Part shown: one piece after another, positions 1 through 50,526 of the stretch
How the letters are laid out: every line of letters begins with the position of its first letter
How positions within the stretch are numbered: position 1 is the first letter of the stretch
From: Peptococcaceae bacterium BRH_c8a
Lineage (GTDB): Bacteria; Bacillota; Desulfotomaculia; Desulfotomaculales; Desulfallaceae
DNA length: 50,526 nt
Reading direction: 5' to 3'
Assembly: GCA_000961575.1 (NCBI GenBank)
Contig: LADP01000029.1
Span: forward strand, 1 to 50,526
Translations under genes and position numbers: made by a program
The notes under the pieces: generated by a model
What the model saw: the letters and a program-made list of their open reading frames with translations, nothing else
What the model was told of the DNA's origin: nothing
Databases searched by the model: none

Positions 1-396
1 ACGAACCTCGAAGGTAGTGCTCAGGAAATCATCCGGATTAACCAGCGGCGCTGGGAGATTGAAGAATGTTTCCGGATTATGAAAAGCGAGTTTAAAGCCC
101 GGCCGGTGTACTTAAGTCGCGAGGATAGAATTAAGGCACATTTTACTACCTGCTTTATGTCCCTCATCATTTATCGATTGTTGGAAAAGAAACTAGGAAA
201 TAAGTTTACATGCAGTGAAATCATCAACGGATTAAAAGAAATGAATTTCTATGAGATTAAGGGCGAGGGGTATATACCGACCTATACAAGAACCGAATTT
301 ACTGATGCACTACATGAATCTTTTGGTTTTCGAACGGATTACGAGATTATAAAAAAGACACTGATGAAAAAATTTTTTAGCATAACTAAAAAATAA
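1..396 (+). CDS. IS1634-type transposase, C-terminal part (5' cut by window edge)
   Basis: The reading frame is open from base 1, so the first ATG inside it (base 79) is not the true start. The visible 131 residues are the end of a DDE transposase. The segment RRWEIEECFRIMKSEF carries the Y/W-x-IE-x(n)-K pattern expected around the last catalytic Glu of IS4/IS1634-like enzymes, and the tail GEGYIPTYTRTEFTDALHE resembles IS1634-type proteins of clostridia. The role is cut-and-paste transposition of its own element. A strong hairpin terminator follows at 424-467. I could not define the terminal inverted repeats. The element lies where sigH often follows rae1 in Firmicutes. The family call rests on remembered motifs. 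Confidence 0.75.
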   Translation, partial: TNLEGSAQEIIRINQRRWEIEECFRIMKSEFKARPVYLSREDRIKAHFTTCFMSLIIYRLLEKKLGNKFTCSEIINGLKEMNFYEIKGEGYIPTYTRTEFTDALHESFGFRTDYEIIKKTLMKKFFSITKK

Positions 397-423
397 AAAT
401 ATTACTCACTTTTTTGTAGTGCA

Positions 424-467
424 AAAAAGCTTGAAAACCCTGCAAATACAGGGTTTTCAAGCTTTTT
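424..467. terminator. Intrinsic terminator after the transposase
   Basis: A 19-bp perfect stem (424-442 with 449-467) has a 6-nt loop, with A-rich sequence on the left and T-rich on the right. It can end transcription from both sides: the transposase from the left and possibly the rae1 operon from the right. Confidence 0.8.
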
Positions 468-554
468 CATGGTTTATAACTGTTAAAGACAGGATTATAC
501 CTGCCCCCCAATAGCTCGTCAAGCTAAAATAATGCCCGCAATGGCAGGCGCTGC

Positions 555-1070
555 CTATTCCCGTTTCCTTCTCCATTGTTCAAACATTTGGCGAATATTT
601 TCGGCCAGCCGGTTTTCCAAGTAACCTTCGGTGGGCTTTTTGCGCGTAAACGGTTCCTGGCCTTCCTTTTTAGCCCGCTGCACCCGCTGGTGCAATTCCC
701 CGGGGGTCATACGGTACGCACCCCGCCCCAGGATAATGCGCTGCTCGTCCCAGTCCGAGGTCACCACTCTGGTGTAACCGTCGCTGGGCATGTCCCCCAC
801 CAACCGCTCAATCATTGTGTCGGCGGTCTCTTCTGCCCTGGTATAAAATACCTGGACTCCGTTTACCTCCTCATATCTAGTGCAACTTAGTCCCTGTACC
901 TGGTGGGCGTCAAAGACCACCAAAACCCGGTCGCCACTAATACCGGAGTAATCGGCCAGTATATGCACCAGCCGATCCCGGGCGTGCTCCAGGCCTTTTT
1001 CCTTCAACTTGGCCAGTTCGGGCCAGGCGTATAACACATTGTAGCCGTCAACTACAATATATTCGCTCAT
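555..1070 (-). CDS. rae1: NYN-domain ribosome-associated endoribonuclease (YacP/Rae1)
   Basis: This 171-residue protein is of the YacP family. It opens with YIVVDGYNVLYAWPEL, the first Asp-containing strand of the PIN-like NYN nuclease fold, followed by DRVLVVFDAH and later TRVVTSDWDEQ, which supply the other acidic residues. In B. subtilis the homologue Rae1 cleaves certain mRNAs inside the ribosome A site in a translation-dependent way; that function is known for the family and inferred here. Its ATG overlaps the rlmB stop (ATGA arrangement), so the two genes are probably translationally coupled. It is the last gene of the minus-strand housekeeping run. The C-terminal basic tail (QWRRKRE) fits rRNA or mRNA contact. 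Confidence 0.9.
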   Translation of the reverse strand: MSEYIVVDGYNVLYAWPELAKLKEKGLEHARDRLVHILADYSGISGDRVLVVFDAHQVQGLSCTRYEEVNGVQVFYTRAEETADTMIERLVGDMPSDGYTRVVTSDWDEQRIILGRGAYRMTPGELHQRVQRAKKEGQEPFTRKKPTEGYLENRLAENIRQMFEQWRRKRE

Positions 1071-1810
1071 CCTTTGCTTAACCTTTTGTTTCTTTGCCGC
1101 ATGGCCTCAAACAGCACCAGCGCCGCGGCCACCGAGGCGTTAAGGGAATTTACCCGCCCAGCCATAGGTAACCGTACCAAAAGGTCGCATTTCTCCCGTA
1201 CCAGCCTGCTGATGCCCTTGTCCTCTCCGCCTACCACCACGGCCAGCGGGCCGTCCAGGGGGGCATCCCACAGCAATTGTTCAGCTGCCAAGTCAGCCCC
1301 GGCCACCCAGAAACCGCGTTCTTTTAGCATATCAATGGTGACGGCAATGTTGGTCACCCGGGCAACGGGTACAAACTCTACCGCCCCGGCTGATGCCCTG
1401 GCTACCACCGAGGTAACCGAGGCTGCCCGGCGGCGGGGAATGATTACACCATGCGCGCCGGCAGCGTCAGCGGAGCGGATAATGGCACCCAGATTGTGGG
1501 GGTCATTGATGCCGTCCAGTAGAACCAGCAGTGGAACCTGCTCCCCCAGTTGGGCTAGAATATCGTCCAGGTCGGCGTATTCATAAGGCGCAACACTGGC
1601 GATAATCCCCTGGTGTAAAGCACCCTCGGCCATGCGATCCAGGAGCTGTTTTTCCACCTTCTGCACCGGCACTTGTTTTTCCCTGGCCAGTCCGGAAACC
1701 TCGGCGAAGGTGGCCGGTTTCAGGTTCCGGGCCAGGTATATTTTATTGATTGGCCTGCCGGCCCGCAGCGCTTCGCATACCGGGTTGCGTCCGGCTATAA
1801 TATCTTCCAT
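1067..1810 (-). CDS. rlmB: 23S rRNA (guanosine-2251) 2'-O-methyltransferase
   Basis: This is a SpoU-family (SPOUT, trefoil-knot) methyltransferase that uses SAM to methylate the ribose of a 23S rRNA guanosine. An N-terminal L30e-like substrate-binding domain (about residues 1-75, starting EDIIAGRNPVCEAL) precedes the catalytic domain. The SpoU motifs are visible: LDGINDPHNLGAIIRSADA (motif 1), AVVVGGEDKGISRLV (motif 2) and LPMAGRVNSLNASVAAALV (motif 3). I prefer the ATG at 1810, which lies 6 nt from AGGAG, over the ATG two codons earlier, which touches the ribosome site. It overlaps rae1 by 4 nt. The B. subtilis name YacO/TrmH-like is also used. Confidence 0.92.
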   Translation of the reverse strand: MEDIIAGRNPVCEALRAGRPINKIYLARNLKPATFAEVSGLAREKQVPVQKVEKQLLDRMAEGALHQGIIASVAPYEYADLDDILAQLGEQVPLLVLLDGINDPHNLGAIIRSADAAGAHGVIIPRRRAASVTSVVARASAGAVEFVPVARVTNIAVTIDMLKERGFWVAGADLAAEQLLWDAPLDGPLAVVVGGEDKGISRLVREKCDLLVRLPMAGRVNSLNASVAAALVLFEAMRQRNKRLSKG

Positions 1811-1834
1811 GTGCATCTCCTGCTCGTGACTTTT

Positions 1835-1925
1835 CAGTGTAGGGTATAGGGTATAAGGTATAAGGAAAACCTTTTAGACTTTCAAATTTTGACTTTCGAC
1901 TTTCTACTTTCTACATCGACTTTAA
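1835..1925. repeat. Low-complexity short tandem repeats upstream of rlmB
   Basis: The stretch holds degenerate units (AGGGTATA/AGGTATA, then CGACTTTCTACTTTCTAC) between thyX and rlmB. There is no open frame. It resembles the 7-bp arrays elsewhere in the window but with a different unit. Confidence 0.5.
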
Positions 1926-1926
1926 A

Positions 1927-2670
1927 CTATATATGCTTGAATTTTTCCCTGACCTCGGCTTGTTTGCCGCAGGACATCCGTCCTTCGGGGCAGGGGGTGG
2001 ACAGGCAGCGAGGGCCGGCTTGCCGGAATAGCACCGGGGATACGCCGCGCACCAGGCGCAGCATTTCGGTGGCCAGGTCGCGTATTTCCCACTGGGCGCG
2101 GTTGCAGCAGCGGATGTTGAAAAAATGCAGCAGTTCCCGGGCGTTCATGGTTACCACAAGTTTGGTCTCTGCCGCATTGGGTAACACAAAACGGGCGTCT
2201 TCCTTGGTGGTATCTCCGTAAACAGCCAGTTTATCCAGCCAGTAATCGTACCACTTTTGTATTTGGGCCATCTGTCTGGTAAACTCTTGCGCTTCTTCAT
2301 CGCCCAGATCGGCTATCCGCGGGGGGATGATGTAATTGAATACACCATCATCCTGAACACCGCTGTCTTCGCCAACATAGCGCTGGGACTTAACGCTGAA
2401 GCTGGCAATCCGATGCCGGGTAATTTGGGCCAACAGGCTCCTGGATACTCCTTCAACGCCGAAGGTGAAACTGGCGTGTTCGATGGGTGACAGGTGGCCC
2501 ATATCGGTCAGTTTACTTACAAATGAGGTCTGATCCTGCTGCGACACTCCCTGGCGCAATTCATCAACGCCCGCCGCCGAATAGCACAGTTTGGCGGCCA
2601 TAGCCACCAGCTCTTCGGGACTTTCCGTGCAACGAAGCAGTTCCACCCGCAGGGTTGTTCTACCCATCAT
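1927..2670 (-). CDS. thyX: FAD-dependent thymidylate synthase
   Basis: ThyX makes dTMP from dUMP using methylene-tetrahydrofolate and reduced FAD, replacing ThyA. The signature RHR-x7-S is intact at residues 85-95 (RHRIASFSVKS) and is followed by QRY. The length of 247 residues is normal. The C-terminal half carries the usual LPNAAETKLVVTMNARELLHF region. The start has two adjacent ATG codons behind GGAGG, and either could be used. It sits between mrnC and rlmB, 21 nt downstream of mrnC, and is probably co-transcribed with the tRNA-synthetase genes. No thyA is seen in the window. Confidence 0.96.
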   Translation of the reverse strand: MMGRTTLRVELLRCTESPEELVAMAAKLCYSAAGVDELRQGVSQQDQTSFVSKLTDMGHLSPIEHASFTFGVEGVSRSLLAQITRHRIASFSVKSQRYVGEDSGVQDDGVFNYIIPPRIADLGDEEAQEFTRQMAQIQKWYDYWLDKLAVYGDTTKEDARFVLPNAAETKLVVTMNARELLHFFNIRCCNRAQWEIRDLATEMLRLVRGVSPVLFRQAGPRCLSTPCPEGRMSCGKQAEVREKFKHI

Positions 2671-2691
2671 TATTCCTCCGCTTGTGGTTGT

Positions 2692-3102
2692 TTATTTAAG
2701 TTCTTCTTCGATAACCTGCCGGGCCAGGGTGATAATTTCCTCTAATCGGCTCCATTCCTGTTTTAAATAAAGGTACCCCACCAGGCTTTCAAAGCCGGTG
2801 CTTTCCCGGTATTCAATAATACTGTTGCACCGGGGGTTGTGGCCCGATTTGGCGTTGCGCCCGCGCCGGATTACCGCCTGTTCGGCTTCGGTAAGATGTC
2901 CATCCAGGGCGTGGAAAATGCGGGCCTGGGTGGAAGCACGCACGTGGCGCACAGCTTCCTGGTGCAGTTTGTTCACGTTGACCAGGCCGCGGCTGATTAG
3001 GTATTCACGCACTGCCAGTTCGTATACCGCATCACCTATATAAGCCAGTACCACTGAAGGCAGTTCTATTGGGTTGGTGATTTTTCCAGTGAGTCCGAAC
3101 AT
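2692..3102 (-). CDS. mrnC: Mini-ribonuclease 3
   Basis: This 136-residue protein is a RNase III catalytic domain with no double-stranded-RNA binding domain, the hallmark of Mini-III, which matures 23S rRNA ends. The segment LAYIGDAVYELAVREYL carries the acidic metal-binding residues of RNase III signature 1, and GRNAKSGHNPR is a typical Mini-III loop. It lies directly downstream of cysS, separated by 7-bp repeats, as in B. subtilis (cysS-mrnC-rlmB). The start ATG is preceded by GAGG. Confidence 0.93.
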   Translation of the reverse strand: MFGLTGKITNPIELPSVVLAYIGDAVYELAVREYLISRGLVNVNKLHQEAVRHVRASTQARIFHALDGHLTEAEQAVIRRGRNAKSGHNPRCNSIIEYRESTGFESLVGYLYLKQEWSRLEEIITLARQVIEEELK

Positions 3103-3115
3103 AATTACCTCGGCT

Positions 3116-3207
3116 GATTCAGTAGTCAGTAGTCAGTAGTCAGAATTGGAATTCAGAATGTCTCGGGGTTTTATTCTGACTCCTGAATTCTGACTCCTGA
3201 CTCCTGC
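3116..3207. repeat. 7-bp tandem array (TGACTAC / TGACTCC units), cysS-mrnC gap
   Basis: On the minus strand units of TGACTAC, and on the plus strand TGACTCC, flank a CAGAATTC/GAATTCTG inverted pair. The two arms can pair, so the whole gap between the cysS stop and the mrnC start could fold as one hairpin. Related arrays lie at 31844-31882, 35974-36093 and 36271-36307. Confidence 0.8.
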
Positions 3208-3211
3208 CTTA

Positions 3212-4663
3212 TTACCTCTGCTTTTTCCAACGTACTCCGGAGGGGGTGTCTTCCAGCACAATACCGATCTCTTTGAGCCGGTCGCGTATGCCGTCAGCGG
3301 CGGCCCAGTCCTTGTTCTTTCGGGCATCCTGTCTCATTTGAATAATCATCTGAACCAGCTTTTCGACAAGGGAATCATCTTCCCCATCTGGTTCATCCAA
3401 CAAAATTCTGCCCTTTTCGTCAGTCTTTAAGACCCCCAAAACCCCGTTAAAGGCATAAAACAATTCCTTGGCTTTCTGCAGCGCGGCAGCACCGGCGGGG
3501 GTATGGGCGTTTGCAGTGGGCAAAAAGCTGTTTATATCCCGGGCCAAGTCGAACATCATTCCCGTGGCCAGGGCGGTGTTGAAATCGTCATCCATAGCGG
3601 TCTCAAATTGGCTGCGCAATTCATCCAACCGTACGGCCAGCCCGGCATCGGGGGTGGCGTCACCCGGCTCACGGCCTGCCAGGACTTCATCCAGCAGGCG
3701 CAGGCTGGTTCTTAGCCGTTCCAGGCCTTTGCCGGCGGCGGTCAGCTTTTCGTCGTCAAAGTCTAAAGGACTGCGGTAGTGGGTACTAAGCAAGTAGAAA
3801 CGTACAACTTCGGGTTTGAACTTGTCGAGAATTTCCCGCACCAGGAAAAAGTTCCCCAGGGATTTGCTCATTTTTTCCTGGTTGATGGTGATAAAGCCGT
3901 TGTGCATCCAATACCGGACAAAGGGCTGGCCGGTGGCGGCCTCGGACTGGGCGACTTCGTTTTCGTGGTGGGGGAAAATCAGGTCAAATCCACCGCCGTG
4001 AACGTCAAAATTGGTACCCAGGTATTTAAGCGACATGGCCGAGCACTCAATGTGCCAGCCCGGCCGGCCTTGCCCCCAAGGGCTGTCCCAGGCGGGTTCG
4101 CCGGGTTTGGCCGATTTCCACAACGCAAAGTCCATGGGATGGTGCTTGCGTTCATCCACATCCACCCGGGCCCCGGCCCGCATGTCTTCCAGGGTGCGGC
4201 CGGAAAGCTTGCCGTAGCCTTCAAACTTGTGCACATCGTAGTAAACATCCCCGTCAACAGCGTAGGCGTAACCTTTATCCACCAGGGTGCGCACCATGTC
4301 AATTATTTCCGTCATGTGTTCCGATACCCGGGGGTGAATGTCGGCCCGCATTACGTTTAGGGCATCGGCATCCCGAAAATACTCTTCTATATAGCGTGCC
4401 GCCAGGGCTAAGGGGTCGTCCTTTTCCTCGCGGGCCCGGTTGATAATTTTGTCATCCACGTCGGTAAAATTCTGTATATACAGCACTTCATAACCCTTGT
4501 ACTTGAGATACCGGCGCACGGTATCAAAAAATACGACCGGACGGGCGTTGCCCAGGTGGATATAGTTATAAGTGGTGGGACCGCAGACATACATGGTCAC
4601 CTTCCCGGGCTCCCGGGGTATTAATTCCTCTTTTTTACCGGATTTGGTGTTGTATATGTGCAT
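3212..4663 (-). CDS. cysS: Cysteine-tRNA ligase
   Basis: This is a class I aminoacyl-tRNA synthetase charging tRNA-Cys. The N-terminal [19 protein letters not shown] holds the zinc-binding Cys and the HIGH-equivalent [13 protein letters not shown] carries the second zinc Cys, [11 protein letters not shown] the zinc His region, and [10 protein letters not shown] is the KMSKS loop. The C-terminal anticodon-binding part ends in [10 protein letters not shown]. The length of 483 residues is normal. The start ATG follows GGGGGATGTCAA. The gene follows cysE by 44 nt, the standard Firmicute cysES arrangement that couples cysteine synthesis and charging. I did not find a clear T-box upstream. Confidence 0.97.
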
Positions 4664-4707
4664 TTGACATCCCCCTTAAAAATTGCTCATCTCATCCATA
4701 CTACTGT

Positions 4708-5442
4708 TTACTTACTGTTTGGCTCCGAGCTGTCCAGGCAGCGGGGCATGCCTTGTTCGTTGCCGGCAGAGCCTTCCCGCAGCTTCTTTTCCAGTTGCAG
4801 CACGCGTTTCTCCAGTACATCAATATTGCTTTGCATGCAATACATGGCCTCGTTCACCGGATCGGGCATTAGGTCGTGGCGCAAATCGATTATGGAAATA
4901 TCGCCGGGGCGGCCCACCTTCTCACCCTGCCGGATAATTACTTTGCCGGGCACTCCCACCACGGTACTGTCGGGCGGAACGGGTTTAAGCACTACCGAGC
5001 CCGCACCAACTTTGCTATTTTCACCCACGGTGAATGAGCCTAGTATCTTAGCCCCGGCGCTGATGACTACGTTATCTCCGATGGTGGGGTGGCGCTTGCC
5101 CTTTTCCTTACCGGTGCCTCCCAGAGTCACCCCCTGATAAATGGTGACGTTGTTGCCTATTTCAGTGGTCTCGCCGATTACCACTCCGGCGCCGTGGTCG
5201 ATAAACAACCCTTCGCCCAACCGGGCGCCGGGGTGGATTTCAATTTGAGTCACCGCCCGGGCAAACTGGGAAACCAGCCGGGCAATTAGGAAAAGCTGGT
5301 GACGATAAAAAAAATGAGCCACCCGGTGCAGCAGTATCGCATGCAGACCGGGGTAGCAGAGCAGTACTTCCAGCACCGACCTGGCGGCCGGATCGCGTTC
5401 AAATACGGCTTTTATTTCTTTTCGGAGTCGACCAAATAACAA
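4708..5442 (-). CDS. cysE: Serine O-acetyltransferase
   Basis: The enzyme transfers acetyl from acetyl-CoA to serine, the first step of cysteine synthesis. The short N-terminal helical part ([19 protein letters not shown]) and the left-handed beta-helix of hexapeptide repeats are clear: [40 protein letters not shown], then [20 protein letters not shown]. The active-site His lies in IDHG. The start is TTG, 6 nt from a good GGAGGG site, and the next residues read LFGRLRKE. The C-terminal helix ([19 protein letters not shown]) looks like a coiled coil and may aid assembly. A 398-bp non-coding stretch separates it from gltX. Confidence 0.95.
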
Positions 5443-5497
5443 GTCAATCCCTCCATGTTTACGGTAGGCTTCTCGCCTGAAAATACTACCTTGGGAA

Positions 5498-5545
5498 TGT
5501 CATCCTGAGCGTTAGCGAAGGATCTACAAGAAAAGCAGAATGACA
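5498..5545. repeat. TGTCATTCTGA-type dispersed repeat, short copy
   Basis: The copy begins TGTCATCCTGAGCGTTAGCG and ends AGAATGACA. Longer relatives lie at 31749-31805 and 36117-36179. All three are intergenic imperfect palindromes. Confidence 0.8.
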
Positions 5546-5583
5546 ACCTGAATGAATTTTTATAAAAGTTGGTTGTAGTGAGC

Positions 5584-5777
5584 GCGGCGCTCCGGTGATA
5601 TCGCTCCGCTCTCTCTTGCAATTCTTATTGTTGTGATTTGAGCGGGTTGTTGTTACCGCATGGCCTAAACTGCTTAACCGTTTAGCTACGCCCTAAGCAG
5701 CCATGAATTCGGGGCTATGACGGGCTAATCAACGCATCCAGGTGCACCGTTCGCTCCGGATATCACCGGATCGCCGC
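5584..5777. repeat. Inverted-repeat-bounded element between gltX and cysE
   Basis: The arms at 5584-5602 (GCGGCGCTCCGGTGATATC) and 5759-5777 are inverted copies with one mismatch, enclosing about 155 bp. Inside, CTGCTTA at about 5668 can pair with TAAGCAG at about 5693. There is no open frame. It could be a small non-autonomous mobile element or a structured leader of cysE. I looked for T-box landmarks and saw none. Confidence 0.6.
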
Positions 5778-5840
5778 GATGGCTGGTTTGGTTTTTCATC
5801 CTTCTATGATGTCTCGTCTTTGCGGCATGGTGTCTAAATT

Positions 5841-7298
5841 CTAACCTCTAGTCTGCAGAGCATTTTTTAGTCGCTCAATAACCTTTGGCCCGCCGAGGGC
5901 GGGCAGTAGGTGGTGCAATTCCGGGCCCTTGGTTTTGCCGGTTAGCCCCACTCGCAGGGGTTGGAAGACAAGCTTGCCGCCCAAGCCTAATTCCTTGGGC
6001 AATTTCTTCAGCATTGCCTTGGCTCCGATCTCGTCCAGGGCGCCGGCGCCGGTCAGCTTATCCTGAAGTGCGCCAAACACAATGGGTACCTGTTCCTGGG
6101 CCAGCACTTCTTTGGCTTCCGGGTCATCATATGCGGGATCTTTAAAGAATACTTCGGCGTAGTCAACAACCTGGGCCATGTATTCTAGGTATTCACGTAC
6201 CGCAACCGTTACCAGGCGTACCTTCTCCATCAGCCTGTCGTTCACAGCTTCGGGCAGGTATCCGGCCTGCTGCAGGTACGGGAAAGCTAGTTCGGCAATT
6301 CTTTCCACCGAGCTGTTTCTTATATAATAGCCGTTTAGCCAGTTTAATTTATCCAGGTCGAATACCGCCGGACTTTTCGCCACCCGTTCCAGGGAGAACC
6401 GTTCTTTAATCTGCTCCAGGGTGAATACCTCATCCTCGGTGCCCGGAGACCAGCCCAACAAGGCCAGGAAATTTACCATTGCCTCCGGTAGATAACCCAT
6501 GTCCCGGTACTGCTGGATGGAGGTGGCACCATGACGCTTACTCATTTTGGATCGGTCTTTACCTAAAATCAGTGATATGTGAGCAAATTCCGGCACGGGC
6601 CACCCCAGCGCCTCAAATAACAGTACCTGCAGGGGTGTGTTGGAAAGGTGCTCTTCAGCCCGGACAACGTGGGTTATGCCCATAGTGTAATCGTCAACCA
6701 CCACGGCAAAATTATATGTGGGTATACCATCTGACTTGACGATGATAAAATCTCCGATACCGTTGCAGTCAAAGCTTACGTCACCGCGCACCTTGTCGCG
6801 AATGGTAAGCACTTTGCCCTGGGGCACCTTGAAACGTAGCACCGGCTTGCGGCCTTCTGCTTCATGCCGCTTACAGTCTTCCTCAGACAGGTCGCGGCAC
6901 TTGCCGGTGTAGCCGACCATCTCGCCGGCAGCCATTTGGACCTCCCGCTGGGCGGCCAGTTCTTCCTCGCTGCAGTAACATCGGTACACCCAACCGCTTG
7001 CCAGCAGCTCCTTGGTGTACTGTCTGTACAGTTCCAGTCTCTCGGTCTGGCGGTAGGGGCCGTTTGGCCCGCCCACGGAAATACCCTCGTCCCAGTCAAG
7101 CCCCAGCCAGCGCAGGGATGACAGGATGTTTTCTTCGGATTCACGGGAGGAACGTTCCAGGTCGGTATCCTCAATACGTACGATGCATTTGCCGTTGTCA
7201 TGGCGGGCAAACAACCAATTAAACAGCGCGGAGCGCGCGCCGCCGATATGTAAAGGCCCGGTGGGGCTGGGTGCAAACCTGACTTTAATTTCGCTCAA
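5841..7298 (-). CDS. gltX: Glutamate-tRNA ligase
   Basis: This class I synthetase charges tRNA-Glu (and often tRNA-Gln before amidotransfer). [18 protein letters not shown] carries the HIGH motif, CYCSEEEL the zinc-like Cys pair, and [13 protein letters not shown] the KMSKS loop. The frame stays open upstream to 7412, but the natural start is TTG at 7298: AAGGAGAG lies 7 nt before it and the protein then opens [13 protein letters not shown] as in homologues (485 residues). The upstream extension is translated promoter and palindrome sequence. A consensus promoter sits at 7342-7371. Confidence 0.96.
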
Positions 7299-7341
7299 TG
7301 CAGTTCTCTCCTTGTAAAAAATACTCATTTTTTGACACTTT

Positions 7342-7371
7342 ATTATAGCATTGCCCTTCACCCGGTAGCAA
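7342..7371 (-). promoter_or_regulatory. Sigma-A-type promoter for gltX
   Basis: On the minus strand TTGCTA (7366-7371) and TATAAT (7342-7347) are 18 nt apart, about 45 nt upstream of the TTG start of gltX. The promoter lies between the palindrome at 7377 and gltX, so gltX need not depend on readthrough from ispF. Confidence 0.7.
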
Positions 7372-7376
7372 GACAC

Positions 7377-7449
7377 GGGGTCAGGCCCTGCATAACTGCA
7401 TAACTCATACAATTGCTATTAGTTATGCAGTTATGCAGGGCCTGACCCC
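7377..7449. repeat. Perfect palindrome P1 (GGGGTCAGGCC family) after ispF
   Basis: The 29-nt arms 7377-7405 and 7421-7449 are exact reverse complements around a 15-nt loop. The outer end shares GGGGTCAGGCC with P2, P3 and P6. The last base of the ispF stop codon is the first base of the element. The arm contains the internal repeat CATAACTG-CATAACT. Confidence 0.95.
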
Positions 7450-7925
7450 TAAACTGACCCCCTTATTAGGGCGACGGCTTGGGCGGCGACGCCTTCGCCC
7501 CGGCCGGTAAAACCAAGGCCTTCGGTGGTGGTGGCTTTGATGCCGACCTGATCAGGCGCCACGCGCATTTCCCGGGCCAGGTTTTGCTGCATCTGCTCCC
7601 TGTACCGGGCCAATTTGGGAGCCTGAGCTACAATGACGGCGTCCACGTTGCCCACTGACCAGCCCAGCTTGTCCAGGTGTTCGGTAACATGCCGCAGTAA
7701 CAGCAGGCTGGAAATACCCCGGTAACGGGGGTCGGTATCCGGAAAATGCATGCCGATATCGCCCGCCCCGGCCGCCCCCAGCAGGGCGTCCATGATGGCG
7801 TGCACCAGCACGTCGGCATCGGAATGACCATCCAGCCCCAGATGATAGGGAACCGTTACTCCTCCCAGCACCAGGGCTCTGCCTTCCACCAGTCTATGTA
7901 CGTCATAACCAATGCCAATCCGCAA
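7449..7925 (-). CDS. ispF: 2-C-methyl-D-erythritol 2,4-cyclodiphosphate synthase
   Basis: The enzyme cyclises CDP-methylerythritol phosphate in the MEP isoprenoid pathway, acting as a zinc-dependent trimer. RIGIGYDVHRL and GLDGHSDADVLVHA provide the metal-binding Asp and His residues, GMHFPDTDPRYRG the conserved loop, and IKATTTEGLGFTGRGEG the C-terminal signature. The length of 158 residues is normal. It follows ispD with palindrome P2 filling most of the gap, and palindrome P1 begins exactly at its stop codon. Confidence 0.97.
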   Translation of the reverse strand: MRIGIGYDVHRLVEGRALVLGGVTVPYHLGLDGHSDADVLVHAIMDALLGAAGAGDIGMHFPDTDPRYRGISSLLLLRHVTEHLDKLGWSVGNVDAVIVAQAPKLARYREQMQQNLAREMRVAPDQVGIKATTTEGLGFTGRGEGVAAQAVALIRGSV

Positions 7926-7961
7926 AGCATGTCACCTCAAGAGGGGCTCAGTTGCTTGCAT

Positions 7962-8040
7962 GGGGGTCAGGCCCTGCATAACTGCGTAACCGAGAAGCAA
8001 TTTGCTTCTCAGTTATGCAGTTATGCAGGGCCTGACCCCC
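7962..8040. repeat. Palindrome P2 (GGGGTCAGGCC family) between ispD and ispF
   Basis: Arms 7962-8000 and 8002-8040 (39 nt each, two mismatches) meet at a single central base, so the whole 79 nt is one inverted repeat. The outer 24 nt match P1. The inner part (GAGAAGCAA / TTGCTTCTC) is unique to this copy. It touches the ispD stop codon at 8041. Confidence 0.95.
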
Positions 8041-8721
8041 TTATGACCCCATTATTTTTTCGGCTAAAAAGATGTCGTCGGGGGTGGTGATTTTGATGTT
8101 GGTGTAATCTCCGGGGACTAGTTTGACGGGACGGCCCAGGCGCTCCACCAGGGAAGCGTCGTCGGTGCCTTCAAAGGCGTCCCGTTCGGCTGCCCGGTGG
8201 GCCTCCAGTAATAGATCCAGGTTGAAAACCTGGGGGGTCTGCACTTGCCAGAGTAATTCCCGGGGCAGGGTTTCCCGCACCAGGTTATCCGGGCCGGCCA
8301 GTTTGACAGTGTCTTTAACCGGCACCGCCAGAGTGGAGGCTCCCCACCGCTGCGCTTCTTCGATGGCCGCCCTGACTAAACCCGGCTTAACCAGGGGCCG
8401 GGCGCCGTCGTGCACCACCACCAGCTCGACACCAGCAGGCAGGGCCTCTAGACCCTGCCTTACCGAATCCCGGCGGGAGTTTCCGCCGGCGACTATTATA
8501 ATCTTATTACCCGGCACCAAGTCGCCCAGTATACCGGCAAAACTCCGCTCCTCGCCCGGTGTCGTTACCAAGATGACACCGGCTACGGGGACTGCCAGCA
8601 ACGCCCGCAGGGAATGTTCCACCACCGGGCGGCCGGCCAGGTAAAGCAGTTGTTTATTTACCTCACCGCCCATTCGGGTGCTCCTACCGGCGGCGGGTAC
8701 CACGGCCCAGGTGCTACCCAA
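8041..8721 (-). CDS. ispD: 2-C-methyl-D-erythritol 4-phosphate cytidylyltransferase
   Basis: IspD transfers CMP from CTP to methylerythritol phosphate, the third MEP-pathway step. The N-terminal nucleotide-binding loop VVPAAGRSTRMGGEVNKQ is intact, with VVHDGARPLV and TLAVPVKDTVK as further family motifs, and a C-terminal NIKITTPDD. The 226-residue length is typical. Its first codons overlap the end of the PIN/TRAM gene by 8 nt, which suggests translational coupling. It is followed by ispF, as usual in Firmicutes. Confidence 0.97.
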   Translation of the reverse strand: MGSTWAVVPAAGRSTRMGGEVNKQLLYLAGRPVVEHSLRALLAVPVAGVILVTTPGEERSFAGILGDLVPGNKIIIVAGGNSRRDSVRQGLEALPAGVELVVVHDGARPLVKPGLVRAAIEEAQRWGASTLAVPVKDTVKLAGPDNLVRETLPRELLWQVQTPQVFNLDLLLEAHRAAERDAFEGTDDASLVERLGRPVKLVPGDYTNIKITTPDDIFLAEKIMGS

Positions 8722-9865
8722 GCACGTTCACCTCTTTGTATCGCTGCGCGCCCTGCTGTGAATCACCGCGCCGTTCGGTTGACTTGGGCTTGGCGAAAAT
8801 CATCCGCCCCGCCGCGGTCTGCAGCACGCTGGTTACCAGCACGGGTATGGTTTGGTTCATAAAGCGTTTACCGCCGTCCACAACGATCATGGTGCCGTCA
8901 TCCAGGTAAGCAACGCCCTGACCGGATTCTTTGCCTTCTTTGACTACCTGTACCACCATTTCCTCACCCGGCAGCACAATGGGTTTTACGGCATTGGCCA
9001 GCTCGTTGATGTTTAGCACTATGACCCCGTGCAGCTCGGCGACTTTATTTAGGTTAAAATCGTTGGTGAGTATTTTAGCCCCCAGCTTTTGGGCCAACTT
9101 GACCAGTTTGGTGTCCACTTCGGCGTTTTCATCCAGACCTTTGGTATTATCGTTAATTTGCACTTTCACCGTGGATTCCTTGCGCAGGTGGTTTAAAATA
9201 TCCAACCCCCGCCGCCCCCGGTTGCGCTTAAGCAAGTCCGATGAATCGGCAATGTGCCGCAGTTCTTCCAGCACAAAACCAGGCACCACCAGAGTGCCCT
9301 CAATAAAGCCGCTGGCACACAAATCTGCAATACGCCCGTCAATAATGACACTGGTATCAAGGAGTTTTTGGGAACTGCCCTTGCCTTCCAAAGCGGCTTT
9401 ATCCTTTGCTCCGCCCAGCCGGGCAAGACTGCCGATAAATCCGGCTATTTCCTCTCTTTTCTTGACACTGATAGTCATACCAAGATAGCCCAGCAGTAAA
9501 GTAAAGGCAACCCAAACCATCTTGCCGATAGCACCCATAAATGAAAAAACGGAGCCCAGTAAATTAGCTATTATGAGTCCGACAATCAAACCAACCGATC
9601 CCATAACCAGGTCTTGGACCGGCGTCTTGCTGAGCATTTGCTCCAGCAGTGCGGTTAACCATAAAGAAAATCGTATCAGCCACGGGGTCATCAGTATCCC
9701 CAGTACCAGACCGGCAAGAGTAGTTAGGCCGATAAAACCGGGGCCTAACTGGGGTATGGTTTCAGGCAGGGGCACAATGTCCTGGCCAACCAGGTACAGC
9801 CCGGAATATAATCCGGTTGCTGAAAATAAAAGAACCACAAAAATAAATATAATCTTTCTGGCCAC
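8714..9865 (-). CDS. Membrane PIN/TRAM-domain protein (YacL family)
   Basis: The gene encodes 383 residues when started at GTG 9865, which lies 7 nt from AAAGGAGGTG; the longer frame to 9940 lacks a ribosome site. There are four predicted membrane segments in the first 140 residues (for example IIFIFVVLLFSATGLYSGL and VGLIVGLIIANLLGSVFSF). A PIN nuclease domain begins at LLDTSVIIDGRIADL and contains TNDFNLNKVAE, and a C-terminal TRAM RNA-binding domain (EEMVVQVVKEGKESGQGV) follows. The family is found between carD/disA and ispD in Firmicutes. Its substrate is not established, and a membrane-anchored RNase is the usual inference. Confidence 0.9.
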   Translation of the reverse strand: MARKIIFIFVVLLFSATGLYSGLYLVGQDIVPLPETIPQLGPGFIGLTTLAGLVLGILMTPWLIRFSLWLTALLEQMLSKTPVQDLVMGSVGLIVGLIIANLLGSVFSFMGAIGKMVWVAFTLLLGYLGMTISVKKREEIAGFIGSLARLGGAKDKAALEGKGSSQKLLDTSVIIDGRIADLCASGFIEGTLVVPGFVLEELRHIADSSDLLKRNRGRRGLDILNHLRKESTVKVQINDNTKGLDENAEVDTKLVKLAQKLGAKILTNDFNLNKVAELHGVIVLNINELANAVKPIVLPGEEMVVQVVKEGKESGQGVAYLDDGTMIVVDGGKRFMNQTIPVLVTSVLQTAAGRMIFAKPKSTERRGDSQQGAQRYKEVNVLG

Positions 9866-10029
9866 TTGTTTCACCTCCTTTGCATGATGTTTATCAAACC
9901 GGGAGGCTGGGCAGCCCCAGCAGCCCAGTGAGATTAGCACATATAACTGTTAATTATTATTTACACAGGTATTTTATTCTATTATGGATGAATTATAAGT
10001 TTGTTTCAACTCTTTTTGGATATTTTTTC

Positions 10030-10066
10030 CGAAAAATAAAAATACGCCAGTTTTTCACTGGCGTAT
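10030..10066 (-). terminator. Intrinsic terminator of carD
   Basis: A 10-bp stem (10042-10051 with 10057-10066) has a 5-nt loop and, read on the minus strand, is followed by TTTTTATTTTTC. Its first bases lie inside the carD stop codon. Confidence 0.85.
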
Positions 10067-10542
10067 CAGGCAAACGCTCCTTCAATCATCGATTTTGTCT
10101 TATCCTCGTTCATCTCTGTAGCCAGTACCAATTCGCTGATTAATATTTGCCTGGCACTCTCTAGCATTTTTCTTTCTCCCGAGGAAAGACCTTTTTCTTT
10201 GTCTCGAGTAATCAGGTTCCTTACCACTTCGGCCACCTCGTAAACGTTGCCGCTCTTTATCTTTTCCAGGTTGGCCCGGTAGCGTCTGTTCCAATTGGAC
10301 GACATGCTGGTGGATTGTTCGCTCAGAATCCGGAAGACCCGCGTTACCCCGTCTCCGTCAATTACCTGGCGCAACCCCACATCCTTATAGTTAGTGACAG
10401 GTATCATAACTTTCATATCTCCAACCGGTAATCTTAGCACGTAGTACTTTTTGGTCTCTCCGAGAACCTCTTTTTCCTCGATGGACTCGATAACCCCGGC
10501 ACCGTGCATGGGATAAACAACTTTATCTCCGATATTGAACAA
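10066..10542 (-). CDS. CarD/CdnL-family RNA-polymerase-binding regulator
   Basis: The protein has 158 residues with an N-terminal Tudor-like RNAP-interaction domain (FNIGDKVVYPMHGAGVIE, about residues 1-60) and a helical C-terminal DNA-binding part (NWNRRYRANLEKIKSGNVYE onward). CarD/CdnL proteins bind the RNAP beta subunit and stabilise open complexes at rRNA and other promoters; that role is family knowledge. The start is TTG, 7 nt from AAGGAGGG. It has its own tandem promoters and its own terminator, so it is probably monocistronic here. Confidence 0.92.
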   Translation of the reverse strand: MFNIGDKVVYPMHGAGVIESIEEKEVLGETKKYYVLRLPVGDMKVMIPVTNYKDVGLRQVIDGDGVTRVFRILSEQSTSMSSNWNRRYRANLEKIKSGNVYEVAEVVRNLITRDKEKGLSSGERKMLESARQILISELVLATEMNEDKTKSMIEGAFA

Positions 10543-10572
10543 TTCCCGGCCCTCCTTACTTATTACAGAAAT

Positions 10573-10640
10573 ACTCTATCACAAATTATATCCCTTGTCA
10601 AGAAATAGTATATTGTAGCATAGCGTATTGCGGGTGTCAA
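10573..10640 (-). promoter_or_regulatory. Tandem promoters of carD
   Basis: On the minus strand TTGACA (10635-10640) lies 17 nt from TACAAT (10612-10617), a near-consensus promoter. A second TTGACA (10596-10601) lies 17 nt from TAGAGT (10573-10578). They are divergent from the plus-strand promoter at 10665-10694, with only 24 nt between the two -35 boxes. Confidence 0.75.
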
Positions 10641-10664
10641 TAATATTTTTTAATTTTCCCCAGT

Positions 10665-10694
10665 TTGACAGTCCAAGCAGCAGGCCGTTATAAT
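10665..10694 (+). promoter_or_regulatory. Consensus promoter of the 10731 gene
   Basis: TTGACA (10665-10670) and TATAAT (10689-10694) are both perfect hexamers with an 18-nt spacer. The TTG of the -35 box has been read as a start codon by frame calling, which is wrong because it lies upstream of the transcription start. Confidence 0.85.
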
Positions 10695-10730
10695 AACTGC
10701 ATGAGCGAATATAACCAAGGAGTGAAACCG

Positions 10731-11129
10731 TTGCTAAAAGATATGGTTTACGACGAATTCCAAAACACGGTTTCTGAACTGCTGCTATACAATCGCAGCA
10801 TCCTCGACCTACTGGCCAAATCACAGGAATCCAACGCCAGAATGAACCGGGCCGTAATTAAATCAGTGACCGGTTGCGGGTGCGTTAAAATAACCGCCCA
10901 AAAAAAGAAAATCCCTTCCGAGGTGCCACTGGAAGAACTTAGAAACCTCCTGGAATCCCACTTGGATGGCAAACTGTGCGACGGTTGCCGTGACACAGTG
11001 GAACAGGAAATCGGGCACGCGCTTTTTTATCTGGCCGCCCTATGCAATTTACTGGATCTGAATATTTATGACATACTGATTAAGGAGCAAAAATCGCTGC
11101 GGACGTTGGGGCTATTTAATATGGCATGA
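10731..11129 (+). CDS. Conserved Cys-motif protein of unknown function
   Basis: I do not assign a function. From TTG 10731 (AAGGAGTG lies 6 nt before it) the protein has 132 residues and opens LKDMVYDEFQNTVSELL. It is mostly helical, with a CGC near residue 45 and a CDGC near residue 85. The C-terminal stretch EQEIGHALFYLAALCNLLDL resembles the helix-packing pattern of MazG-like nucleotide pyrophosphohydrolases, but the acidic metal-binding residues are not evident. It is the only plus-strand gene inside an 18-kb minus-strand block, between disA and carD, and has a perfect sigma-A promoter. I believe similar proteins occur at this locus in related clostridia. Confidence 0.75.
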   Translation: MLKDMVYDEFQNTVSELLLYNRSILDLLAKSQESNARMNRAVIKSVTGCGCVKITAQKKKIPSEVPLEELRNLLESHLDGKLCDGCRDTVEQEIGHALFYLAALCNLLDLNIYDILIKEQKSLRTLGLFNMA

Positions 11130-11201
11130 TTACTGGGGTTATATTAGTATATTTCGACATCAATATCTAATTTCCTTTATGCAGTATATAACTTTTTTGA
11201 A

Positions 11202-11285
11202 GGGGTCAGGCCTGTCGTAACTTCCTAACTGCGAAATTGATATATGGACATAATACAGTTAGGAAGTTACGACAGGCCTGACCCC
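11202..11285. repeat. Perfect palindrome P3 (GGGGTCAGGCC family) after disA
   Basis: The 30-nt arms 11202-11231 and 11256-11285 are exact reverse complements with a 24-nt loop. The outer 21 nt equal those of P6, while the inner 9 nt differ from P6 in both arms together. It begins 4 nt beyond the disA stop codon. Confidence 0.95.
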
Positions 11286-11289
11286 CTGT

Positions 11290-12360
11290 TTAAACGTGGC
11301 GTTCTTGGGCCAGCTGTTCGCGATAACGTTGCAGCCCTTCCTTGATGGACCGGGCACGAACTTCTCCAATGCCTTCCACCGCGTCCAGTTCCTCTATAGT
11401 TGCACTAAGGATTTTACGGAACGCTGTAAACTCCTGAACCATGTTTTCGACCACCTGCATGGGCAAACGCGGTATTTTTTGCAATACCCGGTATCCGCGC
11501 GAGGTAACGCCTTGATCCAGGATACTGGCGCTGCCCGGGTAACCCAGAGCCCGCGCAATCAGGGAAAGATCCAGCAGGTCTTCGGCGGGCCAGCTGCTAA
11601 GCATGGCCATAATATTCTCCGGTGTCTTCTCCAGCCCCGGGGTGCTGTAGTCGTGAACCACCAAAAGGGCTTCATGGTCCACGTTGGCTACCAGTTCCTC
11701 CATTTGCATGATAATCAGGCGGCCTTCTGTCCCCAACTCACTTATGTAACGCTCAATTTCCTTGACCACACGCAAAACCATCTCGGTGCGTTGAATAACT
11801 TTGGTCACATCGAATAGTGTCACCGCATCCTCAAATTCAAGTATGCCCAGATTAGCCATTACCCGGTCTAGAACGCTGCGGTATTTTTCTAATGTCTGCA
11901 GTGCCTGGTTAGCCTTGGTGAGGATTACACTGAGGTCTTTTAATACATATTTCAGGCTGCCCTTATATATGGTTATGACTCCCCGCCGCTGGGAGATTGA
12001 TATCACCAGCGAATCGGTCTGTTTCGCCACCCGTTCCGCAGTGCGGTGTCTAATTCCCGTTTCGCTGGACGGTATGCTCAGGTTGGGAATTAGCTGGGTA
12101 TTGGCAGCAATAATGTTTTTGATGTCTTTACCGATAATAATAGCGCCGTCCATTTTCGCCAGTTCATACAGGTTAGCCGGCGTAAAAGGGGCATTGACTG
12201 CAAAACCACCCTCGGCAAGCTCCATTATTTCCGGTCCATCGCCAATGACCAGCAACCCGCCGGTCTTGGCCCGCAAAATATTTTCCAGGCCATCCCGTAA
12301 CGCTGTTCCGGGTGCCACAGTGCGTAGTACTTTAAGCAACCTGTCTTCCACTTTGTTCAT
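11290..12360 (-). CDS. disA: DNA-integrity-scanning diadenylate cyclase
   Basis: DisA condenses two ATP into cyclic di-AMP and scans DNA for branched structures, pausing synthesis at damage; in Bacillus this controls sporulation entry. The N-terminal DAC domain has DGA at residues 71-73 and RHR at 104-106 (GIRHRTAERVA). A helical linker and a C-terminal RuvA-like helix-hairpin-helix domain (LDAVEGIGEVRARSIKEGL) follow. The length of 356 residues is normal. It follows radA by 110 nt; in B. subtilis RadA and DisA interact functionally. A TATAAT lies upstream in the gap, but I could not match a -35 box. Confidence 0.97.
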   Translation of the reverse strand: MNKVEDRLLKVLRTVAPGTALRDGLENILRAKTGGLLVIGDGPEIMELAEGGFAVNAPFTPANLYELAKMDGAIIIGKDIKNIIAANTQLIPNLSIPSSETGIRHRTAERVAKQTDSLVISISQRRGVITIYKGSLKYVLKDLSVILTKANQALQTLEKYRSVLDRVMANLGILEFEDAVTLFDVTKVIQRTEMVLRVVKEIERYISELGTEGRLIIMQMEELVANVDHEALLVVHDYSTPGLEKTPENIMAMLSSWPAEDLLDLSLIARALGYPGSASILDQGVTSRGYRVLQKIPRLPMQVVENMVQEFTAFRKILSATIEELDAVEGIGEVRARSIKEGLQRYREQLAQERHV

Positions 12361-12470
12361 CCCCCAAATATTGCCACTTAAAAACTAATTCATTATAAAG
12401 TATGTTTGAAGAAACTTGAGCGTGTTCACGTCGAATTTTGCTTTAGACTTATTCCCTTTTTAGTATATGC

Positions 12471-13826
12471 TTAACCAAATAAAAGTTCAAACGCCTCGGC
12501 CAGTGTGGCTGCCTCCATAATTTGCAACCCGGGCTCGGCAGGGATATCTTTCTGCCGCGGGATGACACAGCGCCTAAAACCTAACCGGGCTGCTTCGCGC
12601 ACCCGTTTTTCCACTGCCGACACGGGCCGAAGTTCGCCAGTAAGACCCAATTCACCCAGGACAACGGTATCCCCGCCAATGACACGTTCCCGGAAACTGG
12701 AAGCCAGAGCCACCGCTATACCTAAGTCCACAGCCGGTTCATCGATACGTACCCCGCCCACAACGTTCACGTAGGCATCATATTTACCCAGCATCAATCC
12801 CAACCGCTTTTCCAGCACCGCCATAATTAGCGCCGTCCGGTTGTGGTCCACTCCGGTGGTCATGCGCCGGGGCACCCCAAAGGATGTGGGGCTTACCAGC
12901 GCCTGCATTTCTACCAGCAGCGGCCTGGTACCCTCCATAGTAGGTACTACCACCGAGCCGGCGGCGGCCCGGTGTGCATAGTCCATCAGGAAAAATGATG
13001 ACGGGTTGGTTACCTCACGCAATCCGGTACCGGACATTTCAAAGATGCCGATTTCGTTGGTGGAACCGAAACGGTTTTTAACACCGCGCAAAATCCGAAA
13101 GGATTGGTGCCTTTCACCTTCAAAATATAAGACCACGTCCACCATGTGTTCCATCACCCGGGGCCCGGCAATCATTCCTTCCTTGGTCACGTGCCCGACA
13201 ACAAATACTGAGATAGAACGCTCCTTGGCCAGGCGCATTAGCCGCGCCGTGCACTCCCGCACCTGGCTGACGCTGCCCGGCGATGAACCCAGAGCCGGAT
13301 CGTACATGGTCTGGATGGAATCCACCACCATTAACAGCGGATTAACTTTGCCCACCTGTTTTTCCACTGCATCCAGGTCGGTTTCGGCATACAGGTATAG
13401 ATCCGGCCTTACTGCACCAAGCCTGTCCGCCCTAAGCCTAATTTGCCGGGTCGACTCCTCACCAGATACATATAGTACCCGACTACCGCTGGAACTGATG
13501 GTTCCGGCGACCTGCAGCATCAAAGTGGATTTTCCAATTCCGGGGTCGCCGCCCACAAGCACCAGTGAGCCCGGCACCAGTCCACCGCCCAACACCCGGT
13601 CCAACTCAGCCATGCCGGTAGACCGCCGCTCATCATCCACCAGGGATACCTCGGTTACCGCAATTGGCGCCTCACCACCGGCAGCGGCGGTGCGGCTTGC
13701 ACGCCCGGTCGGCAGCGCCTCTTCAATATAGGTGTTCCATTCTCCGCACCCGGCACACCGGCCCATCCAACGGGAGGTGAAATGCCCGCACGCGTTACAA
13801 TAAAAACCGGTTTTTTTGGCAGACAT
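12471..13826 (-). CDS. radA: DNA repair protein RadA (Sms)
   Basis: RadA is a RecA-related helicase that drives branch migration in recombination. The order of parts is a C4 zinc finger (C10, C13, C24, C27 in CNACGHFTSRWMGRCAGC), Walker A GGDPGIGKST at about 92-101, the RadA-specific KNRFGSTNEIGIFEM, and a C-terminal Lon-protease-like domain (LGIAVALASSF onward). The 451-residue length is normal. It sits between clpC and disA as in B. subtilis. A GGGAGAG ribosome site precedes the ATG. Confidence 0.97.
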   Translation of the reverse strand: MSAKKTGFYCNACGHFTSRWMGRCAGCGEWNTYIEEALPTGRASRTAAAGGEAPIAVTEVSLVDDERRSTGMAELDRVLGGGLVPGSLVLVGGDPGIGKSTLMLQVAGTISSSGSRVLYVSGEESTRQIRLRADRLGAVRPDLYLYAETDLDAVEKQVGKVNPLLMVVDSIQTMYDPALGSSPGSVSQVRECTARLMRLAKERSISVFVVGHVTKEGMIAGPRVMEHMVDVVLYFEGERHQSFRILRGVKNRFGSTNEIGIFEMSGTGLREVTNPSSFFLMDYAHRAAAGSVVVPTMEGTRPLLVEMQALVSPTSFGVPRRMTTGVDHNRTALIMAVLEKRLGLMLGKYDAYVNVVGGVRIDEPAVDLGIAVALASSFRERVIGGDTVVLGELGLTGELRPVSAVEKRVREAARLGFRRCVIPRQKDIPAEPGLQIMEAATLAEAFELLFG

Positions 13827-13889
13827 GGTAAACTCTCCCGTAAAAATTGTTTACTTATTATAGCATGAGCTCATAATCCTTGAAAAGCA

Positions 13890-13964
13890 TGGTGCCAGGT
13901 GTTGCAAGTTGGTTTGTTGCAAATCGAAGATTTGCAACAAACCAACTTGCAACACCTGGCACCA
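13890..13964. repeat. Perfect palindrome P4 (GGTGCCAGG family) after clpC
   Basis: The arms 13890-13925 and 13929-13964 (36 nt) are exact reverse complements around GAA. It starts 21 nt past the clpC stop. The right flank (AAAGCCTACCACCC) is shared, inverted, with the flank of P5 at 19057-19072. Confidence 0.95.
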
Positions 13965-13985
13965 AAGCCTACCACCCGGTTCCCC

Positions 13986-16430
13986 TTAGATCTTCTCCAC
14001 CATCAGGTCATCCTCGGCCTCGCGGTGGATGCGTACCCGGTCGCCGCGTTTGAAGGTGCCGCGCAGCATTTCCTCGGACAGCCGGTCTTCAATTTCCTTC
14101 TGGATGGCCCGGCGCAGGGGTCTGGCGCCGTAGTCCTCGTCAAAGCCCTCCCGGGCCAGGTATTCCATCGCCGGCTCGGTAACTTTCACTTCGATCTCAT
14201 GCTCGGCCAGCCGCTGGGCCACCTCGCGCACCATTAGCCTGACGATGTCCTTGATGTGTTCCCGGTTCAAGGAGTGGAACACGATGCTCTCGTCAAGCCG
14301 GTTGAGGAACTCGGGCCGGAAGGTGCGCCGCAGTTCGTCAGTGAGCTTTTTCTTCATCCCTTCGTAACCCGAGTCACGATGATCGTCAGTCCTGAATCCC
14401 AAGGTAGTTTCCCGCTTAATCATACTCACGCCCACATTAGAGGTCATAATAATGACGGTGTTGCGGAAGTCCACGGTACGGCCCTTGGCGTCGGTCAGCC
14501 GGCCGTCCTCCAGCACCTGTAGCAGCACGTTGAACACATCAGGGTGCGCTTTTTCAATTTCGTCCAGCAGCACCACCGAATAAGGTTTACGGCGCACCGC
14601 CTCGGTTAGCTGGCCGCCTTCATCGTAGCCTACGTAACCCGGAGGTGCCCCCACCAGGCGGCTGACAGCATGTTTTTCCATGTATTCACTCATGTCCATC
14701 CGGATGATGGCGTCTTCATCGCCAAAGAGGGCCTCAGCCAGGGCCCGGGCCAGTTCGGTCTTGCCTACACCAGTGGGGCCCAGGAAGATAAAAGAGCCAA
14801 TGGGCCGTTTGGGATCTTTAAGCCCGGCCCGGGCGCGGCGGATAGCCCGGGAAACCGCTTTAACGGCTTCATCCTGGCCAATCACCCGCTGGTGCAGGAT
14901 TGATTCCATCTGCAGCAGTCGCTCGGACTCTTCCTCGGCCAGTTGGCGAACCGGGATGCCGGTCCAACTGCCTACAATCTGGGCTATATCTTCAGCGGTC
15001 ACCTCAAGCTCGGCACCGCCCTTCTGCTTCTGCCAGCTGCCGCGCATGTTTTCCAGTTCGCCCCGCAGTTTACTTTCCTCGTCCCTCAGTTGGGCCGCCT
15101 TTTCAAACTCCTGGTTATTAACTGCGGATTCTTTTTCTTTCTGCACTTCCTCAATGCGCCCTTCAAGCTCTTTAACCTCGGGTGGCGCGGTAAGCACCTG
15201 CAGCCGCACCCGGGAACCGGCTTCATCCATCAGGTCAATGGCCTTATCGGGCAGGAAACGGTCGGCGATATAACGGTCACCCAGCCGGGCGGCAGCCTCT
15301 AACGCTTCATCGGTGATCCGGACCCGGTGATGGGCTTCGTACCGATCCCGCAGCCCTTTTAAAATCTCCACTGTTTCCTCTACGGTGGGCTGATCCACTG
15401 TGATAGGCTGGAAGCGCCGTTCCAGGGCGGAATCCCGCTCGATGTATTTGCGGTATTCGTCCAGGGTAGTGGCGCCGATGCACTGTAGTTCCCCCCTGGC
15501 CAAAGCAGGCTTTAAAATGTTGGCGGCATCGATGGCCCCCTCAGCTGCACCGGCCCCAATGATGGTGTGCAGTTCATCAATAAATACAATGATGTTTTTC
15601 TCCCGCGTGATTTCTTCCACCACTTTTTTAAGCCGGTCCTCAAACTCGCCCCGGTACTTGGTGCCGGCCACCAGAGAGGCCAGGTCCAGGGTCACCAACC
15701 GCTTGTCGTTTAACACCTCGGGCACGCTGCCGGCGATGATGCGCTGGGCCAGGCCTTCTACAATAGCGGTTTTGCCGACTCCGGGGTCACCAATAAGCAC
15801 CGGGTTGTTTTTCGTGCGGCGACTTAAGATCTGCACCACCCGCTCAATTTCCTTTTCCCGGCCAACCACGGGGTCCAACCCATCTTCTTTGGCCATAGCG
15901 GTAAGATCCCGGCCAAATTGTTCCAGGGCCACAGTGTTACCGCCGCAGGCGCCGCCGGCACAACCTTGCTGGGACTGCTGCCCCTGAGGCGCACCGCCGT
16001 TGCCGCCCAAAAGATGAGCTACCAAATGAAGCATTTTGTCTTGGTCCACACCAAAAGCGGCTAGAATCTGAGCCGCCATGCCTTCTCCTTCGCGGATTAA
16101 GCCTAGTAGGATATGTTCAGTGCCCACGTAGCTGTTACCCATGCGGCGGGCTTCTTCTACCGAAAGTTCAATCACCTTTTTTACCCGGGGCGTCGGCACT
16201 ATTTCTTTAACCTCGTTTTCCCCCCGGCCGCTGGCTTGTTCAACTATTGCACGCACCTGATCGGCTTCGATGCCCAGCTCAGCCAGCGCCTTGGCCGCCA
16301 CGCCTTCGCCTTCTCTAATCAGGCCCAGCAGCACATGCTCAGTACCAAGGTAGGGGTGGTTTAGCCCGCCTGCTTCTTCCCTGGACAGTATAAACACCTT
16401 TTGAGCTTTTTGCGTAAATCTCCCGTTCAT
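13986..16430 (-). CDS. clpC: ATP-dependent Clp protease ATPase subunit ClpC
   Basis: ClpC is a HSP100 unfoldase that feeds substrates, including arginine-phosphorylated ones, to ClpP. It has two Clp-N repeats (residues 1-145, each with [16 protein letters not shown]-like sequence), AAA-1 with Walker A GDPGVGKT at 214-221 and Walker [10 protein letters not shown], a UVR/coiled-coil M domain ([18 protein letters not shown]), and AAA-2 with [16 protein letters not shown]. The linker at about 148-165 is Gln/Gly-rich and holds two Cys (GCAGGACGG), which is unusual. It starts 5 nt after mcsB in the ctsR operon. The length of 814 residues is normal. Confidence 0.97.
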
Positions 16431-16435
16431 AAGAT

Positions 16436-17503
16436 TTAATCCTCCTGGTTTAAACTTTTCCTAATTAAATCGGCCCGCAATACATCCCTCTGCAGGGGAG
16501 TAAGCTCACCCTGCCGTTCCTGGAATAAAAACGCGGGCCTGGTCATAATCATCAATTCAATAAGCTGGCCTGGTTTGGTACCTTCAGTCAAACCAAGATC
16601 AAGACCCATTTTTAGGTCGGATAACCGGCGCATGCTCTCTTCAGAGGAGATAATCCGGGCGTGTTTCAGGATCCCATAAGATCGCCCCACCCGATCCTGA
16701 AGTTGATCCAGCCGCTCACGCAACAGCACCCTACGCGCCTCGCGCTCCTGAAGCATCAATTGCCCGGCCACAGAAACCAGACTATTGATAATTTCTTCCT
16801 CGGTATGCCCCATAGTAACCTGGTTGGAAATCTGGAACAGGTTGCCCAGGGCCTCGGTGCCTTCGCCATAAAGGCCACGGACGGCAAAACCAAGCTTGGA
16901 AATGCTGGCGAAAATTCCCCTGACCTGGTCCAACAGCACCAGACCTGGTAAATGCAGCATTACCGAGGCCCGCAGGCCGGTACCGGCGTTGGTGGGACAG
17001 GCGGTCAGGTAGCCGTATTTCTCCGAAAAAGCAAAGTCGATGGCCTTTTCCAGTCCGTCGTCCACCCGGTCCACCAACTCCCAGGCTTTTTTAAGCTGTA
17101 ACCCCGGCAGCAGGCACTGAATCCGCAGGTGATCTTCCTCATTAATCATCACGCTGAGCACCTCGTCATCCCGCAGGGCCACTGCCTTTTGTTCGTGGTT
17201 TTGCAGCAGGTCGGGGCTGATTAGGTGCTTCTCCACTAGTATCTGTCTCTCCACCGGGGTCAATTCAACCATACGGGTAACTTCAAATTTACCGGCCAAC
17301 TCTAACATTAATTCACTTTCCAGCACGGGCTGGACGGTATTGATAATCTCCCCGGCTTTTTCCTGGCCCAGCAGGTGTGGAAAGGGATACCCTTTCAGGT
17401 TGCGGGCTATCCTGACCCGGCAGCTAATGGCAATATCCCCGTTTAACCCATCGGTTTCCATCCAGGCGCTATAAGCTTTGTTAACTGTATCCCTAATACC
17501 CAC
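16436..17503 (-). CDS. mcsB: Protein-arginine kinase
   Basis: McsB phosphorylates arginine side chains, marking damaged proteins (and CtsR) for ClpCP. It is a phosphagen-kinase-like enzyme: the ATP-binding segment [18 protein letters not shown] lies at about 26-43 and the active-site Cys lies in [17 protein letters not shown] (C169). The C-terminal dimer and phosphoarginine-pocket region ([16 protein letters not shown] area) is present. The length of 355 residues is normal. It starts 11 nt after mcsA and is the third gene of the ctsR operon. Confidence 0.96.
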
Positions 17504-17514
17504 GGGCTCCCCTC

Positions 17515-18024
17515 CTACAATTCCTGTTCCAACTGCTTAATTTGGTCACGCAGTTTGGCCGCCTTCTCGAATTCTTCTGCGGCCACCGCCTCCCGCAACT
17601 GGTTGCGCAGTTCTTCTTTTTGCCTAATAAACCTAATTTGGCCCCCGGTACGTACCGGTACTTTGCCGGTATGATTACATGAACCATGGATTCTTTTCAT
17701 TAACGGATCCAGGCGGTCGCCGAAATGTTGGTAGCAATCACCGCACCCCAGCAACCCTTTTTTAGCCAGCAGGCTCTCCGGCATGCTGCAAACCTGACAT
17801 TTGACGTCTTCCCGGGCCTGGGGCGTAAACTGCTGTACTCCGGGCATCTGGTTCCAAAAACAAGCCAAAAAATTGTGCAGGTTCATCTGCGGCAAAAAAC
17901 CAAGCCCTTCGGCCTGCACCTGCCCGGCACAGATTTCACAAAGATCCATCTTCCTTTGCTTATTGTTAATCACTTCGGTGTAGTGTACGGTGGCCGGTCT
18001 TTCCTGACACCTTTCACAAAGCAT
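17515..18024 (-). CDS. mcsA: McsA, activator of the arginine kinase
   Basis: McsA is the zinc-binding partner that activates McsB. The Cys pairs are CERC, CEIC, CQVC and CGDC, and the C-terminal UVR domain (LREAVAAEEFEKAAKLRDQI) matches the UVR helix of ClpC. I chose ATG 18024 so that the protein opens LCERCQERPATVHY as in homologues; an in-frame TTG two codons earlier is closer to GGAG and is a real alternative. The length is about 169 residues. It lies between ctsR and mcsB with short gaps. Confidence 0.93.
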   Translation of the reverse strand: MLCERCQERPATVHYTEVINNKQRKMDLCEICAGQVQAEGLGFLPQMNLHNFLACFWNQMPGVQQFTPQAREDVKCQVCSMPESLLAKKGLLGCGDCYQHFGDRLDPLMKRIHGSCNHTGKVPVRTGGQIRFIRQKEELRNQLREAVAAEEFEKAAKLRDQIKQLEQEL

Positions 18025-18045
18025 ATTCAATCACGCTCCGGGTAG

Positions 18046-18519
18046 TTATTTATTTTGGTTCTTGAACAAAGTTATCAGCACAGATTTTATAATATTAGCC
18101 CGCAGTTGGTTCCGGGCCGGTTGTCCAATACGCAGCACATTACGAAGGATTACAGAGTTTATTAAGGCCGCCTCCCGGTGGGTGATGATACCTTCTTCCA
18201 GCAGCCGCGTCAGTATCGCCACGGCACCCCGCTCGGAAATACTGTCGTCCACCAGGTCGACGATCTCGGCAATTAAATCAATTTCCCCGGTGTTGAGGGG
18301 TACTCTTTCGATGCGCACATAGCCCCCACCGCCCCGGCGGCTTTCCACCGTGTATCCGCGGGCAATGGTAAACCTGGTGGTAAGCACGTAATTAATCTGC
18401 GAAGGAGCGCAGTTAAACTTTTCGGCCAGTTCGTTGCGCTGTATTTCAATTAATTTTTTTCCGCTCTCACTCATTAAACTATTTAAATAGCTCTCAATAA
18501 GGCTGGCCAGACTAGCCAT
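18046..18519 (-). CDS. ctsR: Transcriptional repressor CtsR
   Basis: CtsR is the class III heat-shock repressor of clp genes. The N-terminal winged helix (LIESYLNSLMSESGKKLIEI, then CAPSQINYVLTTRFT) is followed by the glycine-rich wing RRGGGGYVRI, the thermosensing tetraglycine loop of CtsR. The C-terminal domain (AAILTRLLEEG-like, here AVAILTRLLEEGIITHREA) is the part phosphorylated by McsB. The length is 157 residues. It heads the ctsR-mcsA-mcsB-clpC operon and is preceded by a promoter with an overlapping repeat that is probably its own operator. Confidence 0.96.
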   Translation of the reverse strand: MASLASLIESYLNSLMSESGKKLIEIQRNELAEKFNCAPSQINYVLTTRFTIARGYTVESRRGGGGYVRIERVPLNTGEIDLIAEIVDLVDDSISERGAVAILTRLLEEGIITHREAALINSVILRNVLRIGQPARNQLRANIIKSVLITLFKNQNK

Positions 18520-18561
18520 TTTTAATCAACACCTCCCAACATAAGATAAGCCGGCCAAATC

Positions 18562-18620
18562 AGACTTTGACTTTGACTAACTTTTACATACAGTATAACA
18601 CCATTTGGCATGAATCATAA
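18562..18620 (-). promoter_or_regulatory. ctsR promoter with candidate CtsR operator
   Basis: On the minus strand TTATGA (18615-18620) and TATACT (18592-18597) are 17 nt apart. The direct repeat AGTCAAAGTCAAAGTCT (18562-18579) lies just downstream, over the expected start point. The GTCAAA half-sites match the CtsR heptad, but the spacing is 6 nt rather than the usual 10, so the operator call is tentative. Confidence 0.55.
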
Positions 18621-18712
18621 AACGTCAGTTTTTATTCTTTATCCTTTAATATCTCCATCCCAGGCTTTATTGCTCATTATTCTTTACGTTTTTTCTTTAA
18701 TCTAAAAACGAC

Positions 18713-18755
18713 AAAAAGAAGAGACAGGATACTAAGTATCCTGTCTCTTCTTTTT
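18713..18755. terminator. Terminator after the tRNA genes
   Basis: A 20-bp perfect stem (18713-18732 with 18736-18755) has a 3-nt loop, flanked by A5 and T5, so it works in both directions. It ends the tRNA transcript immediately after the CCA of tRNA-Asn. Confidence 0.9.
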
Positions 18756-18830
18756 GGCTCCCCGAGCTGGATTCGAACCAGCAACCCTCCGGTTAACAGC
18801 CGGATGCTCTACCGTTGAGCTATCGAGGAA
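18755..18830 (-). tRNA. tRNA-Asn (GTT)
   Basis: The gene is 76 nt with encoded CCA. The acceptor TTCCTCG pairs with CGGGGAG, the anticodon loop is CTGTTAA giving GTT, and the T-arm is CTGGTTCGAATCCAG. It lies 4 nt downstream of tRNA-Ala on the same strand. Confidence 0.97.
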
Positions 18831-18834
18831 CGGG

Positions 18835-18910
18835 TGGTGGAGATGACCGGACTCGAACCGGTGACCCCCTGCTTGCAAGGCAGGTGCTCTCCCAACTGAG
18901 CTACACCCCC
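18835..18910 (-). tRNA. tRNA-Ala (TGC)
   Basis: The gene is 76 nt with encoded CCA. The acceptor starts GGGGGTG, the D-arm is TAGCTCAGTTGGGAGAGCA, the anticodon loop is CTTGCAA giving TGC, and the T-arm is CCGGTTCGAGTCCGG. It is transcribed together with tRNA-Asn. Confidence 0.97.
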
Positions 18911-19011
18911 GTATCTGCAAAAACGATATCTGTGGGAACAAGGCGGTAACGCGTATCCTCACGCCCCGAGTTCTAATGTTACCATAAGGTATTTCAGTTG
19001 TCAATATGGTT

Positions 19012-19147
19012 GGTGCCAGCTTTGGTGCCAGGTGTTGCAAGTTGGTTTGTTGCAAGTTGGGTAGTAGGCTTTGGTGCCAGGTGTTGCAAGTTGCGTTTGT
19101 TGCAAATCGAAGATTTGCAACAAACGCAACTTGCAACACCTGGCACC
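19012..19147. repeat. Palindrome P5 (GGTGCCAGG family) plus a half copy, after lysS
   Basis: The 36-nt arms 19073-19108 and 19112-19147 are exact reverse complements around GAA. They differ from P4 at one inner spot (GCG in place of GG), and the change is present in both arms. An unpaired left-arm copy at 19024-19050 and a short GGTGCCAG start at 19012 lie beside it. The palindrome begins 3 nt beyond the lysS stop. Confidence 0.95.
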
Positions 19148-19150
19148 TTT

Positions 19151-20650
19151 TTACCTGGGTTTCATTAGTGGAAACAGGATGACGTCACGGATGGATGCGG
19201 CATCGGTAAGCAGCATCACCAACCGGTCAATGCCGATGCCCATGCCGCCGGCGGGCGGCATGCCGTATTCCAGGGCGTTAACATAATCCTCGTCCATCAT
19301 GTGCGCCTCATCATCCCCGGCGCGCCTTTTTTCCAGCTGTTTGACAAACCTTTCCCGCTGATCCTGAGGATCGTTCAGTTCAGAAAAGGCGTTGGCCATT
19401 TCCCGGCCGCAGATGAACAGCTCAAACCGGTAAGTCAGGTCGGGCCGGTCCTCTCTTTTCTTGGCCAGGGGTGAAATATCCACCGGGTAATCGTAAATAA
19501 AAGTAGGCTGAATTAGTTTGGGCTCCACCAGTTCCTCGAACACTTTATTCAATATGGAACCCCAGGACTCGCCACGCTCCGCTTCCAAATGCAGGTGACG
19601 CACCGCCTCATAGGCCTCTTCGCCGGTCTGTAGAGAGGCAAAATCCACCCCGCTGTGCTGCTTTACCGCTTCCAGCATGGGTATGCGGGCCCAGGGCTTG
19701 TCCAATTTAATCTCTTGTTCCCCATAGCGTAAATCCAGTGTGTCCAGCACCTGCCGGGCCACGCTGATAATCAAATCCTCGGCGAGATCCATCATGTCGT
19801 TGTAATCGGCGTAAGCCTGGTATAATTCCAACATGGTGAATTCCGGGTTGTGCCTGGTGCTGATACCCTCGTTACGGAAGCTGCGGTTAATTTCATAAAC
19901 TTTTTCGAATCCGCCCACCAGCAGCCGCTTCAGGTACAATTCCGGCGCAATGCGCAGGAATAAATTCATATCCAGGGTATTATGGTGTGTGGTAAAAGGC
20001 TTGGCAGTGGCCCCCCCGGCAATGGGGTGCATCATGGGGGTTTCAACCTCCAAAAAGCCACGCTGCTCCATATAGCTGCGAATACTATGGATAATCCGGC
20101 TGCGCTTCACAAAAGTATCCTTGACCTGGGGATTGACAATTAAGTCTACGTAACGCTGGCGGTAGCGCAGTTCCACATCCCGCAGGCCGTGCCATTTTTC
20201 GGGCAGCGGCCGCAGGGACTTGCTTAACAACCGCAAGGTCAGCACCGCCACGGTGGTTTCACCGGTACGAGTTTTAAACACTTTGCCGGTAACTCCGACG
20301 ATATCGCCAATATCCAGTTTGGTAAATAGCTCGTATGCGTTTTCGCCCACATCATTCAGGCGCGCATAAATCTGAATTAGCCCGGTGGCATCTTGGATGT
20401 TGGCGAATGCCGCCTTGCCGTGCCCCCGCTTGGCCATAACCCGACCGACCAGGGATACTTCCTGCCCTTCAAAGGCATCGAAATCTCCAGTTACCAAGGC
20501 GGCATTGTGGTCAAACTCGTACTTACCACCGTAAGGTTCGATGCCCTGCTCTCTAAATTCGGCCAGTTTTTCCCGCCGCACCTGCATTAATTCGTTAAGG
20601 TCTTCAGTTTCCTGACCGGGTGCTGGTTGATCTTTTTTTTCCTGGGACAT
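19151..20650 (-). CDS. lysS: Lysine-tRNA ligase, class II
   Basis: It charges tRNA-Lys. The N-terminal OB-fold anticodon domain ([18 protein letters not shown]) is followed by class II motif 1 around [20 protein letters not shown], motif 2 [20 protein letters not shown], and motif 3 [16 protein letters not shown]. The length of 499 residues is normal. GGAGG lies 9 nt before the ATG. It follows greA by 46 nt, the common greA-lysS operon of Firmicutes, and its end is capped by palindrome P5. Confidence 0.97.
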
Positions 20651-20696
20651 TGTCCGCTACCTCCACTTGATTCGAAAGCTGCCTGTATTACATATC

Positions 20697-21176
20697 CTAC
20701 CTGATAATATCAACAATTTGGTACTTCAATGCGCCGGCCGGTACCATGACCTCAACGGTTTCACCCTTGGGGCAGCCAAGTATAGCCTTACCCACAGGCG
20801 ACTCGTTGGAAATCTTGCTGTTGGCCGGGTCGGCTTCGGCCGAACCCACGATAGTACATTCAAATTCCTCGCCAAATTCCAGGTCCCGTATGAGCACCCT
20901 GGAACCTATAGAAACAACCTCGGTGCCGAGGTTTTCATCATCAATTATTTTTGCGTTACGCAGCATTTTTTCCAGGGTTAGAATCCGGCCTTCAATGAAA
21001 GCCTGCTCGTTCTTGGCGTCCTCATACTCGGAGTTCTCACTAATATCACCGAATTCGATAGCCTGCTTAATCCGCAGTGCCACTTCCCGCCGTTTGACTG
21101 ATTTAAGCTGTTCCAATTCTTCCTCTAGATTTTTTAGGCCCTCTATGGTAAGAATGACTTCCTTGTTACTATTCAT
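20697..21176 (-). CDS. greA: Transcription elongation factor GreA
   Basis: GreA rescues backtracked RNA polymerase by stimulating transcript cleavage. The N-terminal antiparallel coiled coil ([19 protein letters not shown] ... [19 protein letters not shown]) carries the acidic D-x-x-E tip residues, and the C-terminal FKBP-like domain ([13 protein letters not shown]) is intact. The length is 159 residues. The start ATG is 9 nt from AAGGAG. An earlier ATG, only 5 nt from the site, opens a three-codon frame (ATG AAT GAA TAG) overlapping the start. Confidence 0.96.
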
Positions 21177-21319
21177 TCATTTTATCTCCTTAATTCAATT
21201 TTTGCAGAATAATTTACTAAAACAATAATAATTTACAGAACAATATATGATGTTATGCGTAAATTATTCGGACAAAGACTTGGCCTGCGCGAGCACGATA
21301 AGCGTAAATATTATTAAAA

Positions 21320-21348
21320 GCACTGCAAAACAAGCTGTTTTGCAGTGC
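21320..21348 (-). terminator. Intrinsic terminator of the 21449 gene
   Basis: A 13-bp stem GCACTGCAAAACA (21320-21332) pairs with 21336-21348 around a 3-nt loop. On the minus strand it is followed by TTTTAATAATATTT. It lies about 100 nt past the stop of the dehydrogenase-like gene. Confidence 0.8.
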
Positions 21349-21448
21349 CCTGCCGCACGGCTATTTTTCCATAACATTATATGAGGGCGATAAACTTCTG
21401 TCAAGGTATGTTATAAAGGTTGTTAAAGGATATTAAATACCGGTTAGG

Positions 21449-22537
21449 TTATTTTACCGCTTTCAGATTTAACCCGACTCGGGCCCGTTCCCGGATTTCC
21501 TCAATTTCTTTGGCGCTGACTGCTCTCTCAAAACTTCTAAATCCAGCCAGTTTAAAATTATGTTTTTTGGCAATGGCTGTTATTTCCTCCACCTGCTGCA
21601 GCGTAAGGTCACGACCCAGGGTGAAATTTTCATACCGGCCTTCCATGGACAACATCATGGTTTCCGCCATGCAGGCGTAAGACATGCCGGGTGGAAAACC
21701 GAAATTAAAATTAAAATTAACCTTGCCTGGCACCTCCACCACACCGCCTTCGATGACCAGCACGTCCTTGCGCTGTTCGGCCACCTGCTTGGATACGTTA
21801 CGAGGACGGCTGACGTCGCATACCACGGTACCGGGCATCAGATCCTCAGGCCCGATAATGGTATCTACAGCGCTGGTCACCGTGATTACGATTTGAGCGC
21901 TTTTCAGGGCGTGTTTAATGTCCGAAGTAATCCGGGCCGCTACACCGGTATCGTAAGTAATCCGACGGGCCAGCTCATCAAGACGGTTTTTGTCACGGGC
22001 CACCAGGGTCAGCGAGCGCACATCCTTGGCCAGCATCCGCGCGCAAACCCGGCCGATGGAACCGGTTGCTCCCACCACTACGGCGTGGCTTTTTTTCAAG
22101 TCGTGCCCCATCAAGCGGGCCGCTTCTTTAGCCCCTTCCAATGCCGTGGCCACCGTATAGCTGTTCCCCGTGGTCACTGCAATATCCAAGTTTTTGGCTA
22201 TGGTAAGGCCGGCATCACCCACCACCGAGGTAAAGGCCCCCAGGCCCACTATTTTAGCGCCCAGCTTTTGAGCCAGCCGGCCGGCCTTAATAATTTTTTT
22301 CATCACGTACTCTTCAGGCAAATCAACCATCAGCCGGGCAGTCAGCGGACAGGCCACAAACCAGCCCTCGGTCTGGGCATGTTGGGAATATACACCGGTA
22401 ATTTTTGAGACTTTTATAGGCGGAACCATTTTGAACAGGTTTTCCTGTATACGCGGCGGCAGTTTGCCCACCAAACCGAATTTTCTTGAGAAGTCGCTGA
22501 TGTCCAGCGGGTGGATGATAAATGCAAAGGTGTTCAT
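21449..22537 (-). CDS. Long-chain acyl-ACP-reductase-like (AAR family) dehydrogenase
   Basis: ATG 22537 follows AAGGAGG by 8 nt, giving 362 residues; the open frame to 22687 is translated repeat DNA. The whole length resembles cyanobacterial acyl-ACP reductase. LGAFTSVVGDAG lies at about 99-110, TTGNSYTVATALEGA at 122-136, the nucleotide loop VVVGATGSIGRV at 153-164, and GMSYACMAETMMLSMEGR holds Cys289 where the cyanobacterial enzyme has its acyl-binding catalytic Cys; ENFTLGRDLTLQQVEEI follows. By family logic it would reduce fatty-acyl thioesters to aldehydes. Automated tools often call such proteins shikimate/quinate dehydrogenase, but no substrate is proven. It pairs with the regulator gene just upstream. 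Confidence 0.8.
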   Translation of the reverse strand: MNTFAFIIHPLDISDFSRKFGLVGKLPPRIQENLFKMVPPIKVSKITGVYSQHAQTEGWFVACPLTARLMVDLPEEYVMKKIIKAGRLAQKLGAKIVGLGAFTSVVGDAGLTIAKNLDIAVTTGNSYTVATALEGAKEAARLMGHDLKKSHAVVVGATGSIGRVCARMLAKDVRSLTLVARDKNRLDELARRITYDTGVAARITSDIKHALKSAQIVITVTSAVDTIIGPEDLMPGTVVCDVSRPRNVSKQVAEQRKDVLVIEGGVVEVPGKVNFNFNFGFPPGMSYACMAETMMLSMEGRYENFTLGRDLTLQQVEEITAIAKKHNFKLAGFRSFERAVSAKEIEEIRERARVGLNLKAVK

Positions 22538-22591
22538 ACAATGTTCCTCCTTGATATGGTCCCTAGCTAGTGTTCCTGAATAAGTCTTGGT

Positions 22592-22773
22592 GAGGGGTTT
22601 GGTGTTACCTACAGGATGCCACTCGCTTTTATACTTGAACGAGCTCATTCGCCTGCGGGCGCCGGAGAACTCGCGCCCTGCGGGCACTCAGACATGCACC
22701 GGCGCTTTTCCGCAGGCTCTCTCGCTCTTTGAACTAAGCTCCTACGCATCCTTACGATAACACCAAACCCCTC
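22592..22773. repeat. Long imperfect inverted repeat upstream of the AAR-like gene
   Basis: Arms 22592-22619 and 22746-22773 match in about 23 of 28 positions (end GAGGGGTTTGGTGTTA). The interior also has partly pairing GC-rich segments, so the 182-nt unit can fold as one long hairpin. A partial copy of the left end is found at 34686-34710 after panD. Confidence 0.75.
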
Positions 22774-22794
22774 CGAAAATTTTTCAACGAAGAA

Positions 22795-23325
22795 CTAACT
22801 ACCGGCCTTGACGGCTCGAATAATCGCCAGCATTTCAGCCGGGTCTACATATTTATCTTCCCGAATGGGGGATTCACCGATTTCCAGCCCCACCACTTCT
22901 TTATCCAAGGCGGCCCGGATAATTTTTATCCGCTTGTCCGAACCGATGACCACTATTTGGTCAAAAGAATGCGCCCTGGCAGTCAATTCCATGATATAGT
23001 CAAAAAGCTCAATGCCGCTTTTCTGCCGCACGAACTCCCAGCGTTCGGTCTCGCTCATCAGCAGGGTGAAATCTACACCTTCCTGTTCGAGCAAATCGAA
23101 TATTTCTTTCCGGTTGGCAATGGGAAAACCAATTACGGCCACGCTTTTACCCTTGCGCACTTCACCCAGGTTTTCCATACGGGATACCAAAGTGCGATCC
23201 ACACCCAGACGGGCGGCCACCTCGGTCTGGGAAAGCCCTGAAGACCGCATTTGCAAAATTTCGTTAATCACGTAATCTATCTTGTGCCTGCTTACAACCT
23301 TATCGCCGATGCGTATCAGGTCCAA
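22795..23325 (-). CDS. HTH-type transcriptional regulator with C-terminal sensor-like domain
   Basis: Residues about 15-58 form a Cro/XRE-like helix-turn-helix (MRSSGLSQTEVAARLGVDRT, LVSRMENLGEV). The rest (about 60-176) looks like an alternating alpha/beta domain (KSVAVIGFPIANRKEI, DQIVVIGSDKRIKIIRAAL) that may bind a ligand; I cannot name a family. It lies directly upstream of the AAR-like gene on the same strand, so it probably controls it and itself. A near-perfect 26-bp palindrome sits just downstream of its -10 box. The protein ends 257 nt before the AAR-like start, a gap filled by the 22592 repeat. Confidence 0.8.
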   Translation of the reverse strand: MDLIRIGDKVVSRHKIDYVINEILQMRSSGLSQTEVAARLGVDRTLVSRMENLGEVRKGKSVAVIGFPIANRKEIFDLLEQEGVDFTLLMSETERWEFVRQKSGIELFDYIMELTARAHSFDQIVVIGSDKRIKIIRAALDKEVVGLEIGESPIREDKYVDPAEMLAIIRAVKAGS

Positions 23326-23356
23326 GTTAAAATATCCTCCTCATTAAAAAAGCAAT

Positions 23357-23414
23357 GACTGTGCACAATTCTGTGTACAGTCATATTGTAACAGTGCTGA
23401 ATATGGAAAGTCAA
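23357..23414 (-). promoter_or_regulatory. Promoter and palindromic operator of the 22795 regulator
   Basis: On the minus strand TTGACT (23409-23414) and TACAAT (23385-23390) are 18 nt apart. Immediately downstream, 23357-23382 is a palindrome with 11-nt arms (GACTGTACACA / TGTGCACAGTC, one mismatch) and a 4-nt centre. Its position over the start point fits repression, most simply by the adjacent regulator itself. Confidence 0.75.
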
Positions 23415-23462
23415 AATTTTTCTAAAAAAACTTAAATCATCCACTTTGCTATATTACGTGCT

Positions 23463-23894
23463 TTACTGCAAGCTTTTAGTGGTTTCATGTATTTGGCCGT
23501 TTTCTTGCCAGCTAATCGTTACCCCCGTTATAAAGGGTCCTATTTCTTCAATTTGTTTCTTAGTTAACTCTCCGGTAGAAATTATTAACTTACCCTCAAC
23601 AGACATGTTGGTGCTTTCTTTTTCTACAACCTGCTGCGATTCCTCGGTAATCCTTGCCCTAACAGCCGGTTCTTTTGAAATCAGCGGTTCAATATCCACA
23701 ATTTCCACGTTGTTACTGCCGATATAAGAAATGTCTATTTGGTATTCAAGCTCTTGCACAGTGAGATCTTCTTGCGAACCGCCCATACTGGTTACCATGT
23801 CCATACTCCAGGGATCCTGGTTGGATTGCTCGGCTGTGCAGCCGAAAAGCATTAGCAATAACGCAACTAATAAAATAATTAATTTTTTACTCAA
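23463..23894 (-). CDS. Small lipoprotein of unknown function
   Basis: The start is TTG 23894, 7 nt from GGGAGGT. The 143-residue product opens SKKLIILLVALLLMLFGC, a lipoprotein signal with lipobox LFGC (Cys at about 19), so it should be anchored outside the cell membrane. The mature part, VQELEYQIDISYIGSNNVEI onward, has alternating strands and no motif I recognise. The segment TGVTISWQENGQIHETTKS near the end is beta-rich. It lies 56 nt downstream of dusB, on the same strand. The longer frame to 24065 overlaps dusB and is not used. Confidence 0.75.
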   Translation of the reverse strand: MSKKLIILLVALLLMLFGCTAEQSNQDPWSMDMVTSMGGSQEDLTVQELEYQIDISYIGSNNVEIVDIEPLISKEPAVRARITEESQQVVEKESTNMSVEGKLIISTGELTKKQIEEIGPFITGVTISWQENGQIHETTKSLQ

Positions 23895-23950
23895 GAACTG
23901 ACCTCCCAAACTGAAAAACCAATATTGACCAGGGAACACATGGCATTTGA

Positions 23951-24919
23951 TTATTGGCCTTCGTCCAACAACGACCAGAATCCCCTGGTAAAGAACTCCC
24001 TGCTGCAGCCCTGGTTGATGAGCCCCCGCAGGCGTGCTGCCCCCCGCAGGCCCCGGGTGTACCAAGCCAGGTGCTTGCGCATTTCCCGGTTGGCGATATG
24101 CTCGCCCTTAGTTTGGGCCAGCAGATTATAATGCCGGACAGCAGTTTCCCGGCGCATTTGTGGCGTCGGGCCGGGCAGGGCTTCTCCTGTGGCCAGATAT
24201 TGTACGGTGCGGCTAAATATCCAAGGGTTGCCCATGGAGGCCCGGCCAATCATCACGCCCAGGCACCCGGTTTCATTGAGCATCCGGGCGGCATCTTCAG
24301 GGCATCCTACGTCTCCGTTGCCAATTACCGGTACATCCAGCGCTTCCCGCACCTGCCTGATGATATCCCAGTCGGCCTCGCCGCTGTAAAACTGCGACCT
24401 GGTGCGTCCGTGCACGGTTACCGCCGCAGCCCCGGACCGCACCATCAGACGGGCAAATTTCACCGCGTTCACTGAATTTTCATCCCAGCCCTTGCGTATC
24501 TTAACCGTTACGGGACATTGAACCCGCTCTACCACCGCCGCCACAATTGATGCTGCCAGTGCCGGGGTTCTCATCAACGCGGCTCCCTCGCCGTTTTTTA
24601 CTATTTTGGGTGTAGGACACCCCATGTTGATATCAATAATGTCGGCACCCCGGCCGGCTACTATCTCCGCCGCCCGGGCCATGTATTCCACATTGCTGCC
24701 GAATAGCTGGGTGCTAATGGGGCTCTGTTCATCGCGGCAGTCCAGTATAATATTTGTTTTGGGGTTACCATGAAGTAGGGCCTGGTCGCTAATCATTTCG
24801 GTGCAAACCAGGCCACAGCCGTGTTCCCGAGCCAGAATCCGAAAAGCCCGGTCAGTAACCCCGGCCATAGGCGCCGCCACCACCGGGTTCTCTATTTTGA
24901 CACTACCAATCTTAAACAT
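23951..24919 (-). CDS. dusB: tRNA-dihydrouridine synthase
   Basis: This FMN-dependent TIM-barrel enzyme reduces specific uridines in tRNA with NADPH. Motifs are VAAPMAGVTDRAFRIL (FMN phosphate side), DINMGCPTPKIVKNGEGAAL with the catalytic Cys, VTVKIRKGWDE, VTVHGRTRSQFY, PVIGNGDV and MIGRASMGNPWIF. The length is about 322 residues from ATG 24919; a GTG four codons earlier is possible, and neither has a strong ribosome site. In Firmicutes it often sits near coaX or lysS, as here. Confidence 0.94.
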   Translation of the reverse strand: MFKIGSVKIENPVVAAPMAGVTDRAFRILAREHGCGLVCTEMISDQALLHGNPKTNIILDCRDEQSPISTQLFGSNVEYMARAAEIVAGRGADIIDINMGCPTPKIVKNGEGAALMRTPALAASIVAAVVERVQCPVTVKIRKGWDENSVNAVKFARLMVRSGAAAVTVHGRTRSQFYSGEADWDIIRQVREALDVPVIGNGDVGCPEDAARMLNETGCLGVMIGRASMGNPWIFSRTVQYLATGEALPGPTPQMRRETAVRHYNLLAQTKGEHIANREMRKHLAWYTRGLRGAARLRGLINQGCSREFFTRGFWSLLDEGQ

Positions 24920-25001
24920 CCAAACACCCACTATTATTTTTCTTAACCCTTATCGCCCACTGGAAGGAAGGCTACTGTAGAGGGCAAAGTAAGAAAAGTT
25001 T

Positions 25002-25508
25002 TTAAACGCACTGGCCCTCAATGGTTTGTTCGACTTCAGCCAGAACCACTGAAGTTTCTACCTGCCGCTGGGGTATGGACCAGTATTGTTTAAGCAGTCG
25101 ATCCTTCTCGGCAGGTGAAACCGTTCGAAAACCGTTTTTTTCATAGAATCGGACCGCCCACACGGCATCCTTCCAGGTGCCGATCAGGATCGGCCGGTCC
25201 GCCTGACCCCGTAAAAAGGCCAGCAGTTTACCCCCAATACCGCTGTTGCGCATATCAGTGCGGATATAGGCATGCCTAATCAGGGTAACATCTCCAACGT
25301 TCTGGATACCCATAACACCCACCAGTTCGCCACCCAACTCGTAGCCCCAGAATACCACACTGTGTTTTATCTCGGCCTGCAGTTCTTCCATGGGCATATA
25401 AGGTTCTTTCCAGCGGTCTGCCGGAATGACCCCTTTATAAACCGTTGAAGAGTCATTAATAATGGCGTAAATGGTATCGATCTCATTTGCACGGCAAAGA
25501 CGAATCAT
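25002..25508 (-). CDS. GNAT-family N-acetyltransferase
   Basis: The 168-residue protein has the GNAT fold: the central strand ELVGVMGIQNVGDVTLIRHA, then the acetyl-CoA loop DMRNSGIGGKLLAFLRGQ (R/Q-x-x-G-x-G/A pattern), and RFYEKNGFRTVS near the C-terminus. The acceptor is unknown. It lies 17 nt after coaX on the same strand and is probably co-transcribed with it. GGAGAGGTG precedes the ATG. Confidence 0.88.
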   Translation of the reverse strand: MIRLCRANEIDTIYAIINDSSTVYKGVIPADRWKEPYMPMEELQAEIKHSVVFWGYELGGELVGVMGIQNVGDVTLIRHAYIRTDMRNSGIGGKLLAFLRGQADRPILIGTWKDAVWAVRFYEKNGFRTVSPAEKDRLLKQYWSIPQRQVETSVVLAEVEQTIEGQCV

Positions 25509-25525
25509 TATGCACCTCTCCCCAT

Positions 25526-26290
25526 TTAGCTATTACGCTCAAAGATTAGCAACAGCCCGGTAAGGGTAAGGTACTTGTCCACTTTGTCAATGGCTGTGGC
25601 TTCCTTGGCAATAAGTTCGGCCAGGCCGCCGGTGGCCAAAACCTTGGGTTCACCTTCTATTTCCCGCTTCATCCGCTCCACTATGCCGTTCACCTGGCCG
25701 GCAAAACCGTATATGAAACCGGACTGCATACTATTAACGGTGTTTTTACCGATTACCGTCGGTGGCTTGGTCAGTTCCACCCGGGGCAGTTTGGCCGCCC
25801 GGGCAAAAAGGGCTTCAGTGGATATACCAATGCCGGGGGCAATGGCTCCGCCCAGATATTCACCCCGGGCCGAGATGGCGCAGAAGGTGGTGGCGGTACC
25901 AAAATCCACAATTATAAGCGGGCCGCCATACTGTTCATAACCGGCCACGGCGTTAACGATGCGGTCGGCCCCCACTTCGCGCGGGTTTTCGTATTTAATA
26001 GGCATGCCGGTTTTAACGCCCGGCCCGATAAATAATGGATTTAAATTAAAATACTTTTGACAGGTCCGCTCCAAAGTATAATTGATGGGTGGAACCACCG
26101 AGGATAGTACCACCGCTTTAATGTCGGTCATGGACAGACCGGAAGAAACAAATAGTTCCCTGAGCAGGATGCCGTATTCGTCATCGGTGCGGTGCCTGGC
26201 AGTAGACAGGCGCCAGTTCTGAATTAGCTCCCTGTCCCGAAAAACGCCCAGCACAATATTAGTGTTACCCACGTCAAAAACCAGTATCAC
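25526..26290 (-). CDS. coaX: Type III pantothenate kinase
   Basis: CoaX phosphorylates pantothenate, the first step of CoA synthesis, and is insensitive to CoA feedback. It belongs to the ASKHA fold: [15 protein letters not shown] (phosphate 1), [31 protein letters not shown] (phosphate 2 and Asp), [17 protein letters not shown], then [10 protein letters not shown] (adenosine motif). The length is 254 residues. The pantothenate synthesis genes panB, panC and panD are about 9-12 kb away in this window, so both halves of the CoA route are nearby. Confidence 0.96.
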
Positions 26291-26421
26291 GGGAATTCCC
26301 CTTTACAATAAAATATAATCACTAAACCCAACGTCATACGCGCTACGACAATTTTATCAAAATCATCCGGCTTTATGCAATATAGAAGACTTGGTTCAGG
26401 TGGGGTTTTGACTCATACGTT

Positions 26422-26472
26422 GGGGACATTCCTCGACCCCAAAGCTTGACCCATAAGCAGAGGTGTGTCCCC
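26422..26472. repeat. Degenerate palindrome (GGGGACA family)
   Basis: GGGGACATTCCTC at 26422 and GAGGTGTGTCCCC ending at 26472 pair except for two central positions. Its ends resemble those of REP-like elements and, more loosely, palindromes P1-P6. Confidence 0.6.
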
Positions 26473-26510
26473 TGACCGCTATACCTTAGTCGCACTTATT
26501 TCGAGCTTAC

Positions 26511-26553
26511 AGCCTGTTAATCCCCGACCTAAAAGGGCGGGGTCTTACAGGCT
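26511..26553. other. Imperfect hairpin in the coaX-pcrB divergent gap
   Basis: AGCCTGT (26511-26517) and ACAGGCT (26547-26553) enclose an inner CCCCG/CGGGG stem with loop ACCTAAAAGGG-like sequence. The form recalls the subterminal hairpins of IS200/IS605 elements, but no transposase is present. A plain structured leader is the alternative. Apart from this hairpin and the 26422 palindrome I see nothing in 26291-26657 except a TATAAT at about 26621 upstream of pcrB. Confidence 0.45.
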
Positions 26554-26657
26554 GTGCGAAGATAAAGCATTTTTAGCGGCCCGTTTTTATAACGCTTACG
26601 TTAAACTTGGTAAAATGTTATATAATATTTTAAGCATTTAACAGGCGGTGGAACAGG

Positions 26658-27362
26658 ATGTGGAAAGAGTCTAATTGGGCATGTTGGCGCGTGGTAGCCA
26701 AACTGGATCCCGACAAGCATATCGATAAAGACACCATGCTCAGGGTCGCCGGCGCAGGGTTTGACGCTATCATGGTAGGCGGAACGCAGGGTATAACCCG
26801 GGAAAAAACTTTAAATCTCCTGGGCCAAATTAGGCAAAGCGGCTATCAGGGACCTGTAGTACAGGAAGTAACAATAGCCGCAGTGATAGCACAGGGAAGT
26901 GTACAAGCTTATTTCCTGCCGCTGGTACTAAACGCCGGAAACATTCTGTGGTTGTCCGGTCTGCACCACCAGGCTATCAAACGGTACGGAGACCGGATCC
27001 CCTGGGACATAACCGTGGCGCAAGGTTACGTAATATGTAATTCCCACTCGGCTGCTGGAAGACTGACCGGAACTGGACCGGTAAGCGTAAAGGATGTCCT
27101 GGCATACTGCGACCTGGCCGAGAATATGCTGGGCCTGCCACTGCTATACCTGGAATACAGCGGCGTTTTTGGAGATCCTGCGCTGGTGGAAACCGTGGCG
27201 CGACATCGGAAAAAAATACACCTGTTTTACGGAGGTGGAATAAATTCCGCCGACCGGGCCCGCATCATGGCCGCACTGGTAGACACCATCGTTGTAGGCA
27301 ACGTTATTTACGAAAATCCTGCGTCTGTGGAAGGTATAGTTAACGCGGCCAGGTACTTATAA
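26658..27362 (+). CDS. pcrB: Heptaprenylglyceryl phosphate synthase (PcrB family)
   Basis: This TIM-barrel prenyltransferase joins heptaprenyl diphosphate to sn-glycerol-1-phosphate, giving archaeal-type ether lipid precursors in some Firmicutes. KLDPDKHIDKDTM, GFDAIMVGGTQGITREK, PLVLNAGNILWLSGLH, LPLLYLEYSGVFGDPALV, HLFYGGGINSADRA and TIVVGNVIYEN match B. subtilis PcrB in order. The length of 234 residues is close to the usual 228. No pcrA or ligA follows, unlike the standard pcrB-pcrA-ligA order. The ribosome site is weak (GGCGGTGG). Confidence 0.9.
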   Translation: MWKESNWACWRVVAKLDPDKHIDKDTMLRVAGAGFDAIMVGGTQGITREKTLNLLGQIRQSGYQGPVVQEVTIAAVIAQGSVQAYFLPLVLNAGNILWLSGLHHQAIKRYGDRIPWDITVAQGYVICNSHSAAGRLTGTGPVSVKDVLAYCDLAENMLGLPLLYLEYSGVFGDPALVETVARHRKKIHLFYGGGINSADRARIMAALVDTIVVGNVIYENPASVEGIVNAARYL

Positions 27363-27413
27363 ATTCTGGCAGCAGCACAAGGTAGAGCGGCTTGTTTGGG
27401 GGTGCCTGAAGTT

Positions 27414-27443
27414 TTGACTAGTATAGATATTCTGTGTTATAGT
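27414..27443 (+). promoter_or_regulatory. Promoter of the zinc-ribbon gene
   Basis: TTGACT (27414-27419) and TATAGT (27438-27443) are 18 nt apart, about 110 nt before the ATG. Confidence 0.6.
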
Positions 27444-27553
27444 AAGATAATTCCAGGGTCCAGGTTGCGTATTTTTTCTCTCTGAGAGATATCCAAAGAG
27501 TAAAAAATCGTCTTACCAATACTAAGGATCCATAAACTCAGGGAGGTTATCAA

Positions 27554-27862
27554 ATGTATCAAGACCGTTATCTGACATGCCGCGACTGTGAGGAAGAATT
27601 TGCGTTTACTGTATCTGAGCAGGAGTTTTTTGCGGAGAAAGGTTTTAACAACGATCCCAGCCGTTGTCCTCAATGCCGGGCGGCCCGAAAGAACCGAAAC
27701 AACAGGCCGAATGACAACAGCGGCAGTGGGTTTCGACAGAACCGTCAGATGCATCCTGCGGTATGTTCAAATTGCGGTAAAGACACGGAAGTTCCTTTCA
27801 AACCCAGCGGAGAAAGACCTGTATATTGCAGGGATTGCTTCCGGCGTGTTTCCAGCTACTAA
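27554..27862 (+). CDS. Double zinc-ribbon protein
   Basis: This is a small protein of 102 residues with two treble-clef-like zinc sites. The N-terminal half has CRDC ... CPQC (residues 9-12 and about 38-41, in YLTCRDCEEEF and SRCPQCRAARKNR). The C-terminal half has CSNC ... CRDC (VCSNCGKDTEVPF, RPVYCRDCFRR). The middle is Asn/Arg/Gly-rich and likely disordered. Proteins with this layout are common in anaerobes and are annotated only as zinc-ribbon; the basic linker hints at nucleic-acid binding, which is inference. GGGAGG lies 7 nt before the ATG. It has its own promoter and terminator. Confidence 0.85.
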   Translation: MYQDRYLTCRDCEEEFAFTVSEQEFFAEKGFNNDPSRCPQCRAARKNRNNRPNDNSGSGFRQNRQMHPAVCSNCGKDTEVPFKPSGERPVYCRDCFRRVSSY

Positions 27863-27936
27863 ATAAGAGGTTATGCGGAAAATATGCCTCACCCAGATTG
27901 TTGGCTTATGGGGCTTATATTTTTGTTGAAATTTCA

Positions 27937-27965
27937 GGGGCGGATTACCCGCCCCCTTTGTTTTG
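27937..27965 (+). terminator. Intrinsic terminator of the zinc-ribbon gene
   Basis: A 7-bp GC stem GGGGCGG (27937-27943) pairs with CCGCCCC (27949-27955) and is followed by CTTTGTTTTG on the plus strand. Confidence 0.75.
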
Positions 27966-28006
27966 CTATCAACCATTGTGCACTGTATTATTTATTTTAC
28001 AGTCAA

Positions 28007-28954
28007 TTAACAAGGTTCCATACCGAGGTCAGTCAACAAGTCCAAATCATCTTCCAGGGAACCGCCCCGGGTGGTAAGGTAATTGCCCACCATCAATCCA
28101 TTGGCACCGGCCGTAAAAGCCAGGGTTTGAGCGTGGCGCAACCCTTCCCGTCGTCCTCCACACAGTCTAATAACCGCCCGGGGCATAATTAACCTGAATA
28201 AGGCGATTACTTTAAGCAGTTCCAAAGGTGGCGGAACCCGGGCCGCTTCCAGGGGCGTACCGGGTATGGGATTGATTATATTAAGGGGTACCGAGTCAAC
28301 ACCAAGCCTGTGTAATTCTAGTGCCATTTCCACCCGTTGGGTCATAGTTTCCCCCAGACCCAGGATACCTCCGGCGCACACCCGCATCCCGGCCTGGGTC
28401 GCGGCTTCGATAGTACGTACCCTTTCCTGGTAATCATGGGTGGTACATATTTCACGATAATAATCCGGTGCTGTTTCCAGATTGTGATGGTAGGTGGCAA
28501 CTCCGGCCTGTTTTAACATAACCGCTTCATTGGCCCCGATAATACCCAAGGAGGCACATACCTGCAGCCCCGTTTCCCGCTTGAGCAGGTGAATGGTGGC
28601 AATTATCTCTTCTAGTTCACGGCCTGCGATACCCCGGCCGCTGGTCACAAGCGAAAACCTGGGCACTCCTGACTTTTCCATTTTAATAGCCTGTCGCAAA
28701 ATCTCTTCCGGTGGTAAAAGCCCGTGAGCTTTCGCATTTGTACCATGATGGGCCGACTGGGCACAAAACGCACAGTCCTCGCTGCAACGGCCCGATTTGG
28801 CGTTGACAATGGTGCACAATTCAACGCGATGGCCATAGTTATCCCTGGTCACCTTTCCGGCGGCGGCCATCAAGTTGTAGGTTTCTTCAACAGGAAGGGC
28901 TGCCAGTTTCATTGCCCTATCTCTGCCGGCAGTCATATACGGCATGCCGTTCAC
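28007..28954 (-). CDS. bioB: Biotin synthase
   Basis: BioB is a radical-SAM enzyme that inserts sulfur into dethiobiotin. The CxxxCxxC cluster motif is C57-C61-C64 in SGRCSEDCAFCAQS. LVTSGRGIAGRELEEI, YHHNLETAPDYY and the C-terminal GANGLMVGNYLTTRG (holding the region near the auxiliary cluster Arg) follow family order. The start is GTG, 6 nt from GGAGGG. The length of 315 residues is normal. It follows bioY but is separated by a clear terminator, so expression depends on readthrough or an unseen promoter. No bioA, bioD or bioF is in the window. Confidence 0.96.
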   Translation of the reverse strand: MNGMPYMTAGRDRAMKLAALPVEETYNLMAAAGKVTRDNYGHRVELCTIVNAKSGRCSEDCAFCAQSAHHGTNAKAHGLLPPEEILRQAIKMEKSGVPRFSLVTSGRGIAGRELEEIIATIHLLKRETGLQVCASLGIIGANEAVMLKQAGVATYHHNLETAPDYYREICTTHDYQERVRTIEAATQAGMRVCAGGILGLGETMTQRVEMALELHRLGVDSVPLNIINPIPGTPLEAARVPPPLELLKVIALFRLIMPRAVIRLCGGRREGLRHAQTLAFTAGANGLMVGNYLTTRGGSLEDDLDLLTDLGMEPC

Positions 28955-28968
28955 AACAATCCCTCCAG

Positions 28969-28997
28969 AAAAAATTCGCCACCGGAGCCCGGTGGCG
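28969..28997 (-). terminator. Intrinsic terminator between bioY and bioB
   Basis: A 9-bp stem CGCCACCGG (28977-28985) pairs with 28989-28997 around a 3-nt loop. On the minus strand AATTTTTTC follows. It lies 8 nt past the bioY stop and ends about 15 nt before the bioB start. Confidence 0.85.
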
Positions 28998-29004
28998 CTT
29001 GGTT

Positions 29005-29574
29005 TTAATGCTGCCTGCTAAGTTGGGGCAATCGTACACTGACCGCCTTAACCAGCATCCCGGCGGCTAGTGCTTTGAGTAAATCAAATCCGATGAACGG
29101 TACGAACCCGATCATTAACGCACCAGGGATGTCTATTGCCTTGCCCATGTAGAAATTAATTATGGCATACAGGTAGGGCAACCCGATAACGTAAATGACC
29201 ACCACCCCGGCCAGCATGGCTGTTGCCAGGCGAACCGGGCCTGCGTCATGCCCTTTCAAAATTAGACCGGCTAAATAAGCCGCTGCAATGAAGCCAATCA
29301 AAAATCCGAACGTAGGAGATAAGACATAGGCAGGGCCGCCAAAGGGCGGCTTTTCAAAAACAGGAATCCCCACCAGGCCCATAATCACATAAATGCCCAT
29401 GCTCAGGGCGCCAAGCCTGGCGCCCAACAGGCCGCCGGCCAGCAACGCCACAAACGGCATCAGGCTAAAAGGAACGATCATGCCGCCAAAAAACCGGAAT
29501 AACAGGGCAGCCGTTACGGCCAACGCAGCAAACAGCGCCACCAGTACCATATCCCGGGGAGTAAGTTTACCCAA
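29005..29574 (-). CDS. bioY: Biotin transporter BioY (S component)
   Basis: BioY binds biotin in the membrane, alone or with an ECF energising module. The 189 residues have six hydrophobic segments, for example MVLVALFAALAVTAALLFRF, LMPFVALLAGGLLGARLGAL and GFLIGFIAAAYLAGLIL. The usual GAxxG-type loop GGLLGARLGALSMGIYVIMG is visible. I place the start at TTG 29574, 8 nt from AAAGGAG; earlier GTG and TTG codons touch the ribosome site. No bioM or bioN is adjacent, so a shared ECF module elsewhere is likely. Palindrome P6 and a BirA operator lie upstream. Confidence 0.94.
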   Translation of the reverse strand: MGKLTPRDMVLVALFAALAVTAALLFRFFGGMIVPFSLMPFVALLAGGLLGARLGALSMGIYVIMGLVGIPVFEKPPFGGPAYVLSPTFGFLIGFIAAAYLAGLILKGHDAGPVRLATAMLAGVVVIYVIGLPYLYAIINFYMGKAIDIPGALMIGFVPFIGFDLLKALAAGMLVKAVSVRLPQLSRQH

Positions 29575-29598
29575 ATTCAACACTCCTTTCTGAATAAC

Positions 29599-29684
29599 GG
29601 GGTCAGGCCTGTCGTAACTATACTAACTTCAAAATTAAAATATTTTGTTATACGAGTTAGTATAGTTACGACAGGCCTGACCCC
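29599..29684. repeat. Perfect palindrome P6 (GGGGTCAGGCC family) in the bioY leader
   Basis: The 30-nt arms 29599-29628 and 29655-29684 are exact reverse complements around a 26-nt AT-rich loop. It shares 21 outer nt with P3. It lies between the BirA operator and the bioY ribosome site, so it would be transcribed as part of the bioY 5' leader. Confidence 0.95.
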
Positions 29685-29688
29685 CTGG

Positions 29689-29714
29689 TTAACCACTATT
29701 GGTTGGCTGGTTAA
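29689..29714. promoter_or_regulatory. BirA operator upstream of bioY
   Basis: TTAACC (29689-29694), a 14-nt spacer and GGTTAA (29709-29714) match the bacterial biotin operator TTAACC-N14/15-GGTTAA. The cognate repressor gene birA ends 23 nt further upstream. Occupancy by biotinyl-AMP-bound BirA should block bioY transcription when biotin is plentiful. Confidence 0.85.
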
Positions 29715-29736
29715 CGATAAGGACAGACTGATTGGT

Positions 29737-30708
29737 TTATCTTTTGCGTAGAGTCACCTCCCCGGCTAGCAGGCGTTCAATACTGCCGTCTTCGGTTTTT
29801 ACGAGCAACGCACCTGTTTCGTCAACATTAATAGCATGACCGGTGTAACTTTCCCGGATGGTATGCACGGTCACTGGACAGTCGAGGGTGACACAAAGTT
29901 CACGCCACCTGCTCAGTATCGGGGCAAATCCCTCGTCCAGCCAAAGACGATACCAGTCTTCAAAGGATTTAAGCAAGGCTCTTAAAAGGGGCACCCGGGG
30001 GATATGCCGGCCGGATTCGGCTTGCAGCGAAGTAGCAGTGTCCCTGATTTCAGGCGGAAATTCGCTCCGGGGAACGTTCACATTCAGGCCCATGCCGGCA
30101 ACCATGAAGTTAACCCGGTCCATTTCGGCATTTAGTTCCACCAGGATACCGCAAAGCTTTCTTTCCTGCACGAGGATATCGTTGGGCCATTTGATGCCTG
30201 ATTCCACCCCGGTGTGTGCACGTACGGCCTCGGCCACGGCCACCGCCGCCACCATAGTAACCTGGGGCGTTTCCGCCGGATTCACCGGTGGGCGCAGCAC
30301 TATTGTAAACCATAACCCTTTGCCCCGTGGGGAAAACCAGGGCCGGCCCATCCGTCCTTTGCCCCCGGTCTGGCACTCGGTGACCACCACCGTGCCTTCC
30401 GGACAACCTTCCCGGGCCAATTTTTGGGCGGTATCATTGGTGGAAGGCAGTTCAGGTAGATACTCGATCTGCCGGCCTATCACCGCTGTGAGCAACCCGG
30501 CGGCAATTTCACCGGGCAGGGGGATATCAGGCGCCTGCAACAGACGGTAGCCCAGGTTGGACCTGGCTTCGATATGGTATCCCTCTTCCCGTAGGGTACG
30601 AATGTGCTTCCAGACCGCCGTGCGGGAAACGCCCATTTCACGGCAGAGTGTTTCACCCGAGGCCCAATCTTTGGTTTGTCTTAAAATTTCTAATATCCTA
30701 GTCTTCAT
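29737..30708 (-). CDS. birA: Bifunctional biotin-protein ligase / biotin operon repressor
   Basis: BirA activates biotin to biotinyl-AMP and attaches it to carboxyltransferase carriers. It also represses biotin genes. The N-terminal winged helix (about residues 1-60: RILEILRQTKDWASGETL, GVSRTAVWKHIRTLREEGY) shows the repressor type. The catalytic domain carries STNDTAQKL, QTGGKGRMGRPWFSP (biotin/ATP loop), GIKWPNDILVQERKLCGIL and VAGMGLNVNV. A small C-terminal SH3-like domain ends at LLAGEVTLRKR. The length is 323 residues. GGAG lies 8 nt from the ATG. A canonical operator follows the gene. Confidence 0.96.
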   Translation of the reverse strand: MKTRILEILRQTKDWASGETLCREMGVSRTAVWKHIRTLREEGYHIEARSNLGYRLLQAPDIPLPGEIAAGLLTAVIGRQIEYLPELPSTNDTAQKLAREGCPEGTVVVTECQTGGKGRMGRPWFSPRGKGLWFTIVLRPPVNPAETPQVTMVAAVAVAEAVRAHTGVESGIKWPNDILVQERKLCGILVELNAEMDRVNFMVAGMGLNVNVPRSEFPPEIRDTATSLQAESGRHIPRVPLLRALLKSFEDWYRLWLDEGFAPILSRWRELCVTLDCPVTVHTIRESYTGHAINVDETGALLVKTEDGSIERLLAGEVTLRKR

Positions 30709-30783
30709 ATTATTAGCTCCACCAACATAAATTCATTGTATTTTTTACCGGGCGAATTGTCAACCTTAAATAAGTACTTTGGT

Positions 30784-31653
30784 TTACGTTTCTATGATGC
30801 CCGGCATGACTTTGAGCCGGCCCAGATCCAGACTGATGTCCAGTGCAGGTGCCGAGTGGGTTAGTGCTCCCACTGAAATCACATCGACACCGGCAGCGGC
30901 AGTGGCCACCAGAGTGTGTGCAGTAATGCCACCCGATGCTTCCAGCAGCGCCCGGCCATTAACCAGTTTAACCGCCCGGGCCATAGTTTCGGGCTCCATA
31001 TTGTCCAGCATAATGATGTCTGCTCCTGCTTCCAGGGCCTCGGTCACACCGGCCAGATCCTCGGCTTCCACTTCTATTTTAACGGTGTGGGATACCGCCA
31101 TCTTGGCCCGCTTCACCGCCTGGCTGATGCTGCCGGCGGCTTGGATGTGATTATCCTTGATTAACACCGCATCGAAAAGGCCTAACCGGTGGTTATGGCC
31201 ACCACCCATCCGGACGGCGTACTTTTCCAGAACCCGCAATCCAGGAGTGGTTTTGCGGGTGTCCACCACCCGTACCGGGTAATCGGCAACCAACTGCACC
31301 AACCGGCTGGTAATTGTGGCCACCCCGGAAAGGCGCTGCAGGAAATTGAGGGCCAACCTCTCACCGGTGAGAATAGTCCTGGCCCGTCCTTCAAGCCTGG
31401 CCAGCAAGGTACCGGCGGTTACCGCCGCCCCCTCAGCCACCAGAGGGGTAAAAATCAGTTCGGGATCCAGCCGCAAGAAAACAGCCCGGGCTACGGGCAG
31501 GCCGGCCACCACCCCGTCCTGCTTGGCCTTGATAAAGGCCGTGGTTTTTAGATCCGGCGGAACCACGCTGTTGGTGGTAATATCCCCCGGCCCGATGTCC
31601 TCTTCCAGGCACCGGTCAATTAGCTGGTTTAAGGCATGCAGGTTAATATTCAT
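30784..31653 (-). CDS. nadC: Nicotinate-nucleotide pyrophosphorylase
   Basis: NadC (quinolinate phosphoribosyltransferase) converts quinolinate and PRPP to nicotinate mononucleotide, the third step of de novo NAD synthesis. LEEDIGPGDITTNSVVP opens the protein, GERLALNFLQRLSGVAT and VVDTRKTTPGLRVLEKYAV line the active site, GGHNHRLGLFDAVLIKDNHI follows, and EASGGITAHT and ISVGALTHSAPALDISLD end it. The length of 289 residues is normal. It sits between birA and nadB, with 270 nt of repeats before nadB rather than a tight operon join. Confidence 0.97.
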   Translation of the reverse strand: MNINLHALNQLIDRCLEEDIGPGDITTNSVVPPDLKTTAFIKAKQDGVVAGLPVARAVFLRLDPELIFTPLVAEGAAVTAGTLLARLEGRARTILTGERLALNFLQRLSGVATITSRLVQLVADYPVRVVDTRKTTPGLRVLEKYAVRMGGGHNHRLGLFDAVLIKDNHIQAAGSISQAVKRAKMAVSHTVKIEVEAEDLAGVTEALEAGADIIMLDNMEPETMARAVKLVNGRALLEASGGITAHTLVATAAAGVDVISVGALTHSAPALDISLDLGRLKVMPGIIET

Positions 31654-31748
31654 CTAAAATGTTCACAACCTTTACAAATTCAAGTATTCAGGAGTCAGTA
31701 TAAAAGCCCCTGCCGCCGCCATCACTGGGATGAAAAATCCGCTTGGGT

Positions 31749-31805
31749 TGTCATTCTGAACAAAGTGAAGAATCTTAAGATCCTTCGCTAACGCTCAGGA
31801 TGACA
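31749..31805. repeat. TGTCATTCTGA-type palindrome, copy 2
   Basis: The left half TGTCATTCTGAACAAAGTGA and right half ending GCTCAGGATGACA pair imperfectly through AATCTTAAGATCC in the centre. It lies in the nadB-nadC gap. Related copies are at 5498 and 36117. Confidence 0.8.
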
Positions 31806-31843
31806 GCAACAAAATCTATTTTCAGGATCGAGACAACAGTCGT

Positions 31844-31882
31844 TCCTGACTCCTGACTACTGAATTCTGACTCCTGACTCCT
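31844..31882. repeat. 7-bp array (TGACTCC/TGACTAC) in the nadB-nadC gap
   Basis: The plus strand reads TTCCTGACTCCTGACTACTG followed by AATTC and three more units. It is the same unit as at 3116 and 36271. Confidence 0.8.
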
Positions 31883-31923
31883 GCTTTTGTTATGTAAAAG
31901 CCGGGGTTTTCCCCCCGGCCAAA

Positions 31924-33507
31924 CTATTTACGCAATATAATGTGCTTGAGCCAGCTTTCCCGCGGGCGGGGGTAATCGTTGCGAAAATGGCCGCCCCTGC
32001 TCTCGGTGCGCATCAGCGCGGTTTCTGCCACCAACCGGGATACCAGCAGCCGGTTGCGCAGTTCGGCTCCCTGAATGGTTCTTGCAGCGGTGCTTTCAAG
32101 CCGGGTCAGGCCACTCATGTAATCCAGGACTTGTTCCAATCCCTGGCGATCCCGCGCCGGGCCTACGTACATGCTCATCAGCCGCCGTAATTCCTCACGG
32201 ACTTCATTATGGTTCACCGTATCCCCCGGTGCGGACATTTGCGAAGCAAAGTCAACCCGTACGGGCATGGGCTCACGCCACAACCCGGCGGTGCGTTCGG
32301 CAATGCGACCGCCGTACACCAACCCGTCCAGCAGCGAGTTGCTGGCCAACCGATTGGCCCCGTGGACCCCCTGGCAGGCCACTTCACCGCAGGCATATAG
32401 CCTTTCTATGTTTGTTTCCCCAAAATAGTTGGTTTTAACCCCGCCCATCATATAATGGGCGGCTGGGGCCACCGGAATCATATCCCGGGTGATTTCCAGC
32501 CCGTGCTCCAGACAGGTGCGGTGGATATTGGGGAAACGGCGCAGCACCAGTTCACCGTCCAAATGCCGGAGGTCCAGATAAACAGCGCTTTCCTGCTCCC
32601 GGCGCATTTCTTCCAGGATGGCCCGCACCACCACGTCCCGGGGCGCCAGTTCAGCCAACTCATGATAACCAGGCATAAACCTGTCACCGCTCCGGTTGCG
32701 CAAGTATGCGCCTTCGCCCCGCACCGCCTCGCTAATCAAAAACCGGGGCGCGCCTGGCAGATTAAACACCGTGGGGTGGAATTGGATGAATTCCATATCC
32801 ATCACTTCGGCCCCGGCCCGGTAGGCCATAGCAATGCCGTCACCGGTGGCTACATCGGGGTTGGTGCTGTGGTCAAACAGTTGGCCCAAGCCCCCGGTGG
32901 ATAGGATTACCGCCCGGCTGCGAAAAACCTTCAAGCGGTCTCCCTGCTCATCATAAGCCAGCACGCCGCGACAAACGTTATCTTTAACTAGTAAATCCAC
33001 AGCAAAATGTCGTTCCAGTACCTCAATATTCTTCTCGGCCAGCGCCTGCTGATTGAGAATTCGCTGTATTTCCGCCCCGGTAGCATCACCGCAGGCATGC
33101 AGAATACGCCGGCAACTGTGGGCCCCTTCCCTGGTCAGGGCCAGGCGCCCACCTTCAAAATCAAAGCGGGCCCCCATATCCATCAACTGCAGTACCCGGC
33201 GAGGCCCTTCATGCACCAGAATGCGTACGGCTTCGCAGTCGCACAGCCCGGCCCCGGCCAGCAGGGTATCGGAGTAGTGCAGATCCGGTGAATCGTCGGC
33301 ATCCATAGCGGCGGCAATGCCGCCCTGAGCCTTGTCAGTATTGCTGTCCTGAGTAGTCCGCTTGGTGATTACCGTTACCGCCGCTCCCAGCCGGGCGGCC
33401 AGCAGGGCGGTGAAAAACCCGGCGATGCCGCTGCCCAGCACGATAAAATCGGACTGGTGCTCGGTCAAATCCCGGGTATTGAAATTCATTATTAAATGGT
33501 TAGCCAC
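31924..33507 (-). CDS. nadB: L-aspartate oxidase
   Basis: This FAD enzyme oxidises aspartate to iminoaspartate, the first NAD-synthesis step. SDFIVLGSGIAGFFTALLAA is the FAD-binding loop, followed by RTTQDSNTDKAQGGIAAAMD, TREGAHSCRRILHACGDATG, and the succinate-dehydrogenase-like EFIQFHPTVF. LYACGEVACQGVHGANRLAS closes the FAD domain. The start is GTG 33507, 8 nt from GGAGG, giving 527 residues; the open frame extends to 33657 but would overlap nadA by 136 nt. It starts 14 nt after nadA stops, so the two enzymes that act in sequence are in one operon. Confidence 0.96.
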   Translation of the reverse strand: MANHLIMNFNTRDLTEHQSDFIVLGSGIAGFFTALLAARLGAAVTVITKRTTQDSNTDKAQGGIAAAMDADDSPDLHYSDTLLAGAGLCDCEAVRILVHEGPRRVLQLMDMGARFDFEGGRLALTREGAHSCRRILHACGDATGAEIQRILNQQALAEKNIEVLERHFAVDLLVKDNVCRGVLAYDEQGDRLKVFRSRAVILSTGGLGQLFDHSTNPDVATGDGIAMAYRAGAEVMDMEFIQFHPTVFNLPGAPRFLISEAVRGEGAYLRNRSGDRFMPGYHELAELAPRDVVVRAILEEMRREQESAVYLDLRHLDGELVLRRFPNIHRTCLEHGLEITRDMIPVAPAAHYMMGGVKTNYFGETNIERLYACGEVACQGVHGANRLASNSLLDGLVYGGRIAERTAGLWREPMPVRVDFASQMSAPGDTVNHNEVREELRRLMSMYVGPARDRQGLEQVLDYMSGLTRLESTAARTIQGAELRNRLLVSRLVAETALMRTESRGGHFRNDYPRPRESWLKHIILRK

Positions 33508-33521
33508 CGTCAAATCCTCCG

Positions 33522-34445
33522 TTACTGTACGGCCAGCATCCGCTCCAGGCATTGAAGTGCCCGTGCCCTGATATCTTCCGGTACGGTAACCCGCGGTTCC
33601 AGCGTCTGTAACGCGGTCAGCACCTTGTCCAGGGTAGTGGCCTTCATATTGGGACAAACCAACTTGTTCGAGGCTGGGTAAAACGTTTTACCCGGGTATC
33701 TTTTGCTGAACTGATGTAAAATTCCCATTTCGGTGGCCACAATGTATTCCGTGGCCGGATTTTCCCCGGCATAACGCAGCATACCGGTGGTGCTGGCCAC
33801 GTGATCGGCCATGTTTACCACTTCCGGCAGGCATTCCGGGTGTACCAACAGCAGGGCGCCGGGATGGCTGTCCTTAACCGCCCGAACCATGTCGGCGGTA
33901 AGGCGGTGGTGGGTATTGCAGTAGCCTTCCCACAGGATCATTTCCCGACCCGTCTGACTGGTTACGTAAGCGCCCAGGTTTTTATCCGGCACAAATATAA
34001 TAGGCCTGTCCTGCGGTAGGGAGGCCACCACTTTCACGGCATTGGCCGAAGTACAAGCGATATCGCATTCCGCTTTGACCTCGGCTGAAGTGTTTACGTA
34101 GCAAACCACCACTGCTTCGGGCACTTCGGTTTTTTTGGCCCGCAGCGCTTCGACGGTTACCATATCCGCCATCGGACAACCGGCGTCTTCTTCAGGCAGC
34201 AGTACAGTTTTCTGCGGCGATAGAATGGATGCACTTTCGGCCATAAAATGAACTCCGCAGAATACGATCACGTCGGCTTTAGTGCCGGCGGCCTTGCGGG
34301 ACAATTCCAGTGAATCACCCACAAAGTCCGCGGCTTCTTGCACTTCGGGCCGCTGATAAACGTGGCTGAGAATAATCGCGTTCCGCTCTTGTTTGAGTTT
34401 TATTATTTCATCTGTTAATTGTTTAATTTCGGCAGCGGTTGGCAC
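33522..34445 (-). CDS. nadA: Quinolinate synthase
   Basis: NadA condenses iminoaspartate with dihydroxyacetone phosphate to quinolinate on a [4Fe-4S] cluster. The three cluster cysteines can be placed in VFCGVHFMAES, VHPECLPEV and LVCPNMKATTL. IILSHVYQRPEVQEAADFVG and YVNTSAEVKAECDIACTSAN are further family motifs. The start is GTG, with AAGGGGTGG 6-7 nt before it. The length of 307 residues is normal. It precedes nadB by 14 nt. Confidence 0.97.
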   Translation of the reverse strand: MPTAAEIKQLTDEIIKLKQERNAIILSHVYQRPEVQEAADFVGDSLELSRKAAGTKADVIVFCGVHFMAESASILSPQKTVLLPEEDAGCPMADMVTVEALRAKKTEVPEAVVVCYVNTSAEVKAECDIACTSANAVKVVASLPQDRPIIFVPDKNLGAYVTSQTGREMILWEGYCNTHHRLTADMVRAVKDSHPGALLLVHPECLPEVVNMADHVASTTGMLRYAGENPATEYIVATEMGILHQFSKRYPGKTFYPASNKLVCPNMKATTLDKVLTALQTLEPRVTVPEDIRARALQCLERMLAVQ

Positions 34446-34590
34446 GTGACCACCCCTTAGTCTAAATTACCGGCAACAATTTCGCCGAATTATAGTTACC
34501 CAATTATTATACACAATTTTCTCTATATCTCAATAAACATTTTACGGGAATCACGCCGCCCGCGGCCTTGAAAAATAACCAAATTGATAT

Positions 34591-34639
34591 GAACCCGGTT
34601 CCTCCCAACTAACTAAATAGCGGCGAAGATACCGGGTTC
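34591..34639 (-). terminator. Possible terminator after panD
   Basis: GAACCCGGT (34591-34599) pairs with ACCGGGTTC (34631-34639) across a long 31-nt loop. On the minus strand an AT-rich tail with TTATTTTT follows. The loop is long for an intrinsic terminator, so this is tentative. Confidence 0.4.
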
Positions 34640-34685
34640 TCGGCATAAAAATTATGCAGTTGGATCACAGCAAATTTTGAAGAAA

Positions 34686-34710
34686 GGGTTTGGTGTTATC
34701 TCCTAAGATG
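34686..34710. repeat. Partial copy of the 22592 repeat
   Basis: GGGTTTGGTGTTATCTCCTA and the following AGATGCC match the left arm of the 22592-22773 element. It begins 10 nt after the panD stop. Confidence 0.65.
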
Positions 34711-34719
34711 CCCTGACTG

Positions 34720-35100
34720 CTAAGCCTTCTGGCCGTGTATTTCTTCCATCACGCGGATGACCCGGTTGTTTTCGTCCACTAGCACTGCGGTGGGTTTAAA
34801 TGTCCGAGCTTCTTCCCTGGTCATCATGGCATAGGTAATGATAATTGCGGTGTCCCCGGGCTGCACCAGCCTGGCCGCCGCTCCGTTCAGACAAATAACA
34901 CCGGAATCACGGGGGCCCGGAATAACGTAAGTTTCCAGGCGGGCTCCATTATTGTTGTCCACCACCTGCACTTTTTCGTTGGGCATAATATCGGCGGCTT
35001 CCATGAGGGCCTCGTCAATGGTGATACTGCCCACGTAGTTTAGATTGGCTTCAGTGATTACAGCCCGGTGAATTTTGGATTTAAATAAAGTTACAAACAT
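34720..35100 (-). CDS. panD: Aspartate 1-decarboxylase proenzyme
   Basis: PanD decarboxylates aspartate to beta-alanine for pantothenate. It is a self-processing pyruvoyl enzyme: cleavage occurs at Gly24-Ser25 in [14 protein letters not shown], making Ser25 the pyruvoyl group. The length of 126 residues and the later [17 protein letters not shown] and [12 protein letters not shown] segments are typical. GGAGGTG precedes the ATG, and panC stops only 3 nt before it, so the two are co-translated. Confidence 0.97.
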
Positions 35101-35103
35101 CGT

Positions 35104-35949
35104 CTACACCTCCATGATGACGTTATCAATCAGTCTGGTTTTACCGAACCGTACCGCCAAGGCGGCAATAATCCCACCCTGCAGAGTTTCCAGCGGCTGC
35201 AAATCCGGCACCGCAAGTATTTCCACGTAATCCGGCTGCGCACCCGGAACGGTTGTAATCATGTCAGTCATCATCCCGCGCAGCTTGCCTGCGTCCCGTT
35301 CGCCTTGCTGTACCGCAGCCCGGAAAGCACATAGACTACGGTATAGTACCAAAGCGTCCCGGCGCTGTTCTTCGGTCAGGTAAACGTTGCGTGAACTCAT
35401 GGCCAATCCGTCATGCTCCCGCACCGTGGGCAGGATGACGACTTCCAGATTCATGTTCAAATCCCTGACCATGCGCTGGATAACCAGGGCTTGCTGGGCG
35501 TCTTTCTGCCCGAAAAAGGCCTGGTCGGGGGCAACAATGTTGAACAGTTTGGTCACCACGGTAGTAACACCGCGGAAATGACCGGGGCGGGACTGCCCGC
35601 ATAGAATGTCCGTTAAACCGGTTACTTCAACAAAAGTGCTAAATCCTTGCGGGTACATCTCCTGATCCAAAGGCGTAAAGATAGCGTCCACCCCCACATC
35701 CCGGGCCATAGTGCAGTCCCGCTCAAAGTCCCTGGGGTATTGAGCCAGGTCTTCCTTGGGACCAAACTGCAGCGGGTTAACGTACAGGGTGACTACTACC
35801 ACGTCACATTTTTGTTTGGCTTCCCGCATCAGTGTTAGGTGCCCTTCATGGAAGTAGCCCATAGTGGGCACTAAACCCACGGTTTGGCCGGCGGCCCGGC
35901 ATTGGCCTACAAATTGTCTAATTTCCGCAATGGTGCGGTGGATGTGCAT
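35104..35949 (-). CDS. panC: Pantothenate synthetase
   Basis: PanC joins pantoate and beta-alanine with ATP. The nucleotidyl-transferase HIGH motif is in VPTMGYFHEGHLTLMREA, with VVVTLYVNPLQFGPKEDL, FFGQKDAQQALVIQRM and HDGLAMSSRNVYL (KMSKS-like) following. The length of 281 residues is normal. AAAGGAGC precedes the ATG. It is separated from panB by 358 bp filled with repeats, unlike the tight panB-panC join of many genomes. Confidence 0.97.
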   Translation of the reverse strand: MHIHRTIAEIRQFVGQCRAAGQTVGLVPTMGYFHEGHLTLMREAKQKCDVVVVTLYVNPLQFGPKEDLAQYPRDFERDCTMARDVGVDAIFTPLDQEMYPQGFSTFVEVTGLTDILCGQSRPGHFRGVTTVVTKLFNIVAPDQAFFGQKDAQQALVIQRMVRDLNMNLEVVILPTVREHDGLAMSSRNVYLTEEQRRDALVLYRSLCAFRAAVQQGERDAGKLRGMMTDMITTVPGAQPDYVEILAVPDLQPLETLQGGIIAALAVRFGKTRLIDNVIMEV

Positions 35950-35973
35950 GATAATAGCTCCTTTGGATTGGAT

Positions 35974-36093
35974 TAGGTTAGTTGGTTAGTGGTTAGTAGT
36001 TAGTAGTTAGTTTTTGGTTAGTAGTTAGTTTTTGGTTAGTAGTTAGTAGTTAGTTTTTGGTTAGTAGTTAGTTTTTGGTTAGTAGTTAGTTGG
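35974..36093. repeat. Tandem array (GTTAGTA / GTTAGTTTTTG units) between panB and panC
   Basis: About fourteen GTTAGT-type units alternate with TTTTTGG spacers and larger copies recur about every 24-31 nt. It lies just upstream of the panC ribosome site, inside any panB-panC transcript. There are no spacers of unique sequence, so it is not CRISPR. Confidence 0.85.
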
Positions 36094-36116
36094 TAGTTGC
36101 TATAGAGAAGCGCTGT

Positions 36117-36179
36117 TGTCATTCCGAACGCAGTAAGGAATCTTACAAGATAAGATCATTCGCTGCGCTCAGGATGACA
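36117..36179. repeat. TGTCATTCTGA-type palindrome, copy 3
   Basis: TGTCATTCCGAACGCAGTAA on the left pairs imperfectly with the right half ending GCTCAGGATGACA, around AATCTTACAAGATAAGAT. It is in the panB-panC gap. Confidence 0.8.
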
Positions 36180-36270
36180 AACCCCAAAGCTATGACAAAT
36201 CCTAAAAATTATGACAAACTCCAAAGCTTATTACAACCCCAAAGTTTTCGGGTTTAAAAAAACAACTATT

Positions 36271-36307
36271 TCTGACTACTGACTACTGACTACTGACTCC
36301 TGACTCC
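36271..36307. repeat. 7-bp array (TGACTAC/TGACTCC) after panB
   Basis: Three TGACTAC and two TGACTCC units run right up to the panB stop codon at 36308. Confidence 0.85.
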
Positions 36308-37144
36308 TTAATTAATCTTCTTAAGCACTTCCTCGTCCATACCGAAGCCATGCTCCGGGCCGGGGAAGGCGCCATTTTCAACTTCACAACGGTATTCCTG
36401 CAGACCCTGCATAATGTTTTCGTGCAGGTTGGCGTAGCGTTTGACAAACTTGGGCGCAAATTGACCGTAAAAGCCCAGCATGTCGTGAATGACCAACACC
36501 TGACCACTGCAGTCCGGCCCGGCGCCGATGCCGATGGTGGGAATGCCGATACTCTCAGTCACCAGCCTGGCCAGCGGAACAGGCACACATTCCAGCACCA
36601 CCGCAAAAGCGCCCGCCTCTTCCAGCGCCTTGGCGTCCTGCAGAAGTTTTTTTGCCGCTGCTTCATCTTTGCCCTGCACCCGGTAACCGCCCAGCTGATG
36701 CACGGATTGCGGGGTCAAGCCCAGATGGCCCATGACCGGAATGCCAGCTTCAGTAATTTTTTGCACACTTTTTGCCACTTCGGTGCCACCCTCCAGCTTG
36801 ACGGCCTGGGCACCGGCCTCCTGCAGAAAGCGCCCGGCGTTGCGCAGCGCTTCCTTCTTGGATACATTGTAGGAAAGAAAAGGCATATCGGCCACTACCA
36901 TAGCCCGTTGTACACCGCGTACCACCGCCTTGACGTGGTGCACCATATCGTCCATAGTCACCGGGATGGTGGAACCGTACCCCAGCACCGCGTTGCCTAA
37001 AGAGTCGCCCACTAGAATAGCATCAATACCGGCATCGTCCACCAGCCTGGCGGTGGGATAATCGTAAGCAGTAAGCATGGTTATTTTTTTGCCTTCCGCC
37101 CTGTATTTCCTAAAAGTTGCCGTGGTTACGCGTTCAATAGCCAT
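36308..37144 (-). CDS. panB: 3-methyl-2-oxobutanoate hydroxymethyltransferase
   Basis: PanB adds a hydroxymethyl group from methylene-tetrahydrofolate to ketoisovalerate, giving ketopantoate. This TIM barrel has ITMLTAYDYPTARLVDDAG, ILVGDSLGNAVLGY (metal Asp), VVADMPFLSY, VKLEGG and VMGHLGLTPQS, plus IGIGAGPDCSGQVLV. The length of 278 residues is normal. Its ATG follows the stop of the upstream reductase gene with no gap, indicating coupling. Confidence 0.97.
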   Translation of the reverse strand: MAIERVTTATFRKYRAEGKKITMLTAYDYPTARLVDDAGIDAILVGDSLGNAVLGYGSTIPVTMDDMVHHVKAVVRGVQRAMVVADMPFLSYNVSKKEALRNAGRFLQEAGAQAVKLEGGTEVAKSVQKITEAGIPVMGHLGLTPQSVHQLGGYRVQGKDEAAAKKLLQDAKALEEAGAFAVVLECVPVPLARLVTESIGIPTIGIGAGPDCSGQVLVIHDMLGFYGQFAPKFVKRYANLHENIMQGLQEYRCEVENGAFPGPEHGFGMDEEVLKKIN

Positions 37145-38020
37145 TTATAGAACCTCCCTGAAAATTTGGTTTAACTCGTGTCCCTGTGCTGCGCTGATAC
37201 TGCCCTTTTCAAGGGCGACCTGCACTGTATACTGACCAAGTTTACCGTACAATTCCTGTATTTCAGGTTCCAATTGCTTAAAAGCGTCAATGTGTCCCGC
37301 GATAGTGGTACCGTCTCCCCGGGCTACCGGGCCGGTAAGCGCTTCGGTGGGGCCAACCTTGGCTATATTGGCCACTGTGCCCCGCACCAAAGGTAACAGC
37401 GCCGCAAACGCTTCTTCGGGTCCCAGCCCGAACCGGGCATATAACCCGGTGGCAAAATGCATCAGCGAAACCAGGTAGTTGGAGGCAATACAGGCGGCGG
37501 CATGATAAAGCGGTTTATCGGCTGCCGAAATGGTAAAGCATTGGCCATCCAAATCGCTGACCACCTGCTTTGCTACAGGCATCGCCTTTTCATCACCCTC
37601 TAGGGCGAAATAAGAGCCGGGCAGGTTTTCCATAGCCGACTGCACCCCGGCAAAAGACTGCAGCGGGTGGATGCTCATCGCCAGCGCCCCGGTTTCCCGC
37701 ACGCCGTGCAATTCCGAGGCGGGGTGCGCGCCGCTGGTGTGTACCACCAACTGGCCCGACCTAAAGCCACCCTCTGCTGCTATGGCGGCAGCTACCGGAG
37801 CAATATTCCGATCCGGGGTAGTGATAAAGACAAGGTCGGCCCGGGATGCCGCTTCCCTGGCTTCAAGGACCGGGCATTGCAGCCGGGCAGCCAGTCTGGC
37901 CGCCGATTGGTCGGTGCGGCTGGCCACCCCGGACACCTGGTAACCTCTTTGTTGTAATAAGATACCCAGTGCGGAACCGACTTTGCCGGCCCCGACGATG
38001 GCAATAGCTGGTTTGGTCAT
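37145..38020 (-). CDS. Rossmann-like/DUF2520 dehydrogenase, candidate ketopantoate reductase (PanG type)
   Basis: ATG 38020 lies 6 nt from AAAGGAG and gives 291 residues. The N-terminal Rossmann fold begins AIAIVGAGKVGSALGILLQQ (GxGxxG), with ASRTDQSAA after strand 2, which suggests NADP preference. LVFITTPDRNIAPV and the C-terminal all-helical DUF2520 part (KPLYHAAACIASNYLVSLMH) follow. It is the first gene of the panB operon, touching panB, and no panE is seen in the window. A non-PanE ketopantoate reductase called PanG is known from Francisella and some Firmicutes; this protein is a good candidate for that role. The function is inferred from context. Confidence 0.8.
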   Translation of the reverse strand: MTKPAIAIVGAGKVGSALGILLQQRGYQVSGVASRTDQSAARLAARLQCPVLEAREAASRADLVFITTPDRNIAPVAAAIAAEGGFRSGQLVVHTSGAHPASELHGVRETGALAMSIHPLQSFAGVQSAMENLPGSYFALEGDEKAMPVAKQVVSDLDGQCFTISAADKPLYHAAACIASNYLVSLMHFATGLYARFGLGPEEAFAALLPLVRGTVANIAKVGPTEALTGPVARGDGTTIAGHIDAFKQLEPEIQELYGKLGQYTVQVALEKGSISAAQGHELNQIFREVL

Positions 38021-38201
38021 CGTTTTCTCCTTTAATAAACACAAAACCCTCCGGACAAGTCCGGAGGGCATAAATTTCCCTCGTTAACCCGTCTCGGTCC
38101 GTTCCGGCTCCAAGCGGCATTACCATTACCCAAACATCAAACAAACCGGTACATTTCGGGTGCGCTACCAAAAGGTTACCGCCCCATACCGATATAATTT
38201 T
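38021..38201 (-). promoter_or_regulatory. Long leader of the pan operon with attenuator-like hairpin
   Basis: About 180 nt separate the promoter from the first ATG. The leader holds partly paired segments (for example GCGGTAACCTTTTGGTAGCGC at about 38163-38183) and ends in a perfect terminator hairpin (38047-38068) just before the ribosome site. This layout fits a riboswitch or attenuator. A 'pan' RNA motif has been described upstream of pantothenate genes in Firmicutes; I cannot confirm a match by eye. Confidence 0.5.
38040..38068 (-). terminator. Leader terminator hairpin before panG-like gene
   Basis: CCCTCCGGAC (38047-38056) pairs with GTCCGGAGGG (38059-38068), a 10-bp GC-rich stem with a 2-nt loop. 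On the minus strand TTTTGTGTTTATT follows. It would end transcription before the pan genes unless an alternative fold forms. Confidence 0.85.
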
Positions 38202-38230
38202 ATCATATACCATGATAATAAGGCAATCAA
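38202..38230 (-). promoter_or_regulatory. Promoter of the pan operon
   Basis: On the minus strand TTGATT (38225-38230) and TATGAT (38202-38207) are 17 nt apart. Confidence 0.65.
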
Positions 38231-38299
38231 TTTTGACAATTTGCTAATTTAAAAATATAAATATTTGATTAACCCGGAGCCCGGTGATAAATTTAAGTC

Positions 38300-39514
38300 A
38301 TGATGCTGATAAAATTAGATATAAACAAAAATTACATCTTAAAAACCGGGCCGGTGCTTGATGGAAGTCAAGGTTGTATCATTAATGGTGCCGGTAACAT
38401 ATTTATTGAGGCCGGCCGGATTGCAGCCGTTACGCCCGGCGGTGACACAGGCTTTCCCTTTACAGACCCCCGCCGGGAAATAGTGCACCTGGATCTGGAA
38501 GGTCTCACCGTGCTGCCGCCGCTGGTGGACTGCCACGTTCATCTGGCCTTGGACGGCAAAGACTTCGCCGCCGCGCGCAAGCGCTGGGAGCAACCCGAGC
38601 CAATAGCCCGACAGGTGCAGAGCGAGCTTGCCGACACCCTGGAGCGTGGCATTTTGGCTGTCCGGGATGGCGGCGACCGGGCGGGCATCGGTTTTGCCAC
38701 CCGGGAACAGGTAACCACAGGCAACCTGGCCGGACCGGTAATCCGGTCGCCGGGATTCGCCCTGCGCCAGCCCGGCACATACGGCGCATTTTTGGGCCGG
38801 GGCGTGGAAATGGATAAGCTGCCCGAAACGCTGGACCAATTGGCGCAAAGTGGGGTCAACTTGGTTAAAGTAATTGTTTCCGGAGTAGTTAGTTTTAAGG
38901 AATACGGCCGGGTAGGCCCACTGCTATACACCGCCGCTGAACTAAATGCCATTGTGCAAGGGGCCCGTGCCCGGAGACTGCCTGTCATGGCGCACGCTAG
39001 TTCCGATGCCGCCGTGCGGCTGGCGCTGGAGGCCGGGGTGGACACGGTGGAACACGGTTATTTCCTAAGCCGGGAAGCGCTGCAGCAGATGGCCGCCAAA
39101 GGCAGCGCCTGGATACCCACCGTGATTCCGGTAGCCGCCAGGCTGAACTGCCGGTCTGAAAACGGCGGGCCGGATCGGCAGGAACGCCTGGTATTGGAAA
39201 GAACCGTGGCCCGGCAGCTAGCCATGATTAGCGAAGCAATCTCCCTTGGTGTAACCCTGGGGGTGGGCACCGATGCCGGGGCCACCGGAGTGGAGCACGG
39301 CAGTGGATACCTGGAAGAACTGGCCCTATACCGCCGGGCCGGGCTTGCCCCCGCGGAAATCATCCGCTGCGCTACATTAAACGGCGCCCACATCCTGGGT
39401 TTGGATTGGGGTGTCATTAAGCCTGGGCGGCCTGCCGCACTGATCGCAGTAACAGGAAACCCCCTGGCGGATATAGCAGCACTGGAAACAGTGAAATATG
39501 CTATTTTACCTTAA
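38300..39514 (+). CDS. Amidohydrolase-superfamily metal-dependent hydrolase
   Basis: The 404-residue protein is of the imidazolonepropionase/prolidase-like amidohydrolase group. The metal site is readable: the HxH in LVDCHVHLALDG, the likely carboxylated Lys in NLVKVIVSGVV, the His of PVMAHASS, the His of DTVEHGYFLS, and the Asp of GVGTDAGATGVEHG. A split N- and C-terminal beta sandwich (FIEAGRIAAVTPGG; GVIKPGRPAALIAVTGNPL) flanks the barrel. The substrate is unknown. It is transcribed away from the pan operon, starting about 70 nt beyond the pan promoter. No good ribosome site was seen, so the start is uncertain. Confidence 0.85.
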   Translation: MMLIKLDINKNYILKTGPVLDGSQGCIINGAGNIFIEAGRIAAVTPGGDTGFPFTDPRREIVHLDLEGLTVLPPLVDCHVHLALDGKDFAAARKRWEQPEPIARQVQSELADTLERGILAVRDGGDRAGIGFATREQVTTGNLAGPVIRSPGFALRQPGTYGAFLGRGVEMDKLPETLDQLAQSGVNLVKVIVSGVVSFKEYGRVGPLLYTAAELNAIVQGARARRLPVMAHASSDAAVRLALEAGVDTVEHGYFLSREALQQMAAKGSAWIPTVIPVAARLNCRSENGGPDRQERLVLERTVARQLAMISEAISLGVTLGVGTDAGATGVEHGSGYLEELALYRRAGLAPAEIIRCATLNGAHILGLDWGVIKPGRPAALIAVTGNPLADIAALETVKYAILP

Positions 39515-39657
39515 ATCCAAAGCCAACCATTATAGAGTGTGACTGTAATGTTTGAGCTAATAACGGGAAAAACTACCCGGTAGACACGCAGTATTTTTGT
39601 TTATTTTGAGTCGTAGCATAAAACTTAACTACGTTTATATTTGGCAGGTGTTTTTGA

Positions 39658-40677
39658 TTGTTCATCCCCAAGCGGGTTCTTTTTGAACAGGATGCCCTTG
39701 CATATCCTTTGGGACAGGAGCTGCAACAAAGGTTTAAAGAAGCAAAAATCCCGGTCAGCCTCATTGCCAGCCATAACCGTGTAACAGGCATTCCGGGCAA
39801 AACTCCCCTGGAAGCGTACCGCGAAGCCAAGCGCACGCTGGTTGTAGGGGTGCGCCGCACGCTGCAGTTTTCCCCGTGCAAACCTTCGGCACACTACCAA
39901 CTACCCCTGAGCACCAGTTGCAGCGGGCAGTGCCAGTACTGTTACCTGCAGACCACCCTGGGCAAAAAGCCCTATGTACGGGTATATGTAAACATTGAAG
40001 AAATTCTGCACCAGGCTGAAAAATACATGAACGAGCGGGCGCCGGAAATAACCCGCTTCGAAGGCGCGGCCACCTCCGACCCCGTGTCGGTCGAGCCATA
40101 TACCGGCTCTTTGGCTCGCACCGTCGAATTCTTCGGCGGCCAACCCCTGGGCCGGTTCCGCTTCGTCACTAAGTTCACCGACGTAGACGGGCTGCTAAAC
40201 GCCGCCCATAACGGGCACACCAGGTTCAGGTTCAGCATCAATACCGAACACATCATCAAATCATACGAAGGCGGCACCCCGGCAGCCAGTGCGCGCCTCC
40301 GGGCCGCCCGCCGGGTAGCGGACGCCGGCTACCCCCTGGGATTTCTTATCGCTCCCATTTTCGTTTATCCCGGGTGGCAGGATGACTACACCAGTTTAAT
40401 CGGTAACCTGGCCGAGGAATTAAAAGATTACCCGGCGGAGAATATTACCTTCGAGCTTATATCTCACCGCTTCACGTTATCCGCCCGCAAACGGATTATG
40501 GAGGTATTTCCCGACACCACCCTGCCCATGGACGAATCCGAACGCAAATTCAAATTCGGTCAGTTCGGTTACGGCAAGTACGTTTATCCAAAGGAGACAC
40601 TGCAAGAGATGAATGAACTGTTCCGCCGGGAGCTTGATAAACACTTCCCCGGCGCTAAAGTAGAGTACCTGGTGTAG
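39658..40677 (+). CDS. splB: Spore photoproduct lyase
   Basis: SplB is a radical-SAM enzyme that reverses the spore thymine photoproduct in UV-damaged spore DNA during germination, so the organism very likely sporulates. The cluster motif is C88-C92-C95 (CSGQCQYC). RFEGAATSDPVSVEPYTGS follows, with Ala138 where B. subtilis SplB has its hydrogen-donor Cys141. Cys74 (LQFSPCKPSAHY) is present, as I recall for the clostridial enzyme. The start is TTG, 7 nt from AGGTG, and the length of 339 residues is normal. The product tail is FPGAKVEYLV. A decayed duplicate of the 3' end lies at 43489. Confidence 0.95.
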   Translation: MFIPKRVLFEQDALAYPLGQELQQRFKEAKIPVSLIASHNRVTGIPGKTPLEAYREAKRTLVVGVRRTLQFSPCKPSAHYQLPLSTSCSGQCQYCYLQTTLGKKPYVRVYVNIEEILHQAEKYMNERAPEITRFEGAATSDPVSVEPYTGSLARTVEFFGGQPLGRFRFVTKFTDVDGLLNAAHNGHTRFRFSINTEHIIKSYEGGTPAASARLRAARRVADAGYPLGFLIAPIFVYPGWQDDYTSLIGNLAEELKDYPAENITFELISHRFTLSARKRIMEVFPDTTLPMDESERKFKFGQFGYGKYVYPKETLQEMNELFRRELDKHFPGAKVEYLV

Positions 40678-40703
40678 ATAGTATCAAAAAATATAAAAAG
40701 TGC

Positions 40704-42086
40704 TCATCTCCAAACCAAAGCTTTGCCTACCAAGTCAATTAATCCTTTAACCTCAACGCCCAACTCATGCTCTTTTACCATGGGGTATAACTGGGCCTTG
40801 CAGATTGAGCACGGTGCACAAAGAATACCGTCACCGTTTTTGCCTACACCTGTAGTTCGAACCTGATCAGCCTTCTTCTGGCTAAGCTGAATTCTTCTCT
40901 GGTACATTTCAGGATCGTCGAACAGGATTCCGGAACCCCCACCACAGCAGAAATTATCCATGCCATGGGGCGTCATTTCTCTAAAGTCTGAAACACAGGC
41001 ATGCATGATTACCCGCATATTCTCATTCAAACCGCACGCACGCACGTAGTTGCAGGGGTCGTGTAGTGTAACGGGCTTGTCATTCCTGGTGGGATCAAGC
41101 TTCAGTTCATTTTTACGGATCAATTCTGCAACTTCATCATGGATATGGGTGATCGGCCATCGTACAGGTCTATCGGCCATTGATGGAATATACATTTTTG
41201 CCGCTCGCCACCCGTGCCCGCATTCACCCCAGACGATCTTCTTTACACCCAGTTCATGAGCTGCGTTTAGCAAACGCATAACATTATGTCGCTGCGTATG
41301 ATACTGGTCAAATAAAAAACCGAAGTTGCCTGCTTCTGTCACAGTACTGGGAATGGTCCAGTTGGCACCGATATAGGTGAAGAACAAACCTGCTCCCATT
41401 AATGTATACTCATTCAACATGAAATCAGCCGAGGAAGGAATGTACATGATATCCGAATTAGGCTTATCAACAGGAAATTCCACTTCCACGTCAAAAATGT
41501 CCATGATTTCTTCGGACATGAATTCCAGGGTATCTACAATGCCAGGTTTGGGAAGGCTCATATGGTTACCTGTCTTTTCCATGCCGCCACCCGTATTGGC
41601 GTGCAGCTTGGGCGTAATCCCCAACCAGTGAAGCAGTTGACGACCGATAAAGGTTACTTCGCAGGTATCAATACCGAAGGGGCAGACATGCGCACAGCGA
41701 CGGCACTGACTACACTGATAAAAATAGGAATACCACTGTTCTATCACGTCCAGGCTGATATCCTCAGCTCCAACCAGCTTGCCAAACCAGCGTCCTTCCA
41801 GGGTGAAGTACCTCTTGTATATTTTGCGGATTAATTCGGCCCGGTTGGTAGGAATATTATTGGGATCCCTGGTACCAAGGTAGGTATGGCAGTTTTCAGC
41901 ACATTGGCCACATTTAGTGCAGGACTCCATAGCTATGACAAAGGAACGAAAATTTTTACGTATTTGTTCGAGGAACTCCAGAGCTTTTTGCGGTTTGTCT
42001 TCATCTGGTACCGGTTCAATGTGAATTTTACGCAATTCATCCGGTGTAGCCCGAACCGGTTGCACCATACCTTTATACATAGGCAT
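40704..42086 (-). CDS. HdrD/DsrK-like iron-sulfur protein
   Basis: The 460-residue protein has two [4Fe-4S] motifs, C56-C59-C62-C66 (CTKCGQCAENC) and C125-C128-C131-C135 (CSQCRRCAHVC), then two CCG-type segments (LHDPCNYVRACG and FCCGGGSGI, with CAPCSIC near the end) that bind the noncubane cluster in HdrB/HdrD proteins. FGKLVGAEDISLDV and WYSYFYQCSQCRRC are very close to DsrK of DsrMKJOP complexes. The expected role is electron transfer to a disulfide such as DsrC. No DsrM-like cytochrome or DsrC is in the window. GGGAGGG lies 7 nt from the ATG. It converges with splB, 26 nt apart. Confidence 0.88.
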   Translation of the reverse strand: MPMYKGMVQPVRATPDELRKIHIEPVPDEDKPQKALEFLEQIRKNFRSFVIAMESCTKCGQCAENCHTYLGTRDPNNIPTNRAELIRKIYKRYFTLEGRWFGKLVGAEDISLDVIEQWYSYFYQCSQCRRCAHVCPFGIDTCEVTFIGRQLLHWLGITPKLHANTGGGMEKTGNHMSLPKPGIVDTLEFMSEEIMDIFDVEVEFPVDKPNSDIMYIPSSADFMLNEYTLMGAGLFFTYIGANWTIPSTVTEAGNFGFLFDQYHTQRHNVMRLLNAAHELGVKKIVWGECGHGWRAAKMYIPSMADRPVRWPITHIHDEVAELIRKNELKLDPTRNDKPVTLHDPCNYVRACGLNENMRVIMHACVSDFREMTPHGMDNFCCGGGSGILFDDPEMYQRRIQLSQKKADQVRTTGVGKNGDGILCAPCSICKAQLYPMVKEHELGVEVKGLIDLVGKALVWR

Positions 42087-42334
42087 ACTTTTACCCTCCC
42101 ATCGTCAAATCCAAGACAAAAACAAACAGGCACAAAATTTATGGCATGGTTACTTGGTACGGTAATTTACCCTCTATTTAAAACACTTGTTTTATTCTTG
42201 CAAATGGTTAAATGCGGTGCAATCGATGGCATCTACCTGATACTAATTACATCTAAATTTACCTCGTTGGGTTATCTATCTAAAGCCTAACTGAGATGGA
42301 GAAAAAAATCTTGAGGTTTATTACCATAATCAAT

Positions 42335-43192
42335 TCAAAGCACAGGTACATATAAATAAAATTTCCTGGTTTGCTTATAATCCTCAGTAAATAATTCAAA
42401 GTATTCAATGCGTTCATGATTATTTAATTTTAGTCCAGATACACTTAGCCATTTATCCAAATCTTTAAAAACCGTGCGGAATATTAATCCCATGGTTCCC
42501 GGATACCTGAATATAGCGTATTTGGATTCGGGAATACTCCTCTCCACTAACCCGTACCGGTCACCCAAATGCTCCTCTACGGCTATACCGTAGAAACTAA
42601 ATTTGCGTGGCGGATCGCTGCTGTTACTGCGGGTGATGCTAAATAATCGCCTGGCTGTGCCTTGGTAAATATATTTCTCCGTAAAATGCAAGACCTTGCG
42701 GCTTAGTTCTTCCATTTCGCATGAGTTTTCCGAATAATGAATAAGGACTTCCTCGCCCAATAGTTTTATTTCTTTTAGTTTTCGGCAGTAGTGGTCAACT
42801 ACAATAACATTATTTTTATTTTTGAAATCCCGTTCAATGATATCAATCCTTTTTGTTAAAGAAACAGAAATATTCTCTTTCCTGTAACGACTTGGGGTAA
42901 TGTGAAATACTTTTAGAAAGTCCCGGGTGAACTGTTCATGAGAATTAAAACCATACTGGAAAGCAATGTCCACAACATTGCGGTCTGTTTTTCTCAACGC
43001 AATGGCAGCTTTGGATAGCCTTCGCCTCAGAATATATGATTTAACAGTTTGATTGGTTACTGCCCGGAAGATGCGAAAGAAATGAGTAGGAGAAATGTAA
43101 CACCGGGACGCCAGCTCCTCTAAGGACAGCTTCCGGTGCAAATTAGACTCAATATATTGTATAGCGTCATTGACGTTATCTACATAGTTCAT
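42335..43192 (-). CDS. AraC-family regulator with GyrI-like effector domain
   Basis: The N-terminal 105 residues form the two AraC/XylS helix-turn-helix motifs (LSLEELASRCYISPTHFFRI and DIAFQYGFNSHEQFTRDFLK). The rest (about 120-285) is a GyrI-like small-molecule-binding domain: ELSRKVLHFTEKYIYQG and PRKFSFYGIAVEEHLGDRYG. Such proteins sense drugs or metabolites. I start at ATG 43192, about 6 nt from GAGG; a GTG four codons earlier overlaps that site. The target is unknown. The DsrK-like gene lies downstream on the same strand after a 248-nt gap. Confidence 0.88.
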   Translation of the reverse strand: MNYVDNVNDAIQYIESNLHRKLSLEELASRCYISPTHFFRIFRAVTNQTVKSYILRRRLSKAAIALRKTDRNVVDIAFQYGFNSHEQFTRDFLKVFHITPSRYRKENISVSLTKRIDIIERDFKNKNNVIVVDHYCRKLKEIKLLGEEVLIHYSENSCEMEELSRKVLHFTEKYIYQGTARRLFSITRSNSSDPPRKFSFYGIAVEEHLGDRYGLVERSIPESKYAIFRYPGTMGLIFRTVFKDLDKWLSVSGLKLNNHERIEYFELFTEDYKQTRKFYLYVPVL

Positions 43193-43488
43193 AAAGGTCC
43201 TCACAAGGTAAGGAAGTAAAACTTTACTTTATATTACTTTTTTTAGTTAACAATTCCTTTTACCTAGAAGTGATATGCTATTAGGTGGTTGAATTAAGAT
43301 TATTTTCATTAATATTCTTCCTCCCCCGTATTTTAAAATTAATGGTTTTTACAAGTATGCCGGTGTTTTTAAGCTTTGAAATCAGCTCTTCCTGGATATG
43401 GTGTAAAATAACAATATTTTACTGTCAAGAAGACAAAAAACATCCCATAATCCTTGGCAAATAAAAGATTATGGGCTCTAGGGCCAGT

Positions 43489-43584
43489 GTGTATCCAAAG
43501 TCGACGCTCGGTGAGATAGACGAATTGTTCAATCGGGAGCTTGATATACACTTCCCCAGGCTAAAAGTAGAGTATTTAGTATAA
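43489..43584 (+). pseudogene. Remnant of a second splB, 3' end only
   Basis: The frame reads VYPKSTLGEIDELF, then NRELDIHFPRLKVEYLV and a stop, aligning along its length with the tail of SplB at 40584-40677 (VYPKETLQEMNELF, RRELDKHFPGAKVEYLV). Homology fades upstream of 43489 and a stop codon lies at 43462. The copies differ at many bases, so the duplication is old or the fragment came from another species. I see nothing else in 43193-43626. Confidence 0.85.
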
Positions 43585-43626
43585 CATTATTTAAAGATTG
43601 CATGATAAACCTTTCGATTCTCTTTT

Positions 43627-44034
43627 CTATTTTTCCATTCCTGGTTCAAAAGGCTCAACAATAAACAGTACATTATCTGGTAGATTCATAATCTCCTGAA
43701 TATCCTGGTTCCTATCGGATGAAAACTGCTTGCCGATAACTGGATTAAGAATAAGAGAAACGCCCTCGTCCTCTTCATAATTGTAAAAGGACAAGGACTG
43801 CCTTTGGGCCGCGAGTATGATCAGGGTACCTGCTTCTTTAGAACAGTTCAAAAGGACCTTAACCGCATCGTTGCCACAGTTCTCATTGCTAGCTACTACC
43901 AGCATGCGGTCAGATTTGCCGATTAGGTCAAAGGCATATTTACAAGCCCGGTAACCCAAAAGAACTCCCGGACAAAGGTGTGTGTGATGTTTTACAACCT
44001 CCTGTAAATCTGGGGGAAGTATGGTCGGGTCTAT
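43627..44034 (-). CDS. FmdE-like protein, apparent ATA start
   Basis: The reading frame upstream of TTG 43959 continues to 44034 and encodes the FmdE signature KHHTHLCPGVLLGYRA (H16, H17, H19, C21), then SNENCGNDAVKVLLNCS and QSLSFYNYEEDEG. FmdE (subunit E of formylmethanofuran dehydrogenase family) proteins bind metal and occur in many bacteria with unknown role. In-frame there is no ATG, GTG or TTG between the upstream stop (44055) and the motif. The only codon well placed behind AAAGGAGG is ATA 44034 (8 nt), giving 135 residues. Starting at TTG 43959 would remove the metal motif. Confidence 0.7.
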   Translation of the reverse strand: MDPTILPPDLQEVVKHHTHLCPGVLLGYRACKYAFDLIGKSDRMLVVASNENCGNDAVKVLLNCSKEAGTLIILAAQRQSLSFYNYEEDEGVSLILNPVIGKQFSSDRNQDIQEIMNLPDNVLFIVEPFEPGMEK

Positions 44035-44157
44035 GGTGAAAACCTCCTTTACTTAAATCATATTGTAATGGTTTTGTTTTAAAATCTCAGGCGGGTAGTT
44101 AATTAAACGAAATAGAATTCCTATAATCATTGTCCGGTAATAGATTAATTATGATTA

Positions 44158-44958
44158 CTAACCATGCCTAAAAGTTATTTTATCTAACATCCTTACAAAC
44201 CCCGCGGTAATACCATAGATTGATCGTATGTTGAGGTTACCTTCCGCCGTCGCGTCAAAAAAAACATTGAGTTTAGATTCAAGTTCATCTTCCGCCTTAC
44301 AATAACAAATGAGTATAGGAATTCTTGGCAGGGGGTGTATAACCAGCGCAATGTCGGAAGAAAAGCTTGTGTTTGCCGGCCTTCCACCAAACATATGTAA
44401 AATGTCTTCAAAAAGATCGGTGTAGTTATCAGCAATTTGTTTTAAGGTTTTTTCACATAACGGCTCAAAAAGCGGAATCCACGTCGTCCCATTTTTTAGT
44501 TCCCTGAAAGGAACCCATTCTCCGATAACATTTTTTCCTGAACACGTCAGAACATAATCAAGTAATGGTAATGCCAGCCATGTAATCACGTGGCAATCAG
44601 ATGTTATATTCCCATTTGAATCAATAAAAAAGTTCTTACCAAGACACTTAATCTTCAATTTATCCCCGGCAAGTGATGCTCCCAGTCTTTCTGCTGATGA
44701 ATTAAAATCTATGGTGGTAATTTCTCTTTTTAATTGCTCCAGTAATTTCTCCTGCTGCTGCTCAAGAGACTCTCGCCTATGTATTTTTATATTAAACCTT
44801 TCAATAATATTACTCTCTAAGTGAGGGCAGTCGGTGAGACTTTTTTGACCGTTTATTACCGCAGCTGCATAAGCAAGGCATGAAGGCACCTGACACTGTC
44901 GGCAATTTGATTTTGGAAGTAATTTGTATACTTCCAGGGGATTTTTAAGTTGTGACAT
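44158..44958 (-). CDS. DUF3786 protein with N-terminal Fe-S motif
   Basis: The 266-residue protein opens LPKSNCRQCQVPSCLAYAAA, with Cys19, 22 and 27 and a fourth at 44 (TDCPHLES). This is the C-x2-C-x4-C-x16-C pattern of the [4Fe-4S] domain found in the corrinoid Fe-S protein and in RnfB-like proteins. The rest matches DUF3786 as I recall it (HVITWLALPLLDYVL, EWVPFRELKNGTTWIPLFE). The family occurs in anaerobes, with no set function. The FmdE-like gene lies 123 nt downstream on the same strand, and a common role in one-carbon or metal metabolism is possible but unproven. Confidence 0.75.
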   Translation of the reverse strand: MSQLKNPLEVYKLLPKSNCRQCQVPSCLAYAAAVINGQKSLTDCPHLESNIIERFNIKIHRRESLEQQQEKLLEQLKREITTIDFNSSAERLGASLAGDKLKIKCLGKNFFIDSNGNITSDCHVITWLALPLLDYVLTCSGKNVIGEWVPFRELKNGTTWIPLFEPLCEKTLKQIADNYTDLFEDILHMFGGRPANTSFSSDIALVIHPLPRIPILICYCKAEDELESKLNVFFDATAEGNLNIRSIYGITAGFVRMLDKITFRHG

Positions 44959-45135
44959 ACGGGATCACCCTTTCCCAAAGACATCCCTTACTTCTTAAAA
45001 CCTCAAGACAGGCTAAAACTACATCATAAATGCTGAGGTGAACCTTCTTGCCAGCAGCGCTGGTTGCTCCTTATCACTGCTTAATTCAAATTACAATTCA
45101 CGATGCCCCAAAGCTTTTTATGTAACAATTCATTA

Positions 45136-47685
45136 TTATAAACCTTCCACTGTAATCGTACCGGTCAAGCCGTCTACCGTTACGACCTGGCCGTCGCGGA
45201 GGATCTGAGTTGCATTACCCGTCGCAACCACTGCCGGGATATGGTACTCGCGAGCGATGATCGCCGAATGCGATAAAAACCCGCCCGTGTCCGTTACTAG
45301 CGCGCCCACACTGGAGAAAAGCACCGACCAAACCGGTGAGGTGATAGGGCAAACCAGCACATCTCCCGCCTGAATCCTGTGGAATTCTGACTCGCCGGGA
45401 ATTACTCGAACCGGTCCGGTGTAACGCCCCGCCGAAGCGGCGATTCCCTTCAGCAACCGGGAGTCCGCCTGCTGGTGGCCGCTGGCCGCTGTAGCAAAGA
45501 CCCGTTCATAGGACCACATCACTGCTTCATGAACCAAGTATGCCTGTGCAGGCAGAGCGGCAAAGGAGGGCGGCGCTAATGGCGGTGTGCCGTAGTGTGC
45601 AGGACCTGGATGCGCCAACACCCATGTGCGTTCCCCCTTTCGGCGGGCAACTAACTCATGCAAAGTGTCACCAGTGCTTAAGGCTATTCGTGCCTCATCC
45701 AATTCCAGTAAAAAGACGTCATTCTGCTTTGTAATTTGCTTATGTTCCACCAACCTTCGCCCCAGTTCCAGAGCCGTGTACCGCAACAGTGCCAGCGGCA
45801 TGCTGGTATCGTAAAACCCGTGTTCTTCGCGTAACGGGTAAGCTTGATGGGCCCGTGTCAGCGCCCGCTCGAAACGATCCCGCTCCGTCAAAGGGCGTTC
45901 GGACAACATCTGCCGGGCTTGGGACACCAGGCCGGCGCGCTTTTCCGCCAGTGCCTGGGCGTCCGCATCCGGGTCGTAGTTACGACTGATTTGGTTACTA
46001 ATCAAGGAGAGGAGCAGCTCCGGCGTCTCCGACAGGGTCGGATCGGCCACTTCGTAGCGGATCGCCCGGCAGCCAAACTCCCGCTGGTATTCGAAAAATG
46101 CTTTGTTGAAGCCGGCGTCTGCTGCGATCATCTGCTCCAGGGTACGCTGGTCATTCTGACTGAGCAGATCCGCCAGCACCGGGCTTTCCCGCACTTGCTG
46201 CGCAAGCTTGGCCAGGGCACGGGTTGGAGCGCTAGATGTCTCGGAGAGGCCGATTAACATGTCAAACGTCTGCTCCTCGTTCCAGCCCAGCAAATCTCGG
46301 CAGGTAAAAGCAAATTCGGCCAGCAGCAGGTTAAGCGATTGGTTGAGCATCATGTGTATTTCCTGGCTTTCCCGAATCAAGGCGCCAACAGTTATGGCGT
46401 GCCTGTCCAATCTATCGTTTGATAGCGTTTTTAGATTGGTGTCCCGTAAGGCTGTAAGCCGTTCTATTAATTTAGGCTTTAATTCGGTATGCCACTGCTT
46501 GATGCATTTTCCCGCCTTATCTGTGCGGGCAGCCTCTGTGCAATCCCGGATACGCGCCCTCAGCGACGGCAGCAGGTGGATCAATAAACCCGTCAGCCAA
46601 TCAGGCAGCGGCGGCCGATCCTTTCCCCCCAGGGGAACCATCCGCAGGTAAACCCATCCCCCGATCTCACGCTCTTCAACCGTTTCTGTGAGCAGCCCAA
46701 ATTCAGCGCACATTTGCCGGAAACCCTGGTTTGCAGCAGGGAGCAGAATTGATCGTGTCAGGGGATATAGTGGCTGTGGGTAGTGGGAATCCCCGCGCTC
46801 CCAATACCCGGTAGGCGGCTCCACCGGCACTGGTACGGGCTTCGCTTCGTCGACATCTGCCAGCGTGGTGATGGGCCGGGCCTGCAGCAGGTAGAGCTTG
46901 CCACCGCTTAATGCCCACTCGATGTCCTGGGGGGCGCCAAAGTAATTTTCCACCTGCCGGGCTAGCCCCGCCACCGCCAGAACCTCGCGCTCGCCCAGGG
47001 CGTTTTCCGGCGAGCTTAAACAGACAGCCTGGCCCTCCCGAACCACCCATTCGTCCGGGGAAACCTGTCCCGAGACCAAGCGTTCACCCAGGCCCCGAAC
47101 GACACTGACCACCGTTTCGGAGTGGTCACCGGTCACTGGATTGGCAGTGAAAACAACTCCAGCAGCTTCAGCCTCTATCATGGGTTGGATAAGCACCGCC
47201 ATCCGGTCAACACCCAATTCCCGGGTCGTCCTGTAGGTCTGGATACGTTCGCTAAGAGCGGAAGCCCAACATTTACGCACGGCATCGGCAGCGGCTGCAT
47301 AACCGAACACGCCTAACACTGTCTCGTACTGGCCGGCAAAGGAAGCACCGGCCAAGTCCTCCGCTACCCCGGATGACCGTACGGCTAGCGGCACATCCCC
47401 AAAGGCAGTTAGGGCATGGCGGAGAGCGTCTTCTACCGAGGACGGCAGTGAATTCTTCAATATCTTCTCATAGGCATTTTCTCGGTCGGTTACCGCCCTG
47501 CTTACATGATCAGTGAATGCGGCAGTGGTCACGACAATACCATCAGGCACTGGGAACCCCGCAGCCAACAGGTGGGATAAGTTTGCGGCTTTGGTTCCGA
47601 CCTGGTTGGTAAAGGTGGCTTCAGAGGTGCACAGGGGGATGACATACACGGTCTCTTTTTGTAGCAAGCTCTTGCAAGTAGTCAT
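45136..47685 (-). CDS. PEP-utilising phosphotransferase, rifampin-phosphotransferase-like
   Basis: The 849-residue protein has three parts: a PEP synthase-type ATP-grasp domain (VGTKAANLSHLLAAGFPVPD, LAVRSSGVAEDLAGASFAGQ, PQDIEWALSGGKLYLLQARP, to about residue 295), a long helical middle domain (about 300-720), and a swivelling His domain (GALVTDTGGFLSHSAIIARE, catalytic His at about 806, then HIPAVVATGN). This order and length match rifampin phosphotransferases, which transfer phosphate from ATP to the antibiotic, but also unstudied PEP synthase paralogues. ATG 47685 follows the TetR stop by 13 nt, so the two form an operon. The substrate is unknown. Confidence 0.82.
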   Translation of the reverse strand: MTTCKSLLQKETVYVIPLCTSEATFTNQVGTKAANLSHLLAAGFPVPDGIVVTTAAFTDHVSRAVTDRENAYEKILKNSLPSSVEDALRHALTAFGDVPLAVRSSGVAEDLAGASFAGQYETVLGVFGYAAAADAVRKCWASALSERIQTYRTTRELGVDRMAVLIQPMIEAEAAGVVFTANPVTGDHSETVVSVVRGLGERLVSGQVSPDEWVVREGQAVCLSSPENALGEREVLAVAGLARQVENYFGAPQDIEWALSGGKLYLLQARPITTLADVDEAKPVPVPVEPPTGYWERGDSHYPQPLYPLTRSILLPAANQGFRQMCAEFGLLTETVEEREIGGWVYLRMVPLGGKDRPPLPDWLTGLLIHLLPSLRARIRDCTEAARTDKAGKCIKQWHTELKPKLIERLTALRDTNLKTLSNDRLDRHAITVGALIRESQEIHMMLNQSLNLLLAEFAFTCRDLLGWNEEQTFDMLIGLSETSSAPTRALAKLAQQVRESPVLADLLSQNDQRTLEQMIAADAGFNKAFFEYQREFGCRAIRYEVADPTLSETPELLLSLISNQISRNYDPDADAQALAEKRAGLVSQARQMLSERPLTERDRFERALTRAHQAYPLREEHGFYDTSMPLALLRYTALELGRRLVEHKQITKQNDVFLLELDEARIALSTGDTLHELVARRKGERTWVLAHPGPAHYGTPPLAPPSFAALPAQAYLVHEAVMWSYERVFATAASGHQQADSRLLKGIAASAGRYTGPVRVIPGESEFHRIQAGDVLVCPITSPVWSVLFSSVGALVTDTGGFLSHSAIIAREYHIPAVVATGNATQILRDGQVVTVDGLTGTITVEGL

Positions 47686-47698
47686 ATTTAGTACCCTC

Positions 47699-48331
47699 TT
47701 AATATTGGTTAGGACTATTACCGAGTTCAATTTGTTTGAGATCCCGGATCAATACATTGAGAGCCCAGGTGAGTGCGGCGGTGGAATCCGCAGCGTCTAG
47801 CCCGAACCGCTGACGCAAGGCTGCCCAGCCCTGGGCGCTGGCTAATAATCGTATTATGGCCGCGGCCTGCCGGGCAACTTCCGGGGGCAAATGCGGGGCA
47901 CCTTCAACAACTAGACTATCGATTAACTTATCTCGCTGCACCCTGCTTTGCGGGTTAATGTTTAGCGCAGAGAGAACTGCAACAATTGCCTTATTGGCAG
48001 CAGCGTGCTGTTCAAGCACCGGTATTGACTTTTCAACCCACAAGGAAATCTCATCAATATTACGAGGGGCGGGCGGCATTTGTGATCCGGCCACTTCGCT
48101 TGCCCACTCGTACATTTCTTCCAACAGCGCCTCCCGGGTTGGGAAGTGACGGTAAACCGAGGCGTAAGAGATGCCAGCCCGGTCGGCTACGTCCTGTACG
48201 CTAAAGGTATGAATGCGGCCTTCCGCAACGAGGGAAGCGACTACTTCCATAATAAGATTGCGGGTAAGCTCCCGTTGTCTATTTCTCAAGGGACTAGAGT
48301 ATGATCGTGTTTGAGATTTATCCTGAGCCAT
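47699..48331 (-). CDS. TetR-family transcriptional regulator
   Basis: The N-terminal DNA-binding domain has ELTRNLIMEVVASLVAEGRI and the helix-turn-helix FSVQDVADRAGISYASVYRH FPT, typical of TetR. The helical C-terminal domain should bind an effector. I favour ATG 48331, 13 nt from AGGGAG; an ATG at 48370 is possible. It is followed at once by the PEP-utilising phosphotransferase, which it probably controls, as drug-responsive TetR genes often do. Confidence 0.88.
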   Translation of the reverse strand: MAQDKSQTRSYSSPLRNRQRELTRNLIMEVVASLVAEGRIHTFSVQDVADRAGISYASVYRHFPTREALLEEMYEWASEVAGSQMPPAPRNIDEISLWVEKSIPVLEQHAAANKAIVAVLSALNINPQSRVQRDKLIDSLVVEGAPHLPPEVARQAAAIIRLLASAQGWAALRQRFGLDAADSTAALTWALNVLIRDLKQIELGNSPNQY

Positions 48332-48388
48332 ATCTTTTGCAACACTCCCTATATTAACTATAGATATCATATATTTAATTTAATAATT

Positions 48389-48417
48389 ATATTATACTGG
48401 TTGGGTAGATATGTCAA
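48389..48417 (-). promoter_or_regulatory. Promoter of the tetR-phosphotransferase pair
   Basis: On the minus strand TTGACA (48412-48417) has TAATAT at 17 nt (48389-48394) and TATAAT at 15 nt (48391-48396). The AT-rich region downstream could hold a TetR operator, but I see no clean palindrome. Confidence 0.55.
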
Positions 48418-48512
48418 TACAATAGACAAGACGACCTATTTTCTTAATGATATTTAGAAAACGAAATTATTACTATGCGGACAGAACAGACAAATGAAAG
48501 GTACAAGCACAC

Positions 48513-48713
48513 TTGACACGTTTAAACAAAAGTTTTGAACTGGCCAAAAGTAAGGGATATAAAACTGTCGTACTTGTGGGAGACCCTTCTTATTACAGCT
48601 GATTCGGATTCAAAAATTCTGCTGATTTGGATATTAGAATCTTGCATGATATCCCCGAAGAATATGTTCTGGCCTGTGAATTAGTTCCAGGCGTATTAAA
48701 TGAAATGAAATAA
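48513..48713 (+). pseudogene. Broken GNAT acetyltransferase (YhbS-like C-terminal part)
   Basis: The frame reads SFELAKSKGYKTVVLVGDPS, YYS, then TGA (48600-48602), then FGFKNSADLDIRILHDIPEE and YVLACELVPGVLNEMK with a stop at 48711. The intact family has YYxRFGF here, so CGA to TGA explains the stop. A possible N-terminal scrap (MRTEQTNERYK) begins at 48475 in another frame, which suggests an internal deletion. A good terminator follows at 48774. Confidence 0.8.
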
Positions 48714-48773
48714 GCGGAACAATCGTATGTTAAAATTTATCACGCTAGATTATGTATAGTTAAACTCGCTAAA

Positions 48774-48810
48774 GGCGGGAGCTTAAAAAACGCTTCCGCC
48801 CTAATTTTTG
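48774..48810 (+). terminator. Intrinsic terminator after the acetyltransferase remnant
   Basis: GGCGGGAGC (48774-48782) pairs with GCTTCCGCC (48792-48800), followed by CTAATTTTTG on the plus strand. Confidence 0.75.
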
Positions 48811-48862
48811 TCTTGACACGTTACACTAAGTGACATCAATAATTGACATTAAACAGTAAGCG

Positions 48863-49330
48863 TTAAATAATTCCAACCTTACGATACCCAACCACCCATC
48901 CAGATAAATAGTGTGGAAAGGGAAGCAACGGCCAGGAAATAAAACAGGCCGTTGTTCATATCAATAGCCGCCATGCCTTTTACGAAGGGAATCACCGAAA
49001 AAACCATTAAAGTAGGTACGAAAATTAGTGCGGGCGCAGAAGGAATACTTCGATATCCGCTTTTTTTGGGATAATGATTTTTATGCGAAGCATTTTAACC
49101 ATATCGGCTACAGGTTGCAGCAACCCTTAGGGCCAACCCGGTTGGAGCAACCTTGCGTTCCACATAAAGCGGCAGGAACAGGCCATTAATCAGTATAAAT
49201 GCCAGGATAGCAACAAGGTTGCTTTAAGACAATTGACTCGGTAATCTCAGCGGGTAAAAAACCGGAACCACCAAGAAGAGACCTGAGCCAGTCGGCTATC
49301 CCTACAAATAAATTTTCTGACCCGATTCCA
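48863..49330 (-). pseudogene. Frameshifted remnant of NADH-quinone oxidoreductase subunit H (nuoH)
   Basis: Joining three frames on the minus strand gives a NuoH N-terminal half in correct order: GIADWLRSLL, then NLVAILAFILINGLFLPLYV and ERKVA, then [13 protein letters not shown], then [20 protein letters not shown] and [17 protein letters not shown] and [11 protein letters not shown] are hallmark NuoH segments of the quinone channel. At least three frame changes and loss of the C-terminal half show it is dead. No other nuo genes are near. Confidence 0.8.
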
Positions 49331-49579
49331 CTCCTTAAGCACTCATAAATAAATATGATTATCCATCTCTTGAAAGCGCATCCACCCTTAAGCGGGTAGT
49401 AGTTTAAACAGATAGGATTTGAGCTGGATGTGATCTGAAATCAATTGTTTATATTTTGCTGTTACTGGTTTTAAACGTTCCATCTAATTTCACGTTTAGC
49501 TTTTACCATAAATCTTTAAGATGAGGTAGCTCGTTTTTACTCAATAAATTCAATCATTTGCGTATGGTTGGTGTCTTTT

Positions 49580-50477
49580 TTATGCTGCTGAACTGTTAAG
49601 GTATTGTCTGTATTCCAATGGGGTCATACCATTTAATCTCTTCTGATAGCGATGACAATTGTAATAATTTATGTACTCTATGACGGCTGCTTCCAGCTCT
49701 TCATAGGTGGCGAATTTATGGAGAATAGATTTCCGATTTTATCATTCCCCAGAATGACTCCATCGGCCCATTATCAATGCAACGGGCTACCCTAGACATG
49801 CTTTGGGTCATACCTGCCTCGTCTAGTTTCTTCTTAAACAGCTTATTTGTATATTGAAAACCACGGTCACTATGAAAGAGGGGTTTCGCTTCCGGATAAG
49901 TTATATGGGCCAGGTCAAAGGTTCTAAAAACGAGTTCATTGTTGTTGGAGTGTCCAAGGACATAAGAAACAATACTTTTATCTGCCAAATCAAGGATTGC
50001 GCTCAAGTAGGCTTTACGTTCAGTTCCATATTTCATTTCAGTCACGTCAGTCAGCCATTTCCTGCCGAATTCAGGGGATTCAAATGCTCTATTTAAGATA
50101 TTTTCTGCCGTAATCTCAGGCGTCGATGGGGTGTAATGCTTTCGTTTCCGGCGGCATAACGATTTCAGATGTAAGATACTCATGAGCCGATAGATCCGTT
50201 TATGGTTCACCTTAAGATGATGTTCTCGGTTGAGTTTAAGGGTCATCTGGCGATATCCAAGAATTCCATTCCTTTCTTCGTAAGCCTCTTTAATCTTGGG
50301 AAGCAGTTCTTTGTTAAATTGCTCATTGTTGCTTTCTTTTCTGTTGAGCCATTTATAGTAGGAAGAACGCTGGATACCGCTAGCTTCACAAAGTTTACTG
50401 AGGGGATAGGATTTGGTCTCATGCAGAACACGGATGGCCAGGTAGCGCGTTTCATATCTGACTTGGCTTAAAAACGC
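49580..50477 (-). pseudogene. IS3-family transposase orfB, frameshifted near its end
   Basis: The orfB frame starts behind orfA in the -1 frame (AFLSQVRYETRYLAIRVLHE), runs through the HTH_21 region KEAYEERNGILGYRQMTLKL and the integrase core (WLTDVTEMKYG, SDRGFQYTN and the final DDE Glu in NGPMESFWGMIKSEI). It then meets a stop at 49716 after IYSP. In the adjacent frame the rest continues as HKFATYEELEAAVIEYINYY through YQKRLNGMTPLEYRQYL to a stop at 49580. One base lost near 49730 explains this. The catalytic residues lie before the break. Terminal repeats were not found. Confidence 0.85.
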
Positions 50478-50526
50478 CTCCTTTCGAGTTCGTCCAACTT
50501 TTTTAGTAAGTCGATCTCCATCTGCT
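50468..50526 (-). CDS. IS3-family orfA, last 19 codons (cut by window edge)
   Basis: The frame reads QMEIDLLKKLDELERRRF and a stop, the typical leucine-zipper end of IS3 orfA. The run T TTT TAA at its stop fits programmed -1 frameshifting into orfB. Confidence 0.7.
   Translation of the reverse strand, partial: QMEIDLLKKLDELERRRF

Follow-up and report, generated by a model that had tools for sequence, protein, structure and literature searches.

A predicted split acyl-thioester reductase and aminotransferase pair under a common operator in spore-forming anaerobes

The window analysed here is a stretch of 50,526 nucleotides from Peptococcaceae bacterium BRH_c8a (class Desulfotomaculia, phylum Bacillota; contig LADP01000029.1). 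An open reading frame on its minus strand, at 21449–22537, specifies a 362-aa protein, hereafter AAR, which is a predicted acyl-thioester reductase of the AAR/PigE/TamH family (the type of cyanobacterial AAR, the N-terminal part of PigE and the C-terminal part of TamH). In many spore-forming anaerobes, AAR is most likely the first half of a route from an activated (fatty) acid to an amine, the second gene of which lies elsewhere in the genome under the same switch. We consider it probable that the gene provides the reductase half of a split, co-regulated module of the PigE/TamH type, leading from an acyl thioester through an aldehyde to a primary amine. The computed basis of this proposal comprises the homology with its Cys match, a shared operator sequence, the existence of fusions and the mutual replacement of fusion and pair. 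The module is supported because both halves resemble one characterised enzyme, PigE, because the operator is common to the genes of the regulator (REG) and AAR and to that of the aminotransferase (AT), and because fusions of the two activities exist, pair and fusion replace each other, and AT and AAR co-occur.

In the proposed mechanism, an acyl group would pass from its carrier (ACP or CoA) to Cys289 of AAR, NAD(P)H would serve to reduce the thioester so formed, and AT would convert the free aldehyde thus released to a primary amine. By binding palindromes near the starts of the REG–AAR operon and the AT gene, REG may ensure that both halves are made together. We infer the enzyme activity and its direction, as well as the carrier, the chain length and the fate of the amine.

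Family assignment of the reductase

Against NCBIfam, the top match of AAR was PigE, in its N-terminal reductase part (E 3.5e-62), and the acyl-ACP reductase family AcACP_reductase (TIGR04058) was matched over residues 34–329 (E 6.7e-38). The score on TIGR04058, 130.9 bits, is far below the curated cut-off of 449.7 bits, so AAR is a homologue that falls outside that equivalog; on the PigE equivalog NF053554 it scores 210.9 bits and the curated cut-off of 850 bits is not reached. Among PDB sequences, PigE (4ppm) was matched at E 2.5e-30 and Synechococcus AAR (6jzq) at E 3.2e-25 over residues 36–329, and a profile of 14 AAR homologues ranked PigE (152.8 bits) above cyanobacterial AAR (128.3) and the carmabin TAD (45.7). 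Homology to the AAR/PigE/TamH reductases spans nearly the entire reductase; in the available text of papers on fused relatives, such reductases are assigned to COG5322.

Alignments place GATGSIG, a nucleotide loop of the GxxGxxG form, at residues 156–162, and Cys289 in one column with Cys294 of SeAAR and Cys296 of PigE. According to the parts of two studies available to us, the residue of the Cys294 type bears the acyl group in AAR (PMC9743570, PMC9594044). A preliminary description of this DNA had recognised a homologue of cyanobacterial AAR carrying GATGSIG, which the NCBIfam, PDB and residue-level results bear out, and had named a mismatch between Cys289 and the AAR nucleophile as a check; the mismatch did not occur. 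Its suggestion of an aldehyde as the likely immediate product also seems right, the activity being predicted from the protein sequence. In the portions of the literature accessible to us, we found no activity report for any standalone clostridial AAR.

The NAD domain by itself could be taken for that of a shikimate or other amino-acid dehydrogenase, as Pfam assigns residues 140–256 to PF01488 (Shikimate_DH, 5.8e-14). However, PF01488 was the sole domain that Pfam detected on AAR, with no match to the shikimate substrate-binding domain, the near-full-length matches are PigE and AAR, and the conserved Cys with its flanking motif is of the thioester-reductase type. We regard a shikimate dehydrogenase as very improbable and rejected it, since Pfam supports the NAD domain only. 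The homology to AAR would also fit the supply of aldehydes for alkanes in the cyanobacterial manner, a branch raised in the preliminary description. Yet the window genome contains no aldehyde-deformylating oxygenase (PF11266, 0/1 genome), while the positive control was found in Synechococcus elongatus, and this oxygenase uses O2, as stated in the accessible text of PMC9743570; an alkane route is scarcely conceivable here.

A regulator and its operator

The REG gene (22795–23325, minus strand, TTG start) encodes a 176-aa regulator with an N-terminal helix-turn-helix (HTH) and a small C-terminal alpha/beta domain. HTH_3 was the sole Pfam family over its cut-off (24.4 versus 23 bits), and a fold search with the alpha/beta domain gave no significant match, the best being Rex at E 0.0096. 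The operator is a palindrome, TGTGCACA-ATTC-TGTGTACA, at 23360–23379, inside the segment 23357–23382 reported earlier; this copy, TGTGCACAATTCTGTGTACA, matches the consensus TGTRCACANNNNTGTGYACA exactly. Upstream of REG in 66 loci (one more was dropped for too short an upstream region), TGTRCACANNNNTGTGYACA was found exactly in 29, with at most one mismatch in 51 and with at most two in 57, whereas the same upstreams, shuffled once each, gave 0/66 with at most two mismatches and a minimum of four. The consensus was derived from these same loci, so 57/66 is a measure of conservation and not an independent test. Together with the exact consensus match in the window, these counts led us to reject a chance palindrome, and the HTH regulator with a palindromic operator of its own, as first described, is real.

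A sigma-70-like promoter, called by consensus match only, lies at 23385–23414 on the minus strand (TTGACT-18-TACAAT); such sites occur in the stretch near the shuffled level (4 found versus 2.9 expected). The operator is directly downstream of the candidate −10 element, a position suggestive of a repressor-like role; both the binding of REG and its regulatory sign are predictions. REG is absent from 40 of the 113 genomes of the class, of which 33 retain AAR and 36 retain AT.

In the window, REG is separated from AAR by a 182-bp element (22592–22773) with 28-nt inverted repeats that are 86% complementary. The gap of 257 bp compares with about 20–140 bp in three congeners (G010, G011 and G012; G, C and L denote genomes, contigs and loci of our set). 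The element looks like a MITE-type insertion, and its 15-nt end was present, among 313 loci, solely in those representing the window. Locus L309 (G064:C118:12492–13001) has a further, diverged paralogue of REG (42%) between dusB-like and greA/lysS-like genes, named by eye; the stretch read there holds no operator with at most two mismatches, and no AAR match is listed in it.

The aminotransferase gene as second operator target

The 4.17-Mb window genome contains two operator sites with at most two mismatches, at 23360–23379 of the window and at C42:11795–11814; a reversed-pattern control gave one site. The second site lies in the promoter region of AT (G000 contig C42:10361–11752, outside the window), followed by GGGAGG and a TTG start, and AT is a class III PLP-dependent aminotransferase by homology. 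The regulator, thought at first to be dedicated to AAR, is not so, as its operator motif also precedes the aminotransferase gene. The best characterised match of AT was the aminotransferase part of PigE (E 1.2e-147), ahead of putrescine aminotransferase (3e-114), and PigE ranked first against the PDB; on the PigE equivalog NF053554, AT scored 493.6 bits and did not reach the curated cut-off of 850 bits.

An operator with at most two mismatches precedes AT in 19 of 35 loci of the class, mostly 38–56 bp ahead of the start (0/35 after shuffling), and in 5 of 20 loci outside the class (no shuffled upstream). These 55 loci are the top-scoring ones from 109 and 138 genomes with a match, and those of the class include L232, L233, L234, L241 and L254. 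Among the 75 sites listed for the class at up to one mismatch, 68 precede REG, AAR, AT or orf8: 47 lie before REG, 17 before AT, one between divergent REG and AT genes, two before AAR where REG stands elsewhere beside AT (G078, G079), and one before an orf8 on another contig (G069). The remaining seven, in G010, G013, G028, G033, G038 and G069 (C1 and C5), are unassigned. On C5 of G069, the site precedes AT by ~540 bp and is followed by a small ORF, perhaps in one operon with AT; that on C192 of G010 is within an ORF, ~230 bp before another gene; that on C56 of G013 is some 400 bp before a uvrA-like gene; and those in G028, G038 and on C1 of G069 are inside ORFs. From these assignments, the regulon consists of REG, AAR and AT, with orf8 where present. 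Within the regulon so defined, we found neither an acyl ligase nor a carrier nor an amine-using gene.

In the phylum sample, standalone AAR accompanies AT in 117 of 125 genomes, versus 66 of the 273 others, and four of the 125 have no AAR match of any kind; a further 13 AT hits, weaker at E 9e-133 to 5e-111, were left out of this count. A strong AT is absent from 66 of the 183 genomes with standalone AAR, so AAR may have other partners there.

The main rival to amine synthesis is the catabolic direction, in which AT would deaminate an alkylamine or polyamine, whereupon the AAR-like enzyme, as an acylating aldehyde dehydrogenase, would yield acyl-CoA. Reactions of class III aminotransferases can run either way, and many of these enzymes serve to degrade amines, a point that we count against the module. 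The likeness of AT to putrescine aminotransferase, an aldehyde dehydrogenase gene directly downstream of an AT–reductase fusion (L042:5303–6775) and a local regulator compatible with an inducible catabolic pair are all in keeping with breakdown. Nevertheless, no pathway or catabolic gene recurs around AT in 21 loci including that of the window genome, AAR or a fusion occurs in nearly all genomes of the class, which is unusual for a catabolic option, and amine formation is the direction described for the characterised relatives PigE and TamH in the source texts available. We thus judge breakdown to be unlikely and retain synthesis as the preferred direction. In 5 of the 21 loci, AT is divergent to a gene pair that we take to be ylxM-ffh.

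Distribution and neighbourhood of AAR

An AAR match was found in 109 of the 113 class genomes (E ≤ 0.001; fusions and a few fragments counted) and, at the same threshold, in all 80 good genomes of the class. In the phylum-wide sample of 398 genomes, 241 have a match (E ≤ 1e-20; fusions included); sorted by E-value and number of matches, 183 of these are standalone, 49 fusion-like and 9 other. A fatty-aldehyde or ether-lipid branch in a spore former had been called unexpected; on these counts AAR is a core gene of its class and no oddity. Of at least 533 matching places, the best 80 include Desulfallas, Desulfotruncus, Desulfofundulus and Thermoanaerobacter, as well as Moorella, Carboxydothermus, Sporomusa, Pelosinus and Tepidanaerobacter. 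Sporulation was considered as an explanation, an AAR-like gene being present in 201 of 288 Spo0A-positive versus 12 of 45 Spo0A-negative genomes, and was set aside, as this association is not exclusive and is confounded by ancestry.

In a set of 101 clustered loci, in which certain genomes are represented by two entries (L060 and L099, for instance), AAR is present in 92, lysS in 81, dusB in 70, REG in 67 and orf8 in 44, and the commonest order is dusB-REG-(orf8)-AAR-greA-lysS. The ether-lipid gene pcrB (26658–27362) lies 4.1 kb from AAR, as the preliminary description had noted. The functional link that this distance might suggest is not supported: within flanks that mostly extend up to 8 kb, pcrB is near AAR in just 2 of the 101 loci, those of the window and one congener, and the adjacency appears incidental.

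Ether lipids or plasmalogens, to which AAR would contribute a fatty aldehyde with AT as a side partner, have another possible trace in the neighbourhood. A trio of two DUF2229 genes and a BadF/BadG activase gene stands upstream of dusB-REG-orf8-AAR in L159, L160, L283 and L284 (at 8350–11398 in L283, the locus whose domains were scanned), and a PgpA-family gene is found beside AT in L283 and L284, a few kb further up from the trio. DUF2229 and BadF/BadG activase are domain types that we take to be those of plsA/plsR, and the hint given by these neighbours is weak. Against it, few loci have the trio, pcrB is not conserved beside AAR, the operator ties AAR to AT and not to lipid genes, and, in the available text of PMC9702350, bacterial plasmalogens arise from diacyl lipids through two reductase genes, so that no aldehyde is needed. 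A role in ether lipids is decidedly unlikely, and the amine module remains the reading that we favour.

Fusions and replacement of the pair

Fusion proteins of ~885 aa, in which Aminotran_3 precedes the reductase (the TamH order), are encoded in 19 of the 113 class genomes, with REG beside the fusion in 6/6 loci read. In the window genome, reductase and AT are separate genes on different contigs, and there is no fused polypeptide. The 94 class genomes without a fusion have canonical AAR in 87 cases, AT in 89 and both in 86; among the 19 with a fusion, canonical AAR was found in one and AT in three, the AAR fragments of G039, G059 and G084 being scored as absent. The exceptions are G029, with a fusion and an intact AAR, and G071, G080 and G082, with a fusion and AT.

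A Cys occupies the catalytic column in 86 of 92 standalone proteins and in 6/6 fusions. Five genomes, G025, G026, G027, G031 and G032, have a fusion together with a diverged AAR whose catalytic column holds Phe, Ser, Leu, Ser and Ala, respectively, and the sixth standalone protein without the Cys (L112) has Ser. In three of the five Cys-less copies (G026, G031 and G032), a Cys stands two residues before this column, where it could serve as a shifted nucleophile. Mutual replacement and Cys loss form the pattern expected if fusion and pair share one job. In the tree, the fusion reductases form a clade of their own (6/6, support 1.0), apart from the standalone proteins (93/93, support 0.93); given this separate, old clade, the fusion has replaced the pair and was not assembled from these genes.

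In genomes with a fusion, the Cys-less AAR copies (L045, L055, L056, L044 and L047) still occupy the old locus as open frames and are possibly retained for another role.

A third conserved gene

A conserved 300-aa protein, orf8, is encoded in 44 of the 101 loci (for example L118:7084–7983), in many Clostridia between REG and AAR. A search of the window genome found none, although the search had no known positive there. No Pfam family reached its cut-off on orf8, and neither NCBIfam nor PDB sequences gave a match. In structural comparison, the best alignment of the predicted model (pLDDT 89.7) was with AAR (Z 14.6 over 253 residues, 4.4 A), followed by the carmabin reductase (Z 14.0) and then glutamate dehydrogenase (10.7). 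Foldseek gave AAR the top TM-score (0.51) among the matches listed, while by E-value two sugar-binding proteins with lower TM-scores came ahead of it. As a sequence homologue of AAR, orf8 was rejected (profile comparison E 0.65), and the link is one of fold comparison alone. Its alignment holds no invariant Cys. Fold, operator and position suggest that orf8 may be a remote, Cys-less partner of the pathway with a predicted AAR-like fold.

Another conserved protein, of ~320 aa, occurs in 13 loci (including L118:5471–6430 and L106:2771–3736), in most of them between dusB and REG, with Sporomusa, Tepidanaerobacter and Fervidicola among its carriers; the one member scanned had no Pfam or NCBIfam match.

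Discussion

The assays on characterised relatives, as given in the portions of the papers available to us, bear on the module in both directions. PtTamH turned C12-ACP into the aldehyde with NADH and on into the amine, and did not accept C12-CoA (PMC9594044). PigE in cell lysate gave an aminated product from a thioester, and purified PigE gave none (PMC8341465). In the fusion of Thermincola ferriacetica, the transaminase domain was active on linear aldehydes and the reductase domain was not assayed; the same authors associate the thermophilic fusions with secondary metabolism, in the form of predicted prodiginine-like alkaloid clusters (PMC10829540). We count against the module the negative assays of PigE and PtTamH, the 66/183 genomes without a strong AT, the operators in 5/20 loci outside the class, the lack of REG in 40/113 genomes, the exceptional fusion genomes, the separate fusion clade and the earlier Cys in 3/5 copies. 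The lack of a ligase, carrier or amine-using gene in the regulon and the prodiginine-type cluster link of the thermophilic fusions weigh on the same side.

The enzyme family, its chemistry and the fusions are already known: conversion of acyl thioesters to amines by such enzyme pairs has been described for prodigiosin, tambjamine and koreenceine clusters and for expressed fusions. The literature accessible to us in part yielded no report of the split pair as core genes, of the shared operator and regulator, of the replacement pattern or of the third gene. Our results predict this chemistry as a nearly class-wide and often co-regulated trait of anaerobes. They propose a testable role for numerous genes whose products have dehydrogenase-like domains, draw attention to thermophilic monofunctional enzymes by which fatty acids could be turned into amines, and place an uncharacterised protein with a predicted AAR-like fold in one regulon with a regulator whose operator is defined. 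More tentatively, and with the balance tilted somewhat against it, a core regulated pathway from an acyl carrier to an undescribed primary amine may be shared by spore-forming and related anaerobes of the phylum, with a split PigE-type pair, orf8 in many lineages, and a regulator family and operator of which the literature accessible to us gave no description. The amine is possibly a fatty amine or an aminolipid precursor.

Among known systems, AAR and AT each find their best characterised match in one half of PigE of prodigiosin MAP biosynthesis (PDB 4ppm), with the catalytic Cys kept. PigE is, however, one protein with the reductase first and part of a pigment cluster, whereas the window genome has separate genes on different contigs with a common operator, and AAR is here near-universal in the class. 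PtTamH and the AT–TR fusions (Tfer_2018 of Thermincola ferriacetica, PP_2782 and KecF) resemble the pair in domain content, Cys and GxxGxxG; the TamH-type domain order is common to the fusions of the 19 class genomes, while the window genome has the split form, and the available text of papers on these enzymes yielded no mention of REG, the operator or orf8. Cyanobacterial AAR (6JZU) shares the family, the Cys294 equivalent and the nucleotide loop; the window genome, by contrast, lacks ADO, and its AAR is closer to PigE and below the TIGR04058 cut-off. Glutamyl-tRNA reductase and GSA aminomutase (HemA/HemL) are alike in that a Cys thioester reductase passes an aldehyde to a PLP enzyme, a comparison drawn in the accessible text of PMC8341465, but the resemblance of AAR to HemA is confined to the NAD domain (residues 135–254, E 2.1e-14).
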